Below are positions 1 to 64,000 of a DNA stretch of 64,000 nt, one piece after another; position 1 is the stretch's first letter; each line of letters starts with the position of its first letter. This DNA is from Desulfuromonas sp. AOP6 (GTDB lineage: Bacteria; Desulfobacterota; Desulfuromonadia; Desulfuromonadales; SZUA-540), in the NCBI RefSeq assembly GCF_009731355.2, contig NZ_AP022810.1, positions 1,702,001 through 1,766,000 of the forward strand, written 5' to 3'. The position numbers were made by a program, and so were the translations under genes. Under the pieces are notes generated by a model, which had not been told where the DNA came from, ran no database searches, and worked only from the letters and a program-made list of their open reading frames with translations.

Positions 1-48
1 CCAAAGAATCCGCACAGGCACTTTGGGGGCGATATTCTGTGTTGATAT

Positions 49-522
49 TTATTGTTGAGTGAACTCGAATTGAAACTGACGTTTCTCTCCGTCGGTCAGC
101 TTGGTGCCCACCTGAAATGTATAAGTGCCTTTTTCCTTGAGTGCAATGTCGGCACCATAGCCGCCATGCATTCCCATGAGTTTAATAGCCCCGCTCGTCA
201 CTCCTGACGGTGAGGTAATTTTCAACGCAACGACTCCTTCTTCGATTGGTTCATACTTTTGGGTATCCACAAACATAACCATGAAATGGTGCGTGGCTTC
301 CATGCCCATCTGCGCCATAGCTTTGGAAATATCTTTCATCTCAGCCAGGGCCTCTACACCATTTTCGGTGACCGACCCCAGGTCGACCATTTGACCACTG
401 GCGTCCATGCCGGCATGGTTCATTTTACTATGGTCCATTTTACTGTGATCCATAGCTGGAGAAGCTGAAGAGAAGACCGGTGACAATAGAACGGCAGTCA
501 AGAGAAACAGGAAAACTTTCAT
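49..522 (-). CDS. Exported Met/His-rich protein, possibly metal-binding
   Basis: 157 residues. An N-terminal hydrophobic signal peptide ends in an SSASA-type stretch near residue 21 and is followed by a tandem Met/His-rich segment (DHSKM, DHSKM, NHAGM, residues 25-39), so the mature protein should be periplasmic. The remaining ~110 residues look like a small beta-rich domain (ITSPSGV, GTYTFQVGT) like those of periplasmic copper or redox accessory proteins, but I do not recognise a named family. The ATG is preceded by GGAGG at good spacing. It is divergent from the glycogen phosphorylase gene. Binding of Cu, Ag or a similar metal is inferred only from the Met/His motif. Confidence 0.75.
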   Translation of the reverse strand: MKVFLFLLTAVLLSPVFSSASPAMDHSKMDHSKMNHAGMDASGQMVDLGSVTENGVEALAEMKDISKAMAQMGMEATHHFMVMFVDTQKYEPIEEGVVALKITSPSGVTSGAIKLMGMHGGYGADIALKEKGTYTFQVGTKLTDGEKRQFQFEFTQQ

Positions 523-665
523 TTAATCCTCCATAGGTTGGTGCTCGTTTTAGAGCGGAAATCAGGAATAGTTACCCTGTACGTATATCATGATCTATGC
601 CATTCTTTAAAATATGCAATTTCAAACAGTTAGCGAAAAAAGATTCGATCGCAGCAGTCATGAAG

Positions 666-698
666 TAGAATATTCCGCAGCTTTTTGAGAATATTCTA
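666..698. promoter_or_regulatory. Perfect 10-bp inverted repeat upstream of glgP, candidate operator
   Basis: TAGAATATTC at 666-675 and GAATATTCTA at 689-698 are exact reverse complements separated by 13 nt. Each arm contains the self-palindromic octamer GAATATTC, and the two octamers start 21 bp apart, two helical turns. The element lies in the divergent intergenic region (523-822), about 75 bp upstream of the glgP promoter. It has no T-run and is AT-rich, so a paired protein-binding site is more likely than a terminator. The binding protein is unknown. Confidence 0.45.
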
Positions 699-770
699 CG
701 ACCATCAGCGTCAGGGTTGACCAGACCGACAAATACCGATCTCTATCTATCACCATGAAACATTTTGACG

Positions 771-779
771 TGGTATAAT
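771..779 (+). promoter_or_regulatory. Extended -10 promoter for glgP
   Basis: TGGTATAAT at 771-779 is a perfect extended -10 element (TGn plus TATAAT). The -35 position (CACCAT, 751-756) is poor, which extended -10 promoters tolerate. Transcription would start near 786, leaving a leader of about 35 nt before the ATG at 823. The upstream inverted repeat (666-698) is placed where an activator would bind. Confidence 0.55.
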
Positions 780-822
780 AGCTCCTTTGAAAAGGTGCGA
801 ATATGACGAGAGGATATGCGCA

Positions 823-2535
823 ATGACGAACTGGAAAAACTATACAAGAGAGTCGCGAATCGCTTACTTTTCCATGGAGATAGGTCTTTCCGCAGACATC
901 CCCACCTATAGCGGCGGGTTGGGAATCCTCGCCGGCGACACCATTAAGAGCGCTGCAGACCTGAAACTTCCCATGGTGGCTGTCACCCTGGCAAGTCGGA
1001 AGGGCTACTTCCGCCAGGTTGTTGATCAGGAGGGATGGCAGAAGGAACTTCCCGTGGACTGGAAGCCCGAATCATTCATGGAACTTCTTCCCACCAAAGT
1101 CCTCGTAACCATAGAGGAACGAGATGTTAAGGTTCAGGCCTGGCTCTATCGGGTTAAAAGTCCAACAGGGGGTGAAGTCCCAGTACTTTTTCTCGATACG
1201 GACATTCCCGGCAATGTCGAGCAGGATAGACGTATCACAGACCATCTCTACGGGGGCGATCTGACCTATCGGTTAAAGCAGGAGATTGTCCTGGGTATTG
1301 GAGGAGCCAGGGCCTTGGACGCCTTGGGCTTCTCCATCCGCAAGTACCACATGAATGAAGGGCATGCCAGCTTCCTGACCCTTGAACTGTTGAGTCGTGC
1401 CAGGCGACCTATCGAAGAAACCTGGGATGAGCGGGCGGCCTGGGACACCCAGCATGTTCTTGGGCAATGTGTTTTTACAACCCACACGCCCGTTGAGGCG
1501 GGCCATGACAGATTCCCCTACGATATGATCCAGCAAATCATGGGAGAACCCGTACCCCTCACCCTGTTGAAAGAACTCGCTGGCAAGAACGAGTTGAACA
1601 TGACCATGCTGGCCCTCAATCTAAGCCGTTATGTTAACGGCGTCGCGAAAAGGCATGGGGAGGTTTCCAAATCGCTCTTTCCCGGGTTTGAGATTCACGC
1701 CATCACTAACGGTGTCCATCCCTTTACCTGGGCTTCGCCCTATTTTGTCACTCTTTTTGACAAGTACATTCCGAGTTGGGCGCATGAGCCCGAACTCCTT
1801 GTCCGGGTGGACAATATTCCCGACGAAGAGCTATGGGAAGCTCACTGTGGCGCCAAGGCCTATCTTTTTCAATACATTCAGGAGACTACTGGGACTGAAA
1901 TGGATCCGGATGTTTTGACCATAGGCTTTGCAAGACGGTTTGCCACCTACAAAAGAGGCGACCTTATCTTTAGTGATATTGAGCGGCTCACCCGGATGGG
2001 GGAAGGCAAGTTGCAGCTGGTTTTTGGCGGCAAGGCTCACCCAAAAGATATCCCCGGCAAGCAGCTTATCCAGAAAATTATCGGTCAGATAAAATCACTC
2101 TATCCAAAAATCAAAATAGCCTACCTGGAAAACTACAACATGGACGTTGCCTATCGCCTGCTTCCCGGGGTGGATCTATGGCTCAACAACCCCATACGTC
2201 CACTTGAAGCTTCCGGAACCAGCGGCATGAAGGCGGCCCTTAATGGCGTGCCGAATTTCAGTGTCTTGGATGGCTGGTGGATCGAGGGGCATATCGAGGG
2301 GGTCACGGGGTGGTCTATTGGGCCGCCACCGGAAAAAAATCCCAGCCAAGAGAATCATTCCGATGAAGATGCCAACGACCTGTATGACAAACTGGAAAAT
2401 CTGATCATGCCCATGTTTTACCATGATCGCGAGGCATGGATCCGCGTAATGAAAAACGCCATCGGAAAAAATGCGTATTATTTCAATACGCATGTCATGA
2501 TGCGTCGTTATGTGACAGAAGCCTATATTCGCTAA
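823..2535 (+). CDS. glgP: Glycogen/alpha-glucan phosphorylase (short form)
   Basis: Releases glucose-1-phosphate from glycogen or maltodextrin using pyridoxal phosphate, in the cytosol. At about 570 residues it belongs to the compact alpha-glucan phosphorylase branch rather than the ~800-residue classical form. Visible landmarks are the N-terminal YFSMEIGLSADIPTYSGGLG segment, HMNEGHASFL, and the C-terminal PLP-lysine motif EASGTSGMKAALNG with the lysine in GMK. I chose the ATG at 823 because AGAGGA sits 9 nt upstream; an in-frame TTG at 787 has no ribosome binding site. It is a single gene with its own promoter, convergent with the following peptidase gene, and points to glycogen storage. 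Confidence 0.95.
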   Translation: MTNWKNYTRESRIAYFSMEIGLSADIPTYSGGLGILAGDTIKSAADLKLPMVAVTLASRKGYFRQVVDQEGWQKELPVDWKPESFMELLPTKVLVTIEERDVKVQAWLYRVKSPTGGEVPVLFLDTDIPGNVEQDRRITDHLYGGDLTYRLKQEIVLGIGGARALDALGFSIRKYHMNEGHASFLTLELLSRARRPIEETWDERAAWDTQHVLGQCVFTTHTPVEAGHDRFPYDMIQQIMGEPVPLTLLKELAGKNELNMTMLALNLSRYVNGVAKRHGEVSKSLFPGFEIHAITNGVHPFTWASPYFVTLFDKYIPSWAHEPELLVRVDNIPDEELWEAHCGAKAYLFQYIQETTGTEMDPDVLTIGFARRFATYKRGDLIFSDIERLTRMGEGKLQLVFGGKAHPKDIPGKQLIQKIIGQIKSLYPKIKIAYLENYNMDVAYRLLPGVDLWLNNPIRPLEASGTSGMKAALNGVPNFSVLDGWWIEGHIEGVTGWSIGPPPEKNPSQENHSDEDANDLYDKLENLIMPMFYHDREAWIRVMKNAIGKNAYYFNTHVMMRRYVTEAYIR

Positions 2536-2559
2536 ATTGAGAGGCGCTAAAGAGGATGG

Positions 2560-3135
2560 TTACCAGGACCGTGGGGACCCCGTGTCCATATGCACGAACT
2601 GTGACTTGGGATAATAGCCCACCCCTCCAGATCTGAGAGAAAGAGCTGCATTACGAAGGTTCAGAAGGTCAACTCCCGGGAGTCTGATATCGACAGCCTG
2701 GCCCTCGAGATGAAGACTCTTCGATGCAACCCCAGAACTGGTACGAGCCAAAAACGCGTTGGTTTCTGGTGAACGGTAGCCGGATATTACCTGATAGGGA
2801 CGAAAACCGTCTGTTTTCTGACGCACCTCATACAACATATCAAGCAGCTGGACATCTATGTTCTTGACTTCACCGTTCCGGTAATCCCGAAGAAGATAAT
2901 CTATGTCGGAAAGCGTTTCCTGAACGTATTCACCATCAGCCCAAAATACAGCCTTGTTCAGCCTTTCCCCCGTGTGAATATTGTGCAAAGAGATCGTCTT
3001 TTCCCCAGAGGTAAATTTCTGAAACTGGGCCAGGGCCTGCCCCGGAAACCCTAAAGCCACCAGAGAAAAAGCGCCTGCTGCCAAGAACCTGCGACGTGAG
3101 ACATTGGGCCATTCTTCATTTTTGTTAAAGGTCAT
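2560..3135 (-). CDS. Tat-exported MepK-like murein peptidase (DUF882, M15 fold)
   Basis: 191 residues. The N-terminus carries the twin-arginine motif SRRRFLAAG followed by a hydrophobic stretch ending GQALA, so export by the Tat pathway is expected. The rest matches the DUF882/YcbK family, relatives of D-Ala-D-Ala carboxypeptidases; E. coli MepK cleaves peptidoglycan cross-links. Zinc-ligand motifs are present: SLHLEGQAVDIR (H and D) and the C-terminal HMDTG (H). GGAGA-like sequence precedes the ATG. The exact bond cleaved cannot be read from sequence. Confidence 0.88.
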   Translation of the reverse strand: MTFNKNEEWPNVSRRRFLAAGAFSLVALGFPGQALAQFQKFTSGEKTISLHNIHTGERLNKAVFWADGEYVQETLSDIDYLLRDYRNGEVKNIDVQLLDMLYEVRQKTDGFRPYQVISGYRSPETNAFLARTSSGVASKSLHLEGQAVDIRLPGVDLLNLRNAALSLRSGGVGYYPKSQFVHMDTGSPRSW

Positions 3136-3410
3136 GCCTTTCCTTCTCCTGAACTTTTAAGTACCCGAAAAGCCGCCACATATCCAAGCTATCCAGCAAA
3201 GTTCACGCCAATCTGACCGACACCCAAGAAAAAAGTCCGTCAAAGTGTTAGCAAAAAAGAATAAGCCCCAGTAATTACTTAGAGACTGTTTTGAGTTGTC
3301 CTTTTTTCCTCAATTCGCGGAATGTCGTTTATGTGCTATGCCAACAGAATATTGACACTTCTTGGCCAGCGTCATCAGCAATTTCGCGAGAAATTACGAG
3401 CACAGATTGT

Positions 3411-4097
3411 TCAGGCAAGCCCGAAACTCCACATGAGAGCAATAGCCATAAAGATGGATGGCAGCATGTTGCCGACAGGAAGCCGCCTTATGCCGAGGAG
3501 GTCAAAAGAAATAGCCATGATAAGTAAACCACCGACTGAATTCATTTCTGTCATGACAGAAGTCGTCAGTACGGTCTTGGCAAGACCGGCCAGCAGGGTA
3601 AGACCACCTTGATAAAGGAAAAGGGGAATTATCGAAAAAACAACCCCGACACCCAACGTCGAGGTCAGTGCAATCGAAGCAATCCCGTCAAGGGCCGCCT
3701 TGGCGTAAAGAATCGATGGTTTTTCGCCAAAACCTTCCTGGATGGCCCCCATGATGGCCATGGCGCCAACACAATACAAAAGACTCGCTGTAACGAATCC
3801 TTCGGCAATCTTACCTGATCCCGAAAAGCGACTCTGAAGGTGTTGGCCAAAAACTTCCAAACGGTGTTCCAAGCGAGCCAACTCTCCTGCCAGCCCACCG
3901 AGAATCAGGCTGCCGATGGGAATAAGCGGGTGCTGGCTCTGCAGGGCCAACTGAAGTCCGATCAACAGGACAGCCAAACCGAGCGCGCACATAAGGGTAT
4001 TGCGCATTCTGTCAGACAAAAGGTGACCAATGCTGCGTCCGATGGCGCACCCGCATATAACGGCAGCAATATTGACGAGAGTTCCCTTCAGAAGCAC
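3411..4097 (-). CDS. DUF554 family membrane protein (YqgA/YdfK type)
   Basis: About 228 residues, strongly hydrophobic with six or seven likely membrane spans and Gly-rich helices, beginning LLKGTLVNIAAVICG, which is typical of DUF554. The family has no firmly established function. I prefer the GTG at 4097 with GGGGGA just upstream over a TTG at 4112, because family members begin at this point. It lies directly downstream of tRNA-Arg and its terminator and looks monocistronic. The 275 nt between its stop and the MepK-like gene hold nothing I can support. Confidence 0.85.
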   Translation of the reverse strand: MLLKGTLVNIAAVICGCAIGRSIGHLLSDRMRNTLMCALGLAVLLIGLQLALQSQHPLIPIGSLILGGLAGELARLEHRLEVFGQHLQSRFSGSGKIAEGFVTASLLYCVGAMAIMGAIQEGFGEKPSILYAKAALDGIASIALTSTLGVGVVFSIIPLFLYQGGLTLLAGLAKTVLTTSVMTEMNSVGGLLIMAISFDLLGIRRLPVGNMLPSIFMAIALMWSFGLA

Positions 4098-4124
4098 TCT
4101 TCCCCCACACAATCCACATCAATG

Positions 4125-4153
4125 AAAAAGACCCGCCATTCCGGCAGGTCTTT
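4125..4153 (-). terminator. Terminator downstream of tRNA-Arg
   Basis: On the minus strand AAGACCTGCC and GGCGGGTCTT pair (one T-G wobble) around a short GGAAT-type loop, followed by TTTTT. It ends the apt/tRNA-Arg transcript just before the DUF554 gene. Confidence 0.75.
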
Positions 4154-4158
4154 ATAGA

Positions 4159-4235
4159 TGGCGGCCCCGGCGCGATTCGAACGCACGACCTACCGCTTAG
4201 GAGGCGGTTGCTCTATCCTGCTGAGCTACGGGGCC
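4159..4235 (-). tRNA. tRNA-Arg (anticodon CCT)
   Basis: Minus-strand cloverleaf with acceptor GGCCCCG/CGGGGCC, D arm GTAGCTCAGCAGGATAGAGC, anticodon stem ACCGC/GCGGT around loop CTCCTAA (anticodon CCT, reading AGG), and T arm GTGCGTTCGAATCGCGC. Discriminator G and CCA are encoded (to 4159). It follows apt with about 58 nt between and ends in its own hairpin. Confidence 0.96.
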
Positions 4236-4293
4236 TGATGCTCAAACCGCCTATTTTATACTTCAGAGGAATAGGGTTGACAAGGTTTTTTTC

Positions 4294-4809
4294 CTAAAAA
4301 GTCAGTAGACTGAAAACTTTATCCTCCGGAAGTTTCTTGCGTCCTTCCAGAAAAGCCAATTCAGCCATGAAAGCGCACTCTATTACCTCGGCTCCCAATT
4401 CAGTCACCAGGTCATAAACGGCCACCATAGTTCCGCCAGTAGCGAGCAGGTCGTCGGCAATAATGACCCGGTCGCCTTCCTTGAAAGCATCTTCATGGAT
4501 CTCCAGCATATCGGATCCATACTCTAGCTGATAGCTCTTACCACGAGTTTTATAGGGAAGCTTCCCGGGCTTACGAACCAGTGTGACGCCAGCCCCAAGC
4601 TTATAAGCCAGGGCAGATCCCAGAACAAAACCCCTCGCCTCGACACCGACGACCTTGTCAATACGCTGACCGATGTAACGATGAGCGATCAGATCCACCA
4701 TGCGGTGAAAGCTTCTTCCGTCTGAAAGAAGCGTTGTTATATCCTTGAAAACAATTCCCTTCTTGGGAAAATCCTGAACATCCCTGATAATGTTTTTCAA
4801 CTCGTCCAA
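4294..4809 (-). CDS. apt: Adenine phosphoribosyltransferase
   Basis: Salvages adenine with PRPP to AMP in the cytosol. The 171-residue product begins [19 protein letters not shown] and has the PRPP-binding loop [15 protein letters not shown] and EARGFVLG. The start is a TTG at 4809: GAGGGAG lies 8 nt upstream and the resulting length is the family norm. A GTG at 4848 would add 13 residues of no family character. It lies just downstream of rpoS (50 nt), so it may be read from the same transcript, and tRNA-Arg follows. Confidence 0.95.
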
Positions 4810-4859
4810 AATACGGGCTCCCTCTTTTAAAAAGACATCACACTGCACACGACAAGAAC

Positions 4860-5828
4860 CTATAGCGGGCCCTGGTTTTCTTCCATCATTTTCCTTAACT
4901 TTTCCAAACTCTTGGCTTCAATCTGCCTGATGCGCTCGCGAGTAACCCCAAAACGTTTCCCAATGGTGTCCAGAGTCTGTGGCTCGCGGTCATCCAATCC
5001 AAACCGCAGGGTCAGAATGTCTCGTTCATTTTCGCTCAAGGTGCCGAGCCATTCGGAAACCCGGTTGAACTTGTTCAGATCCTCGATAAGGACAGCCGGG
5101 TCGGCGGCAGTTGGATCCTCAATGGTATCAATCAAGCTATAATCGTTGTTTTCCCCCATGGGATGTTCGATCGAGTAGGTCTTTTTAACCAGAACCATGA
5201 GGCGATTGATATAGTGCGGTTCAACTCCCATAGCTTCGGCAATTTCATCGATCTTAGGATCACGGTTGAGCTTTTGTAGAAGTTCACGACTTATTTTAAT
5301 AAACTTATTGATGTCGTCGGAAACGTGAACCGGCAATCGGATGGTTCGGCTCTGATTGACCAATGCTCTTTCGATGGATTGCCGAATCCACCAGGTGGCA
5401 TAGGTGGAAAAGCGACATTCTTTACTGAGCTTGAAGCGTTCGACAGCCTTGATCAAACCCATGTTGCCCTCCTCGATCAAATCGAGGAAAGGCAGCCCAC
5501 GATTCATATAACGCTTGGCAATCTTCACAACGAGCCGAAGGTTGGACTCGATCATGCGATCCCTTGCAGCCATATCCCCCTGGGATATAAGCCTGGCCAA
5601 CTCCCTCTCTTCCTGGGCAGTCAACAGGGTCGTTTTTTGAATCTCTTTCAGGTAGAGCTTAATAGCATCATCTGAATGGCTGTCATCTTCTTCTTCAGCT
5701 TCAGCTTCAGCTTCAGCCTCGGCCTCTTCCTTTGATTCATCTTCGGCTTCCAGAGAAATTTCGGCATCCTCTGCATCCCCATCTTCATGGTTCTCTGAAC
5801 CATCAAAGTCGGCCAACAATTCATCCAT
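4860..5828 (-). CDS. rpoS: RNA polymerase sigma factor RpoS-like
   Basis: 322-residue group 2 sigma-70 factor. After a very acidic N-terminal extension (residues 1-52, with an [11 protein letters not shown] run at about 35-45) come region 1.2/2 ([69 protein letters not shown]), region 3 and the region 4.2 helix-turn-helix [20 protein letters not shown]. Its position after surE-pcm-nlpD is the classical rpoS setting, so I call it the stationary-phase/stress sigma factor rather than the housekeeping one. The acidic tail is encoded by a hexanucleotide repeat at 5694-5717. Confidence 0.93.
5694..5717 (-). repeat. In-frame hexanucleotide repeat in the rpoS N-terminus
   Basis: Four exact tandem copies of TTCAGC (plus strand), flanked by degenerate copies, encode an Ala-Glu repeat. 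The unit is 6 bp, so copy-number change would alter only the length of the acidic tail and not the frame. Confidence 0.8.
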
Positions 5829-5893
5829 TACAGAAACCTCTCATGAAATAAATCCCGTGCAAACTGCGCCAGAATTTTAAGGGATTGACCTGT

Positions 5894-6700
5894 TTAAGGC
5901 AAGTATAAACTCGGATTAACAGCTTCCTTCCCCTGTCTGATTTCAAAGTGAACACGAGGTTCTCCACCACCAGCAGGTACGCCGGAAAGAGCTATTTTCT
6001 CCCCCCGACTAACAAAGGTATCCACAGCGACTAGATTTTTATCATTAAATCCGTAAACGGTAAAATACGAATTGTCATGTTTCAGAATAATAAGATTGCC
6101 ATATCCGCGGATACCGTTGCCGCTATAAATAACCCTTCCCGCACCGGAGGAAACCACGGCCGTTCCTCTGGGAACGGCAATTTCGAGCCCTTTGCTCGGG
6201 CCAGCTTCGTTGTTGCCAAAATTTTTCACAACCCGTCCCTTTACTGGCCAAATGAACTGGCCCTTGCGGGGAGCCGGCATAACTGATTTAGGTGGCGCAG
6301 TGACTACGGGTGAACGGTTTTTTTCCTGAGGCGAAGCAACCGTCTTTGTGGCAGGAGTCTTCGCAGGTGTATGTAGAGGGACAGGTTTTGGGGGGTTGGT
6401 CGATGGCGAACGAGAACTTGAAATGACTGTAGATGGGACCTTGCGTTGATGTACGGCACCAGGGACAAAAAGCTTCTGACCGGCCTGTAGCCGACTGGGA
6501 TCACTGATCCCGTTAACGCGGGCCAGGTACTGTTCGTTCACTCCATAGACACGGCTTATGCGGTAGAGGGTCTGACCCTCGCCAACCTGGTGATAAATAC
6601 CCTTAGCCGGAGTGCAAGCAGCCAAGAATATTAAAAAAAACACAATGATGAGTGTACGCAAAAGCATCCCGTTCCTATTGGACAATCGATTTTTGTGCAT
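5894..6700 (-). CDS. nlpD: NlpD-like lipoprotein: LysM plus degenerate M23 domain
   Basis: About 268 residues. A signal peptide ends in the lipobox LAAC (Cys 29 from this start), followed by a LysM domain (VGEGQTLYRISRVYGV), a Pro/Thr/Ser-rich linker and a C-terminal M23/LytM fold. The metal site looks lost: where active enzymes have H-x-x-x-D this protein has SKGLEI, and the later His is replaced (YGFNDKN), though VHFEIR is kept. That is the pattern of NlpD/EnvC factors that activate amidases rather than cut peptidoglycan. The ATG at 6667 with AGGA upstream is an alternative start. It precedes rpoS, and rpoS promoters often lie inside nlpD. Confidence 0.9.
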   Translation of the reverse strand: MHKNRLSNRNGMLLRTLIIVFFLIFLAACTPAKGIYHQVGEGQTLYRISRVYGVNEQYLARVNGISDPSRLQAGQKLFVPGAVHQRKVPSTVISSSRSPSTNPPKPVPLHTPAKTPATKTVASPQEKNRSPVVTAPPKSVMPAPRKGQFIWPVKGRVVKNFGNNEAGPSKGLEIAVPRGTAVVSSGAGRVIYSGNGIRGYGNLIILKHDNSYFTVYGFNDKNLVAVDTFVSRGEKIALSGVPAGGGEPRVHFEIRQGKEAVNPSLYLP

Positions 6701-6772
6701 CCCCTTTTCTTTAACAAGGTAGCCTGAACATTTCCCCTCAGTCAATACCGGAGCTATCCGACAGACTTTTCT

Positions 6773-7366
6773 TTAAAAAAGACGCTGAACGACAATAAAG
6801 CCCCCTATGAGAAGCACAACAAATACAATCGTCAGCAGATTGAAATACTTCTCGACAAAACCTCTTACCACGGGGCCAAAACGGAAAATAAGCCAGGCAA
6901 CGAGAAAAAACCGCAAGCTTCGTCCAACAGCTGAAGCAAAGATAAATACTGGTAAGTTGATCTCAAATACACCGGCCCCGATAGTGAAAACCTTATAGGG
7001 TATGGGCGTGAAGCCGGCAGCAAAGATAGCCCAGAAATCATAAGTAGAAAAAATATTCTGGACTTGATGGAATACCTCCGCTGTAAATCCCGGGACGTAG
7101 GCATAAAAATATCCGGAAGCCACGTCCCACAGGGTCATACCGATGAGGTACCCAACTATACCACCAAGGACAGAACCAAGAGAACAGATCAAGGCAAAGC
7201 GAAAGGACCTCGCTGGGACGGAAATGCAGAGGGCCAGCAGAAGGACATCAGGCGGGATGGGGAAAAAGGAGGATTCTGAAAAAGCCAACAGAAAAAGAGC
7301 AGGCACCCCATAAGGTGTCGAAGCCCAATGAAGCACCCAATCGTAAAGTCTTCTTACCAGATGCAC
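6773..7366 (-). CDS. yqaA: DedA/YqaA family inner-membrane protein
   Basis: About 197 residues with 4-5 membrane spans and the DedA-type motif SESSFFPIPPDVLL plus AAGFTPIPYKVFTI. The family is thought to act in lipid flipping or membrane proton balance; the substrate is not readable here. I chose GTG at 7366 because AAAGGGA lies 8 nt upstream and it starts 1 nt after the pcm stop. A longer reading frame to 7519 would overlap pcm by 150 nt. Translational coupling to pcm is likely. Confidence 0.9.
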   Translation of the reverse strand: MHLVRRLYDWVLHWASTPYGVPALFLLAFSESSFFPIPPDVLLLALCISVPARSFRFALICSLGSVLGGIVGYLIGMTLWDVASGYFYAYVPGFTAEVFHQVQNIFSTYDFWAIFAAGFTPIPYKVFTIGAGVFEINLPVFIFASAVGRSLRFFLVAWLIFRFGPVVRGFVEKYFNLLTIVFVVLLIGGFIVVQRLF

Positions 7367-7367
7367 T

Positions 7368-8021
7368 TCAGATATCCCTTTCCGACCATCCGTACCGTCC
7401 AACAAGAGGTACGAAACGACAATCCAGAATATTTTCTTCGCAGAACTGGTTTCCGTTACGGATAATTCTTTTGAGAATCTGACTATCCTTCTCACCGACC
7501 GGAATGACCAAGCGGCCATTACTGGTCAATTGATCAAGATATTTTTCAGGAACGGAGGGTGAAGCCGCCGTGACAATAATCGCGTCAAAAGGAGCCTGCT
7601 CCTCCCACCCGAAGGTTCCGTCCGTGACTTTGATATGGACATTGTTGCATCCCGTACTGTCCAGAACCTTTCTTGCCTTGCGGGCCAGGGATGGGTGTCT
7701 TTCAACGGAGTAGACACGAGAAGCGATGCGAGAGAGTACCGCGGCCTGATATCCGGAGCCCGTCCCTATTTCCAAGACCCGCTCGCCACCCCTGAGCAGC
7801 AAGCACTCAGTCATTCTGCCAACAATATAGGGCTGAGAGATCGTTTGCTTTTCGCCTATTGGCAGGGAAAAATCACTATAGGCCTGACTCTGAAAAGCTT
7901 CTTCGACAAATAAGTGCCGTGGGACCGCAAGCATGGCGTCCAGAACAAGGGGATCGCTGACACCTTTACCCTTGACAAGTTGCTCAACCATGCGGCGCCG
8001 GGCTATGGAAAAATCCATCAT
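7368..8021 (-). CDS. pcm: Protein-L-isoaspartate O-methyltransferase
   Basis: Repairs isomerised Asp/Asn in aged proteins using SAM. 217 residues with SAM motif [16 protein letters not shown], the family segment [20 protein letters not shown], and [20 protein letters not shown]. It sits between surE and yqaA/nlpD/rpoS, the usual stationary-phase survival cluster. ATG doublet at the start; either codon could be used. Confidence 0.97.
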
Positions 8022-8054
8022 GAAGATCTCTTGGAAATCAGCTTTAGGAAAACT

Positions 8055-8813
8055 TCAGGCGAGTCTTGTGAAAACGTCCAGGTTCCAGCGAGAAAGGCCT
8101 GCAAAAGAGGTGTAATTGGTCAAGTCAAGATGTAGTGGCGTTATGGAAACATATCCTTCATTGACAGCATGGAAGTCGGTACCTTCAATGTTTTCAAACC
8201 CGAGTTCGCCGCCGCCAATCCAGTAATATTTACGTCCCCTCGGGTCGAGATTTTCTACGACAACATCACCATATCGGCGCTTTCCCTGTCGTGTCATCTG
8301 GGCACCAAGAGGCAGCCCCTTGGGCACGTTGACGTTCAGGAAAGTATCTGGGGGTAACCCGTAATCAAGGATTTTATGAGCCAATTCGAACGCGGCTTGT
8401 CCAGCAAAGTAAAAGTCGTCATAGAGAAAGGAGTCGGATGATAAAGATACCGCCATGGCAGGAACGCCCATCATGGTAGCTTCCATGGCAGCGGAAACGG
8501 TTCCTGAGTAGGTGATATCATCTCCCATGTTGCTGCCCTTGTTTATGCCAGAAACAACAAGAGAGGGCCTCTCGGAGAGAAGTCCATGGATGCCTAGGTT
8601 CACACAGTCTGTAGGCGTTCCATCCACGGCAATAACGTCGGTCCGAATTTCGTCGGCACGAAGTGGGGAATGAAGGGTGAGAGAGTGTCCGGCAGCACTG
8701 CGTTCCCGATCAGGAGCTACCACGACAACCCGGCCCAGGTTGCCAAGCGCATCAACCAGCGCGCTTAACCCAGGAGAATGGACTCCATCATCATTGGTAA
8801 TCAGGATAAGCAA
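8055..8813 (-). CDS. surE: 5'/3'-nucleotidase SurE
   Basis: Metal-dependent nucleoside monophosphate phosphatase, cytosolic. 252 residues with the N-terminal metal-site motif ILITNDDGVHSPGL, the Ser/Asn segment GTPTDCVNLGIHGL, and VVSGINKGSNMGDDITYSGTVSAAMEA. First gene of the surE-pcm-yqaA-nlpD-rpoS set, following a terminator at 8836-8860. Confidence 0.97.
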   Translation of the reverse strand: MLILITNDDGVHSPGLSALVDALGNLGRVVVVAPDRERSAAGHSLTLHSPLRADEIRTDVIAVDGTPTDCVNLGIHGLLSERPSLVVSGINKGSNMGDDITYSGTVSAAMEATMMGVPAMAVSLSSDSFLYDDFYFAGQAAFELAHKILDYGLPPDTFLNVNVPKGLPLGAQMTRQGKRRYGDVVVENLDPRGRKYYWIGGGELGFENIEGTDFHAVNEGYVSITPLHLDLTNYTSFAGLSRWNLDVFTRLA

Positions 8814-8835
8814 GGGGCCTCAAAGGAGTACCAAA

Positions 8836-8860
8836 AGAAACGACCGGGGAAGACCCGGTC
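8836..8860 (-). terminator. Terminator after the merR-type gene
   Basis: Minus strand GACCGGG-TCTTC-CCCGGTC (7-bp perfect GC-rich stem, 5-nt loop) followed by GTTTCTTTT. It separates ihfA-merR from surE. Confidence 0.75.
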
Positions 8861-8865
8861 ATTCT

Positions 8866-9225
8866 TCAGGGGTTGATGATCATGGAGTCTCTGAGTTTGG
8901 ACAGATCGCCCCGCAACTCTTTCAAAAATGATCGTGCGTCAAAAGACCCAGCATCGTCTGATTGCTCAGAAAATGAAAAACCACCTTCTTCATGCAGTCG
9001 GGCCTTGGCACCCGCTATTGTGTAACCCTGTTGATAAAGCAATTCTTTAAGTTTCAGGATCAGAGCAATATCTTTCTGCTGATAGATTCGCTGGTTTTTA
9101 CGGGTTTTGGCCGGACGAAAACAGGAAAACTCAGACTCCCAATACCTGAGAACATGAGGTTTGACACCGGTCATGTTGGCTACTTCGCCAATCTTGAAGT
9201 AGATTTTCTCAGGGTGTATTTTCAT
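8866..9225 (-). CDS. MerR family transcriptional regulator
   Basis: 119 residues. An N-terminal winged helix (YFKIGEVANMTGVKPHVLRYWESEF) with the second wing (NQRIYQQKDIALILKLKELL) and a dimerisation helix. There is no Cys/His effector site, so it is of the short MerR type that often follows ihfA in Deltaproteobacteria and elsewhere. Its target is unknown. ihfA is 31 nt upstream in the same direction, so the two are co-transcribed and end at the hairpin at 8836-8860. Confidence 0.93.
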   Translation of the reverse strand: MKIHPEKIYFKIGEVANMTGVKPHVLRYWESEFSCFRPAKTRKNQRIYQQKDIALILKLKELLYQQGYTIAGAKARLHEEGGFSFSEQSDDAGSFDARSFLKELRGDLSKLRDSMIINP

Positions 9226-9256
9226 TCTCTGCCCGATCCATTACCTGCCGCCGAGA

Positions 9257-9535
9257 TCATTCACCATTAATAGCAGCCTTCAGGACTTGACTCGGCTTAA
9301 AGGTGAGTATCCTTCTAGAGGTAATTTCAATTTCCTCACCTGTTTGAGGATTGCGACCCCGACGAGTTGCCTTTTGCTTGACGACAAAATTGCCAAAACC
9401 AGCAATCTTGATCTTGTCGCCTTCCTCAAGGGTCGATTTCAATATGTCGAAAACCATTTCGACAATATCAGCGGATTCCTTCTTGGAGAAACCGGTTTTC
9501 AAGTAAACATTTTCGACAAGGTCCGCCTTAGTCAT
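9257..9535 (-). CDS. ihfA: Integration host factor alpha subunit
   Basis: DNA-bending architectural protein. 92 residues starting MTKADLVENVYLKTGFSKKESA, with the DNA-intercalating arm RRGRNPQTGEEI and C-terminal TFKPSQVLKAAING. A strong SD (GGAGG) precedes ATG. It follows pheT but has its own promoter (9583-9611), so it can be expressed apart from the Phe-tRNA synthetase genes. The partner subunit is not in the window. Confidence 0.95.
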   Translation of the reverse strand: MTKADLVENVYLKTGFSKKESADIVEMVFDILKSTLEEGDKIKIAGFGNFVVKQKATRRGRNPQTGEEIEITSRRILTFKPSQVLKAAINGE

Positions 9536-9582
9536 GGCACCTCCACGTAAAAATAGTACAGGTATTTGAATTCACGGGTTTT

Positions 9583-9611
9583 TTTATACCACAGGAATTT
9601 GAGGTGATCAA
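9583..9611 (-). promoter_or_regulatory. Sigma-70 promoter for ihfA
   Basis: Minus strand TTGATC (9611-9606), 17-nt spacer, TATAAA (9588-9583), with TGG immediately before the -10 so that it is also an extended -10. It lies about 50 nt upstream of the ihfA ATG. Confidence 0.65.
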
Positions 9612-9620
9612 CCGATTTTT

Positions 9621-12038
9621 TTAACGAATTTCGGCGCCTAGTCTTTTCTCCAAGGCTTTGATTATTTTTCCGTGAAGTGAAGCAATTTCTTCGTCGGTCA
9701 ATGTTTTATCCATAGAACGATAGCGCACACGTATGGCTATACTTTTCTTGCCTTCGGGAACTCCCTTGCCTCGGTACACATCGAAAAGCACAATTCCCAC
9801 GACTTCCGGGCTCTTTGCCTTGTTGGCAACCACGAGAACCTCTTGAGCCGACGTGGATTCATCGACCAAGAAAGCACTGTCCCGATAGACCTCAGGAAAG
9901 CGGGATAGGGGCTGAAATTTAACGGCCCCCCTTGAAGCGGACTGAAGCAAGCTCACGTCCATATCCAGGAGATATACAGGCGTATCAATTTCAAATTTTT
10001 CGAGGACTTGGGGATGGACTTCTCCCAAGACGCCGAGCTGTTTCCCCTGGTAAAAGAGCGCGCAGGACTTCCCAGGGTGAAGATAGGGTTCAACTACTTT
10101 GTCAACTTCCCAAGACACCCCATTAACCTGAAAACAGTTCAACAACCCTTCGGCAACACCCTTTAAATCGTAAAAATCAACGGGGTTATTGCTCTGGGCC
10201 CAACCTTCAGGTTCTCGGCGGCCACAAAGAATGGCACATAGGCGCAAATTTTCACGGGGCAGTTCATCTGCGGAATTGACCATGAACACAGGGCGCAGTT
10301 CGAAAAGACGAAGGTCCCTGGAACGGTAGGCAAGATTGCGCGCGACGGTCTGCAGAATACTCGGGACGAGGGTGGTCCGCATGACCGACTGTTCTTCAGT
10401 CAGAGGATTCAGAATTTTGACATTTTGCCGCCGGGGATCTTCCCCAGGAAGACCAATGGCATCCCATGCGGACGGGGAAACGAAAGAATAATTAATGATC
10501 TCACAAAAACCGGCACCGACAAGAAAATCCTTGGCATGACCGGACATATGAATCGATGCTGGCGGAGCATGGCAAACAGAACGGCCAACGGGCATGGTAA
10601 CGGGAATTTTGTCGTATCCGTTTAAACGGGCCACTTCTTCAATGAGGTCGATTTCCCTTTCGAGGTCATGTCGGAATGAGGGAATGGCCACATTCAGCAT
10701 ATTCGTGCCTTGAGCATTCACTCTTTCCACAGCTAGACCGATAGAGCGCAAAAGGCGCTCTATGTCATCAAGGCGCAGGGAAAGCCCCAGGACCTCATTG
10801 GTCCGATGCACACTCACGGTTACTTTTCTTTCTGGCAGGCGATTGGGATAGATGTCAAGCATGCCCGTGGCGATTTTACCGCCGGCAAGTTCCTGAATCA
10901 GCGCTGCCGCTCGGTTTAACGCTAAGGGGACCATGTTGATGTCAGCCCCTCGCTCAAATCGATGACTCGACTCAGAGTGTATCCCCAAACGTTTGCTGGT
11001 GCGCCGGATTGCCTGGGGGCTGAAGTAGGCGCTTTCCAGCAGTATATCGGCGGTCTCCGCCTGGATCTCAGAGTTTTCACCCCCCATGATGCCAGCTAGA
11101 GCGACGGGTCCCTCGGCATCACAGATGACGAGGTCGCTGGAATTAAGTTCACGCTCCTGCCCATCGAGAGTGTTGAACTTCTCCCCTTCCCCGGCCCTTT
11201 TAATAATAATTTTCTTTCCCCGCAACAGGCTGAAGTCAAAGGCATGCAAAGGGTGCCCAAGTTCCATCATGACATAATTGGTTATATCGACAACGTTGTT
11301 GATCGATCTCATCCCCAACGACTCAAGACGTCGCACCATCCAATCTGGAGACGAATCGATTTTTACACCCTGAATCAAGCGGGCCGCATAACGGGGGCAA
11401 AGTTCCGGTTCTTCGATGGTAACAGAAGTCAGGTCACTGATAGCTTCATCGGAATCCGGAATATCCACAACCTTTGCCAGAACTGGTTTTCCCACCATAG
11501 CGCCAACTTCCCTGGAAACCCCCAACACACTAAGGCAGTCAGACCGATTTGGCGTAAGTCCGATTTCGAAACGAGCGTCTTTCAACTTCAGTGCGTCAAA
11601 AACCGGAACACCAAGGGGCAGGGTTTTCGGCAGGATCAAAATACCTGCAGACTCTCCGGCGATCCCAAGTTCACATTCAGAGCAAAGCATTCCCTGAGAT
11701 TCAATACCCCGAATTTTAGACTTCTTAATCTGGAAGTCGCCAGGGAGGATCGATCCAACCTGAGCCAGGGCGACATGGTCGCCAGCCTTATGATTCGTGG
11801 CGCCGCATACAACCTGGACACATTCAGACCCCGTATCCACCTGACAAACCGTAAGGCGATCCGCTTGCGGATGGGGTTCAACCGAAACAAGCTTGGCAAC
11901 GATGACACTGTCAAGGCCCTCGCCAATTTTCTCCAGAGAGTCAACTTCAAGACCCGCCAGCGTCAATCGATGAGAAAGGTCGTCGGCAGACATATTAAAA
12001 TCAACGAATTCTTTTATCCAGCTTGAAGTTACAATCAT
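9621..12038 (-). CDS. pheT: Phenylalanyl-tRNA synthetase beta subunit
   Basis: 805 residues, the full length for the bacterial beta chain. Domains in order: an N-terminal EMAP/tRNA-binding OB fold (residues 40-150, VAKLVSVEPHPQADRLTVCQV), B3/B4 editing domain (about 210-380), B5 domain, the catalytic-like core, and the C-terminal ferredoxin-like anticodon-binding domain (FPEVYRDSAFLVDE...GKSIAIRVRYRS). It pairs with PheS in an alpha2-beta2 enzyme that charges tRNA-Phe. Downstream of pheS by 54 nt. Confidence 0.98.
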   Translation of the reverse strand: MIVTSSWIKEFVDFNMSADDLSHRLTLAGLEVDSLEKIGEGLDSVIVAKLVSVEPHPQADRLTVCQVDTGSECVQVVCGATNHKAGDHVALAQVGSILPGDFQIKKSKIRGIESQGMLCSECELGIAGESAGILILPKTLPLGVPVFDALKLKDARFEIGLTPNRSDCLSVLGVSREVGAMVGKPVLAKVVDIPDSDEAISDLTSVTIEEPELCPRYAARLIQGVKIDSSPDWMVRRLESLGMRSINNVVDITNYVMMELGHPLHAFDFSLLRGKKIIIKRAGEGEKFNTLDGQERELNSSDLVICDAEGPVALAGIMGGENSEIQAETADILLESAYFSPQAIRRTSKRLGIHSESSHRFERGADINMVPLALNRAAALIQELAGGKIATGMLDIYPNRLPERKVTVSVHRTNEVLGLSLRLDDIERLLRSIGLAVERVNAQGTNMLNVAIPSFRHDLEREIDLIEEVARLNGYDKIPVTMPVGRSVCHAPPASIHMSGHAKDFLVGAGFCEIINYSFVSPSAWDAIGLPGEDPRRQNVKILNPLTEEQSVMRTTLVPSILQTVARNLAYRSRDLRLFELRPVFMVNSADELPRENLRLCAILCGRREPEGWAQSNNPVDFYDLKGVAEGLLNCFQVNGVSWEVDKVVEPYLHPGKSCALFYQGKQLGVLGEVHPQVLEKFEIDTPVYLLDMDVSLLQSASRGAVKFQPLSRFPEVYRDSAFLVDESTSAQEVLVVANKAKSPEVVGIVLFDVYRGKGVPEGKKSIAIRVRYRSMDKTLTDEEIASLHGKIIKALEKRLGAEIR

Positions 12039-12092
12039 TTCTTAAAGCCCTTTATCAGGAATTGGAGATATCAGAGCGTCACATACATCCAC

Positions 12093-13112
12093 TCAGAATT
12101 GACGCAAAAAGCGTAAGTCATTTTCGAAAAAGAGGCGCAGGTCATTGACCCCATATTTCAACATGGCTATACGCTCCAAACCCATACCAAAAGCAAAACC
12201 ACTGTAAATAGCAGGATCATAATTAACGGACTTGAAAACCTCAGGGTCAATCATGCCGCTACCGAGAATTTCAAGCCAACCACTATTTTTGCATACACGG
12301 CAACCCTTCCCGCCACAGATGACGCACTGGATATCCACTTCAGCGCTGGGTTCAGTAAAAGGGAAAAAAGAGGGGCGGAAACGAACTCCGATATTTTGTC
12401 CAAAATACTGATTGATGAAGGTCGTCAAGATACCCTTAAGGTCGCCAAAGGTAATATGACGATCAACAAGGAAACCTTCAATCTGATGGAACATAGGGCT
12501 ATGCGTGATGTCTGAATCTCTCCGGTATACCGTACCGGGTGCAATAACCCGAACGGGAGGCTCATGCTTAAGCATGGTACGAATCTGCACTGGTGAAGTA
12601 TGTGTACGAAGAACCACCTCCGGGGACACGTAAAACGTGTCCTGCATGTCGCGGGCAGGATGATCCTTAGGTATATTTAAGGCTTCAAAATTATAAAAAT
12701 CCTTTTCGACCTCGGGACCTTCAGCAATCCCGAAACCCAGGGACAGGAATATTTCGGAGATTTCCTCTGTCACCAGACTGATGGGATGCTTGGAGCCACG
12801 GAAGTGCCCTCTCCCCGGCAAAGTTACATCGATTTGCTCTTTTTCAAGACGACGAGCAATTTCTAGTTCCTTGATTGCCACCAAGCGGGTGGTAAACAAA
12901 TCTTCAAGGGTCATCTTGACGTGATTGGCGAGTGCCCCAATCACGGGCCGTTCCTCTGCAGAAAGTCGACCCATTTCTTTCATGATGGCTGTCAACTCTC
13001 CCTTTTTTCCGAGAAAACGCACTCGCGCATCCTGCAAAGAGACCTCGGACTGCGCAACCTCGACAGCCTCCCTGGCCCGCTCGAGCATATCATCAAAGTT
13101 CTGCTTCATCAT
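12093..13112 (-). CDS. pheS: Phenylalanyl-tRNA synthetase alpha subunit
   Basis: 339 residues. N-terminal coiled coil (about 1-85), then class II core with motif 2 around [11 protein letters not shown]...[25 protein letters not shown] and motif 3 [15 protein letters not shown]. It is expressed with pheT and lies downstream of rplT, with two hairpins (13141-13160 and 13172-13203) between that can attenuate read-through. The start is the first of two adjacent ATGs. Confidence 0.97.
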
Positions 13113-13140
13113 TGCCCCACTTAGTGGATAAAAAGAAGAA

Positions 13141-13160
13141 CGGAAGCCCTGGGGCTTCCG
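13141..13160 (-). terminator. Second hairpin before pheS (attenuator-like)
   Basis: Perfect 9-bp arms CGGAAGCCC / GGGCTTCCG with a 2-nt loop; on the minus strand it is followed by TTCTTCTTTTT, 30 nt before pheS. With the stronger terminator just upstream (13172-13203) it forms a tandem pair inside the rplT-pheS gap. Confidence 0.5.
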
Positions 13161-13171
13161 ATAGTGAAAAA

Positions 13172-13203
13172 TAAAAAAAAGAGATGAGGTAGGCCCTCAT
13201 CTC
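13172..13203 (-). terminator. Intrinsic terminator after rplT
   Basis: Minus strand GAGATGAGG-gccta-CCTCATCTC, 9-bp stem, followed directly by a run of T residues (complement of the A-run at 13172-13180). Expected to end most thrS-infC-rpmI-rplT transcripts, with some read-through to pheST. Confidence 0.85.
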
Positions 13204-13213
13204 TTTTTTCCAT

Positions 13214-13570
13214 CTACTGCAAATGGGCCTTGGCTTTATCCACGACCGCGGTGAACCCGCCGGGGTCACTGATCGCGAGCTGTGCCAGAATTTTTCTGTC
13301 CAGTCCAATCTCGGCCTTTTTAAGCCCATGAACAAGACGACTGTAGGAAATCCCGTTTTCGCGGGAGGCCGCATTGATCCGGGCAATCCAAAGAGCTCGG
13401 AAATCACGTTTTTTTACCTTGCGATCACGAAAAGCGTAGTTCAGGGCGCGATCTACAGCTTCAGTTGCACTGCGAAACAGTTTACTACGCGCTCCACGGT
13501 ACCCTTTGGCTAGCTTGAGTACCTTGTTACGTCTGCGTCTCGCTTTGAAACCTCTTTTTACTCTCGGCAT
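13214..13570 (-). CDS. rplT: 50S ribosomal protein L20
   Basis: 118 residues, [32 protein letters not shown]-terminus with the long basic tail that inserts into 23S rRNA, then the globular domain ([27 protein letters not shown]). Third gene of infC-rpmI-rplT; in several bacteria L20 represses this operon by binding its mRNA, though no such site was identified here. Followed by a strong terminator. Confidence 0.98.
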
Positions 13571-13675
13571 ATTCTACTCCTTCTAGTGGTGAAATGAGCG
13601 GTTTCCCGCTGCCGGATCTGAAGGGGGAGACAATTTCCCCTCAGTTCACGGTCTTGAGCCGATAATGACCTGTGC

Positions 13676-13873
13676 CTAGAGATAAGGGATGAGAGCCTTG
13701 ATATTTTTCTCATCAGCCTTATGAACCAAAGTTCCCTGACGCAGGTCACGTTTACGCTTGGTGCTTTTTTTGGTCAAAATATGACTGGTAAAGGCCTTGT
13801 TGCGACGTACCCGTCCACTACCCGTTGTACGAAAGCGCTTTGCAGCGCCGCGATTAGTTTTGATTTTGGGCAT
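13676..13873 (-). CDS. rpmI: 50S ribosomal protein L35
   Basis: 65 residues, [33 protein letters not shown], the L35 signature, and the C-terminal half [17 protein letters not shown]. Very basic. A good SD (AGGAGA) precedes ATG. It lies between infC and rplT in the universal order. Confidence 0.98.
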
Positions 13874-13947
13874 TCCCTGTATCTCCTTCTATTTTTTATC
13901 GCGCAAGTTTCCTGCTATTTAGATGAATCCACACAAACACTAGGTCT

Positions 13948-14466
13948 TTATTGCTTCTTATGGGGTGATAACACCATGGTCATAAAACGTCCAGCCATGC
14001 GCGGCGACATTTCAATCACAGCTATATCCTTGACTTCCTCGGCAATACGATCCATCAAAGCTCTGCCGAATTCCGGATGAGTCACCTCGCGCCCCCTAAA
14101 CATGACAGTCACTTTGACTTTATTCCCGTCATCGAGAAATCGCCGGGCATTCTTGGCCTTGAACTGGAAATCGTGGTCTTCTGTCTTGGGCCGCATTTTG
14201 ACTTCTTTTGTTTCTACTTTTGCGGTTTTTTTCTTGGCTTCTGCCGCCCTTTTACTTGCTTGATATTTATATTTGCCATAATCCATGATCCGGCAAACGG
14301 GAGGTACGGCGTTGGGTGACACCTCAACCAGGTCAAGGCCACGTGCAGTGGCGGCGCCCAGGGCCTCCTCAAGGCTCAATATACCGAGCTGTTCGCCCTC
14401 ATCGTCAACAACCCGGACTTCTCTTGCTCGAATGGCACGATTGATATTGGTCTCTTGCTTAGCTAT
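13948..14466 (-). CDS. infC: Translation initiation factor IF-3, ATA start
   Basis: 172 residues. The N-terminal domain reads NINRAIRAREVRVVDDEGEQLGIL and the C-terminal domain includes KMRPKTEDHDFQFKAKNARRFL and EMSPRMAGRFM. No ATG, GTG or TTG lies where the protein should start: the codon after AGGAGG (7-nt spacer) is ATA at 14466, followed by GCTAAG, giving the usual (M)AK N-terminus. A rare start is the known basis of IF-3 autocontrol in enterobacteria, where the codon is AUU. An in-frame ATG at 14496 lies inside the thrS 3' end with no SD. The SD overlaps the thrS stop codon, so the two genes are tightly coupled. Confidence 0.95.
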   Translation of the reverse strand: MAKQETNINRAIRAREVRVVDDEGEQLGILSLEEALGAATARGLDLVEVSPNAVPPVCRIMDYGKYKYQASKRAAEAKKKTAKVETKEVKMRPKTEDHDFQFKAKNARRFLDDGNKVKVTVMFRGREVTHPEFGRALMDRIAEEVKDIAVIEMSPRMAGRFMTMVLSPHKKQ

Positions 14467-14477
14467 GGTGTCACCTC

Positions 14478-16394
14478 CTAATGATATAACCTGCATTCAT
14501 CCTGGATGAAGTGGATAAATGCATCAGGTTTCATGGCATTCAAATTATCACCGCTGCGATGACGAGGCGAAAGCGTTCCCTCTTCCAATTCCTTGTCACC
14601 AATGACCAGCATGTAAGGTATTTTTTCCATTTGAGCTTCGCGAATCTTGTAACCGAGTTTTTCATTGCGAAGGTCCGCATCAACACGAACACCGGCTTCC
14701 CGCAGTAATTGTGTCACTTCCCTTGCATAATCGGCCTGACGATCCGTCACATTGACGACACGGGCCTGAATGGGGGAAAGCCACAAAGGAAAATTGCCGG
14801 CATAGTGCTCAATCAGGACTCCGACAAACCGCTCGATCGCTCCGAGAATAACACGATGAACCATAACAGGGCGATGTTTTTCCCCATCCGTCCCGACGTA
14901 ACTCAGATCAAAGCGTTCAGGCAGGGTAAAATCGCACTGGATTGTAGCACACTGCCATCTTCTGTCAAGAGCGTCCTTGAGCTTAATGTCAATCTTAGGG
15001 CCGTAAAATGCGCCGTCACCCTCATTGACTTCAAAAGGCAATCCCGAATCTTTAAGGGCGCTCATCAGGGCAGTGGTCGCCCGCTCCCAGTCCACATCGC
15101 TGCCAATAGACTTTTCAGGCCGCGTGGAAATCTCCATCTCATATTCAAAGCCGAAGATTTTCATGACGTCCTGGACAAAACGCAGAACGCCCTTGATTTC
15201 GCCATCTAACTGGTCGGGAGTACACAGGATGTGCGCATCATCCTGGGTGAAGCCTCGAACCCTGAGCAGACCATGCAACACACCCGATTTTTCATGGCGA
15301 TGTACAGTGCCAAGTTCAAAAAAGCGCAACGGCAAATCTCGGTAAGAGCGCTTTTTGGATTTGTAGATGAGCATGTGGGCCAGACAGTTCATGGGTTTGA
15401 TCCCATAACTCTGTTCGTCCACTTCTGTGAAGTACATGTTTTCCCGGTAATTTTCATAATGACCGGACGTTTTCCACAGGTCAGTGCGAAGAATCTGCGG
15501 CCCCATGACGATGTCATAGCCTCGCCGCAGATGCTCCTTGCGCTCAAAATCCTCAAGAATAGTCCGCAGCATGGCCCCCTTGGGATGCCAAATAACAAGT
15601 CCGGCGCCGGCCTCATCGTTAAAGCTGAAAAGATCAAGCTCACGACCTAGCTTGCGATGATCCCTCTTGCGGGCTTCTTCAAGTTTTTCTAGATAGGCCT
15701 TGAGCTGCTTCTTGTCCGGGAAGGCTGTCGCATAAATGCGCTGCAGCATGGCGTTTTTTTCATCACCACGCCAATAGGCACCGGCAAGACTGGTTAATTT
15801 GAAAGCTTTGATTCTGCCCGTTGACGGCAAGTGTGGTCCACGGCATAGGTCAACGAATTCTCCCTGACGATAAAGGGAAACGGTTTCGTTGGGAAGATCC
15901 TCAATCAATTTAACCTTGTATGACTCTCCCATCTGCTTGAACAGTTCGATGGCGCTATCGCGACTCATCTCCTGACGCAGAATAGGAAGATCGGCTTTGG
16001 CCAGTTCGGCCATGCGCGCTTCAATCTGCTCAAACTCCTCGGGAGTAAACTTGTGTGTATCACTGTAGAAATCGTAATAGAAGCCATTTTCAATGGATGG
16101 GCCGATGGTCACCTGTACCTCTTCACCAAAGAGATCCTTCACCGCATGGGCCATGAGGTGCGCCGCCGAATGACGATAGACGTCCAGGCCATCTGCAGAG
16201 TTGAGAGTAATCAATTCAAGTCGGCAATCACGAACAAGAGTTGACGTCACATCAACAGGGTGACCATCGATCTTTGCCGCGACGGACTGTCTGGCCAACC
16301 CCTCACTGATCGATCCGGCAACTTCTAGCACGGAAATTCCTTCGGCGACTTCCCGGATGCTCCCGTCAGGCAGTTCAACTCGAATCATTTCCAT
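14478..16394 (-). CDS. thrS: Threonyl-tRNA synthetase
   Basis: 638 residues, full length. Order: TGS domain (1-62), the second additional domain with HxxxH editing motif ([13 protein letters not shown]), class II catalytic core with [32 protein letters not shown], and the C-terminal anticodon-binding domain ([15 protein letters not shown]). First gene of thrS-infC-rpmI-rplT, with a hairpin between it and tRNA-Val upstream. I see no T-box in the short leader. Confidence 0.98.
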
Positions 16395-16411
16395 TCAACA
16401 CCCCGCTAATG

Positions 16412-16435
16412 AAAAGAGGCATCCAAGGATGCCTC
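16412..16435 (-). terminator. Terminator between tRNA-Val and thrS
   Basis: Minus strand GAGGCATCC / GGATGCCTC, 9-bp perfect arms with a very tight loop, then TTTTC. It probably ends the tRNA-Val transcript; it could also modulate read-through into thrS. Confidence 0.6.
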
Positions 16436-16462
16436 AATCGTTAAATCGTCCCAGAATGTATC

Positions 16463-16537
<75 letters not shown>

Positions 16538-16615
16538 ACAACCCAAATGCCGGTACCTTTTATCAAACCGCACAAGGCAAGTCAAGCAATTTTATTACGC
16601 TCTAGGAGCATTATT

Positions 16616-17926
16616 TTAATCGAGACTTGCTTCAATGCGTATCAGGTGACTCTTTTCGCGGATCACCTCAAGGTTATCTATTTCCTTAAGGGCCTTTTTG
16701 ATATTCACTTCCAGGGCATCGTGGGTCACCAGAACAACCGGAACAGACAATCCTTCCTGGCGATCGGGCTGAATCATGGATGCGATACTGATGTCATAAG
16801 TTCCGAGAATCCCGGCGATCTGCGCAAGAACTCCCGGCCTATCCATGACGGCAAACCGCAGATAGTAAGGCCCGACAATCTCGTCCATTGATTTTATCGG
16901 CAGATCACGAATATACGCGGGACAGTACCCCATTATAGGTGAGCGCTTATTGATTCCCTGCAAAATATTGCGGCCCAGAGACATAATGTCACCCACAACT
17001 GCGCTAGCGGTGGCATCCATTCCAGCGCCGGCGCCCTGCAGAGTCACAGGACCGACAAAATCACCGACAAGGCGAACAGCATTCAGCACGCCATCAACCT
17101 GAGCAAGAGGATAATCGGCAGGTATCATGGTGGGATGTACGCGGGCCTCGATTTGCCCTCCCTCCTCCTTGCCGATGGCAAGCAACTTGATTTTGTAGCC
17201 CATCTGTTTGGCAAATTCGATATCAACCAGAGAGAGCTGTGCAATGCCCTCTGTATATACCTTGGAAAAATCGACGCGAGTGCCGAAACACAAGGATATC
17301 AGCAGGGCCAACTTGTGGGCAGTATCGATCCCTTCCACGTCAAACGTAGGGTCCGCCTCAGCATACCCCTTTTCCTGTGCTTCTTTAAGCACAGAGCCAA
17401 AATCCTCTCCGTCTTCCGTCATGCGTGTCAGAATGTAGTTGCAAGTACCATTAAAAATGCCGAACACGCTATGGAAGTTGTTGCCGCAGAGATTTTCTTT
17501 AATGGCTGAGATAATAGGGATTCCACCACCTACGGCCGCTTCATAAAGAACCTCCACACCGTACTTTTCCGCAGCCTGCAGGATTTCCTGGCCATGAACG
17601 GCGAGCAATGCTTTATTTGCCGTAACAACATGTTTGCCGTTTTGAATGGCTTTTAGAACTAGAGAACGAGCGGGTTCATATCCACCAATCAGTTCAACAA
17701 CGACATGGATATCCGGGTGGCTGACAACGTCATTCGCATCGGCAGTCAACATATGACCTGGAACACTCACACCACGATCGCGAACAATATCCAAGTCGGC
17801 TATTTTCACGAGGTTCACCTTGCAGCCGAGACGCTGTTCGATGATCTTGGCGTTTTTCTGGACAAGTCGAACTACACCTGTTCCAATGGTTCCAAAACCT
17901 AAAAGACCGATATTGATACTTTGCAT
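16616..17926 (-). CDS. hom: Homoserine dehydrogenase
   Basis: Reduces aspartate semialdehyde to homoserine for Thr and Met synthesis. 436 residues: NAD(P)-binding Rossmann motif GLLGFGTIGTGVVRL (8-22), catalytic domain with the conserved KEAQEKGYAEADPTFDVEGIDTAHKL, and a C-terminal ACT domain (from about 355, FAVMDRPGVLAQIAGILGTYDISIASM) that normally gives Thr feedback inhibition. Monofunctional. Its substrate is made by asd at 47750-48847. Confidence 0.97.
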   Translation of the reverse strand: MQSINIGLLGFGTIGTGVVRLVQKNAKIIEQRLGCKVNLVKIADLDIVRDRGVSVPGHMLTADANDVVSHPDIHVVVELIGGYEPARSLVLKAIQNGKHVVTANKALLAVHGQEILQAAEKYGVEVLYEAAVGGGIPIISAIKENLCGNNFHSVFGIFNGTCNYILTRMTEDGEDFGSVLKEAQEKGYAEADPTFDVEGIDTAHKLALLISLCFGTRVDFSKVYTEGIAQLSLVDIEFAKQMGYKIKLLAIGKEEGGQIEARVHPTMIPADYPLAQVDGVLNAVRLVGDFVGPVTLQGAGAGMDATASAVVGDIMSLGRNILQGINKRSPIMGYCPAYIRDLPIKSMDEIVGPYYLRFAVMDRPGVLAQIAGILGTYDISIASMIQPDRQEGLSVPVVLVTHDALEVNIKKALKEIDNLEVIREKSHLIRIEASLD

Positions 17927-17989
17927 ATTAAAACTCCACCACTCGAAGATATGCTTTTTTGACCTAACGACAAATTGTAATTTAGATTT

Positions 17990-18442
17990 TTACTCACCTT
18001 GAAAGGTCAGAAGACATTCCATGGTCCCAAGGGAAGCGCTAGCAAGATAGGCTTCAATAGTACCCTGAAGAGCGGTACGGCTTACCTTGGTCGGAGGTGT
18101 AATAGCTAGCGCGACACGCCGAAATCCGGCTCTTTTAAGAATGTCCAGAACCTGTCGGACAAGGTCTTCCATTTTTTTCGTATCCAGGGTTTGAAACCTG
18201 CCGGCACCAAAAAACATCACCCAGTCCGCGTTGACACGATGATCGCCCATGACCACAAGTCGCTGGCCCGCTTCCCCACGCATGAATCCTTCAAGCAGAT
18301 TTTGTGTCAGGAGACCGCAAAGACGCCAATCCAGCAGAGCGGCAGCTCCTCGGATGGGTTGCTGGTCCTCAAAGATGAAGGCAACAATGACCTCCCCGTC
18401 AAGTTTGTCGGCAGGAAGGTCAAGAACCCGCACGCGCGTCAT
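17990..18442 (-). CDS. Stand-alone leucyl aminopeptidase N-terminal-like domain
   Basis: 150 residues resembling only the macro-like N-terminal domain of M17 leucyl aminopeptidases (LLDWRLCGLLTQNLLEGFMRGEAGQRLVVMGDHRV); the catalytic C-terminal domain is absent. In PepA this domain mediates hexamer contacts or DNA binding, so a binding rather than enzymatic role is likely. Its ATG overlaps the nusB stop (ATGA), so it is the last gene of the rib-nusB operon. Function unknown. Confidence 0.8.
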   Translation of the reverse strand: MTRVRVLDLPADKLDGEVIVAFIFEDQQPIRGAAALLDWRLCGLLTQNLLEGFMRGEAGQRLVVMGDHRVNADWVMFFGAGRFQTLDTKKMEDLVRQVLDILKRAGFRRVALAITPPTKVSRTALQGTIEAYLASASLGTMECLLTFQGE

Positions 18443-18903
18443 GAAACAACATGCCTGTTTTCACGGGATATTTTATCTAGAATGCCATTGATAAAGGAGG
18501 GTGTTTCGACGGTACCATATCGCTTTCCAATTTCAATAGCTTCGTTGATCACCACATTGGAGGGGATATCCGGGCGGTAGAGCAATTCGTAGACTGCCAG
18601 TCGAAGTAGAGACAGGTCTACTCTCGACATCCTGTCAAGTGACCAGTTAGTCGAATGACTGGATATAACCTTGTCTATCTGTTCAAGGTGTTTGTCGACC
18701 CCATAAATTAGCTCTTCGGTAAAATGACGCTGCTCCGAGGGGACGGAGTCCGGGGGTCCCTCAACCGGGTCGCCGAGAATGTCATCCTGAAAATGGAAAT
18801 TACGCCAGAAATCCTCTAACACCGCATCGATGGAGGTATTTTGGTCAAACAAGCTGTAGATGATTTTAAGAGCGAGTTCCCGCCCTTTCCTACGTGTCCC
18901 CAT
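18439..18903 (-). CDS. nusB: Transcription antitermination factor NusB
   Basis: 154 residues beginning MGTRRKGRELALKIIYSLFDQ, with the all-helical NusB fold and family motif WSLDRMSRVDLSLLRLAVYELLY...NVVINEAIEIGKRYGTVETPSFINGILDKI. Works with NusE (S10) on rRNA antitermination. I chose ATG at 18903, 4 nt after the ribH stop; the longer frame to 18996 merely overlaps ribH. The ribH-nusB link is widely conserved. Confidence 0.96.
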   Translation of the reverse strand: MGTRRKGRELALKIIYSLFDQNTSIDAVLEDFWRNFHFQDDILGDPVEGPPDSVPSEQRHFTEELIYGVDKHLEQIDKVISSHSTNWSLDRMSRVDLSLLRLAVYELLYRPDIPSNVVINEAIEIGKRYGTVETPSFINGILDKISRENRHVVS

Positions 18904-18907
18904 GTTC

Positions 18908-19375
18908 TCACAGAGCCTTAAAGAGATTGGCCATTTCAATGGCGCTAACAGCGGCGTCAAAGCCCTTGTTGCCGGCTTTGGTCCCCGCCCTCTCAATGGC
19001 CTGTTCGATCGTATCCGTTGTCAAAACACCAAACGCAACAGGAATCCCTGACTCAAGACTGACTGAGGCCACGCCCTTGGAAACTTCAGCACTGACATAC
19101 TCGAAATGGGGAGTGGCACCCCTGATAACACATCCGAGACAAATAATGGCATCATATCGGTTAGTCTGTGCCACCTTCTTGGCTGCAATAGGTATTTCAA
19201 ATGCCCCGGGCACCCGAATGGTATGAACATCTTCGCCAACTGCCCCATGACGAACAAGAGCGTCCACCGCACCCTCAACCAGACGGTCACAGATAAAACT
19301 GTTGAAGCGGCTCACAATCAGAGCCACCTTAAGACCCTTGGCATCCAACTTTCCTTCATAAATCTGGCTCATCAC
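18908..19375 (-). CDS. ribH: 6,7-dimethyl-8-ribityllumazine synthase
   Basis: 155 residues. Condenses the pyrimidine from RibD with dihydroxybutanone phosphate. Motifs: [56 protein letters not shown] with the catalytic His, and [16 protein letters not shown]. Lies between ribBA and nusB in the rib operon. Confidence 0.98.
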
Positions 19376-19414
19376 GATCTCCTATGCCGATACCATTAAC
19401 AGGCAAAGCAAGCC

Positions 19415-20620
19415 TCAAAGATTTTCAAGAAGATGTCCCATCTTCTCCCGTTTCGTTTCCAGATAGCGGCGATTGGTGCCTGTCGGCGCAACTTCCAGAG
19501 GAACCCGGCCAACAATCTCAAGCCCGTACCCTTCCAGGCCAACAATTTTTTTAGGGTTATTCGTCATCAACCTGAGCTTCCGGACACCCAATTCGGAAAG
19601 AATCTGAGCGCCAATGCCATAATCCCGCAGGTCAGCCTTGAAACCAAGCGCTTCGTTGGCTTCAACGGTATCGTGCCCCTGATCCTGCAAAGCATAGGCG
19701 CGAAGTTTGTTGACCAGGCCGATACCTCTACCTTCCTGGCGCATGTACAGGACGACTCCGTTTCCTTCTTGAGCAATCTGCTTCATGGCCGCATGAAGCT
19801 GATCACCGCAATCACATCGAAGTGATCCAAAGACATCCCCAGTGAGACACTCGGAATGGACACGGACAAGAACAGGCTGACTTGGGTCAATATCTCCTTT
19901 GACCAGAGCCAAGTGCTGGGCCTGATCAACATCATTTTCGTAAGCGATGGCCAGGAATTCTCCACCGTAAGGTGTAGGCAAAATCGTTTCAGCCGCGCGC
20001 CTTACCAGTCGTTCCTTGCACATCCGGTAAGCTACCAAGTCAGCGATGGTAATAATTTTGAGACCGTGTTCTTGGGCGAAAACCTTCAATTGAGGCATCC
20101 TGGCCATGGTCCCGTCATCGTTCATGATTTCACAGATGACCCCAGCAGGCTTAAGTCCAGCCAACCGCGCCAAATCCATAGAACCTTCGGTCTGTCCGGC
20201 CCGGACAAGAACCCCGCCCTTCTTGGCTCTGAGAGGGAAAACGTGCCCAGGACGAGCGAGGTCGTAGGCAGTGGTTTCATCAGCTAGCGCAACCTGAATG
20301 GTCGTGGCCCGATCAGCAGCAGATATTCCGGTTGTAACTCCACGTCTGGCCTCAATAGATACAGTAAACGCTGTTCCAAACGATGACGAGTTGTTTTCAA
20401 CCATAAGCGGAAGGTCAAGAAGGTCGGCTCTATCCTCGGTAAGGGTCAGACAAATAAGGCCACGCCCTTCTTTAGCCATGAAATTAATGGCTTCAGGTGT
20501 AACCAATTCAGCTGCCATAGCCAGGTCACCTTCATTTTCCCGATCTTCATCATCTACGAGAATAACCATTTTACCTTGGCGGATATCCTCGAGGGCTGCT
20601 TCTATTTTTCCAATAGGCAT
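19415..20620 (-). CDS. ribBA: Bifunctional DHBP synthase / GTP cyclohydrolase II
   Basis: About 401 residues. The N-terminal half (RibB) has [18 protein letters not shown] and [22 protein letters not shown]; the C-terminal half (RibA) has the zinc site C-x10-C-x-C ([14 protein letters not shown]) and [19 protein letters not shown] plus TNNPKKI. Both domains look active, so one protein supplies both branches of riboflavin synthesis. The ATG at 20620 gives the usual N-terminus ([16 protein letters not shown]); an ATG about 30 nt upstream is possible. Confidence 0.96.
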
Positions 20621-20654
20621 GTCAGGGTACGTCCTTTCGAGAGGCGCAATCATG

Positions 20655-21305
20655 TCACATAAATCCATGGTTTGCAAGAAATTCAAAGTTCACGGCTTGG
20701 CTCTTTTGCCCTTCCCCCCGTGATCCCAAAAGGCGCTCAACATACTTTCCAAGAATGTCCGTTTCGACATTAACCCTATCCCCCGGCTTCACGTACTGGA
20801 GAGTTGTCCGAGAGAGGCTATGGGGAATGATCATAAGAGAGAAGTCCTCTTCTGTCACATCGTTGACTGTCAAACTGATGCCGTCGACGGCAACGGAACC
20901 CTTCACAACCATGTATCGATGGCACCTATCAGGTATGGAAATAACGATGCGCTCAGCATTTCCCTCAAGGGTTTTTGAACGAATCACGCCAATGCCATCA
21001 ACATGCCCAGTCACGATATGCCCCCCCAGGCGATCGGAAAGCATGAGAGCACGCTCCAGGTTGACCCTCTGCCCCACTCGCAGGTCAGCCAGATTGGTTC
21101 GCATCACGGTTTCCCGGGAGACATCGGCGGAAAACGCACCTCCACCCCTGGAAACGAGCGTGAGACAAATCCCGTTGACGGCGATGCTTTCACCAATCGA
21201 AAGATCATCAAGGGGAAAATGCGTGGAAACAGTAAGCTGAAAACTTGCTCCACCCTTATGAATTTTCAGTAGAGTTCCGACATCTTGAATCAGTCCGGTG
21301 AACAT
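20655..21305 (-). CDS. ribE: Riboflavin synthase alpha chain
   Basis: 216 residues with the internal duplication typical of the family: [12 protein letters not shown] at the N-terminus and a second lumazine-synthase-like barrel from about residue 97 ([15 protein letters not shown]), each with a substrate loop ([26 protein letters not shown]). Dismutates two lumazines to riboflavin. The start overlaps the ribD 3' end by 16 nt. Confidence 0.97.
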
Positions 21306-22414
21306 GGGTATACTTCTCCCTCCAAAAGGACATCGTCCCCAAAAGACCTGACACGAACATGCTTGAGGCGCCAGGCATCTACCAGGCGGGTGGCGCCTTG
21401 CCCAGCAAACAAGCCTCGTCCATCATCGCCCCCCAACAGTACCGGCGCCACAAAAATCATGGCCCTGTCCACCAGCCCTTCACGCAAGAGGGTACCATTT
21501 AGGATGGCCCCACCCTCGAGAAAAAGGTGTTGGATATCCATTTTCCCCAGCTCGAGCAAGAGAGCATTCAGATCAACATGACCGTTTTTTTGGGGGAGTA
21601 CAAGAACACGCACACCGACGGCCTGAAGCCTGCAAATCTTATTGGGATCGGCCGCGTTTGTGGTGGCAACCAGAGTCCCCTCGTCGGCAGAAAGCGCTAC
21701 GAGGGCCGAGTCTTCCGGAATACGCAAAAAAGTGTCAACAACAACCCTGATGGGGTTTCGGCCCCCCTCTGGAAGTCGGGTGGTTAACCGAGGATTATCG
21801 GTGAGAACCGTACCGATGCCAACCATGACGGCATCAACCTTATCACGCGTTTGATGCACATATAATCGACTTTGTTCGTTTGATATCCACTGGGATTCGC
21901 CGGAGGAGGTTGCACAGAAACCATCGAGGGTTATAGCGGACTTGAGAGTAACCAGGGGCGTTCCCGTCAGTACGTGCTTGGCAAAAGGGGCTATCAGATG
22001 GCGACATTCCTCCTCCAGTACGCCTGTCACCACTTCTACGCCGTTATCCGCAAGAAGCGAGATGCCCCTCCCACAAACCCTGGGGTTTGGGTCCCGTGTT
22101 CCAATAAAAACCTTCCTGATACCCGCCGCCACAATGGCCTCAGCACAGGGCCCGGTTCGGCCATGATGCGAACAGGGTTCGAGGGTGACATACAACTCCC
22201 CATCTTGGGCCTGCACGCCAGCCTGCCTCAGCGCATTAATTTCGGCATGGGGCTCTCCGGCCCGACGATGAAAACCTTCACCGACAATCATCCCGCTGCA
22301 GACGATAACGGCTCCTACCGCCGGATTTGGTCGGGTGCGCCCTTCGGCTGTGCGGGCCAGAATAAGGGCCCGGGTCATATAATAATCGGGAGATGGGCTT
22401 TCAGGATTTGCCAT
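21290..22414 (-). CDS. ribD: Bifunctional pyrimidine deaminase/reductase
   Basis: 374 residues. N-terminal deaminase with the zinc motifs GEPHAEINAL and PCSHHGRTGPCAEA; C-terminal reductase (from about 150) with TLKSAITLDGFCA and a glycine-rich LFLEGGAILNGTLL. First gene of ribD-ribE-ribBA-ribH. No strong SD is visible upstream of the ATG, and the short leader (53 nt) has no room for an FMN riboswitch. Confidence 0.97.
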   Translation of the reverse strand: MANPESPSPDYYMTRALILARTAEGRTRPNPAVGAVIVCSGMIVGEGFHRRAGEPHAEINALRQAGVQAQDGELYVTLEPCSHHGRTGPCAEAIVAAGIRKVFIGTRDPNPRVCGRGISLLADNGVEVVTGVLEEECRHLIAPFAKHVLTGTPLVTLKSAITLDGFCATSSGESQWISNEQSRLYVHQTRDKVDAVMVGIGTVLTDNPRLTTRLPEGGRNPIRVVVDTFLRIPEDSALVALSADEGTLVATTNAADPNKICRLQAVGVRVLVLPQKNGHVDLNALLLELGKMDIQHLFLEGGAILNGTLLREGLVDRAMIFVAPVLLGGDDGRGLFAGQGATRLVDAWRLKHVRVRSFGDDVLLEGEVYPCSPD

Positions 22415-22467
22415 ATCAAAAAGCTGGAAGAAAGAGATTGTTTACCTTGGTGAAAGAAATGAGCGGC

Positions 22468-22935
22468 TCAGGCTGATTTGTTCTCTTTGGCCAGAATTTC
22501 TTTAAGTTCGGACATAAACTCATTAATGTCCTTGAATTGCCTGTACACAGAGGCAAAACGCACATAGGCAACCTCGTCAACATTCCTCAAGGCCTCCATA
22601 ACGCCCTCACCTATGCGGCTGGCTTCGATTTCCTTTTCGCCACTTTCCTGAAGGGAAATTTCCAGCTGATCCACGAGTTTTTCAATGGTAGCAATAGGAA
22701 CAGGCCGTTTTTCGCAAGCTCTCTGCATACCGGCAATGATTTTTAAGCGGTCAAAAGGTTCACGGCGACCGTCTTTTTTAACGACCAACGGCAGAATCTC
22801 TTCGACCCGCTCGTAGGTCGTGAACCGACGACCACAGTCAATACACTCCCTCCTCCTTCGGATGTTGTTCCCTTCTTTTCCTAGTCGGGAATCGATGACC
22901 TTGGTATCTTCAAAGCTGCAAAACGGGCACTTCAT
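22468..22935 (-). CDS. nrdR: Transcriptional repressor NrdR
   Basis: 155 residues: zinc ribbon ([17 protein letters not shown]...[12 protein letters not shown]) and ATP-cone ([28 protein letters not shown]). Senses dATP/ATP and represses ribonucleotide reductase genes. Start at ATG 22935, 1 nt from the upstream stop, with AGGA 8 nt before it. The neighbouring dCMP deaminase and glyA make this a deoxynucleotide-supply group. Confidence 0.97.
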
Positions 22936-22936
22936 G

Positions 22937-23410
22937 TCAGATATCCTGGGCCTTTCTATCGGCAAAATCCGCGAAAGAGTGTACGCCGATACCCGACTCT
23001 GCCAACATCTCCAGGGATAGCTGATCGGGATATCCCTCCAGGTAGACAATGCGGGCGATACCGGCGTTGATCAGCATTTTGGAGCAGATGACGCAAGGTG
23101 AGTTGGTGCAATAAAGAGTGCCATTACTGATGTTCACACCATGCTTGGCCGCCTGGATGATGGCATTTTGTTCTGCGTGTAGTCCACGACAAAGTTCATG
23201 TCGCTCACCGGAAGGAACGTTCAGCGTTTGTCGCAAACAGCCCACTTCAGAACAATGAGCAATCCCTGATGGTGTACCATTGTAACCCGTCGCCAGAATA
23301 TTTTTTTCCTTGACGACTACTGCACCAACCTGCCGGCGCATACAGGTAGATCGCCTGGCCACGAGCCGGGCGATCTCCATAAAATATTCCTCCCAGGTCG
23401 GACGCGTCAT
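22937..23410 (-). CDS. dCMP/cytidine deaminase family enzyme
   Basis: 157 residues. Zinc motifs [11 protein letters not shown] and [17 protein letters not shown], plus the extra Cys/His positions of dCMP deaminases ([19 protein letters not shown]). Deaminates dCMP to dUMP, the precursor of dTMP, next to glyA, which makes the methylene-THF for thymidylate synthesis. It overlaps glyA by 4 nt (ATGA) and runs into nrdR. Confidence 0.93.
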
Positions 23411-24660
23411 ACGGACAGGCGATGGGAGTACAAAGGAAACTTCAGACAGAGTTCTTTAACTTCCTGACGAATCGCTTGAAGTTCATTTTTGTTGTCTACG
23501 TTAGAAAGAGCGCGTGCCATCCAGACAGCCACCTTTTCCATTTCAGCCTCTTTCAGTCCGCGGGTAGTAGTGGCTGGAGTTCCAACACGGAAACCACTAG
23601 TGACAAAGGGAGAACGCGTATCAAACGGCACCGCATTCTTGTTAACCGTGATGCCAGCCTTTTCCAAGGTCTCTTCGGCCACTTTGCCAGTGATGTCCTT
23701 ATTGGTTAGATCAACCAGCATAAGGTGGTTGTCCGTTCCCCCCGAGACAATATCAAACCCGTTACGGTTGAGTGCAGCAGCCAGGGCCTTGGCATTTTTG
23801 ACCACCTGACGGCCATATTCCTTAAACTCAGGAGTTAGCGCCTCTTTGAAGGCGACAGCCTTGGCAGCAATAACGTGCATCAGTGGACCACCCTGAATCC
23901 CAGGGAAAATATTGCTGTTCAGTTTTTTGGCATGCTCCTCACGACAGAGAATCATGCCCCCGCGAGGCCCCCTGAGTGTTTTATGTGTGGTAGTGGTCAC
24001 AAAGTCAGCATAAGGAACAGGGCTCGGGTGTTCACCCGCAGCCACCAGACCGGCGATATGAGCCATGTCGACCATTACAACAGCTCCTACCTTATCGGCA
24101 ATCTGGCGAAAAGTGGGGAAATCCAGTGTCCGTGAATACGCGCTCGCCCCGACGACGATCATCTTGGGTTTGTGTTCAAGAGCTAGCCTCTCGACCTCCC
24201 CATAGTCAATTCGACCCGTCTCTCTCTCGACACCATAAGGGATAATATTGAATAATTTGCCGGAAAAATTGACGGGGGAACCATGAGTGAGGTGTCCACC
24301 GTGAGCCAGATTCATGCCGAGGATGGTATCCCCAGGTTGACATACAGAAAAATAGACGGCCATATTGGCCTGCGACCCTGAATGGGGCTGTACATTGGCA
24401 TGCTCAGCACCAAAAAGGGTTTTTGCACGATCAATCGCCAATTGTTCGGCAACGTCAACGAATTCACAGCCGCCATAATATCTTTTTCCGGGATACCCTT
24501 CGGCATACTTATTGGTAAGAACTGAACCTTGCGCTTCCAATACGTTTTCGCTGACAAAATTTTCCGAAGCAATAAATTCCAGACTGTATTCTTGCCGCCC
24601 TGTCTCTCTCTGTATAGCTGATGCAATTTCAGGGTCAAATTTGGCCAGCAGTTCCGACAT
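23407..24660 (-). CDS. glyA: Serine hydroxymethyltransferase
   Basis: 417 residues, PLP enzyme interconverting Ser and Gly with THF. Contains the PLP-lysine motif [20 protein letters not shown], the N-terminal [20 protein letters not shown], and [24 protein letters not shown] precedes the ATG. Upstream lies a very long perfect hairpin (24720-24756) separating it from rpiB. Confidence 0.98.
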
Positions 24661-24719
24661 GTGACTCCACCTCCGATTTAAAAACTGTATTTATCACTAT
24701 GTATTTTGGGGGGTATTCA

Positions 24720-24756
24720 ATGACAATGGGCAGGCCGGAGGCCTGCCCATTGTCAT
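24720..24756 (-). promoter_or_regulatory. 17-bp perfect hairpin in the rpiB-glyA gap
   Basis: Arms at 24720-24736 and 24740-24756 are exact reverse complements around a 3-nt centre (GC-rich core GGGCAGGCC). On the minus strand it lies between rpiB and glyA and is not followed by a U-tract, so it is more likely an mRNA processing or stability element, or a cruciform, than a simple terminator. Confidence 0.7.
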
Positions 24757-24763
24757 CCTGCCT

Positions 24764-25222
24764 CTAAATTTTACCGGCGCATATTATGGTCTTTTCCAGT
24801 TCGGCAATCTTATCAAGCCGTCGCTGATGTCGCCCCCCCGAAAACTCAGCATCCAGCCAAGCTGCAACCATTTCGACACCTTGCGCTGAAGCATCTACTC
24901 GTCCACCGAGTACGAGAACATTCGCGTTGTTATGTTCCTTGGCCATGCGGGCGGTGAATTCGTCATGAACCAGAGCGGCCCTGACTCCTGGAAATTTATT
25001 GGCCACAATGGACATCCCTATCCCTGTGCCGCAGATAAGTATACCACCCTCTGCTTGACCAAGAGAAACCGCTTGAGCTACTTTCTCGCCAAAATCTGGG
25101 TAGTCGACGGATTCAGAGCCATTGGTTCCCAGATCACGAAAAGCGACCTGCCTTTTGTGGAGATATCCCTTGAGCGCTTCTTTGAGTTCAAGGCCACCGT
25201 GATCACTTGCAATGATGAGCAT
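24764..25222 (-). CDS. rpiB: Ribose-5-phosphate isomerase B
   Basis: 152 residues, LacA/RpiB family: N-terminal ASDHGGLELKEALKGYL, catalytic-Cys region GGILICGTGIGMSIVANKFPGVRAALVHDEFTARMAKEHNNANVLVLGGR. Converts ribulose-5-P and ribose-5-P. The rpiB-glyA-dCMP deaminase-nrdR order is common in this group. Confidence 0.96.
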   Translation of the reverse strand: MLIIASDHGGLELKEALKGYLHKRQVAFRDLGTNGSESVDYPDFGEKVAQAVSLGQAEGGILICGTGIGMSIVANKFPGVRAALVHDEFTARMAKEHNNANVLVLGGRVDASAQGVEMVAAWLDAEFSGGRHQRRLDKIAELEKTIICAGKI

Positions 25223-25243
25223 TTTCGTTTTTCGCTCCGGTTG

Positions 25244-26476
25244 TTATATTTTTTTAAAAAGCAGCGTCGCGTTAGTCCCGCCGAACCCAAAGGAGTTGGA
25301 CAAGGCCACTTTGATGTGGGCCTTGCGTGCTTCATTGGGCACGTAGTCGAGGTCGCACTCGGGATCAGGCTCCTCATAGTTGATGGTAGGAGGCACAACC
25401 CCTCGTTCCATGGCCAGTAACGCGTAAACCGCTTCGATTCCACCGGCAGCGCCAAGGGCATGCCCTGTCATGCTTTTGGTGGAACTGATCAATACCTTGC
25501 TTGCATGGCTACCGAGAACTGACTTGATGGCCATGGTTTCGTAAAGGTCATTAAAGTGCGTGGAAGTACCGTGCGCGTTGATATAGTCAACCTGGTCCGG
25601 CGAAATGCCCGCAGTGGAAAGTGCCATCTTGATACAGCGCGCAGCCCCCTCCCCTCCTGGAGCGGGAGCCGTCAGGTGATGAGCATCACCGGTAAGGCCA
25701 TAGCCGCTAATTTCCGCATAAATTTTAGCTCCACGATTTTTAGCACTTTCGTATTCTTCCAAAATCAGAATACCGGCGCCTTCTGCCATGACGAATCCAT
25801 CACGATTCTTGTCAAATGGACGACTGGCAGCAGTGGGATCATCATTACGTGTGGACAACGCCTTCATAACGTTGAATCCGCCAATCCCAAGCGGGGTGAT
25901 GGTAGATTCAGTACCTCCGGCGATCATAGCATCCGCATCTCCTCGCTGGATCATGCGAAAAGCATCCCCAATCGAGTGGGTTCCTGTAGCACAAGCGGAG
26001 ACGGAGGAAAGGTTAGGACCTTTAGCGCCATATTTGATGGAAATCTGGCCAGGAGCCAGATTAATAATCAGCATCGGGATGAAGAATGGGGTGATTTTCT
26101 TATGCCCACCCTCTAGGCTGGCTTGATGGTATTTTTCAATAGCAGGAAGGCCACCGAGACCAGCACCTACGACAACCCCAACGCGCTCGGCATTATCGTC
26201 AGTAATTTTAAGCCCGGAGTCCTGCATCGCCAGTTCAGCGGCTCCAAGAGCGTACTGAATAAACAGGTCCATCTTTTTGATTTCTTTTTTATCAATAAAA
26301 TCTTCGGCATTAAAGTCTTTGACTTCGCCGGCAATCTGAGTAGGCAAATCGGATGCATCGAAACGTGTAATCCGATCAATGCCAGATTTTCCGTTTATCA
26401 AAGCATCCCAGTTCTTTTCCACCCCGGTTCCAAGAGCAGAAACAACCCCGACACCTGTCACAACGACTCTACGCAT
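25244..26476 (-). CDS. fabF: 3-oxoacyl-ACP synthase II
   Basis: 410 residues, elongating condensing enzyme of fatty acid synthesis. Active-site Cys in [15 protein letters not shown], His residues in [11 protein letters not shown] and [13 protein letters not shown]-terminal [14 protein letters not shown]. Follows acpP, with a hairpin (26594-26622) between. GGAGGAAG precedes the ATG. Confidence 0.98.
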
Positions 26477-26593
26477 GATGATACTCTTCCTCCGTAAGGG
26501 CGACTATACCCATCAGCGGGAATGTTCTACGCGATCAAGGTCCCATAAAAAAACAGGAACGATAGACCAGGCTTTTGTTAATAAAACAAAGAA

Positions 26594-26622
26594 CAAGGGA
26601 GGAGAAAACTTCTCCTCCCTTG
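26594..26622 (-). terminator. Hairpin between acpP and fabF (partial terminator)
   Basis: Minus strand CAAGGGAGGAGAA pairs with TTCTCCTCCCTTG (13-bp stem, 3-nt loop), followed by the weak U-tract TTCTTTGTTTT. Partial termination here would give more acpP than fabF mRNA, matching the need for abundant ACP. Confidence 0.7.
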
Positions 26623-26630
26623 TTTGAATC

Positions 26631-26864
26631 TTAGGCTTGTTCGCTGATGTAGCTGATCGCATCCTGAACAGTCTGGATCTTCTCAGCGTCCTCGTCAGAG
26701 ATTTCAACGTCGAACTCTTCTTCAAGAGCCATGACCAGCTCAACAGTATCAAGGGAGTCAGCCCCGAGATCGTCCATAAAAGACGCATCGTTGGTTACCT
26801 GATCCTCATCAACACCAAGCTGCTCAGCAACAATCTGTTTAACTCTTTCTTCAATAGAAGCCAT
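26631..26864 (-). CDS. acpP: Acyl carrier protein
   Basis: 77 residues, very acidic, with the phosphopantetheine-Ser motif [21 protein letters not shown]. The ATG at 26864 has GGAGG 7-8 nt upstream and gives the canonical start [12 protein letters not shown]; an in-frame ATG at 26891 is ignored. Carries growing acyl chains for the surrounding fab enzymes. Confidence 0.98.
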
Positions 26865-26933
26865 TTGCCTTTCCTCCTTTTTGTTGTTCAAGCCGATCGA
26901 TGACCGGACAAGTGTTTTGCGCTTTCTGAACTC

Positions 26934-27671
26934 CTACATATACATCCCGCCGTTGACTCCAAGCACTTGTCCTGTGATGTAACCGGCGTGATCCGACGCT
27001 AAAAAGATGACAGCATGAGCAATGTCTGTTGCATCACCAAGACGACCAAGGGGAATCTGGGCGGCCAATTCCTCTCGAGTTTTTTCCGGCAGGGCCTCTG
27101 TCATATCCGTAGTTATAAAACCTGGAGTTATGGCATTAGCCGTGATATTTCTTCGAGCCAGTTCTTTGGCCACCGATTTTGTAAGCCCGATAAGGCCCGC
27201 CTTGCTGGCACAGTAATTGACCTGGCCTGGGTTTCCCATTTCTCCCACAACGGATGAAATGTTAATTATACGTCCAAACTTTTGTTTGCTCATGACCTTA
27301 GCCGCGGCTCGGGTGCAGAGAAAAGCTCCCTTGAGGTTCGTATCGAGCACCGCGTCCCAATCCTCATCCTTCATGCGCAGCAACAAGCCGTCCCTGGTTA
27401 TCCCTGCATTATTAACGAGAATATCGAGTCGGCCGAAATGATCAATGGCGGCCTTGATGATGCGATCGGCGTCTTCAGTGACAGCGACATCACCCACGAC
27501 ACTAATGCAGGATCCCCCACTATCTTCAATTTCACGGCACAAAGCCTCGATTCCCGCTGCACTTCGAGCAGACACCACCACTTTAGCACCGGCAGCTGCC
27601 ATGGCAAGAGCGATCGTGCGCCCAATCCCTCGTGACGCACCCGTGACTACACCAACGCGATCTTTAAGCAT
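26934..27671 (-). CDS. fabG: 3-oxoacyl-ACP reductase
   Basis: 245-residue short-chain dehydrogenase: cofactor motif GVVTGASRGIGRTIA, NNAG, catalytic Ser-Tyr-Lys in NISSVVGEMGNPGQVNYCASKAG, C-terminal GQVLGVNGGMYM. NADPH-dependent reduction step of the elongation cycle, between fabD and acpP. Confidence 0.98.
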   Translation of the reverse strand: MLKDRVGVVTGASRGIGRTIALAMAAAGAKVVVSARSAAGIEALCREIEDSGGSCISVVGDVAVTEDADRIIKAAIDHFGRLDILVNNAGITRDGLLLRMKDEDWDAVLDTNLKGAFLCTRAAAKVMSKQKFGRIINISSVVGEMGNPGQVNYCASKAGLIGLTKSVAKELARRNITANAITPGFITTDMTEALPEKTREELAAQIPLGRLGDATDIAHAVIFLASDHAGYITGQVLGVNGGMYM

Positions 27672-27680
27672 ATAAATCTC

Positions 27681-28607
27681 CTAGAAGTTCGCCTGCAGAT
27701 TTTTAAGACTGTCGGTGTCTTCCAGGTTCCCAACAGGGACCCCTTTCGCAATGCGGCGAACCAGCCCGGAGAGAACCTTCCCAGGACCGACCTCAATAAA
27801 ATGCTCAACGCCCAGATCGACCATTTTTAGAATAGACTCGTCCCAGCGGACAGGCGCGCTGACCTGGCGAACCAGGAGATCTCTGATCAGGGAATGGTCC
27901 TGATTCGGAAGAGCCTCAACATTGCTAACCACTGGCATATTCATGGTCGAGACATTGACACCATCAAGTACTTCTTTCAGACGAAGTCCTGCAGGTATCA
28001 TGAGAGAACAGTGAAACGGAGCACTTACGGGTAAAGACATCGCCTTTTTGGCGCCCTTTTCCTTGGCCAGGGCAATGGCGCGATCTACCGCCTGAACGTG
28101 TCCAGCAATGACTACCTGACCAGGACTGTTGTAGTTGGCCGGCGCAACGACATCCCCCTGCGCTGCCTCACGACAGATCTCTTCTAGATCTCTGCCCTCC
28201 AACCCAAGAATAGCGGCCATGGAGCCGGTACCAACGGGAACGGCCTCCTGCATGAAAAGCCCACGGGCACGGACAGTTTTGACGGCATCTGCAAAAGCCA
28301 AGGCGCCAGAAGCGACAAGGGCAGAATATTCCCCTAGGGAGTGGCCAGCCAGATAAGACGGTTGCAGGCTCATTTCGGATTCAAGGACACGATAAGCCGC
28401 CACACTGGTCGTCAATATGGCAGGTTGCGTGTTGGCCGTCAGCTTCAACTCTTCTTCAGGTCCTTGAAAACAAAGCGAAGAAATTTTGAATTGCAGGGCG
28501 TCATCGGCTTCTTCAAAAGTCTGTCTGGCAACGGGGAAGTTATCCGCCAGCGCTTTCCCCATGCCGGCGTATTGTGATCCCTGTCCGGGAAAAATCAAGG
28601 CAACCAT
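27681..28607 (-). CDS. fabD: Malonyl-CoA:ACP transacylase
   Basis: 308 residues from ATG 28607. Serine-nucleophile motif GHSLGEYSALVASGAL, substrate Arg/Met segment, catalytic His in PVSAPFHCSLM, N-terminal VALIFPGQGSQYAGMG. Loads malonate on ACP. A GTG 12 nt further upstream has its SD too close to be preferred. Confidence 0.97.
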   Translation of the reverse strand: MVALIFPGQGSQYAGMGKALADNFPVARQTFEEADDALQFKISSLCFQGPEEELKLTANTQPAILTTSVAAYRVLESEMSLQPSYLAGHSLGEYSALVASGALAFADAVKTVRARGLFMQEAVPVGTGSMAAILGLEGRDLEEICREAAQGDVVAPANYNSPGQVVIAGHVQAVDRAIALAKEKGAKKAMSLPVSAPFHCSLMIPAGLRLKEVLDGVNVSTMNMPVVSNVEALPNQDHSLIRDLLVRQVSAPVRWDESILKMVDLGVEHFIEVGPGKVLSGLVRRIAKGVPVGNLEDTDSLKNLQANF

Positions 28608-28637
28608 AATGGTTAACACTCCCTTTGTACGCAGAAG

Positions 28638-29618
28638 CTACCAGCGGATAAGAGCAGACCCCCAGGTCAGTCCGCCACCGAAGGCATCTAGAAGAACGAT
28701 ATCTCCAGGCTTTATTTTCCCGCTACGGTTCGCTTCATCCAAAGCAAGGGGAATGGAAGCGCCGGAGGTGTTTCCGAAACGGTCCACATTGACGTAAACC
28801 TGCTCATCACGAAAACCAATTCGCTTGGCTGTCGCATCAAGAATACGCTGATTGGCCTGGTGAGGAATGAAAAGGCTAACGTCATTGATCGTCATCCCAT
28901 TTGCCTCAAGAGCCTCAAGTGCTACATCAGTCAAAGACCTGACGGCAATTTTGAAAACCTCATTTCCCTGCATTTTCAGGTAAGGAAGACGAGCTTTCAG
29001 ACCCTCTTCAGAGGCTGGGTTTCGGGATCCGAAGCCTGGCTGGTAGAGTAACTCCGCATAGGACCCGTCTGCATGCAGGTGAGTCGAGAGGATCCCCTTG
29101 TCTTCGTCACAGGCTTCGAGAACGACGGCACCGGCACCATCGCCAAACAAAACACAGGTATTGCGATCTTCCCAGTCTACCGCGCGAGTAAGAACCTCAG
29201 CCCCAATAACGAGAGCTTTGGAACCAACTCCGGAACGTATCCGGCTGACCGCTGTATCGAGAGCATAGACAAAGCCGCTGCACGCTGCGGAAACATCATA
29301 AGCAGCACAGCCGCGGATGCCAAGTTTATGCTGAACAACACATGCGGTGGCAGGCCAAGGATAGTCTCCGGTAATCGTCCCGACGATTATCATGTCGATC
29401 TCTTCCGGCAAAACGCCGGCCATCTCTAGAGCACGTCGAGAAGCCTCGGTCGCCAGGTCGGATGTAACTTCCTGATCTCCAGCAACATGGCGGGTACGAA
29501 TGCCGGTTCGAGAGGTAATCCATTCGTCAGAGGTGTCCAGAAATTTTTCAAGATCAAGGTTGGTCAGAATTTTTTCAGGAACATAAGAACCCGTCCCTGT
29601 TATTTTGACGTTTTTCAT
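28638..29618 (-). CDS. fabH: 3-oxoacyl-ACP synthase III
   Basis: 326 residues, the first condensation of acetyl-CoA (or branched acyl-CoA) with malonyl-ACP. Catalytic Cys in DVSAACSGFVYALDTA, His in FIPHQANQRILDA, Asn in NRFGNTSGASIPLA. ATG 29618 has AAGGAGAG 7 nt upstream; a frame extending to 29765 would run into plsX. Confidence 0.97.
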   Translation of the reverse strand: MKNVKITGTGSYVPEKILTNLDLEKFLDTSDEWITSRTGIRTRHVAGDQEVTSDLATEASRRALEMAGVLPEEIDMIIVGTITGDYPWPATACVVQHKLGIRGCAAYDVSAACSGFVYALDTAVSRIRSGVGSKALVIGAEVLTRAVDWEDRNTCVLFGDGAGAVVLEACDEDKGILSTHLHADGSYAELLYQPGFGSRNPASEEGLKARLPYLKMQGNEVFKIAVRSLTDVALEALEANGMTINDVSLFIPHQANQRILDATAKRIGFRDEQVYVNVDRFGNTSGASIPLALDEANRSGKIKPGDIVLLDAFGGGLTWGSALIRW

Positions 29619-29661
29619 TTGGACACTCTCCTTGCCAACAGTTGAAATCAAGCCGAGTTGC

Positions 29662-30687
29662 CTACAGGGCTGCTTCGTCAGTTTGAGACTCGGTTTTTTC
29701 CAACTGGGCCACCAACTTTTCGTTGGTTTTGCTCGCCACGGCTTCGCGGGCCATATTGATGGCATTCATAATCGCCCTGGGGCTTGATCCGCCATGGCAT
29801 ATCATACCTACACCATCAATACCCAAAAGCGGAGCACCACCGTATTCGGCATAATCAACTTTTTTCTTAAAAGCCCGGAAGGCGGGTTTGGCCAGAAGAA
29901 ATCCGATCTTGGCGAAGAATCGGCGGCTCATTTCTTTCTTCAGCATGGTGCCGACAGCCTCGACCAGCCCTTCGGAGACCTTCAGGACAACGTTTCCGAC
30001 AAAACCGTCACACACGACGACATCCGTCTTACCGTTATAGATATCCCGACCTTCTACGTTTCCAACATAGTTAAAAGGAGCAGTCCGGAGCAATCTATGC
30101 GCCTCACGGGACAATTCATTCCCCTTTTTTTCTTCTTCCCCGTTGGAGAGCAGACCGACCCTGGGACGTTCTTTCCCAAGAACACTTCTACAGTAGACCT
30201 CGCCCATGAGAGCGAACTGCGCGAGATGCTGTGGTTTGCAATCGACGTTTCCCCCTACATCCAGCACCAGGGTCTGATCACTGAGATTCGGGACTATCGT
30301 TGCAATAGCAGGCCGGTCAATTCCACCGATGCGTTTAAGGACAAACATCCCCGCAGCCATGGTGGCACCCGAATTGCCTGCGCTGACAACAGCACTGGCC
30401 TCGCCATTTTTAATCAGATTAAAAGCGACCCGAATCGAAGAATCTTTCTTTTTTCGAACGGCATCAGAAGCCGAATCACTCATCCCGACGACTTCGCTGG
30501 CCTGCTGGATGCGAATATCCAAATCCTCAGTGGAATACTTTCCCAATTCCGACTTGAGTCTATCCGAATCCCCAACAAGAATAATGGAAATCCCAAATTT
30601 TCTTGCTGCCGCAACGGCGCCCTCAACCTCAACCTGGGGAGCGTTATCTCCCCCCATGGCATCAACGGCTACTACGATGGACTTCAA
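29662..30687 (-). CDS. plsX: Phosphate acyltransferase
   Basis: 341 residues, [27 protein letters not shown] start and [21 protein letters not shown] plus [16 protein letters not shown], all typical of PlsX. Makes acyl-phosphate from acyl-ACP for phospholipid synthesis at the membrane surface. Sits 9 nt after rpmF in the conserved yceD-rpmF-plsX-fabH order. Confidence 0.98.
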
Positions 30688-30696
30688 TCAGACCTC

Positions 30697-30876
30697 TTAC
30701 TCTTCGGTTCCAACGATGGTCTTGCCCTTATAGCTGCCACAGGAACCACAAACCCGGTGGGGCTGCTTCGGTTCCTTGCATTGGGGGCAGGTGGAAATTC
30801 CAGGTGCGCTCAAGGCGTCGTGGGCACGGCGCATATCGCGCTGGGATTTGGAAGTTTTCTTTTTAGGTACAGCCAT
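30697..30876 (-). CDS. rpmF: 50S ribosomal protein L32
   Basis: 59 residues, read by hand: starts [20 protein letters not shown], with a zinc ribbon CPQC...CGSC and ends TIVGTEE. An AGGAGA-type SD precedes the ATG at 30876. The gene is short and easily missed, but the start, zinc pairs and place between yceD and plsX are the universal pattern. Confidence 0.97.
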
Positions 30877-30953
30877 TATCAGTTTCTCCTTCTGTATTCA
30901 AGCCTATCGGCTCTATGCGTGCTCAAGGCACCTCTTTGACAGGATCAAAATCT

Positions 30954-31502
30954 CTATCGTTTTTCATCCACTTTAAAATTCTTCAATGCTGAAAACTTCA
31001 GACTGAAATCATCGGTATCGCAATGACAGACTTCTTGATTGAGGTTGCCACCACACTTAAGGCAGAGTCCCTTGCAGTCTGCTTTACAGAGAGGACGCAG
31101 GGGCAACGCCATAATCACTTCTTGTTGAACTGCTTCTCGAAGATCGATAGTATCACCGGAATAAAGCATTAAACCCATGTCTTCCGGGGCAACTTCAATC
31201 TCTTCATCATCCCCTTCAACCTCAGGAAGCTCTTTTACGTAGGTAAGATCAAAAGCGCTCTGAATGGGGGTCGCATATTCGACCAGACAGCGACTGCAAT
31301 GAAAAACAACATCGGCCTGAACGACTCCAGAAACACTAACCATGCCATCAAGCATGGAAATTTTCAGATGTATCTGGATAACCCCGGCAAACAACACCTC
31401 ATTACGCTGCTGCATATCCGCCAAGACCGGGAAGGAAGACGCAGGTTCTGAAAACTCGAGAGTGAGTCCTTCTTTGGTTATGTTGTCAACATGAAGAAGC
31501 AA
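30954..31502 (-). CDS. yceD: YceD family (DUF177) protein, 23S rRNA accumulation
   Basis: 182 residues. DUF177 core with a CSRC pair (about residue 69), an acidic loop (EVEGDDEEIEVAPEDM), DLREAVQQEVIMALPLRPLCKADCKGLCLKCGGNLNQEVC with a second Cys cluster likely to bind zinc. The family is linked to 23S rRNA levels in E. coli and plants and is nearly always next to rpmF. It begins the fab operon and has a strong promoter at 31532-31559. Confidence 0.93.
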   Translation of the reverse strand: MLLHVDNITKEGLTLEFSEPASSFPVLADMQQRNEVLFAGVIQIHLKISMLDGMVSVSGVVQADVVFHCSRCLVEYATPIQSAFDLTYVKELPEVEGDDEEIEVAPEDMGLMLYSGDTIDLREAVQQEVIMALPLRPLCKADCKGLCLKCGGNLNQEVCHCDTDDFSLKFSALKNFKVDEKR

Positions 31503-31531
31503 AGGGGTTTCCCGGCAGCAAGAAAGCGGTT

Positions 31532-31559
31532 AGTATAAAGACTGCCCTTGGTTTGTCAA
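31532..31559 (-). promoter_or_regulatory. Strong sigma-70 promoter for yceD-rpmF-plsX-fab operon
   Basis: Minus strand TTGACA (31559-31554, perfect), 16-nt spacer, TATACT (31537-31532, 5 of 6). Start predicted near 31525, only about 23 nt before the yceD ATG. Confidence 0.8.
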
Positions 31560-31701
31560 GGGAAAACACAGTCACTCAGAGCGGCAAGTAAGCAGTTTTT
31601 ATTAGCGTATATCCTATCTTTTTGCAAGCCTTTAATTCATCCCACAAAGAGCTATGCCAAGAAAAAGAAACCCCCTTATTTCAAAGAAAAGGCAAACCCC
31701 A

Positions 31702-32385
31702 ATGACCAGAACCGCAGAGGCTATCAACCGGCTCGTATCCATCATTGAAACATTAAGATCTCCCTCTGGCTGCCCCTGGGATGCAGCACAGACATCAGCC
31801 ACCCTGAAACCTTTTCTTCTTGAAGAAACCTATGAGGTTCTTGAGGCCATTGACAGTGGGAAACCGGATGCCCTCAGAGAAGAACTAGGCGATCTGTTGA
31901 TGCAGATTGTCTTTCATGCCCGCATATTTGAAGAAAAACAACAGTTCGACCTGGCGGACGTCGCCAACGAAATATCAAAAAAACTAATCCGCCGCCATCC
32001 TCATGTATTCGAAAAAAGCACAGAGCTAGACCAGGCCAGCCTGAGAGAACAGTGGAACCACATCAAAAATAAGGAAAAAACAAAAAAAGATGAAAGCCCG
32101 AACCTCTTTTCAGGGATCCCGACGAGTCTACCGGCGTTGGCCCGCGCCCGGAAAACGATGGAAAGGACAAACCCCAAAGATATAGAGGTTCAGCATCAAG
32201 AAAAAGCCTACAAGGAAGTGTCGCACGGCTTGAGCAGGCTTAAACTCGACGACCAGACACAAGCCGAGACCGAACTGGGCGAAATTCTTTTTTCCTTGGC
32301 TAAACTGTGCTACGTCTCAAAAATAGACCCGGAAGAGGCTCTCAGGAAGGCAACCAACCGCTACATGTCTTTTTATTTAAAATAA
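31702..32385 (+). CDS. mazG: Nucleoside triphosphate pyrophosphohydrolase MazG
   Basis: 227 residues, two MazG-fold repeats. The first has the Mg-binding helices LLEETYEVLEAID and ELGDLLMQIVFHARI; the second is shorter (ETELGEILFSLAKLCYVSKID). Hydrolyses non-canonical or surplus NTPs; in E. coli it also lowers ppGpp during starvation. ATG at 31702 (AAAAGG upstream) gives the usual start; a longer frame from 31654 is basic and untypical. Divergent from yceD. Confidence 0.95.
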   Translation: MTRTAEAINRLVSIIETLRSPSGCPWDAAQTSATLKPFLLEETYEVLEAIDSGKPDALREELGDLLMQIVFHARIFEEKQQFDLADVANEISKKLIRRHPHVFEKSTELDQASLREQWNHIKNKEKTKKDESPNLFSGIPTSLPALARARKTMERTNPKDIEVQHQEKAYKEVSHGLSRLKLDDQTQAETELGEILFSLAKLCYVSKIDPEEALRKATNRYMSFYLK

Positions 32386-32437
32386 ACCCAAGAGGGTTAT
32401 TTGCTAAAAACGCTTAGCTTTCAAGCGGGTCCCCTTC

Positions 32438-32483
32438 TTTTCCACACGAACAGTGGACAACCTGTGTACACTCCTGTGGATAT
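32438..32483. promoter_or_regulatory. Cluster of DnaA-box-like 9-mers
   Basis: In the 263-nt gap between mazG and fxsA: TTTTCCACA (32438-32446) fits the box consensus TTWTNCACA exactly. Three same-direction copies of the opposite strand follow: AGTGGACAA (32452), TGTGTACAC (32463) and TGTGGATAT (32475), spaced 11 and 12 bp. An AT-rich stretch (32540-32560) lies just downstream. Only the first matches fully, so this is a candidate DnaA-binding cluster, not a proven one. Confidence 0.35.
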
Positions 32484-32648
32484 CACCCTCAACGAATGGC
32501 CTCAGCTGTCAAATAGCGTATTGCACATTATTTGCGCATTCTTTTTTTATATGTGTTTTCGGTATGTTAGGCTCAAAAAACCAGGAGACACCAAAAAAGA
32601 ACCACCTGCCCCCAACCCCCAACAACCAAAAGGGAAAATCAGCGAAAT

Positions 32649-33026
32649 ATGTTTATAAAGCTTCTGCTATTCTTCACATTGGTACCAGTCATTGAGGTTT
32701 ACGTTCTCTTTGAAGCAGGGAGGCTTATCGGGTTGCCGCTTACCATCACCCTTATCATCCTGACGGGGATAGCCGGAGCCTACCTGGCACAATCTCAAGG
32801 CTTCCAGGTTCTGATTGACATCCGCCAATCCATTGAGCAAGGTGGCCTGCCGGCCGAGGGTCTGGCCCATGCAGCCTTGATTCTCACCGGCGGGATACTC
32901 CTGCTTACGCCCGGGTTCTGTACAGACCTCATCGGCTTTATCCTGTTGACACCACTAACGCGCCAGATTCTTAAAGATCGGATATTTAAGTGGTTAAGGA
33001 ACCACCTGGCGGAGAGAGATATTTAA
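32649..33026 (+). CDS. fxsA: FxsA family membrane protein
   Basis: 125 residues with three or four hydrophobic spans and FxsA signatures LVPVIEVYVLFEAGRLIGLP and GGILLLTPGFCTDLIGFILL, then a basic cytoplasmic tail. E. coli FxsA lessens phage T7 exclusion by F plasmid; its wider role is unknown. It follows mazG by 263 nt; a possible promoter (TTGCAC, 17 nt, TTTTAT at 32521-32549) lies in the gap. Confidence 0.92.
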   Translation: MFIKLLLFFTLVPVIEVYVLFEAGRLIGLPLTITLIILTGIAGAYLAQSQGFQVLIDIRQSIEQGGLPAEGLAHAALILTGGILLLTPGFCTDLIGFILLTPLTRQILKDRIFKWLRNHLAERDI

Positions 33027-33063
33027 GTCTATAGAGAAGTACTGAAATAAAAGAAGTCGCCCA

Positions 33064-33489
33064 TCAGGGGCAGAGACTGGCCCAGTGCAGAAGGATAGAA
33101 GGGTTGAATTCAGCCAGGGAGGATAGCGCCAAGGCATTAAGCCGTGGATCCAGCAGCAAGAAGTCTGGGGGAGGAAAATCCCGGACGGATGACACAAGTA
33201 GATAATTCAAATCAAGGGCTACCCCCCGCCTCCCCGATTCTAACCCCTTTTGTCCGAAACCGACTATCCCTTGACAGAGAAAAACGATACCGAGAACCAT
33301 GGGCAGGCCGACATTGCTCACAAAATGCATAACCAGGCCGGGAATTCTCCCCCAAGACCTCTTCATAGCTGTCAGGCGTGGAAACTCATCATCTGCCATC
33401 AGGCGAAAAGCCGACACAACGAAAACATACAGAGAGAATATCCCCATAGCCAGTTGCGCATTCAAAAAACCACTGTCAAGAAAGGGCAT
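33064..33489 (-). CDS. Hypothetical membrane protein
   Basis: 141 residues from the ATG at 33489, which has GGAGAGG 8 nt upstream. Two clear membrane spans (LAMGIFSLYVFVVSAF near 12-27 and VMHFVSNVGLPMVLGIVFLCQGIVGF near 53-78) and a C-terminal soluble tail ending LLHWASLCP. I do not recognise the family. The good ribosome binding site and coherent hydrophobic pattern argue that it is real. Confidence 0.65.
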   Translation of the reverse strand: MPFLDSGFLNAQLAMGIFSLYVFVVSAFRLMADDEFPRLTAMKRSWGRIPGLVMHFVSNVGLPMVLGIVFLCQGIVGFGQKGLESGRRGVALDLNYLLVSSVRDFPPPDFLLLDPRLNALALSSLAEFNPSILLHWASLCP

Positions 33490-33617
33490 ATTCACTTCCT
33501 CTCCAATAGAAACAACCTCATGCAAGAAAGAATACTACAGAATATAACATTTTTCTACTTTTCTCGGGCCCATAATATACTGATTTGGATTAGAATATTT
33601 ACAAAAAGTCCCACCCA

Positions 33618-33788
33618 TCAATAAATAACTATGTAACCATGTTTCTCTGCGATCTTTGAAATTTCAAGAACGTCCTCGATTTGATAAAATTCCCCATCCA
33701 GGATAAAGGTATACCCCCCAGAGGGTTCTTTTTTGGCAAGACCGATGAGATATTCAAAAGATGCTGTTTTGATAGTTTCCATGGCCAA
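33618..33788 (-). CDS. Small conserved-looking protein coupled to yjbQ
   Basis: Read by hand: 56 residues from a TTG at 33788 (AGGAG 6 nt upstream) or 54 from ATG at 33782: ETIKTASFEYLIGLAKK, SGGYTFILDGEFYQIEDV, ISKIAEKHGYIVIY. Acidic/basic balanced, probably one helix-strand-strand-helix unit. The TTG lies 1 nt past the yjbQ stop and the SD is inside the yjbQ end, so translation is coupled. I recognise no family. Confidence 0.65.
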   Translation of the reverse strand: MAMETIKTASFEYLIGLAKKEPSGGYTFILDGEFYQIEDVLEISKIAEKHGYIVIY

Positions 33789-33789
33789 C

Positions 33790-34206
33790 CTAATCTCCTA
33801 TAATTTTAACCAACACTCTCTTGGGTCGATTTCCATCAAATTCGCCATAAAAAATCTGTTCCCAAGGCCCAAAGTCAAGCTCCCCATCTGTGACAGCGAC
33901 TGTCACTTCCCTGCCCATGACAGAACGCTTGAGGTGCGCATCTCCGTTGTCTTCTCCTGTCTGGTGGTGCTTATAGCCCGAGGGGTCGAAGGGCGCCAAT
34001 GTCTCGAGCCAGCGATCAAAATCCTGATGCAGACCGCGTTCGTCGTCGTTTATGAATACCGAGGCCGTTATATGCATAGCGTTTACAAGGCATAGCCCTT
34101 CTCGAATAGCGCTTTCCTCCAGGCACCGTCGCACCTTCGAGGTGATATTAATAAAACCCCGCCTGGAAGGCACCTCAAACCACAACTCCGCCCGATAGGA
34201 TTTCAT
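33790..34206 (-). CDS. yjbQ: YjbQ family (UPF0047) protein
   Basis: 138 residues. Family motifs: [33 protein letters not shown], and the triad region [49 protein letters not shown]. Annotated elsewhere as a secondary thiamine-phosphate synthase, though the physiological role is uncertain. AAAGGAG lies 9 nt before the ATG. It heads a two-gene unit with the 56-residue protein downstream. Confidence 0.94.
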
Positions 34207-34247
34207 ACAGAAATACTCCTTTCAGAACACGAAACAACAGGCACATC

Positions 34248-34277
34248 TTGTGCTGAGCACTGCTTTTATGGTATAGG
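34248..34277 (+). promoter_or_regulatory. Candidate promoter for the Bax-like gene
   Basis: TTGTGC (34248-34253), 18-nt spacer, TATAGG (34272-34277), with TGG before the -10 (extended -10). It lies 40 nt upstream of the start at 34314 in the divergent yjbQ/bax gap. Confidence 0.4.
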
Positions 34278-34313
34278 CATCTACTCTGATATCCCTCACA
34301 GGAAAAGCGAGAA

Positions 34314-35225
34314 ATGATGAGAGTCCGACATTTAGCAACCCGCCTTACCATGCCGTTCCTTGCCATCGCACTGGTGGGTTGCGTAGAAAGCCAGACGACT
34401 GCCTCCTCCAACGACCAACCCAAGCCTACCAAGGTAAAGACTCTTCACATATCAGGACACCACGAACTAAAAAACTTTTTTAAAGAAAATGGTTACCACT
34501 GGGACACCCTGGATCAAGGAGTCCCGCCCTTTATTCTTAAAAAACTGCCCGAAGACTTCACCCATATCGAAGAGGTCAGAGAAAAAAAACGTCTCTTTTT
34601 TCTCTCACTCCTACCGATGATCCTCATCCTCAATGAGGAAATCTTACAGGAAAGGGAAAGTCTCCTTACGATTTACCAATCGCTGGGGAAAGGAAATCCC
34701 ATATCCAAAAAACAGAAAAATTTCCTGCAAACTCTCTCCCAAAAGTACAAGGTCAAGGGAGATCTTTTAACGAGCGACGAGACTCGCGACAGCCTCTTGA
34801 AAAGGGTCGACATCCTGCCCCCATCGCTCGTTCTGGCGCAGGCGGCAATAGAATCAGGCTATGGCACCTCGCGCTTCGCTCAGTTAGGCAATAATCTCTT
34901 TGGAGAGTGGACGTTTACCCCAGGGACAGGGCTGGTTCCTCAAGAACGGCCAGAAGGTGCTACCTACGAAGTACGTCGTTTTGATTCAGTTTTCGACAGC
35001 CTGCAATCTTACATGACTAATATCAATACCCATTGGGCCTATCGAAAACTGCGTGAAAAAAGGGCACAATTAAGAAAGGGAGGAATCTCGCCCCAGGGAA
35101 TAGATTTGGTTCCAGGCCTTGAACGCTATTCTGAGAGAGGCGAGGATTACATAGAGGATGTCAAGACCATGATTCGCCTTAACCGCCTTTCTCGTCTTTC
35201 CACAACAAGCTTGCGTAAATCCTGA
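34314..35225 (+). CDS. Bax-like glucosaminidase lipoprotein
   Basis: 303 residues. The signal peptide ends in a lipobox-like ALVGC (Cys about 23), so it is probably an outer- or inner-membrane lipoprotein. C-terminal two thirds is the glucosaminidase fold with the catalytic Glu motif PPSLVLAQAAIESGYGTSRFAQLGNNLFGEWTF and the Bax-specific end YSERGEDYIEDVKTMIRLNRL. Likely cleaves N-acetylglucosaminyl bonds in peptidoglycan. Monocistronic, convergent with the deacetylase gene. Confidence 0.9.
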   Translation: MMRVRHLATRLTMPFLAIALVGCVESQTTASSNDQPKPTKVKTLHISGHHELKNFFKENGYHWDTLDQGVPPFILKKLPEDFTHIEEVREKKRLFFLSLLPMILILNEEILQERESLLTIYQSLGKGNPISKKQKNFLQTLSQKYKVKGDLLTSDETRDSLLKRVDILPPSLVLAQAAIESGYGTSRFAQLGNNLFGEWTFTPGTGLVPQERPEGATYEVRRFDSVFDSLQSYMTNINTHWAYRKLREKRAQLRKGGISPQGIDLVPGLERYSERGEDYIEDVKTMIRLNRLSRLSTTSLRKS

Positions 35226-35247
35226 CATTCCTTGTCGCCCGCTTAAA

Positions 35248-36288
35248 TCATCTTTTAATCCATAACTGACTGAACCAGTACCACTGCCCGTCTTTTATGC
35301 CTGGAGCCGTGAGCGTGTACTTGTTGCGTCTTCCCGAGAGCGGCTCCTTTGCCTGAATACGATACCTTCCGGCTATGATAGGATCAGGCGTAATAGTCGC
35401 TTCTTCTTGTCCTTGGACAAAACAACGCAGCCGGGATAAGTCAACCTCTCCATTCTGGATATCGATGACAAGTAGCGGAGGATCCTCCTTGTCAACTATC
35501 GGACTTTGAGGAAAGAGCACATCGACCGGCAATGCTTTCATGGAAAGTTTTGTGGTGAAATCATCCAAGGTGGCATAAGGCCCACCCATGGGAAAGCGAG
35601 GCAGAGTAAATCTGTCCACTCCCACATCAATAACACCCGATTGCTGAGCTGCTGCTGCTTTAAAGCCAAAAGAGCGAACGATTTCAACAATATCCGGAGA
35701 ATACTCACCATAGGGATAAGCAAATAGCTGCGGCTCAACACCCAGTTCTAGTGTCAATTCACTCTGCGCCTTGCGGATATCGGCAAGAATGCGTTTATTC
35801 CAGGCAGCCTCGGATTCGCCCTGCTTTCTGTTGACCATATAGGGATGAGACGCCGAGTGATTTCCGATCTCGATCCCAACCTTGGAGATGGCGCGCAGAT
35901 CATCCCAGGAGAGATAGCCCTTTGCCCCAACCGCATCGGTGTTGACAAAAAGAGTCGCTTTGTAACCATATTCCTGCAACAGGGGTAAGGCCCCCGTCAA
36001 AAAAGAGTAGTATGCGTCGTCAACTGTAAGGCTTGCCGTTTTTTCAGGAAAAGTCCCGCCACTCTCTAGATGGGATACAATTTCCCCCAAAGGCATGACG
36101 GTATAATTTTGCGCTTTTAGCAGATCAAGCTGAGACCTGAACACGTCGAGGTCGATGTTGGTGGAAGGATAGCGTTCATCTCCGAACCGATGGTATACAA
36201 AAACCGTCGCCGAAAATGCTAGCGGCGGCCCGACAAAAAACAGCACACACAACAGCGGCAAAATTACCCATGAGAATTGTTTAGGCAT
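35248..36288 (-). CDS. Secreted polysaccharide deacetylase (NodB fold)
   Basis: About 346 residues: N-terminal hydrophobic signal or anchor (VILPLLCVLFFVGPPLAFS), then a NodB domain with TVDDAYYSF (metal-binding Asp pair), the H-x3-H of GNHSASHP, and FAYPYGEYSP. A C-terminal 100-residue beta domain follows. Probably deacetylates a cell-envelope glycan in the periplasm. The ATG at 36288 has GGAGGG upstream and overlaps the stop of the RSH-like gene by 8 nt, so the two are co-translated. Confidence 0.9.
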   Translation of the reverse strand: MPKQFSWVILPLLCVLFFVGPPLAFSATVFVYHRFGDERYPSTNIDLDVFRSQLDLLKAQNYTVMPLGEIVSHLESGGTFPEKTASLTVDDAYYSFLTGALPLLQEYGYKATLFVNTDAVGAKGYLSWDDLRAISKVGIEIGNHSASHPYMVNRKQGESEAAWNKRILADIRKAQSELTLELGVEPQLFAYPYGEYSPDIVEIVRSFGFKAAAAQQSGVIDVGVDRFTLPRFPMGGPYATLDDFTTKLSMKALPVDVLFPQSPIVDKEDPPLLVIDIQNGEVDLSRLRCFVQGQEEATITPDPIIAGRYRIQAKEPLSGRRNKYTLTAPGIKDGQWYWFSQLWIKR

Positions 36289-37741
36289 CCCCCTGCCCTC
36301 CTTCAAGAACCCTGGATCTCAAATAGCGCCTAATGGCATTCCGGGCACGAGGCGTAATGGCCCACTCCAGCCACTTGGGAAGGACCTGCGGCTTGCCGCT
36401 CCTTTCAATCTCCACCTGATCACCATCCATGAGGCGAGATTTAAGGAGACGCGTTTTACCATTGATTCTTGCTCTAAGGGCACACAACCCAAGTTCTTCG
36501 TGGATATCAAAAGCAAGATCAAGAGCACTGCTTCCCTCGGGAAGAATAATCGTCTCGCCTTTGGGTGTATAGACTTGAATAGAGGCAGAAGCAAGACGGA
36601 AGGCATCCGTGTCGATGGCCGATTCTCCTTCGAGAAAGGAGCGCATCAAATCACGGAAATTGCCTTTTTTAAATTCGAAACCAGGAGCAAGAACACCGGA
36701 TTCGTTGAATCGTGCCAATTTTCGCGTAGTTATCTCCACGCGCATGCGATACTGTCGCGCCTGTACCGTTGTCTTTAGGGCTTGGTAGCCAAACTGGGAA
36801 GGCACACTCAAGTGATCTCTGAGTTTACCTGGAATGGGATAATAAAGGCCATGCAGCAAACCAAGCCCCAGGTAAGCGTCCGTGGTTTTGTCGACTTGAA
36901 TTTCCAAGGTATAGACAGTCGGAAAGCCGCGGCTTATGGCCTGGGCCCCTGATATGGAAAAAGGGCGCCAGCGATCCTTGAGAAGAACGGGGGCTTTGTT
37001 ATGTTCAAAGGCGTGGATAATTTCAGTGCGGATTTTCCTTAATTCGACCTCGGTCTCTGCCTTGACTGTCTCAACGGCCCGTTTGTATCGCTGAGCCCTT
37101 CGTGGGTAGAGAACACCAAGCGACAAGGCATCCAATTCGGAAGCAACGTGTCCCATCCCGAGATGACGGGCCAAGGGGACATAAACTGACCGTGTTTCTT
37201 CAGCAATCAGCGACTGCTTTTCGGGCTTGAGAGCCGCGATGGTCTGCAGATTATCAATGCGATCCCAAAACTTGAGGCATAGAACCCTTACATCTTCCAT
37301 CGCCAGGAGAAGCTGTTTCCGATAAGTCTTTGCTTTAAGAGCTTCACGGCTGAGTTTCTCGTCAGCCGCTTTGGTCAGACCGTTAACCAGTAAGGCGACT
37401 TCTTCACCGAAGTCAGCCTCAACCTGGGCCAGGGTTACGGGAGTATCCTCCACCACATCGTGAAGGATGGCGGCAATGACCGATGAAAAATCCATCCAAT
37501 GGCGGGAAGCCATATGAGCGACCCGCAATGGGTGAAAAAAGTAAGGCTCCCCGGATTTCCTCACCTGATCGGAATGCGAACTTCGGGCTATCTGAATCGC
37601 TCTCTGAAGGGATTCTATGCCGACATCCAGCTCCTCTTCGCTTAACCCACCACCATAGTGTGTTACCAAGAGTTCCATGATCTCATTGATCATGCGTTTT
37701 TCTATGCGTTCTTCCTGTGGATTCAAGAAAAATGGCTCCAT
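36281..37741 (-). CDS. RelA/SpoT homologue with intact HD and degenerate synthetase half
   Basis: 486 residues. The HD hydrolase domain has all landmarks: SGEPYFFHPLRVA (His 70), ILHDVVEDT (His 94-Asp 95) and the DRIDN motif (Asp 160, Asn 164). The synthetase half (about 240-365) keeps the scaffold (FGYQALKTTV) but the usual GYQSLH His is Lys and the EVQIRT motif is reduced to RVEITT. A TGS domain follows (about 385-450) and the helical PKWLEWAITPRARNAIRRYLR segment; the ACT domain is missing. Best read as a (p)ppGpp hydrolase or sensor rather than a synthetase. The start codon is uncertain; the SD at 37741 is very close. Confidence 0.85.
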   Translation of the reverse strand: MEPFFLNPQEERIEKRMINEIMELLVTHYGGGLSEEELDVGIESLQRAIQIARSSHSDQVRKSGEPYFFHPLRVAHMASRHWMDFSSVIAAILHDVVEDTPVTLAQVEADFGEEVALLVNGLTKAADEKLSREALKAKTYRKQLLLAMEDVRVLCLKFWDRIDNLQTIAALKPEKQSLIAEETRSVYVPLARHLGMGHVASELDALSLGVLYPRRAQRYKRAVETVKAETEVELRKIRTEIIHAFEHNKAPVLLKDRWRPFSISGAQAISRGFPTVYTLEIQVDKTTDAYLGLGLLHGLYYPIPGKLRDHLSVPSQFGYQALKTTVQARQYRMRVEITTRKLARFNESGVLAPGFEFKKGNFRDLMRSFLEGESAIDTDAFRLASASIQVYTPKGETIILPEGSSALDLAFDIHEELGLCALRARINGKTRLLKSRLMDGDQVEIERSGKPQVLPKWLEWAITPRARNAIRRYLRSRVLEGGQGDA

Positions 37742-37848
37742 CCTTTGAACGGGTCACCCTGAGAGATAACCGAGATACCATCCGACTCAAAGTTTCGATT
37801 TACTGATCATAGCACAGATCTGCCACCAAAAGGCTCCTTCGGATGTTC

Positions 37849-38196
37849 CTAGCCTGGAGGCCAGGACATTTCCCGCCCCCCGAGTAAATGAAAATGGATA
37901 TGCCAAACGGTCTGGCCGGCTGCGGCATTACAGTTGTTGACCACACGAAAACCCTCTTCGGCAAAACCTTTTTCCTTGGCGATGTTGCCAGCAACAAGGT
38001 AAAGATGTCCCAACCAGGTCTCATCTCCTTCACTTAAATCCAGGGTGGTGGCAATGTGTTTTTTCGGCACGAGCAGGTAATGATGAGGGGCCTGTGGATT
38101 GATGTCCTCAATTGCCACCACCAAGTCATCCTGATAAACAATGTGGCCGGGAATATCTCCAGAAATAATTTTACAGAAGACACAGTTGGTTGACAT
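37849..38196 (-). CDS. HIT family nucleotide hydrolase (HINT type)
   Basis: 115 residues. Zinc-type Cys pair CVFCKII near the N-terminus and catalytic HIT triad WHIHFHLLGG near the C-terminus. Hydrolyses phosphoramidates such as AMP-lysine. ATG 38196 has AAGGAG 5 nt upstream and gives the canonical MSTNCVFCKIISGDIP start. The preceding ATPase gene runs 26 nt into it, so the two are coupled. Confidence 0.95.
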   Translation of the reverse strand: MSTNCVFCKIISGDIPGHIVYQDDLVVAIEDINPQAPHHYLLVPKKHIATTLDLSEGDETWLGHLYLVAGNIAKEKGFAEEGFRVVNNCNAAAGQTVWHIHFHLLGGREMSWPPG

Positions 38197-40390
38197 TCTC
38201 ACTCCTTTCCGCACTTTTCGCTATGTTACAAGCTTTGGCCTCATTCAGTGAAACGCAATTCCAGCGATCACGGGTGGCCCGTTTAAGAAGGCTTTCGTCA
38301 TGGGTAAAGAAGATAATCTGATGTTCAGCACTCAGCGTTTCCAGAGCTTTTATGGTATCTGTGAGGCGATTGCGATCAAGGTTGACCAAGGGATCGTCAA
38401 GCAACAATGGCAGCTTTTTCCCCTTGGCCAAATGGCGGCTCAGCGCCAGGCGAATCGCGAGGAAAACAGCATCTCGAGTGCCCTGGCTGAAGGAATCAAG
38501 CGGTTTGAACCCTTGGCTCTGCACTTTAAGCATAAACTCGAAATTCTCATTGCACGCGACTTCCTGATAGTGTTCCAAAGAAATCAGACCGAGGTACCGA
38601 GAAATATCGGAAAGAAAGCGATCTAGGTAGGTGCGCCTGAACTCTTCAACCGAAGAGGAAAGCAGTTCTATCGCCGTAGCCAGCACCTTTTTTCGGTGCA
38701 TCAAAAAAACGAGCCTATTTTTAAGCCTCGCTTCTTCTGCTTCGATTCCAGGCAACTCCTCTAACAGGGAAGACCAGGCTTTATCCTCGCGCAGAAGCTC
38801 CTTTATTTTCTCTTCCCTCTCTTTAATAGATATTTCCAAGGCATTGAGTTTCTCTTCAGCATGGGGAAGTTCTTCGAGCGGAATAAGGTTTTTCCCGCGC
38901 AGGGGGCGTTCCTCCTCAAGGCGCTGGGCGACAACAGCCAACTCCCTGGAAAGGCGATCTTTGTCTTTCTGCAACCCTTCAAGACTCTCTAATACCTGCA
39001 GAGCTGCCTCAAGTTGACCCATTTCTCTTTTAAGAAGATTGTACCTCTTGAAATTCTCCTCTACGGGGCTTTTCTTTATTTTAAGAGCGGACAAACCTGC
39101 TGCCTCAAGAACATGGTCAATTTCATCAAGACGGTTCTGCGCTTTCTCCCGTCCTTGTTCGACGATGCGCAACTGCCCCTTGAGCCCTTCCGTATAGGCC
39201 TTCAGCGTACCACTTCGCCAGACATAGACGGCCCAACTCATGGAAACAAGCAGAATCGATATCAACAGGGCATAAGGCCAATGAGAACCGGCCAGCCAAC
39301 CAGCCACACCACCAAAGAGCAAAACCACTCCTGTGAAGAGAATTGGCCATCGCTGCAAGGGCGGCGCACAGGACAACAGTTCCTGCCTGAGCGCATTGCC
39401 GTCTTCCTGGAGTTGAATTAGTCGCTGTCTTGTTTCTTCTCCTTCCTTGAACAACAGGGGGAAAGTTTCGGCCAATTCGGGGGATACACCGAGTGATTGC
39501 AGTTCCTGCCTTAAGGAATCTTTTTTACGCGTGAGGGCTATTACCTTGTTGTGCTGCTGACTCAAACGTTCATATTCTTCCTGCAATCTGTGCTGCTGCT
39601 CATCGAGGTACCATTGTCGCCGAACATAGGCGAGGTATTTTTGTCCTCTGGCGCATTCGGCCTTGTCCGTATCAATAGATTCCTGCATTTCTCGAATCTT
39701 ATGCTGAATCACCACAAGATCCGTCATAACTTTATGCAGTGCTTCCCTGTCTTGAGATACTTCTGTCAAGCGACTCTTTGTTTGTTCCAATTCGCGATCA
39801 AGATTTTTATCTTTTCCCCAAGGGTTTTCCCTGGAAATGGAGAAATAGTCTTCCTGAAGCGAAGAGAGCACGCGATCATAATCAACATCAAGATAACCGG
39901 ATAGCAGTGCCTTTATCCGGTCACCAATCCCGCTTTTACTGTCTAGCTCAAGGCGGCCCTGTCCAAAAAAAACGGAGGCGCGAAAGAGATCGTTTTCGAC
40001 AATAGGGATAAACTCGGCCAGCCTGGAAAAGTATTCAAGCCGCTCCGAAGATCTCCCCATAGGCGACACCTTTCCTTCAAATTCATAAAGAATCTGATAA
40101 AGGTCATCCGTTTCGATGAGGCGCACTCTGTCCGTAAGAATGTTACGGTCAATTTTTACAAAACGGCCCCCGCTCTCAAAAGCCATAGAAACCTGGCAGT
40201 CCGCAGACCTCCCCCATTTCTTATAACGATCCTTGTCCCGAACACCAAAAAGGGCAGCTGGAACGGCTTCCATCAAGGTCGACTTTCCCGCTTCGTTGGG
40301 GCCTATGACGATATTCAGCCCTCGCCGGAACTCGAAGGACCGTTCATCAAACTTGCCAAAACGTTTGAGATCTACCTGTCGTAAAATCAT
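38171..40390 (-). CDS. SbcC/YhaN-like ATPase with membrane hairpin
   Basis: 739 residues. RecF/SMC-type ATPase: Walker A GPNEAGKST near residue 30, long coiled coils (180-320 and 410-560), ABC signature SFSQGTRDAVFLAIRLA, Walker B KLPLLLDDPLVNLD and H-loop IIFFTHDES. Unusually two hydrophobic segments sit mid-coil (about residues 346-390), as in the YhaN branch, suggesting membrane attachment. Pairs with the metallophosphatase directly upstream (SbcD-like), so a DNA-end processing complex is likely. The ATG at 40390 has GAGG 6 nt before it. Confidence 0.9.
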   Translation of the reverse strand: MILRQVDLKRFGKFDERSFEFRRGLNIVIGPNEAGKSTLMEAVPAALFGVRDKDRYKKWGRSADCQVSMAFESGGRFVKIDRNILTDRVRLIETDDLYQILYEFEGKVSPMGRSSERLEYFSRLAEFIPIVENDLFRASVFFGQGRLELDSKSGIGDRIKALLSGYLDVDYDRVLSSLQEDYFSISRENPWGKDKNLDRELEQTKSRLTEVSQDREALHKVMTDLVVIQHKIREMQESIDTDKAECARGQKYLAYVRRQWYLDEQQHRLQEEYERLSQQHNKVIALTRKKDSLRQELQSLGVSPELAETFPLLFKEGEETRQRLIQLQEDGNALRQELLSCAPPLQRWPILFTGVVLLFGGVAGWLAGSHWPYALLISILLVSMSWAVYVWRSGTLKAYTEGLKGQLRIVEQGREKAQNRLDEIDHVLEAAGLSALKIKKSPVEENFKRYNLLKREMGQLEAALQVLESLEGLQKDKDRLSRELAVVAQRLEEERPLRGKNLIPLEELPHAEEKLNALEISIKEREEKIKELLREDKAWSSLLEELPGIEAEEARLKNRLVFLMHRKKVLATAIELLSSSVEEFRRTYLDRFLSDISRYLGLISLEHYQEVACNENFEFMLKVQSQGFKPLDSFSQGTRDAVFLAIRLALSRHLAKGKKLPLLLDDPLVNLDRNRLTDTIKALETLSAEHQIIFFTHDESLLKRATRDRWNCVSLNEAKACNIAKSAERSENVNQLCLL

Positions 40391-40398
40391 TGACATCC

Positions 40399-41520
40399 TC
40401 AACGTTCCCGGGAAAAACGAACCAGAACTTCTCTGAGAGCCTCTTCGAGAATCGGGGTTTCTTCAGGGGCGACTTTTTCAAGAAGTTGCCGAACACGTCT
40501 CACAAACAAGCCGCGAACCGTATCTTCCTCACCAATTTCCCGTACCAGCGCGCTTTCAAACAAATCGGTTTCGTCACGTAATTCAAGGTTGAAAAAATCA
40601 TTTTCACAACGTTCTCGCAATTGATCGATTTCGAAAGGTCTTTCCAGAACCCCAGTCAAGGTGAGTCGCAAAATAAGATTGGGGTCTGCCAATCGCCTTG
40701 CCGCCTCGGCTATCTCATCCTCGTTATCCATGCCGGTAATGTCGAGCGTCTCTTCCTTAAGTACGCGCTGGTTTACAGAGAGCTTCTCAACAGAAACACC
40801 ATCGCTTTTCACGGAAACAAGAGCACAGTGCCGGGAACCGTTTTCACCGAAGCGGCGCCCTTCCGGAGTGCCCGGGTAGCAGGCAAGAACCTTATCACCA
40901 TCGCGCAACACTGAAAAGTTGTGATAATGACCTAGAGCGACATAATCCAACCCCCAGCCTTTGATGTCTTCCAGCGTAAATGGCAGATCCTTGGGACGAT
41001 GATCCCACTCGGGACTCCCCTTGAGGGAACCATGCAGCAAGCCTAGATGCACACCGTTCAGCTGATGCCGCTTCATCCCCTTTAACGCTTCACTTGAATG
41101 GCGGGGATGATAGGCAAAGCCGTAGAGATGGACGTCAACGCCTGCTATGGTAATCGTAGTAGGGCTTTCGACCTGGGGGGCGTCAAGCAGTACAGCGCCA
41201 GGAAAGTTGGTTCGGTGATAGATGTTGTCGGGTGCGACAATGTGGTCATGCGTACCTGGCAGCAGAACAGGGATGATGCCACGATCGGATAACCGCTGAA
41301 GTCCCGCCTGAACTTTTCCAACGGTAGAGGCGGAAGGTCGAGGATGATCGAACAGATCGCCGGCGACGACAAAAAGGTGGACCTCGTTCTTGATCGCCAG
41401 ATTGATCAACCGATCAAAACAATCCAACAGATCTTTGCGTCGAATGCTCTCTTTGGTTCCCAGGGAGGAGAAAGAAGCATCGAGATGGATATCGGCAGTG
41501 TGCAGAAATTTGAGATCCAC
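40399..41520 (-). CDS. SbcD/YhaO-like DNA repair exonuclease
   Basis: 373 residues, calcineurin-like phosphoesterase: LHTADIHLDASF, VVAGDLFDHPRPS, PGTHDH (the usual Asn of GNHD is Thr), LLHGSLKGS, and ALGHYHNF. Acts on DNA with its ATPase partner encoded next (stop 40399 against the start at 40390). GTG start at 41520 with GGGAG 5 nt upstream, close behind the split methylase gene. Confidence 0.9.
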   Translation of the reverse strand: MDLKFLHTADIHLDASFSSLGTKESIRRKDLLDCFDRLINLAIKNEVHLFVVAGDLFDHPRPSASTVGKVQAGLQRLSDRGIIPVLLPGTHDHIVAPDNIYHRTNFPGAVLLDAPQVESPTTITIAGVDVHLYGFAYHPRHSSEALKGMKRHQLNGVHLGLLHGSLKGSPEWDHRPKDLPFTLEDIKGWGLDYVALGHYHNFSVLRDGDKVLACYPGTPEGRRFGENGSRHCALVSVKSDGVSVEKLSVNQRVLKEETLDITGMDNEDEIAEAARRLADPNLILRLTLTGVLERPFEIDQLRERCENDFFNLELRDETDLFESALVREIGEEDTVRGLFVRRVRQLLEKVAPEETPILEEALREVLVRFSRER

Positions 41521-41531
41521 AGGTGCTCCCG

Positions 41532-42311
41532 TCAGAAATTGCTGGGCTCAGGCGACCCATAACGTTTACGCCATGACTGTTCACGCTTATGATCCCACCA
41601 ATGTCCATCAGGACAGGCCGCCAGGCTTTCACCGGCAACGATAAGCGTCAAGGAGGCATCCTCCCTGGATAACTGCTGCAAAAAAGACCAGGGGCCGCAA
41701 AGAGCCTCAAGGTCATTAAGAGTTCCTTCCAGTACAGTTTCTCCGGGCATCCCCAGTCGATGAAAAATGGCGATGGGGATATTTTTTCCAAAACCTTACC
41801 GCAAACGACGCCCCAGCTCTTCCAGTGGCCAAGAGTTCATATAGATGACCAGTGTCGTCTCTTCAGGCAGGGTTTCAAAAAGCGAATCGGTCTCTTCTAT
41901 CATTCTGGTTGAGAGTTGAATGACCCTCGGATTACGATGGCCCGCGGTCAACGACTTTTTAACGAAAGCCGAGGCAGTGTTCATGACAGCGACACCAGGA
42001 ATGACTTCTGCGTGAGAACCCAGTTCTTCCAGCAAAGGTTGAAAGGGACAAAATACGGATAAATCTCCAGGGATCAAGAAGGCTACATTCTCGGTCTGGA
42101 GCAACTCCAGGACTTTATCGCGCAGGGGAATAAAATCCCAGGCAAAAGGAACAAACAAGTTTTTACGGGCAAGGTAGTCGCCAAAAGTCTGATCATAGGG
42201 TGGCACAACAAAAACAGATTGGCAACGACCAAGAGCCTTCGCCCCTTTCAGGGTAAGCAAGCCGGGATCGCCCGGACCAGCACCGATAAAATAGGCCCGT
42301 CCGTGCTTCAT
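41532..42311 (-). pseudogene. Tetrapyrrole (corrin) methylase split by an in-frame TAA
   Basis: Reading from the ATG at 42311 gives an SAM-dependent tetrapyrrole methylase: GAGPGDPGLLTLKGAKAL, the LIPGDLSVFCPFQPLLEELG segment and TLVIYMNSWPLEELGRRLR, then TAA (41798-41796). The same frame continues with GFGKNIPIAIFHRLGMPGETVLEGTLNDL and TLIVAGESL, exactly the C-terminal part CbiF/CobM-like enzymes need, to a normal stop at 41532. Full length would be 259 residues; the first part alone is 171. One substitution (CAA or GAA to TAA) explains it. Flanks are normally spaced, and SbcD translation could still start from its own SD. Confidence 0.85.
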
Positions 42312-43051
42312 CAATCACCTTTCCTGAAAAATATGAGAAACTCCCTGTTCCCCTTAGGACCAAGGATCGGACTTTCCGTGACACCGAGAATGTTGCAGTT
42401 AAGAGCTTCAATAAAGCGCGTGATCTTTTCAACGACTTCCATCTGTTTATGCTCATCTCGCACAACCCCCCCCTTGCCAACCTCCCCCCGACCTACTTCA
42501 AACTGAGGCTTGATTAAAGCCACCACACACCCCTTGGGCTCAAGCAGACTCAGCGTTGCGGGCAAAACTTTTTCAAGGGAGATGAAGGAGGCGTCAACTA
42601 CCGCCAGCGCAGGCCGCTCTGGAAGGTTTGCCGAATCAAGATGGCGGATATTGATCCGCTCCAAGTTGACAACCCTTGCATCTTCACGGAGTTTCCAAGC
42701 CAACTGGCCGTAACCTACATCGACAGCGTAAACCCGAGTGGCTCCATGCTGAAGCAGACAGTCAGTAAACCCGCCGGTGGAGGCTCCTACATCGACGGCG
42801 ACAACACCCTGGACCGAAATGTTGAAATGATGCAAGGCCTTTTCCAATTTGAGACCACCACGGGACACGTAAGGGATATCTTCTCCCTTCAAGCGGATAT
42901 CGGCACCTTCCGGGACAAGAGTTCCTGCCTTGTCGACAGCATGGTCCCCGACTATAACCTTGCCTGCCAAAATCAAGGAGCGGGCACGTTCTCGTGAGGA
43001 GACCAGACCTTTTAATACAAGCAGTTTGTCGAGGCGCTCTTTTTTATTCAA
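42311..43051 (-). CDS. tlyA: TlyA family rRNA methyltransferase
   Basis: 246 residues. S4 RNA-binding domain (1-60, RLDKLLVLKGLVSSRERARSLILAGKVIV) then an FtsJ-like methyltransferase with VAVDVGASTGGFTDCLLQHGA and LALIKPQFEVGRGEVGKGGVV-type motifs. 2'-O-methylates rRNA (in mycobacteria 16S and 23S); the haemolysin name is historical. Starts with TTG at 43051, AAGG 7 nt upstream; a 12-bp palindrome overlaps that SD. The stop overlaps the methylase ATG (TGATG). Confidence 0.94.
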   Translation of the reverse strand: MNKKERLDKLLVLKGLVSSRERARSLILAGKVIVGDHAVDKAGTLVPEGADIRLKGEDIPYVSRGGLKLEKALHHFNISVQGVVAVDVGASTGGFTDCLLQHGATRVYAVDVGYGQLAWKLREDARVVNLERINIRHLDSANLPERPALAVVDASFISLEKVLPATLSLLEPKGCVVALIKPQFEVGRGEVGKGGVVRDEHKQMEVVEKITRFIEALNCNILGVTESPILGPKGNREFLIFFRKGD

Positions 43052-43059
43052 AAAAATAC

Positions 43060-43071
43060 CTTACGCGTAAG
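43060..43071. promoter_or_regulatory. Palindrome CTTACGCGTAAG over the tlyA ribosome binding site
   Basis: A perfect 12-bp palindrome directly upstream of tlyA; its right half supplies the AAGG Shine-Dalgarno. It could be an operator or a dimer-binding RNA/DNA site. No named regulator. Confidence 0.3.
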
Positions 43072-43109
43072 CCATCAGAATTAGGCTAAACTACCATAGG
43101 AGGTATCAC

Positions 43110-43128
43110 CCGGCAACAGTTTTGCCGG
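43110..43128. repeat. Hairpin CCGGCAA-cagtt-TTGCCGG
   Basis: Perfect 7-bp arms in the argC-tlyA gap with no T-run on either strand. Function unknown. Confidence 0.4.
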
Positions 43129-43152
43129 CGGCCAGCCATGGCGATCTGGACC

Positions 43153-43185
43153 TTAAAAAAAATGGCCTCCATCAGGGAGGCCATT
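43153..43185 (-). terminator. Terminator after argC
   Basis: Minus strand AATGGCCTCC-ctga-GGAGGCCATT with a clean TTTTTTTT tail (complement of the A-run at 43155-43162). Ends rplM-rpsI-argC. Confidence 0.88.
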
Positions 43186-43208
43186 GGATTTCAAAAAAAG
43201 AAAAAAGG

Positions 43209-44243
43209 CTAAGGGAAAAGGGGCAAAGCCTCCAGGCCTAGAGACTCCTTTTCGCCGATCATCAGATTCATATTCTGAACAGCCTGCCCCGCCGCCCCCT
43301 TCACCAGATTATCGATAACGGAAACAACAATCACCCTTCCCGTCCTTGAGTCAGCATATAATCCAATATTGCAAAAGTTGCTGCCACGTACATAAGAGAC
43401 GTCGGGGAACTGGCCCTGTGGATGAATACGGACGAAGGGTTCATTCTTGTAAAAATCCTGAAACAGGGCAACAAGCTCGGAGGTCTGCCCTACCGTGCAA
43501 GTGGCATAACAGGTCGACAGAATGCCTCTATTAACGGGAAGAAGGTGTGGGGTGAAGTTCAAGACCACGGGACGGCCAGCAAGTTCACTAAGAGTCTGCT
43601 CTATCTCTGGGGTATGTCGATGATTGCCGACCCCGTAAGCCTTGAAGCCCTCATTGACTTCGCAGAAAAGTGATCCCACCTTGGCCCCTCGTCCAGCCCC
43701 GCTGGCGCCGGATTTGCTGTCGACAACCAGTGTGGAAACATCAATCACCCCTTCCTTGAGAAGTGGGGCAAGGGCCAGGGCCACACTTGTCGGGTAACAG
43801 CCTGGATTGGCGATCAGGCGGGCACCTCTTATCCTTTCCCGATAAAGCTCGGGAAGACCATATACCGCCTCGGCAAGAAGCTCTGGGCAGGAATGCGCTT
43901 GATACCAGGCTTCGTAAGTCGACATATCACGAAGCCGGAAATCAGCCGATAGGTCCACGACCTTTTTGCCAGCACGGACAAAATCAGGTACGACTTCCAT
44001 CGCGGTCTGATGTGGTAACGCGGTAAAGATGAAGTCGGCCTTATCAAGAATGACATCAATGTCGACAGGATCACAGACATGATTAAACCGCTCAATAAGA
44101 GAGGGAAACAGAGACGAAATGTCGTCACCAACATTTTGCCTTGAGGTTAGACAGCTGATCTCAACTGCCGGATGAGCGGCCAACAAACGGATAAGTTCGA
44201 CGCCCGTATATCCACTGGCGCCCACAACTGCAACCTTGACCAT
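43209..44243 (-). CDS. argC: N-acetyl-gamma-glutamyl-phosphate reductase
   Basis: 344 residues. Arginine synthesis, NADPH-dependent reduction. [18 protein letters not shown] (Rossmann), catalytic Cys in [40 protein letters not shown], and HRHTPEIEQ. Downstream of rpsI by 87 nt with a partial hairpin between; the rplM-rpsI-argC order is seen in related Deltaproteobacteria. Confidence 0.97.
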
Positions 44244-44257
44244 AGTACCCTCCTAAA

Positions 44258-44292
44258 ACGAAGAAAGGAGAAACCCGCAGGCCTCTCCTTTC
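44258..44292 (-). terminator. Hairpin between rpsI and argC
   Basis: Minus strand GAAAGGAGA and TCTCCTTTC arms (9 bp, 12-nt loop) followed by TTCGTTTT. Probably lowers argC transcription relative to the ribosomal genes. Confidence 0.5.
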
Positions 44293-44330
44293 CCTGAACA
44301 TAACGTCAAGCGAACGTGACGTAATAGAAC

Positions 44331-44723
44331 TTAACGCTTGGAGAACTGGAAGCTCCGACGAGCCGCACGACGTCCGTATTTTTTTCTTTCTTTGATACGG
44401 CTGTCTCGGGTGATGAAGCCAGCTTTCTTAAGGACACCACGCAGTTCTACATTGACAGAAAGAAGAGCCTTGGTGATGCCGTGCTTGATGGCTCCAGCCT
44501 GCCCGGAAGGACCGCCGCCACTGACATTGACAGAGATGTCAAACTTGCCGACATTGTCCGTCAGTTCAAGAGGCTGGCGAACGACCATCTTGGAGGTCTC
44601 ACGACCAAAGTATTCATCAAGGGTGCGTTTGTTGACAGTAATGTTGCCACTGCCGGGGGTAAGCCGGACGCGTGCAACGGAAGTTTTCCTTTTACCGGTA
44701 GCGTAAAATTTCTGCTCGGCCAT
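44331..44723 (-). CDS. rpsI: 30S ribosomal protein S9
   Basis: 130 residues, [28 protein letters not shown] and the basic C-terminal tail [24 protein letters not shown] that reaches the P-site tRNA. Follows rplM by 21 nt. Confidence 0.98.
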
Positions 44724-44744
44724 TATTATCTCCTGCTATGAACC

Positions 44745-45173
44745 TTAAAGAGCGAGTTCTTTGGGCTGTTGGGCTGCATGAGGGTGATCAGAACCTGCGT
44801 AGACTTTCAGTTTTCTGAACATCTGCCGGCCAAGCTTGTTTTTAGGCAGCATTCCCTTGACAGCTTTCTTGATCAATTCTTCAGGCTTGTTTTCGAGAAG
44901 CTTTTCAGCATTCACTGAACGAATCCCACCCGGATAACCGGTGTGACGGTAGTAAAACTTATCGGCCATTTTATTGCCGGTCAATTTTACCTTGTCCGCA
45001 TTAAGAACGATCACAAAATCTCCAGTATCCACGCTGGGCGTAAAAACCGGCTTATGCTTCCCGCGGAGAACCCGGGCAATTTCGGTTGCAACACGACCCA
45101 GAACCTTATCTTCGAGGTCGACTACAAACCAGCTACGTTTAATCTCTTCTTTTTTGGCTACTTGCGTGCTCAT
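44745..45173 (-). CDS. rplM: 50S ribosomal protein L13
   Basis: 142 residues from ATG 45173 (GAGG 6 nt upstream): [80 protein letters not shown]. The longer frame to 45254 has no matching homology. A TTGACA -35 lies at 45249-45254. Confidence 0.98.
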
Positions 45174-45229
45174 CGTGTTCCTCTCTATGGATAACTGTGA
45201 TTTTACGGGGCTCACAGGAGACGACAAGC

Positions 45230-45254
45230 TATCTAAAAGACTGGATGTTGTCAA
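45230..45254 (-). promoter_or_regulatory. Candidate promoter for rplM-rpsI
   Basis: Perfect minus-strand -35 TTGACA (45254-45249) with AT-rich TTTTAGATAGCTT in the -10 zone; the best hexamer matches only 3 of 6, so the -10 assignment is loose. About 75 nt before the rplM ATG. Confidence 0.45.
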
Positions 45255-45303
45255 GATGTTTTTTTAAGCCAGAGACGTAAGCCGGAAGTGTCGGAAGAAC
45301 GAT

Positions 45304-45756
45304 TTACAAAACGCGGGGCTTGATGCTCAGAACGGGGCAAGGGGCGTGCTGTACCACCCGTTCGGCAGTACTGCCAATCAGCAGATGGGCCAGCCCTGTC
45401 CGCCCATGTGTGCCGATGACAATAAGTTGAAAATTGTCCTCTTCGGCAATGCGGCAAATCTCCTTGAAAGGGAAACCCGAAACAACTTTACTTTCCAGGT
45501 GAATCCCGGGGTTCTCTTTTTTCAAAAGGTCAACCTCTCTAAACAATTCCTCCGATACCTCATCCAGTCGTTTCTGGAGACTTGGGGGTGGCGGCGGGAT
45601 TTCAGCGGCAAAATTGTTGAAATCATCGTGAACCACGACATGCAGAAGGCAATACTCAGGATCAGTCCATTGTCGCAACTTCAAGGCAAAACTAATCGTT
45701 TCCAGACTATGCTTGGAGAAATCGACGGGAACCAGAATTTTAATTTTATTGTTCAT
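45304..45756 (-). CDS. Universal stress protein (UspA family)
   Basis: 150 residues, ILVPVDFSKHSLETISFALKLRQ and the ATP-binding loop IGTHGRTGLAHLLIGSTAERVVQHAPCPVLSIKP with the G-x2-G-x9-G-S pattern, so an ATP-binding, Usp type. GGGGAGG precedes the ATG. Between truA and rplM; no clear co-regulation signal. Confidence 0.96.
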   Translation of the reverse strand: MNNKIKILVPVDFSKHSLETISFALKLRQWTDPEYCLLHVVVHDDFNNFAAEIPPPPPSLQKRLDEVSEELFREVDLLKKENPGIHLESKVVSGFPFKEICRIAEEDNFQLIVIGTHGRTGLAHLLIGSTAERVVQHAPCPVLSIKPRVL

Positions 45757-45797
45757 CGCAGCCTCCCCGGAAGAAGTCAGACCCTAGCGTTGCAAAA

Positions 45798-46607
45798 CTA
45801 TACCTTCGGCAGGTTGTTTTTCAAGGGCACGGTACACGGGGTCTGGTCACCATACCACACCTCCATGAGACAAAGACCATGCGGAGGTGCCGTTTTGCCC
45901 GCGTTCACCCGGCTGCCATGCTTCAAGAGAAGGGGCACATTTTCACTAGGTCGCTTGCCTAACCCGACCTCAACCAAGGTGCCCACTATAATGCGGACCA
46001 TGAACTTCAGGAATCCCCCTCCCCTCACATCGAGATAGAGCAAAGGGCCGTCCTGAACGATGTCGATGGAAAAAATTTCACGGACAGTCGTTTTGGCGGA
46101 ACAGTTGGACGCTCGGAAAGCGGTAAAATCATGTCGTCCGACCAGAAAAGAAGCTGCTTTCTCCATAGCTTGCAGATCGAGCGGCTTCTTGATTGTCCAA
46201 CAGGCGTGACGATTGATCGCTGTGCGTACAGGCGAAAGGTTCAGGGTATAGCGATACCATTTACCTTGGCTATCAAAGCGCGGGTGGAAGTCGAGGGGGA
46301 CAATGTTGGCCTGTCGAATGACGACATCTTCCGGGAGATAACGATTGAGCCCGTCACGAAAGGCTTGCTCGGGAAGCCCCCTTGACGTCCTGAAGCAGGC
46401 TACCATCCCGAATGCATGCACGCCGGCGTCGGTACGACCGGAAGAAACCAACCGCACAGAGTGCCCGAGCAAGGACAAGAGCGCCTCTTCGACAACCTGC
46501 TGAACGGCTATCCCGTTGGGCTGCACTTGCCAGCCCGCATAACGTGTACCGTCATACTCGATAACAAGCCTCACCTGTTTTTCAGACCCATCCAACCGTG
46601 CAGGCAT
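45798..46607 (-). CDS. truA: tRNA pseudouridine(38-40) synthase
   Basis: About 269 residues. Catalytic Asp in SSGRTDAGVHAFGMVACF, IEYDGTRYAGWQVQPNGIAVQ, and the C-terminal RIIVGTLVEVGLGKR. Modifies the anticodon arm of tRNAs. The start is uncertain: ATG 46607 or 46616; a frame up to 46667 would swallow the hairpin following usg. usg-truA is the same pair as in the E. coli pdxB-usg-truA-dedA region. Confidence 0.95.
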   Translation of the reverse strand: MPARLDGSEKQVRLVIEYDGTRYAGWQVQPNGIAVQQVVEEALLSLLGHSVRLVSSGRTDAGVHAFGMVACFRTSRGLPEQAFRDGLNRYLPEDVVIRQANIVPLDFHPRFDSQGKWYRYTLNLSPVRTAINRHACWTIKKPLDLQAMEKAASFLVGRHDFTAFRASNCSAKTTVREIFSIDIVQDGPLLYLDVRGGGFLKFMVRIIVGTLVEVGLGKRPSENVPLLLKHGSRVNAGKTAPPHGLCLMEVWYGDQTPCTVPLKNNLPKV

Positions 46608-46628
46608 ACTTCCCATCGTTCCTAAAAC

Positions 46629-46656
46629 GAGGAGAGGGGACCGCTGGCCCCCTCTC
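46629..46656 (-). terminator. Hairpin between usg and truA
   Basis: Minus strand GAGAGGGG and CCCCTCTC arms (8 bp, about 10-nt loop) followed by CTCGTTTTAG. Likely a weak terminator or attenuator. Confidence 0.45.
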
Positions 46657-46682
46657 GATTCATACATCGCACTTAATCCAGT

Positions 46683-47702
46683 TTAAAGATACTTATCTAA
46701 CAGCAATTCGGCAATCTGGACCGCATTCGTTGCAGCGCCCTTGCGGAGATTGTCTGATACGAGCCACATATTCAACGCGGAGTCAGCCGAATCATCAGCC
46801 CGGATACGCCCAACAAAGATGGAGTCCTGGCCAACAGCATCACTCATCGTTGGGCAAGCTCCCTGGCCAGCATCATCAAAAATGGTCAACCCAGGTGATT
46901 GAGCCATAAGTTCTCGCGCCCTGCCGGGGTCGATGTAATCAGCCAGTTCGACATTAACCGTTGCACTGCATCCATAAAAAACCGGCACGGTAACACTGGT
47001 GGCGGTGATCTGAAGATTGGGAGAAGCCAGGATTTTGCGAGTTTCCCGAGCAATGTTCATCTCCTCAAGGGTATAACCATTGGGCATAAAGACATCGCTG
47101 TGTGACAAACAGTTAAACGCAATCTGACGAGGGAATACCTTGCCCTCTGCCGGTCGGCCATTGAGTAGTTCGCCGGACTGGACCCTGAGTTCATCAACGC
47201 CCCTGGTGCCAACCGCGGAAACCGCACGATAAGTGGACACTACGACTCTCTTGATGCCACATAAGGCCTGTAAAGGCTTCAGCGCCATAACAAGAGGGAC
47301 AGTGGAGCTGTCAGGACAAGCCACAATCCTTTTTTGACGGAACAGTTCCAGATCCTGAGGGTTGACCTCTGGGACCACCACGGGAACCTCGTCATCCATC
47401 CCCCAGTAGCCACTAACATCGATACACAGGGCACCAACTGCTGCCGCGGATGGACAAAATTCCATGCAAAGTCTCGGACTGACAGCAAAAAAAACTATAT
47501 CCGTGCCAGAAAAAGAGTCTGCTGACAGGGTCTCGACCACGATTGGCTTTCCCCTATATTCAAGAATCTCTCCCGCACTGGCTTCGCTGGCCATAAAGCG
47601 TATCGATTCAACCGGGAAATCCCGTTCTTCGAGAATCTCTACGAGCTGAGAACCAACGGCACCCGTAGCGCCGACAATGGCTATGTTCCACTTTTTGTTG
47701 AT
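46683..47702 (-). CDS. usg: USG-1-like protein: Asd homologue without catalytic Cys, ATC start
   Basis: 339 residues if started at the ATC at 47702: (M)NKKWNIAIVGATGAVGSQLVEILEER, the Rossmann N-terminus found in Asd/USG-1. Between the upstream in-frame TAA (47717) and the first ATG (47594) there is no ATG, GTG or TTG, and the ATC has AAGGGGG 7 nt upstream. In the active-site loop Asd has NPNCST, but this protein has CPDSST, so the nucleophilic Cys is Ser, as in E. coli USG-1 (VPDSLT). It also sits next to truA as usg does in E. coli. I therefore call it usg rather than a second Asd. Function unknown. Confidence 0.9.
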   Translation of the reverse strand: MNKKWNIAIVGATGAVGSQLVEILEERDFPVESIRFMASEASAGEILEYRGKPIVVETLSADSFSGTDIVFFAVSPRLCMEFCPSAAAVGALCIDVSGYWGMDDEVPVVVPEVNPQDLELFRQKRIVACPDSSTVPLVMALKPLQALCGIKRVVVSTYRAVSAVGTRGVDELRVQSGELLNGRPAEGKVFPRQIAFNCLSHSDVFMPNGYTLEEMNIARETRKILASPNLQITATSVTVPVFYGCSATVNVELADYIDPGRARELMAQSPGLTIFDDAGQGACPTMSDAVGQDSIFVGRIRADDSADSALNMWLVSDNLRKGAATNAVQIAELLLDKYL

Positions 47703-47749
47703 AAGCGTTCCCCCTTATGGGAAAAATCAATCTATTTTCGGAGCTTGAA

Positions 47750-48847
47750 TTACTGCTCGCGAAGGATGCGAAGCATACGCCGCAGCGGTTCCGCCGCTCC
47801 CCACAACAGTTGGTCGCCGCAAGTAAAAGCCGACAGGTACTGGGGCCCCATCTTCATTTTGCGCAGGCGACCGACCGGTATGGACAACGTTCCAGAAACA
47901 GCCGTCGGCGTCAACTGCGCCAGGGAGTCAGCCTTGGTGTTGGGCACCAGTTTGACCCACTCATTGTCGTTCTGGATCATCGCTTCGATATCAGCCATAG
48001 GCACATCCTTGTTCAGCCTAATCGTCAGGGCCTGGCTGTGGCAACGCATGGCACCCACGCGAACACAGATGCCGTCAATGGCAATGGGCTGTTTGGTACC
48101 CAGAATCTTATTGGTTTCTGCATACCCTTTCCATTCTTCGCGGCTTTGCCCATCCTCCACCTCACGGTCAATCCAGGGAAGAAGACTGCCGGCCAAAGGA
48201 TAGCCGAACTCCTTGGTAGGCAGTGTGCCATCACGCAAAGCCGAAGTTACCTTACGGTCAATGTCAAGAATGGCAGAGGCCGGATCCTGAAGCAAAGGGG
48301 CAACGGTGCCATGGAGGGCACCCATCTGGCTGAGCAATTCACGCATATTGGGTGCGCCTGCGCCAGAGGCAGCCTGATAGGTCATGGAGGTCAACCAATC
48401 GACCAGACCGGCACGAAATAGCCCCCCCAGCGCCATCAGCATGAGACTGACGGTGCAGTTACCTCCAATAAAATCTTTCTGTCCGTTAGCCAGGGCCTTG
48501 CCGATGACTTGCCGGTTGACCGGGTCCAGGATAATAACGGCATCTTTTTCCATACGCAGACTACTGGCCGCATCGATCCAGTAGCCCTTCCAGCCAGCTT
48601 GCCGCAATTGGGGGTGCACGGCTTTAGTATAGTCTCCACCCTGACAGGTCAGAATGACATCGAGCTTTTTGAGTTCATCGATATCATCTGCGTCTTTCAG
48701 AGATCCAGCCCCCAAAGGAGCAGGTGCTCCCGCCTGGGAGGTAGAGAAGAAAACGGGCTCGATGCCGGAGAAATCATCCTCCTCCTGCATGCGCTGCATA
48801 AGGACCGAGCCGACCATGCCACGCCAACCGATAAGACCGACTTTCAT
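47750..48847 (-). CDS. asd: Aspartate-semialdehyde dehydrogenase (E. coli type)
   Basis: 365 residues, [20 protein letters not shown] (cofactor), catalytic Cys in [19 protein letters not shown], and substrate-binding [16 protein letters not shown]. Reduces aspartyl phosphate to aspartate semialdehyde, feeding Lys, DAP, Thr and Met. It is the active paralogue of the pair asd-usg. AAGGA precedes the ATG. Between leuB and usg. Confidence 0.97.
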
Positions 48848-48906
48848 ACGAGTATTCCTTCTGATGACAAATAAGGTTTCAACAATTGCAGCTCCGGGAG
48901 GTTGCC

Positions 48907-49995
48907 CTATAGAGCAGCGACGATCGCGTCACCGATCTCCTTTGTATTGGCCAGTGTTTCATTGACTTTTTTCTGGTAAATGTCACGGGTGCGATATCCC
49001 TGTTCAAGAACCTTTTCCACGGCCGCCTCAATGGCTTCGGCAGCCTCCGTCAACCCAAAAGAATAACGCAGCATCATAGCGGCAGAAAGGATCTGGGCGA
49101 TAGGATTGGCAATTCCCTGACCAGCGATGTCCGGAGCGCTGCCGCCTGATGGCTCGTACATGCCAAAGGAACCTTCGGCCAGAGAGGCCGAAGGAAGCAT
49201 GCCGAGTGAACCCGTCAGCATAGCCGCCTCGTCAGACAGAATATCTCCGAACATATTTTCACAAAGCAGCACATCGAACTGCTTGGGCCAACGAACAAGC
49301 TGCATGGCCGCATTGTCCACATACATATGGGTCAACTCTACCCCGGGATATTGCTTGGCGACATGAATAACGACTTCTCGCCAGAGAACGGACGTAGAGA
49401 GCACATTGGCTTTATCGATAGAGCATAACTTTTTGCCACGCTTCTGAGCAGCCTGGAATGCCACATGGGCAATGCGTTCAATTTCAGATACACTATAGCG
49501 CATAGTGTCGACACCGACACGATCATTCCCCGACCCTTCAATACCTTTGGGCTGGGAAAAATAAATCCCCCCTGTCAGCTCGCGCACCACAAGGATATTA
49601 AAGCCCCCCTCGATAACCTCTTCCTTAAGACTGGAAGCTCCGGTCAGGGCAGGAAAGATAATGGCGGGACGCAGGTTGGCATAGAGGCCGAAAATTTTAC
49701 GCAGGGGAAGCAGAGCTCCCCGTTCGGGCTGTTCGTCAGGGGGCATGGACTCCCACTTGGGACCACCGACACTACCAAACAAAATGGCATCAGACGCCTT
49801 GCAGATATCGATAGTCGTGGCGGGCAACGCTTTTCCTTCGTTGTCAATTCCGGCACCACCAACGTTGGCAAAAGTACGCTCGAAATGAAGATTGAACTTC
49901 TGCTCTACTGCATCAAGTACCTTCAGTGCCTCAGCCATAACTTCTGGGCCAATCCCATCACCAGGGAGAATCGCGACTTTAAACTCTTTAGCCAT
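48907..49995 (-). CDS. leuB: 3-isopropylmalate dehydrogenase
   Basis: 362 residues. [69 protein letters not shown], and [14 protein letters not shown]. Oxidative decarboxylation step of leucine synthesis. ATG 49995 has AAGGAG about 10 nt upstream. It starts a new transcript from its own promoter (50065-50093) rather than reading on from leuD. Confidence 0.97.
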
Positions 49996-50064
49996 TGGTA
50001 GAAATCTCCTTGCCATATTCTTGAAATAAAAAACAATGAAAATTCGATGTGTTCAACAGGCAAA

Positions 50065-50093
50065 AATATAGGTACGCCCCAAACCTTTGTCAA
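50065..50093 (-). promoter_or_regulatory. Strong sigma-70 promoter for leuB-asd-usg
   Basis: Minus strand TTGACA (50093-50088, perfect), 17-nt spacer, TATATT (50070-50065, 5 of 6). About 63 nt upstream of leuB. Confidence 0.75.
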
Positions 50094-50155
50094 ACTCTTT
50101 TTAGGATTCTTCTCCCACCAACGAAGAATTTGAGCCGCTTACGGCACACCGATTA

Positions 50156-50169
50156 TGTCACAATTGACA
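50156..50169. promoter_or_regulatory. TGTCA-caat-TGACA operator-like site
   Basis: Inverted repeat TGTCA/TGACA with a 4-nt centre, about 63 bp upstream of the leuB -35 box. Size and symmetry fit a dimeric regulator; no regulator is assigned. Confidence 0.3.
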
Positions 50170-50210
50170 CATTCCCGCAAACCTTCAAACCACCCCAACT
50201 TCAACCTTCA

Positions 50211-50237
50211 AAAAAAAGGCCGGGCAAAGCCCGGCCT
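50211..50237 (-). terminator. Terminator after leuD
   Basis: Minus strand AGGCCGGGC-TTT-GCCCGGCCT followed by TTTTTTT. Strong; ends the leuA-leuC-leuD transcript and isolates leuB. Confidence 0.92.
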
Positions 50238-50256
50238 CAGTTGTGCGACTACGCCT

Positions 50257-50793
50257 TCAATAGCGGGCATCAGCAAACTCGACCCATCCACCTGCCTTGA
50301 CAAGAGCTTTGTCAAAAGGAGAAATATCAAAGGACAAAGTTTCCGTCTTACCATCGCTCGTGGCGACGACAGTTTGCGAGTCCAGCTGAACAGAAATATT
50401 TACATTGCCCTTTTTTTCAAGGGCAAACAGCCGGTCGATGTCAGCCCTGGGAAGTTCAATGGCGAGCATACCGCCATTGAACATATTCTGGCGAAAAATT
50501 CGGGCGTAACTTTCAGCAATAATAGTATGCACTCCATTGACTTCGAATACCCAGGGAGCATGCTCACGCGAGGATCCGCAGCCGAAATTTTCACGGCTTA
50601 CGACAACACGCGCATTGCGAAGCTTATCCCCTCTGGGATCGAATCCATCAAGATTCAGATCTTCAAGCATGTAAGGTCTCAGGGCATCCTTGGTGACTTC
50701 AGTCAGATACTTGGCGGGAATGATTTCATCGGTATTTATATCGGACCGATCCAAAAAAATGGCTGGTCCTTCAAAGATTTTTTTGACATTCAT
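50257..50793 (-). CDS. leuD: 3-isopropylmalate dehydratase small subunit
   Basis: 178 residues, swivelling domain with NTDEIIPAKYL, SRENFGCGSSREHAPW, and a C-terminal beta-tail. The short form (about 170-180 residues) matches the archaeal/deltaproteobacterial type and pairs with leuC. Last gene of the T-box-controlled unit. Ends at a strong terminator. Confidence 0.96.
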   Translation of the reverse strand: MNVKKIFEGPAIFLDRSDINTDEIIPAKYLTEVTKDALRPYMLEDLNLDGFDPRGDKLRNARVVVSRENFGCGSSREHAPWVFEVNGVHTIIAESYARIFRQNMFNGGMLAIELPRADIDRLFALEKKGNVNISVQLDSQTVVATSDGKTETLSFDISPFDKALVKAGGWVEFADARY

Positions 50794-50828
50794 TCGAAAA
50801 CCTCGCTAAAGACGTTGTCCGGTAGAAT

Positions 50829-52109
50829 TTAAGCCTGACGCGGGTCGGTAATGACACCGGTTAGAGCCGTGGCAGCTGCAGTCGCAGGGCTCATGAGGTG
50901 AACCATCCCCCCCTTGCCCATCCGACCGTTAAAATTGCGGTTACTGGTGGAAGCAGCCACCTCGCCCTCGGCCAGTACCCCGTTGCTCATACCAAGGCAG
51001 GCCCCACAGGTCGGATTGGTAACACAAAAACCGGCATCCATGAAAACCTGAATGATCCCTTCCTGAAGAGCGTCGTTAAATATCTTTGGGGTGGCAGGCG
51101 AAACTATTCCCCGCACGCTGTCAGCTATTTTTTTCCCTTTGAGAATAGCGGCGGCCACGCGCAAATCCTCAATCCTTCCATTGGTGCAGGTGCCAATGTA
51201 TATCTGGTCAACAGGTGTCCCAGCCATTTCTCCAACGGGTTTGACACAATCAGGCTTGTATCCAAAGGTCACCTGGGGTTCCAGCGCTGAAACATCAAAG
51301 TGGAGGACTTTTTCAAAGACGGCATCCTCGTCCGAGCACCATTGACGGTAATCATCCAAGGCGGCCTCACGGGAAGCATATTCGTCAGAAATAAAGGGCC
51401 ATAGATAATCGACAGTGGTCACGTCAGGCATACAGATGCCGCAAGTCCCCCCGGCTTCAATGGCCATATTACACAGCGTCATGCGTGCTTCCATGGAGAA
51501 CTCATCAACGACTGAACCATGGAATTCGATGACGCGATCTGTCGCACCATTGACGCCGAGTTGGCCAATCACGTGGAGAATAACGTCCTTGGCATAAACT
51601 CCTTCTGGTAACCGGCCTGTCAGATCCACTCGGATGGTTTTAGGCGTCCGAAAGGCACAGACTCCCTTCAAAATACCCACTTCGAGGTCGGTCGTCCCTA
51701 CACCTGCAGCAAAAGCCCCGAAAGCGCCATGGGTGCACGTATGGCTATCCCCCATAATCACTGTAAAGCCTGGCCGAATATAGCCTTTTTCAGGAAAAAG
51801 GGCGTGACAGACGCCATTATTTCCAACATCGAAGAAATCACGAATACCATGCCTGCGGGCCCAGTCACGCAGCATCTTGGCCTGGGTGGCCGTCTTGCTG
51901 TCTTTGGAAGGGGTGACGTGGTCGATGACGGCCTTGATTTTGGTATTGTCAAACACCCGATCCTTACCGCGCCAGGCCAGATCTGCAATGGCAATAGGGG
52001 TGGTAATTTCGTGGCACAACACCCTGTCAAGATCGAGCACCATAGTACCTGGAAAGGGCTCGTCCCGCAGGTGCGCTTCAAAAATCTTTTCGGTAATGGT
52101 CTTTCCCAT
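50829..52109 (-). CDS. leuC: 3-isopropylmalate dehydratase large subunit
   Basis: 426 residues, aconitase family with the 4Fe-4S cysteines visible in IGTCTNGRIEDLRVAA and NPTCGACLG, plus ITTPIAIADLAWRGKDRVFDN. MGKTITEKIFEAHL N-terminus. Works with LeuD. 129 nt separate it from leuA, including a hairpin (52193-52230). Confidence 0.96.
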   Translation of the reverse strand: MGKTITEKIFEAHLRDEPFPGTMVLDLDRVLCHEITTPIAIADLAWRGKDRVFDNTKIKAVIDHVTPSKDSKTATQAKMLRDWARRHGIRDFFDVGNNGVCHALFPEKGYIRPGFTVIMGDSHTCTHGAFGAFAAGVGTTDLEVGILKGVCAFRTPKTIRVDLTGRLPEGVYAKDVILHVIGQLGVNGATDRVIEFHGSVVDEFSMEARMTLCNMAIEAGGTCGICMPDVTTVDYLWPFISDEYASREAALDDYRQWCSDEDAVFEKVLHFDVSALEPQVTFGYKPDCVKPVGEMAGTPVDQIYIGTCTNGRIEDLRVAAAILKGKKIADSVRGIVSPATPKIFNDALQEGIIQVFMDAGFCVTNPTCGACLGMSNGVLAEGEVAASTSNRNFNGRMGKGGMVHLMSPATAAATALTGVITDPRQA

Positions 52110-52192
52110 ACATTCTCCTCAACTATTCTTATGAATTAGGGAAGCCATCCTATTCCATCAAAAAGGGTAAGGCAACCCGGATTTTACAAAAC

Positions 52193-52230
52193 GGCAGGGA
52201 GGAGCAATCTATGCACTTTACCCTGCCGAA
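52193..52230 (-). terminator. Hairpin in the leuA-leuC gap
   Basis: Minus strand CGGCAGGG and CCCTGCCG arms with a ~20-nt loop, then TTTTG. Weak terminator or mRNA-processing element that may set leuA against leuC levels. Confidence 0.4.
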
Positions 52231-52238
52231 AAGGAATT

Positions 52239-53777
52239 CTAGAGATGAACCCTGGTCCGGCTCATGCCGCTGGAAAGCTTGTTCAGGGCATTAATATAGG
52301 CCTTGGCGCTCGCCACAATAATGTCAGGATGGGCGCCTTGTCCGAGAACCTCACGCCCTTCTTCTTCAAGTCGCACCGTACACTCCCCCTGCGCGTCCGT
52401 TCCTCCCGTAATGGCCCCCACCGAAAAATGGAGCAGACGGGCTTTGGTTTTGGCCAGCTTCTTGATCGCCTTGAAAGTCGCATCAACGGGACCGTCGCCC
52501 ATGACAGCCGTCTTTCGAACCTTGCCGTCAATTTCAAGCTGAACCGTGGCCGTGGGCGCCGCGAAGGACCCTGAGGACACATTCATCTGCAGCAGTTTGT
52601 ACTTTTCAGGGCCGCGGATGATTTCATCGGCGACAATGGCATCTAAATCCTCATCGAAAATTTCCTTTTTCTGATCAGCCAGAGCCTTGAAGCGGACAAA
52701 GGCTTTTTCGATATCCTCTTTGCCCAGATCGTAGCCGAGTTCCTGAAGCCGCTGAATAAAGGCGTGGCGACCCGAGTGCTTGCCGAGCACCAGCTTGTTC
52801 TGGTTGAGGCCGATGGACTCGGGTGTCATGATTTCGTAGGTAGACTTGTCCATCAGCACGCCATGCTGATGAATTCCGGCTTCATGTGCAAAAGCGTTGG
52901 CGCCGACGATCGCCTTGTTTGGCTGCACGGTAATCCCTGTGATGGTGGAGAGCAATTTGCTGGTTGGATAAATATGCTCAGTCACGACATTGGTCTGAAA
53001 TGGCATTATGTCATGTCTGGTCCGCAGCGCCATGACAACTTCCTCAAGCGAGCAATTGCCAGCCCGTTCGCCAATACCGTTAATAGTGCATTCGACCTGC
53101 TGAGCCCCTGCCTGTACAGCGGCAAGAGAATTAGCCACGGCGAGTCCGAGATCGTTGTGACAATGCACGGAGATAATCGCCTGGTCGATGTTGGGTACGT
53201 TTTCACGAAGGTAGGTAATGATCCGAGAATACTCTGATGGGATGGTATACCCTACTGTATCCGGGATATTCACTGTGCGGGCACCGGCCTCGATAACCGC
53301 TTCTACAACCCTGGCCAAAAAAGGCAAGCGGGTTCGCACAGCGTCTTCGGCGGAGAATTCCACATTGGGCGTATAGCCGGCTGCCCGCTTAACTGCCTTG
53401 ACAGCCGTTTCGACAACCGCATCCTCGCTCATTTTCAGTTTGTACTTCATATGGATATCGCTGGTGGCGATAAAGGTATGAATACGGCCGCGGTCGCCAG
53501 CATACTTCAGGGCTTCCCAGGCCCTGTCGATGTCCTTGTCGTTAGCTCTGCACAGGCCGGCGATCTGACACCCCTTGATCGTCTGGGCTATTTTTTTCAC
53601 CGCTTCAAAGTCCCCTTCCGAAGCGATAGGGAAGCCAGCCTCGATGACGTCCACTTTCATCTTTTCCAACTGGTGGGCAATTCGCAACTTCTCTTCAATG
53701 TTCATACTCGCACCGGGAGACTGCTCACCGTCACGCAATGTCGTATCAAAAATTATAATAGTCTTGGCGTCACTCAT
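52239..53777 (-). CDS. leuA: 2-isopropylmalate synthase
   Basis: 512 residues. Catalytic TIM barrel with FDTTLRDGEQSPGASM and HCHNDLGLAVANSLAAV, followed by a C-terminal leucine-binding regulatory domain (about 390-512). First committed step of leucine synthesis. The start ATG follows a T-box leader (53943-54202) with a CUC specifier, so expression should rise when tRNA-Leu is uncharged. Feedback by leucine on the C-terminal domain is expected from the family. Confidence 0.97.
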   Translation of the reverse strand: MSDAKTIIIFDTTLRDGEQSPGASMNIEEKLRIAHQLEKMKVDVIEAGFPIASEGDFEAVKKIAQTIKGCQIAGLCRANDKDIDRAWEALKYAGDRGRIHTFIATSDIHMKYKLKMSEDAVVETAVKAVKRAAGYTPNVEFSAEDAVRTRLPFLARVVEAVIEAGARTVNIPDTVGYTIPSEYSRIITYLRENVPNIDQAIISVHCHNDLGLAVANSLAAVQAGAQQVECTINGIGERAGNCSLEEVVMALRTRHDIMPFQTNVVTEHIYPTSKLLSTITGITVQPNKAIVGANAFAHEAGIHQHGVLMDKSTYEIMTPESIGLNQNKLVLGKHSGRHAFIQRLQELGYDLGKEDIEKAFVRFKALADQKKEIFDEDLDAIVADEIIRGPEKYKLLQMNVSSGSFAAPTATVQLEIDGKVRKTAVMGDGPVDATFKAIKKLAKTKARLLHFSVGAITGGTDAQGECTVRLEEEGREVLGQGAHPDIIVASAKAYINALNKLSSGMSRTRVHL

Positions 53778-53942
53778 CGATTACATCTCCTTATGGATAT
53801 TCCGGGCTCAACCAACCGTTGGTCCGGGCAGTACGTGTCCATTTACGCCCACAGGGCCATTCATGGTCTGACTCAATCCAACAAACGACTAGGTCTCCAA
53901 GGTCTGTTTCCACACGACCACCCCCCTTCCAACAGTGTGCAC

Positions 53943-53978
53943 AAAAAAAGCTCCCGCCCCAATTGCAGGGGCGAGAGC
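53943..53978 (-). terminator. T-box terminator of the leuA leader
   Basis: Minus strand GCTCTCGCCCC (53978-53968) and GGGGCGGGAGC (53960-53950), one wobble pair, 7-nt loop, followed by TTTTTTT. The alternative fold is the T-box antiterminator. Confidence 0.9.
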
Positions 53979-54202
53979 CTTGGCTTCGCGGTACCACCCT
54001 GTTTCGATCTTCCGAAGAAGACCCTTCTTTGGCCCTTTACGCGGGCTGACGGCGATGGCTATCTCTCGAAATCGAAAGAGCTTCACCAACGCGGCTCCAA
54101 GGCGAGTTCGACTTTCCACAGTACCGGTTTGCAGCAACCACCGGCTCTCTGAAACTGGGGATTAAGTCTACTACTCCTTTTCGACGCCTTTGTTTGATAT
54201 GA
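53943..54202 (-). promoter_or_regulatory. Leucine T-box riboswitch of leuA
   Basis: Read 5' to 3' on the minus strand: AGAGAG at 54150-54145 (stem I), specifier segment GAACTCG with CTC at 54106-54104 (Leu), the T-box AGGGTGGTACCGCG at 54000-53987, and a terminator GCTCTCGCCCC / GGGGCGGGAGC then TTTTTTT (53978-53943). TGGT in the T-box bulge matches a tRNA ending ACCA. Uncharged tRNA-Leu should favour the antiterminator. The leader begins near 54202 under the promoter at 54209-54237. Confidence 0.93.
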
Positions 54203-54208
54203 GTTAAG

Positions 54209-54237
54209 AATAAAACAGAGGCTCAGGTTGTTGTCAA
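54209..54237 (-). promoter_or_regulatory. Promoter of the leuA T-box transcript
   Basis: Minus strand TTGACA (54237-54232, perfect), 17-nt spacer, TTTATT (54214-54209, 4 of 6). Start predicted near 54202, directly before the leader. Confidence 0.6.
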
Positions 54238-54336
54238 GGTCTTTTCCGTGTTCTCCAGGGCTGAAACGTCGTTTTTCATTGGCACTGTACCTGATGTTTG
54301 ACCCCATCGAAGAAACACGGTTATGCCCCGCGCTCT

Positions 54337-54981
54337 TTAGCGGATGTAACCGATAATCGTTTCACCGCCCACTGTGTTGTCGCCCACGATAGCAGTAACC
54401 TCGGAACCAGGTGGAAAGTAGATATCCACCCTTGAGCCGAAGCGAATCAGCCCATAGCGCATCCCCTTTTCAAGCACGGTTCCGATGACCGGATAGGTGA
54501 CGATACGACGAGCGACCAGACCAGCAATCTGAACAAAAAGAAGCTTCTTGCCTCCGGGAGTTTCCAGCAGAATACCTGCCTGCTCATTCTGAAGACTGGC
54601 TTTATCGAGCGATGCGTTAAAGAACTCGCCTTTGTTATAAAACATGTCGAGCACCTTCCCGGGAAAGGGGGCACGATTGACATGCACATTAAAGACGGAC
54701 ATGAAAATACTGACCTTGGTAACCTCTTCCTTGAAGAACTGTTCTTCCATAACATTGCCGACAAAAATGACCTTGCCATCAGCAGGTGCGACCACGGCTT
54801 CCTCATCTTGAGGAACATGTCGTTCCGGATTCCGGAAAAAATAGACCGTGAAAAGAGTCAGGCACAAGGTCAGAAAAGTCAGGAAGCTCCAGTCCAGCAG
54901 GGCAAACACCAGCGTGACGAAAGCAAATATCCCAATAAAGGGATATCCTTCCACGGCGACGATCTGGTTCTGATTACGCAT
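54337..54981 (-). CDS. psd: Phosphatidylserine decarboxylase (short, archaeal-type)
   Basis: 214 residues. Makes phosphatidylethanolamine. Membrane anchor FALLDWSFLTFLTLCLTLFTVYFF near 20-45, then VSIFMSVFNVHVNRAPFPGKV and the self-cleavage site RFGSRVDIYFP where Ser becomes the pyruvoyl group. It lies between ilvC and leuA. In Geobacter relatives pssA usually follows it; here the next feature is the leuA leader and no pssA is present. Confidence 0.94.
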   Translation of the reverse strand: MRNQNQIVAVEGYPFIGIFAFVTLVFALLDWSFLTFLTLCLTLFTVYFFRNPERHVPQDEEAVVAPADGKVIFVGNVMEEQFFKEEVTKVSIFMSVFNVHVNRAPFPGKVLDMFYNKGEFFNASLDKASLQNEQAGILLETPGGKKLLFVQIAGLVARRIVTYPVIGTVLEKGMRYGLIRFGSRVDIYFPPGSEVTAIVGDNTVGGETIIGYIR

Positions 54982-55005
54982 TTCACAATCCTCGCATTGA
55001 ATGTC

Positions 55006-55037
55006 AAAAAAGACAGGGGCAGGCCGCAGCCTGCCCC
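55006..55037 (-). terminator. Terminator after ilvC
   Basis: Minus strand GGGGCAGGC-tgcg-GCCTGCCCC then TGTCTTTTTTG. Separates the ilv operon from psd. Its arms share the core GGGCAGGC with the hairpin at 24720-24756. Confidence 0.75.
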
Positions 55038-55058
55038 CTGGGATCTTTGCTGAGCGAC

Positions 55059-56108
<1,050 letters not shown>

Positions 56109-56190
56109 CTAAAATAACATCGCCTTATAGCACACACAGCGAGCTACTGCAAAAGTTTTCGCCAGCAAAGTACAACGAGCGGATAAAAAC

Positions 56191-56685
56191 TCACGCCCCT
56201 TTCCAGCTTTTCGAACCCCTTCCAAGAACGACAGGGCCGGACCGCACCAGTTCCTTTATCCCCATGGGGCGCAGCAATTCGAGAATAGCATCCACTTTCC
56301 CGGGGGCTCCGGTGACCTCAATAGTGTAGGATCGGGCCGTCACATCAATAACTTTGGCCCGAAAGATATCGGCAATACGAAGCACTTCTGCCCTGGTGTC
56401 CTCTTCTGCCGTGACTTTGATCAGAGCAAGTTCTCGTTCAACAAATTCCTGGCCGGTAAAGTCGATGACTTTGATCGTGCTGATCAGCTTATTTAACTGT
56501 TTGTTAATCTGCTCAAGGATCTGCTCGTCGCCACGAGTGACCAGGGTGATACGAGAGATACTGGGGTCTACCGTCGGGGCGACGGAAAGACTTTCAATAT
56601 TAAATCCCCGGCCTGAAAACAAGCCTGCCACTCGTGACAGCACACCAAACTCATTTTCAACCAGTACGGAAATCGTATGTTTCAT
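56191..56685 (-). CDS. ilvN: Acetolactate synthase regulatory subunit
   Basis: 164 residues, two ACT-like parts: HTISVLVENEFGVLSRVAGLFSGRGFNIESL and a second C-terminal domain (about 80-160, IDVTARSYTIEVTGAPGKVDA). Confers valine feedback on IlvB. Between ilvB and ilvC. Confidence 0.96.
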   Translation of the reverse strand: MKHTISVLVENEFGVLSRVAGLFSGRGFNIESLSVAPTVDPSISRITLVTRGDEQILEQINKQLNKLISTIKVIDFTGQEFVERELALIKVTAEEDTRAEVLRIADIFRAKVIDVTARSYTIEVTGAPGKVDAILELLRPMGIKELVRSGPVVLGRGSKSWKGA

Positions 56686-56720
56686 TATGTCGTTCTCCTG
56701 AGTATCGATTCGAAAGCCTG

Positions 56721-58421
56721 CTAGGAGGCCAACACCATTTCGTTAAGACCAGCTCCGGCCGGAACCATGGGCAACACATTCTCCTCACGAGCGATTTTGA
56801 ATTCCATAATGACGGGCCCAGGAGTCTCGAGAGCTTTCCGGATGACGTCTTCCACCTCTTCAGGTTTGCTGGTACTCAGGCCGGTAGCACCGTAGGCCTC
56901 AGCAAGTTTAACGAAATCAATAGGCAACTCCATGCAGGTCTGGCTGTAACGGCGGTCGAAAAAAAGCTGCTGCCACTGACGGACCATGCCGAGGAAATTG
57001 TTATTGAGGATAACAATCTTAACGGGCAATCGATATTGAACCAGGGTGGCGAGTTCCTGTGAATTCATCTGAAAGGAACCATCTCCGGAGATGTCAATGA
57101 CCTGCCGGTCAGGGAAGGCGGCCTGGGCGCCAAGGGCCGAAGGCAAGCCAAATCCCATGGTACCCAGCCCGCCCGAACTGAGAAAGGTTCGGGGTTGGGT
57201 GAAATCAAAGAACTGAGCGGTCCACATCTGATGTTGACCGACTTCCGTGGTTATAATGGCGTCGTCGCGCGTCAGTTCACGAATTTTTTCAATGACGAAC
57301 TGAGGCTTGATAATCGTTTTAGAGTTTTTATACGCCATGGGATGCTGTTTTTTCCAGCCCTCGATTTCTTCCAGCCAGGGCGATGTTTCTTCAACATGTG
57401 CCTTCACCTCGTCACCATATTCAATGAGTTTGGTGATCATTTTCTGCAGCACATCCTGAACGTCGCCGACAATAGGCAGGTCCACTCTGACGTTCTTTTT
57501 AATCGAAGTGGGATCGATATCAATATGAATAATTTTGGCATGAGGGGCAAAAGTAGCGATCTTACCTGTCACGCGGTCATCAAAGCGGGCTCCGATGGCA
57601 ATCAGAAGATCCGAATTGGTCACAGCCATGTTAGCGTAATAGGTGCCGTGCATGCCAAGCATCCCCAGAGACAGAGGATGCTTCTTGGGAAAAGAAGCCA
57701 TTCCCATCAACGTGGTCGTAACCGGAGCCTGCAGCGCCTCGGCAAAATCCTGCAATTCATTGGATGAATTGGAAAGCGTGACGCCGCCGCCCACATAAAC
57801 CACAGGCTTCTTGGCGCTCAGGATCATCTTGACCGCTTTTTCTATCTGCCGGATATTGCCGCTGTAAGTCGGCTTGTACCCTCGCAATTCAACGGTTTCG
57901 GGATAGGTGAATTTGGCCGTCGCTACCTGCACGTCTTTCGGCAGATCGACCAGTACGGGCCCCGGGCGCCCCGTGCGGGCAATATAAAAGGCCTCTTTGA
58001 TTATTCTGGCGAGGTCATTGATATCCTTGACCAGATAATTGTGTTTGGTAACAGGACGGGTAATGCCGACCATGTCTGCTTCCTGAAAAGCGTCGTTCCC
58101 AATCAGGGCCGTGGGGACCTGACCGGTAATGATAACCATGGGAATGGAATCCATATAGGCCGTCGCGATACCGGTAATGGTATTGGTCGCTCCCGGCCCG
58201 CTGGTGGCAATGGCGACACCGACTTTTCCCGTGGCCCTGGCGTATCCATCGGCGGCGTGAACGGCCGCCTGCTCATGTCGGTTAAGAATATGACGAATGG
58301 GAGAACCCATAAGATCATCATAAATGTTGATAACAGTGCCCCCGGGGTAGCCGAACACCGTGTCAACCCCTTCAAGCTGTAGACATTCCAAAAGAATCTG
58401 TGATCCGGTCTTTTTCACCAA
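56721..58421 (-). CDS. ilvB: Acetolactate synthase catalytic subunit
   Basis: 566 residues, ThDP enzyme. Glu activator in [16 protein letters not shown] near residue 20, the NDL/ThDP-Mg motif [32 protein letters not shown], and [16 protein letters not shown]. First condensation for Val/Leu/Ile. Downstream of ilvD by 64 nt in the same direction. No leader peptide or T-box seen here. Confidence 0.97.
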
Positions 58422-58485
58422 GGCCTCCTGAAAGATATTCTAAACCCAATGGGGGGGATACCCCTCTTCATTAATTGTGCTCGTT

Positions 58486-60336
58486 TCATCGACGCAACTG
58501 CTCAACATCCCTGACCGCGCCCCGAGCGGCACTGGTCGTTGAGGCGGCATAGACCTGCAAGGCCTTACTGACCTGTCGATCGCGGCCTTGGGGCTGCCAG
58601 GCATCGGCGCCTTTGTCCTCCATCCTTTTCCTTCTGCGCTCCAGTTCACTATCAGACACTTTGACAAGGATGGAACGCCCGGGGATGTTAATCTCAATGA
58701 CATCACCCTCCTCTACCAGCCCGATAGGTCCGCCCTCTGCAGCTTCTGGGGACACATGGCCGATGGATAAACCGGAAGTGCCGCCAGAGAAGCGCCCGTC
58801 AGTGATAAGGGCACAATGCTTGCCAAGCCCTTTGGATTTAAGATAGCTGGTAGGGTAAAGCATTTCCTGCATGCCTGGTCCACCTTTTGGGCCTTCATAG
58901 CGGATAATGACGATATCGCCAGCCTTAATTCGATCACCAAGAATGGCCTCAACAGCCCCTTCCTGACTTTCGAAAATACGAGCGGGTCCACTGAAAGTCC
59001 ATACGGACGGATCGACCCCGGCGGTTTTAACGATACACCCCTCCGGGGCCAGATTTCCATAGAGAACGGCTAGCCCGCCGTCCTTGCTGTAGGCATGGTC
59101 CACATCCCGAATGCAACCACCGGCCCTGTCCGTGTCGAGTTGCCCCCACTGATTGCTCTGGCTGAAAGCCTCCAGGGAAACCCGGTTGCCAGGCGCTGCC
59201 ACATAACGGGTGTGGGTCACGGGATCAGAGGATGTCATGATGTCCCATTTTTGAATGGCCTCGCCCATGGTCGGACTATGTACAGTCGGACTATCGCGAT
59301 TGATCAGCCCGGCACGGTCAAGCTCTGCCAGAATACCGATGACGCCCCCGGCACGATGCACATCTTCCATGTGGTAATGGGAAACCGCGGGCGCTACCTT
59401 GCACAGGTTGGGGGTTTTCAGCGAAAGTCGGTTGATGTCGTCCATGGTAAAGTTGACATCCCCCTCCTGAGCCACAGCCAGAAGATGAAGAACGGTATTG
59501 GTTGATCCGCCCATAGCGATATCAAGGCGCATGGCGTTTTCAAAAGCCGCAAAATTGGCGACCGAACGAGGCAGCACCGTTTCGTCTCCCTGCTCATAAT
59601 ACCGTTTGGCCATCTCCACGATGCGCTTTCCCGCTTCCACAAAAAGTTTTTTTCTTTCTGCGTGAGTAGCGACAAGGCTGCCGTTGCCGGGGAGGCTGAA
59701 ACCGAGCGCTTCCGTAAGGCAATTCATGGAGTTTGCAGTAAACATACCCGAACAAGAGCCGCAGGTGGGACAGGCTGAACGCTCATATTCGGCCAGGTCC
59801 TTATCGCTGACCGCGGGCGTGGCGGCAGCAACCATGGCATCAATCAGGTCAACATGAAGATCCTTGCCAGCAATATGAACCTTGCCCGCCTCCATGGGCC
59901 CGCCGGACACAAAAATGGCAGGAATATTGAGCCGCATGGCCGCCATGAGCATACCGGGAGTTACTTTATCGCAGTTGGAAATACAGACAAGGGCATCGGC
60001 ACAGTGGGCATTAGCCATATATTCCACCGAATCCGCGATCAACTCCCTGGAAGGCAGGCTGTAAAGCATGCCGGCATGCCCCATGGCAATACCGTCACAG
60101 ATGGCCACCGTATTGAATTCCTTGGCAATCCCACCAGCCTTCTCGACTTCGTCCACGACAAGTTGACCAAGGGCATGGAGATGAACATGACCAGGAACAA
60201 ATTGGGTAAAAGAGTTAACAACTGCAATGACCGGTTTTCCAAAATCGCTGTTTTGAACCCCGGTTGCCCGCCATAAAGCACGGGCTCCTGCCATATTCCT
60301 GCCTTGCGTCGACGTATTGGATCGTAAACCCGCCAT
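58486..60336 (-). CDS. ilvD: Dihydroxy-acid dehydratase
   Basis: 616 residues. Fe-S cysteines in [19 protein letters not shown] and [24 protein letters not shown], and [23 protein letters not shown] near the C-terminus. Makes the keto acids for Val and Leu. First gene of ilvD-B-N-C; GGAG lies 9 nt before the ATG. The 223-nt gap upstream to 60560 has an imperfect hairpin (about 60371-60397) but no clear regulatory leader. Confidence 0.97.
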
Positions 60337-60503
60337 AAATAAATGCTCCAGGTATATATTTCAAACGATTTTCTTTACGGAAATCGTCTCGGTGGCCATT
60401 TGATTTTACAAATAAGACAGTACAGATTCTCGTTTAATACAATTTGCTCGTCTAGTCCAGCCAAAGAAATGTTGCGGCGGGCAAAACGGGGGTAGATACA
60501 ATG

Positions 60504-60533
60504 AAAGGGTTCAAGCTGTCGCCCGAACCCTTT
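60504..60533. terminator. Hairpin in the ilvD/DUF465 gap
   Basis: AAAGGGTTC (60504-60512) and GAACCCTTT (60525-60533), 9-bp arms, 12-nt loop. On plus it is followed by TCC, on minus by CATTG, so the U-tract is weak either way. Probably marks the 3' end of the DUF465 transcript. Confidence 0.4.
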
Positions 60534-60559
60534 TCCATTCGCAGGTCTGACAAAACAGG

Positions 60560-60778
60560 CTAACGATAGTTACTGAGGATACGTTCCATTTCGTCTTTAC
60601 CTGCAAGTTTGAGTTTCTGCAACTTCCGTTTTTCCAGTTCTTCCTCAGGAGTCAGGAAAGATTTTCTGGTGAGTGAATCCAAGTCTTTTTCCAGCAGCCG
60701 GTGTTCCTCATAAAGCAGTCGAAAGCGGGGATTCTGGTCGAAAAGACTTTGTACCAGAGACTGACTATCCTGCTGCAT
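60560..60778 (-). CDS. YdcH family (DUF465) protein
   Basis: 72 residues from ATG 60778 (GGAGG 6 nt upstream). A single helical hairpin of the DUF465 type: FRLLYEEHRLLEKDLDSL then EEELEKRKLQKLKLAGKDEMERIL. Function unknown; the family is a small coiled-coil protein. A frame to 60820 merely adds an unlikely N-terminus. Confidence 0.88.
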   Translation of the reverse strand: MQQDSQSLVQSLFDQNPRFRLLYEEHRLLEKDLDSLTRKSFLTPEEELEKRKLQKLKLAGKDEMERILSNYR

Positions 60779-60851
60779 CGCACACCTCCCGGGAAAGAGT
60801 TTACATATGCCAGAAAACACAGTTTTAAGATAGCGAAGCAGCCTCAGGATG

Positions 60852-61571
60852 TCAACCTTGAATCAAGTCATTCTCCTGCCTCCTTGCCCAGGCAATCTCG
60901 GCCTCGGAAAGACGAATATACAGAGGTGCGAGAGATTCCAGAGGGAGAACCTCTCCCTGCAGATAGGCTTCCAGCAAAAGGCTTGCGGCCATGGATGCTC
61001 GAGGTGCGATGAAAGTCCAGGGTGCGAAATGGGCCTTGCCCCCCAAGTGCCTCAGGATAAGGGAACGATACAAAATGGCACCGTTGCCGACAAACAGCGT
61101 GGAAGACTCTAAATTCAACAGCACTTTTTCAGGATCGGCAACCACCGCTGGTCCGATACTTTCAGGGCGCCCTTTCTCGCACGAAAAAAGCTCTGAATAG
61201 ACCTCCTTCTTACGTGCGTCCACCATAACGCATACCGGATAGCGCGAAAAAGGCAGAGAAGCAGCAAGAACCCGCAAAGAGGAGACGCCGACAACGGGTT
61301 TTCCGGTAGCCATGGCAAGCCCCTTTATCGTAGCCAACCCTACCCGCAACCCGGTAAATGAGCCAGGGCCAACAACAACACCGAAGACAGTTACATCATG
61401 GATAGACAAAGCACAATCGGATAGAAGCTGGGATACGGAAAGAAGCAGCCGGTCCGTATGATTGGCCGCCTTGAGGTCGAGAAAGATCTCCCCGATGAGA
61501 GCTTCACCACGACTGATGGCAATACTTCCAGCGGGAGTTGATGTATCCACGGTGAGAAGGACTTCAGGCAA
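60852..61571 (-). CDS. tsaB: tRNA threonylcarbamoyladenosine protein TsaB
   Basis: 239 residues, ASKHA fold: LLTVDTSTPAGSIAISRG and GPGSFTGLRVGLATIKGLA. Works with TsaD/TsaE in t6A37 synthesis; lacks its own catalytic role. Starts at TTG 61571 with GGAG 7 nt upstream, just after the rseP stop (61574), so it is coupled to rseP. Confidence 0.94.
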   Translation of the reverse strand: MPEVLLTVDTSTPAGSIAISRGEALIGEIFLDLKAANHTDRLLLSVSQLLSDCALSIHDVTVFGVVVGPGSFTGLRVGLATIKGLAMATGKPVVGVSSLRVLAASLPFSRYPVCVMVDARKKEVYSELFSCEKGRPESIGPAVVADPEKVLLNLESSTLFVGNGAILYRSLILRHLGGKAHFAPWTFIAPRASMAASLLLEAYLQGEVLPLESLAPLYIRLSEAEIAWARRQENDLIQG

Positions 61572-61573
61572 AT

Positions 61574-62893
61574 TTAGGCTCCGAAAAAGATACGCACAAT
61601 ATCATTATAAAAAGCAAAAACCATCAGGCCCAGAAGAAGCATCAAGCCAATCTGCTGGGCAATTTCACGGGTTTTGAGCGAAAGGGGCCGGCGCAGGATC
61701 AATTCAAAAAAGTTAAAAAAGAGGTGTCCTCCATCGAGAATGGGGATGGGCAAAAGGTTAAGGATCCCCAACTGGATGCTTAAAAAAGCCAGGACGGAGA
61801 GAATGCTGGCCAGGTCTGTCTGCGCAGCCTGCCCAGCCACCTGAATAACGGTAATAGGCCCGCCGATATTTTTGCTGGGGACATGACCGGCAAATAATTT
61901 TTGCAGAAAGACTAGCGTAAGGTCAATGAGTTCCATCGCCCTGTCGGCACCGGCGTTCATGGCAGCGGCCAATCCGAACCTCTTGAAACTTGTCTCAAAC
62001 TGGGGCGCGACACCTAAAAGAAATTCGTCGGGGTTTTCTTCACTTCGCTGAGTCTGTACAGCAAGGCTCAGGGTCTCCTCTTGACGACTCACCCGATAAA
62101 CAGCTTGAGCCTCTCCTGTTTTTTGAATGGCAGGGCTCAAATCATACCAGGATTCTATGGGCTGACCGTTTATGGAAAGAATTTCGTCTCCCACCTGCAG
62201 ACCGGCTTTTTCCGCGGGCATGCCAGGGGCGAGTGCTCCAACAATGGGACGCTGTACCGGCATAAGACCGACGGACTCCAGCCCTTCTAAACCGCCATCT
62301 TCAGGTGTAAGCAGGATGGAAATCACCTGCCCTTCACGTTGAACGCTGAAATCCAGCGCATAGCCGGCATAGGAAATCAGAGCGCGGTTGGCGTCAGACC
62401 AGGTCGGCACCAGGTCTCCGTTGATACGCAGGATACAGTCGCCCCGAGAAAACCCCACGGATTGCGCTTCGGAATCCGCTGTCACCATCCCTATACAGGC
62501 TGGCTTTTCAAGATAGGCCGGCACATTGACACCGACCAGGTAAGCCACGGGGAGGACAAGAAAAGGCAGGAGGAGATTCATGATGGGGCCGGCAGCAACG
62601 ATCGCCATCCGTCGCGAAACAGGTTTGTCAGCAAAAGATCGCTTGCGTTCCTCAGGCGTAAGAGTACCCCCCTCTCCCACGCTTTCTCCGAGCATCTGCA
62701 CATAACCGCCAAGGGGAATGGCGCAGATCATGTAATCCGTTTCACCGTAACGGATGGAGATAAGCTTTGGGCCAAACCCGAGAGAAAACTTGAGAACTTT
62801 GACCCCGGACAACTTGGCCACAAGAAAGTGGCCAAATTCGTGGATAAAGACAAGTATGCCCAGCATGAGTATGCCGGCGACCAGAGTGAACAT
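61574..62893 (-). CDS. rseP: Site-2 intramembrane zinc protease RseP
   Basis: 439 residues. First span carries HEFGH (in VFIHEFGHFLVAKLSG), two PDZ domains follow (about 110-195 and 200-280; VSRQEETL), and the NPDG-type second motif LLPIPILDGGHLFF lies near the C-terminus. Cleaves transmembrane substrates such as anti-sigma factors. Downstream of dxr by about 12 nt, the usual dxr-rseP arrangement. Confidence 0.96.
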   Translation of the reverse strand: MFTLVAGILMLGILVFIHEFGHFLVAKLSGVKVLKFSLGFGPKLISIRYGETDYMICAIPLGGYVQMLGESVGEGGTLTPEERKRSFADKPVSRRMAIVAAGPIMNLLLPFLVLPVAYLVGVNVPAYLEKPACIGMVTADSEAQSVGFSRGDCILRINGDLVPTWSDANRALISYAGYALDFSVQREGQVISILLTPEDGGLEGLESVGLMPVQRPIVGALAPGMPAEKAGLQVGDEILSINGQPIESWYDLSPAIQKTGEAQAVYRVSRQEETLSLAVQTQRSEENPDEFLLGVAPQFETSFKRFGLAAAMNAGADRAMELIDLTLVFLQKLFAGHVPSKNIGGPITVIQVAGQAAQTDLASILSVLAFLSIQLGILNLLPIPILDGGHLFFNFFELILRRPLSLKTREIAQQIGLMLLLGLMVFAFYNDIVRIFFGA

Positions 62894-62904
62894 GAATTCT
62901 TCCC

Positions 62905-64000
62905 TTACAAAACAGCGTCGATCAAACGCCGTGCGGCCTGACGCCCCCAGCGATCGGCACGCAATGCTTCGTCAATATGAGTCAGTGCAGCGATGCGATG
63001 AGTATCCAGGACACGGCGCAAGATGTCGGGAATGGCCAAAAAACCAAGCTCTTTGTTGAGAAAAGCCTCTACGGCAACCTCGTTGGCGGCGTTAAGGACA
63101 GCTGGAGCCGTACCACCTTCCCTGAGAGCCTCATAGGCAAGCCCCAGGCAGGCGAAGCGCTGATTATCGGGTTTTGAGAATGTCAGGGACCCTAAAGCAC
63201 AGAGATCAAGCGCGGGAAGATTCAGAGGCAGACGTTCCGGGTAGGACAGAGCATAGGCGATGGGGGTTTTCATGTCGGGAATGCCAAGCTGGGCGATGAC
63301 TGACCCATCGACATATTCGACCATGGAATGAACAATGCTCTGGGGATGAATGTGCACATCGATCCGGTCTCCCGGCAAATCAAAAAGCCAGTGGGCCTCA
63401 ATGACTTCAAGTCCCTTATTCATCATGGTGGCTGAATCGATAGAGATCTTCCTCCCCATGGACCAGTTCGGGTGAGCCAGTGCATCGGCGGGTGAAACCT
63501 GCCTCAGTTCAGCCAGAGCCTTATCTCTGAACGGCCCACCGGAAGCTGTCAATATCAAACGACGAACATCAGTCCTGCGGTGCCCTTCCAGTGATTGGAA
63601 AATGGCAGAATGTTCACTGTCTACCGGATAAAGCTTTACTCCTTTACGATGGATGGCCTCCATGACAAGAGCGCCCGCCGTCACGAGCGTCTCCTTGTTG
63701 GCGAGGGCGATATCCTTGCCTGACTCAATGGCGGCCATGGTGGGGACGAGTCCGGCTGCGCCAACGATGGCAGAAACAACCATCTGGGCCTCGTCATGCA
63801 CGGCACAGGCCATGAGTCCTTCGAGCCCGGAAAGCACCGCTGGCGCTGCAGCTCCTAGCATGTCGCGCAGCAACGCCTCATCCTCCCTGCGGAGCACGGC
63901 AACGACAGAAGGGCGAAAGCGGCGAACCTGTTCGGCCAAAAGCTTAAGATTGGAACCGGCGGTCAAAGCAACAATCTGGAACTGGTCGGGATGGGCAGCA
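62905..64000 (-). CDS. dxr: 1-deoxy-D-xylulose-5-phosphate reductoisomerase (5' end beyond window)
   Basis: The first bases of the gene lie beyond 64000, so the N-terminus is missing; the reading frame stays open to the edge ([20 protein letters not shown]). Visible parts: [71 protein letters not shown]. Second step of the MEP isoprenoid pathway, NADPH-dependent. Followed by rseP. Confidence 0.96.

Follow-up and report, generated by a model that had tools for sequence, protein, structure and literature searches.

A probable ATC start codon on usg, a gene for a putatively non-catalytic Asd paralogue, in Desulfuromonas sp. AOP6

Background

Where does translation of usg begin in Desulfuromonas sp. 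AOP6? In the stretch of 64,000 nt that we analysed (hereafter the window; contig NZ_AP022810.1, positions 1,702,001 to 1,766,000), the reading frame of this gene offers no canonical start codon at the point where the protein is expected to begin, and the codon found there is ATC. A preliminary description of the window had proposed ATC as the start, and had added that, together with an ATA start on infC, this would put two rare starts in one 34-kb span, both possibly tuned by the level of IF3.

AUC and AUU pair fully with the initiator anticodon at two positions only. IF3 is reported to reject weak third-position pairs (PMC10158994), and the autoregulation of infC via a rare start is described as established (PMC5472188). 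Non-AUG starts are reported to go with stronger Shine-Dalgarno (SD) motifs, and the same source gives one reconstruction in which 1 of 61,358 ancestral AUG starts became AUU (PMC5622118), so that starts of the AUH type count as very rare. For S. aureus, AUA and AUU starts are reported to yield about 10% of the AUG output in poor medium and, for one gene with such a start, up to 30% in rich medium (PMC13009471).

Methods

Three genomes of the genus were compared: that of strain AOP6 (G000), that of a congener (G001) and a third one that is 78% complete (G002). For the start column of usg in the order we read 58 of the 63 match rows with E ≤ 1e-30, of which 57 were readable (L026 has Ns); three genomes are represented by two rows, and some of the more distant rows are perhaps not orthologues. 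The active-site comparison was based on 38 aligned usg loci (the genus pair and 36 other relatives), and the usg tree on 31 of these 38 sequences.

For the start scan we considered 631 reciprocal pairs, aligned over 80 residues or more and including some antisense ORFs, from 864 kb of G000 (26% of the genome) and 880 kb of G001. The scan set ATH starts (ATA, ATC or ATT) against ATG, GTG and TTG. We considered as a candidate any pair in which a conserved ATH codon with an SD stood ahead of every conserved canonical codon. For cdsA, 58 loci of the class were read, the last 20 of them picked outside the order and mostly one per genus; 199 of 200 class genomes have a match.

Results

The usg gene, on the minus strand at 46683..47702 from ATC to TAA, encodes an Asd-like protein of 339 aa with the Pfam domains PF01118 and PF02774. 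Read on the minus strand from 47717, the start region is TAA GGG GGA ACG CTT ATC AAC AAA AAG TGG AAC ATA GCC ATT GTC GGC, in which the in-frame TAA (47715..47717) bounds the region and the proposed start codon ATC (47700..47702) is placed by the reading frame and by the alignment with the congener. The SD, AAGGGGG (47710..47716, minus strand), lies 7 nt 5′ of ATC, and its duplex with the anti-SD reaches −9.9 kcal/mol (−8.0 in G001) against a median of −6.6; the best conserved canonical start reaches −9.9 in 14.9% of 606 gene pairs. After the TAA, the earliest ATG, GTG or TTG in frame is the ATG at 47592..47594, which is codon 37 counted from ATC.

The residues encoded before this ATG, WNIAIVGATGAVG, make up the Rossmann strand with its glycine loop, and this segment aligns with relatives and with solved structures (PDB 2qz9/2gyy). 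In fact, the alignment of usg to 2qz9, a solved ASADH, begins at usg residue 3 (E 3.5e-90). The preliminary description had stated that no ATG, GTG or TTG stands between the TAA and the ATG, that the missing Rossmann N-terminus is nevertheless encoded there and that ATC sits at the expected codon with AAGGGGG 7 nt upstream; the reading of the frame bore out the first point, relatives and structures agreed with the second, and the third held as well, with correct coordinates.

In the congener G001 the same column reads TAA AGG AGA GGA CTT ATT, with AAGGAG 7 nt 5′ of ATT and the frame closed by a TAA five codons before it, and the earliest canonical codon after the ATT column is a GTG at codon 34. 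These two genomes are the sole carriers of usg in the genus set, and both have the ATH start; G002 showed no match to usg, infC, cdsA or asd_gamma and therefore tests nothing. Judged from these sequences, usg very probably initiates at ATC.

A weak hairpin (47708..47725, minus strand) is able to cover the SD, which may be partly folded in G000. The fold at the start differs between the congeners (z −1.29 in G000, z −0.70 in G001), so that a conserved RNA structure was rejected and the hairpin is probably due to chance.

By profile search, usg passes the cut-off of asd_B (TIGR01296; 352.1 bits, cut-off 324.2), that of PRK14874 and that of the related PRK05671 (305.2 bits, cut-off 284). It misses the cut-off of the Usg equivalog PRK08040 (260.1 bits, cut-off 273) and, because of this, should not be placed in that equivalog. 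It is also nearer to ASADH entries (2qz9, 3.5e-90) than to the USG-1 homologue 2hjs (1.4e-55), a member of the Asd family whose catalytic-motif residues are likewise unlike those of ASADH. At the columns that we take to hold the catalytic Cys, Gln, Arg and His of Asd, both congeners have Ser, Arg, Thr and Cys, respectively (motifs PDSST, TYR/VLR, TVPV/TVPI and GCS). These replacements point to a non-catalytic protein of the Asd family, not to be called an active ASADH; automatic annotation would label it an active enzyme, since the asd_B cut-off is passed despite the loss of residues.

Among the 36 other relatives aligned, the catalytic Cys is retained in 26 and absent in 10, one of which (G040) is altered at all four catalytic residues. 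The relatives without Cys are L009 (G018), L024, L025 and L027-L033; nine start with ATG and one, L009, with a weak TTG. The idea that catalytic loss causes a weak start is unsupported, because these 10 of 36 relatives start canonically. In the tree, support for the genus pair is 100/100 and its stem measures 1.38, the median end branch being 0.18. Resolution along the backbone is poor, and the pair is not alone in having a long branch (3.59 for the f19 pair). The most parsimonious placement for both the start switch and the active-site loss would be the stem of the genus.

A gene on a long stem that has lost its active site could also be a pseudogene, decaying, hardly translated and devoid of any start. 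The divergence of usg goes some way in this direction: its pN of 0.146 is the 27th highest among 494 gene pairs, its pN/pS of 0.24 is the 50th highest (median 0.12), and the proteins of G000 and G001 share 248 of 339 residues (73%) beside an asd neighbour that is 95% identical. We consider decay improbable, however, as the two proteins align without gap or stop and at full length in both species, pN/pS stays at 0.24, and the SD is retained with different letters in G000 and G001. Thus usg evolves faster than most genes and is nevertheless constrained.

Slightly less probable still is translation from the downstream ATG at 47594, with the upstream segment untranslated. It is the first canonical codon, and a default gene caller would probably pick it; an annotation made in this way would remove 36 residues of usg, and with them the Rossmann strand and the glycine loop. 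This ATG is CTG in G001, and thus not a conserved start, and has a poor SD (−2.4 kcal/mol). Moreover, the segment ahead of it carries substitutions of the coding type: the 26 differences between G000 and G001 in codons 2-36 are distributed as 6, 2 and 18 over codon positions 1, 2 and 3, and the third-position excess (18/26) has p=2e-4. This pattern indicates that the segment behind ATC evolves as coding sequence.

A single C/G miscall, with ATG as the true codon, would produce the same picture in G000. A look at the codon in a sister strain had been suggested as a check, and G001, separately assembled and at 73% protein identity, turned out to have ATT in this column, also a non-canonical codon. 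Two independent errors in one codon being very unlikely, a sequencing or assembly error is effectively excluded.

Initiation one or two codons earlier, at CTT or ACG, or reinitiation following asd without a defined codon, is about as improbable as such an error, for although the CTT before ATH is common to both congeners and in both the end of asd lies some 45 nt upstream, ACG is GGA in G001, CTT lies only 4 nt from the SD and is to our knowledge not among the usual start codons, and asd and usg do not overlap. The upstream neighbour is an asd of the E. coli type (asd_gamma; 47750..48847, minus strand), which has the GGNCTV active-site motif. A fusion or frameshift joining asd and usg was ruled out, since an in-frame TAA separates them in both congeners. 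Downstream of usg lies an ORF that we take to be a truA-like gene (45798..46667, minus strand), which would match the usg-truA order of E. coli.

We also considered how rare such starts are. Among the 57 readable usg-like loci of the order, 53 have ATG, 1 TTG, 1 GTG and 2 ATH, the latter both in this genus; in the 20 more distant ones among these loci an ATG lies at most 7 codons from the start column. Since the other 55 readable loci are canonical, the weak start is a feature of this genus.

In the scan of the genus pair, the automatic rule returned 26 of the 631 pairs, and on reading them through usg and cdsA were the clear cases. The remaining rows had an ATG, GTG or TTG directly behind or near the ATH codon, or were apparently antisense or internal ORFs. 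A second rule caught infC, upstream of whose ATA lies a poorly placed in-frame ATG. In two of the 26 pairs a conserved ATH is followed by TTG as the very next codon, one gene being Pth-like (G000 2300697-2301281) and the other Apt-like (G000 1706297-1706824, i.e. 4297-4824 of the window), both presumed names; their start is ambiguous and TTG is preferred. A general looseness of start choice was not seen in the 631 pairs scanned, most of the 26 candidates dissolving on reading, and rare starts are few among them.

The infC gene (13948..14466, minus strand) starts with ATA at 14466-14464, behind AGGAGGTGA, as supported by the sequence and by relatives. All of the 30 infC loci read have an ATH start (ATA in 26, ATC in 4). 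The two rare starts in one 34-kb span of the preliminary description are thus borne out, ATA on infC and, very probably, ATC on usg, but the link with infC weighs little by itself, because ATA or ATC is the rule on infC here. Two RNA elements also lie on the minus strand of the window: an L20-Deltaproteobacteria ribosomal-protein leader (13577-13653) downstream of infC, and a T-box leader, matched as an RNA family (53964-54193), upstream of genes that we take to be of the leucine-pathway type.

The other clear case of the scan, cdsA (CDP-diglyceride synthetase), lies on the minus strand just past the window edge (L078:75-875, i.e. 64075-64875). It has ATT at L078 875-873, behind AAGGAGG, and overlaps the stop of an uppS-like gene as ATTAA. 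In all 58 class loci read the start column is ATH (ATT 33, ATC 21, ATA 4), and ATG was not seen there. Precisely, the 33 loci of the order have ATT in 29, ATC in 3 and ATA in 1, and the 25 class loci outside the order have ATC in 18, ATT in 4 and ATA in 3. Forty of the 58 have no in-frame ATG, GTG or TTG after the upstream stop and before the ATH codon, and in 9 the upstream stop is at most 5 codons away. A canonical codon occurs at most 10 codons upstream in 14 of the 58, and for these a different start is possible, though in most cases the position of the SD favours the ATH codon. The 21 loci read from outside the class all have a canonical codon at most four codons from the column, and cdsA of E. 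coli K-12 starts with TTG. A literature search found no report of a non-canonical cdsA start. The case of cdsA is wider and older than that of usg, and it supports the latter, because ATH starts in this lineage are evidently not confined to infC.

Discussion

The most probable reading, to which we assign a probability of about 0.87, is that usg encodes a full-length, non-catalytic Asd paralogue kept at low output by an AUC or AUU start that is combined with a good SD and probably screened by IF3. The AUC codon (AUU in the sister species) would be read by the initiator tRNA and give fMet, initiation would be enabled by the good SD at a favourable distance, and the poor codon-anticodon match, against which IF3 screens, would hold the output low. 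As far as the sequences go, neither congener offers a canonical start, both keep AUH at the same column and both have lost the catalytic residues. Like other genes with AUH starts, usg has no canonical alternative, keeps AUH within the genus and has a good SD; outside the genus AUH is not kept at this column (55/55 canonical). From this we infer that initiation takes place exactly at the AUH codon and that the start changed on the genus stem. Initiation of usg is probably low, SD-driven and sensitive to IF3. Its control by IF3 is likely by analogy, because of the precedents of infC, pcnB and sigR in the literature.

The nearest of these precedents are infC and pcnB of E. coli, with AUU (PMC9410913), in which, as in usg, AUH replaces AUG; for infC, discrimination by IF3 is known. 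The difference is that usg is a paralogue of a metabolic enzyme without a feedback loop on IF3. A non-canonical start that is conserved and preceded by a strong SD is also described for ccpN of S. aureus and B. subtilis and for cvfC1 of S. aureus (AUA, AUU), with a reduced output measured for them in the same report (PMC13009471). The ccpN start is kept across genera and on a regulator, whereas that of usg is restricted to a genus and sits on a pseudo-enzyme. In Streptomyces, the GTC start of the IF3-repressed sigR is reported to make of a rare start a translational brake acting through IF3 (PMC5472188); its codon differs from that of usg, and the brake was demonstrated for sigR, while for usg it is a proposal. 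In Listeria, an ATT start of infC and an ATC start of rnhC are reported as confirmed, the latter codon being that of usg, and ATA and ATT mutants of rsbW are described, with the reporter order ATG > ATA > ATT (PMC13068326); these cases concern other genes in another phylum. The kind is therefore already known from infC, pcnB and ccpN, and it is as members of it that usg and cdsA look new.

More tentatively, and with rather less than even odds, the class may possess a small group of genes under IF3 control by way of non-AUG starts, comprising infC, cdsA and, in this genus, usg, in which the poor start would be kept by selection. The ATH column of cdsA bears both on IF3 control beyond its own gene and on whether selection can keep a poor start class-wide. 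The usg gene would be an example from nature of expression lowered through the start codon itself, in which a genus-level switch has affected a paralogue that has apparently also lost catalysis. If the group under IF3 control is real, the synthesis of phospholipid precursors would depend on the level of IF3 and, with it, on the state of the translation machinery.
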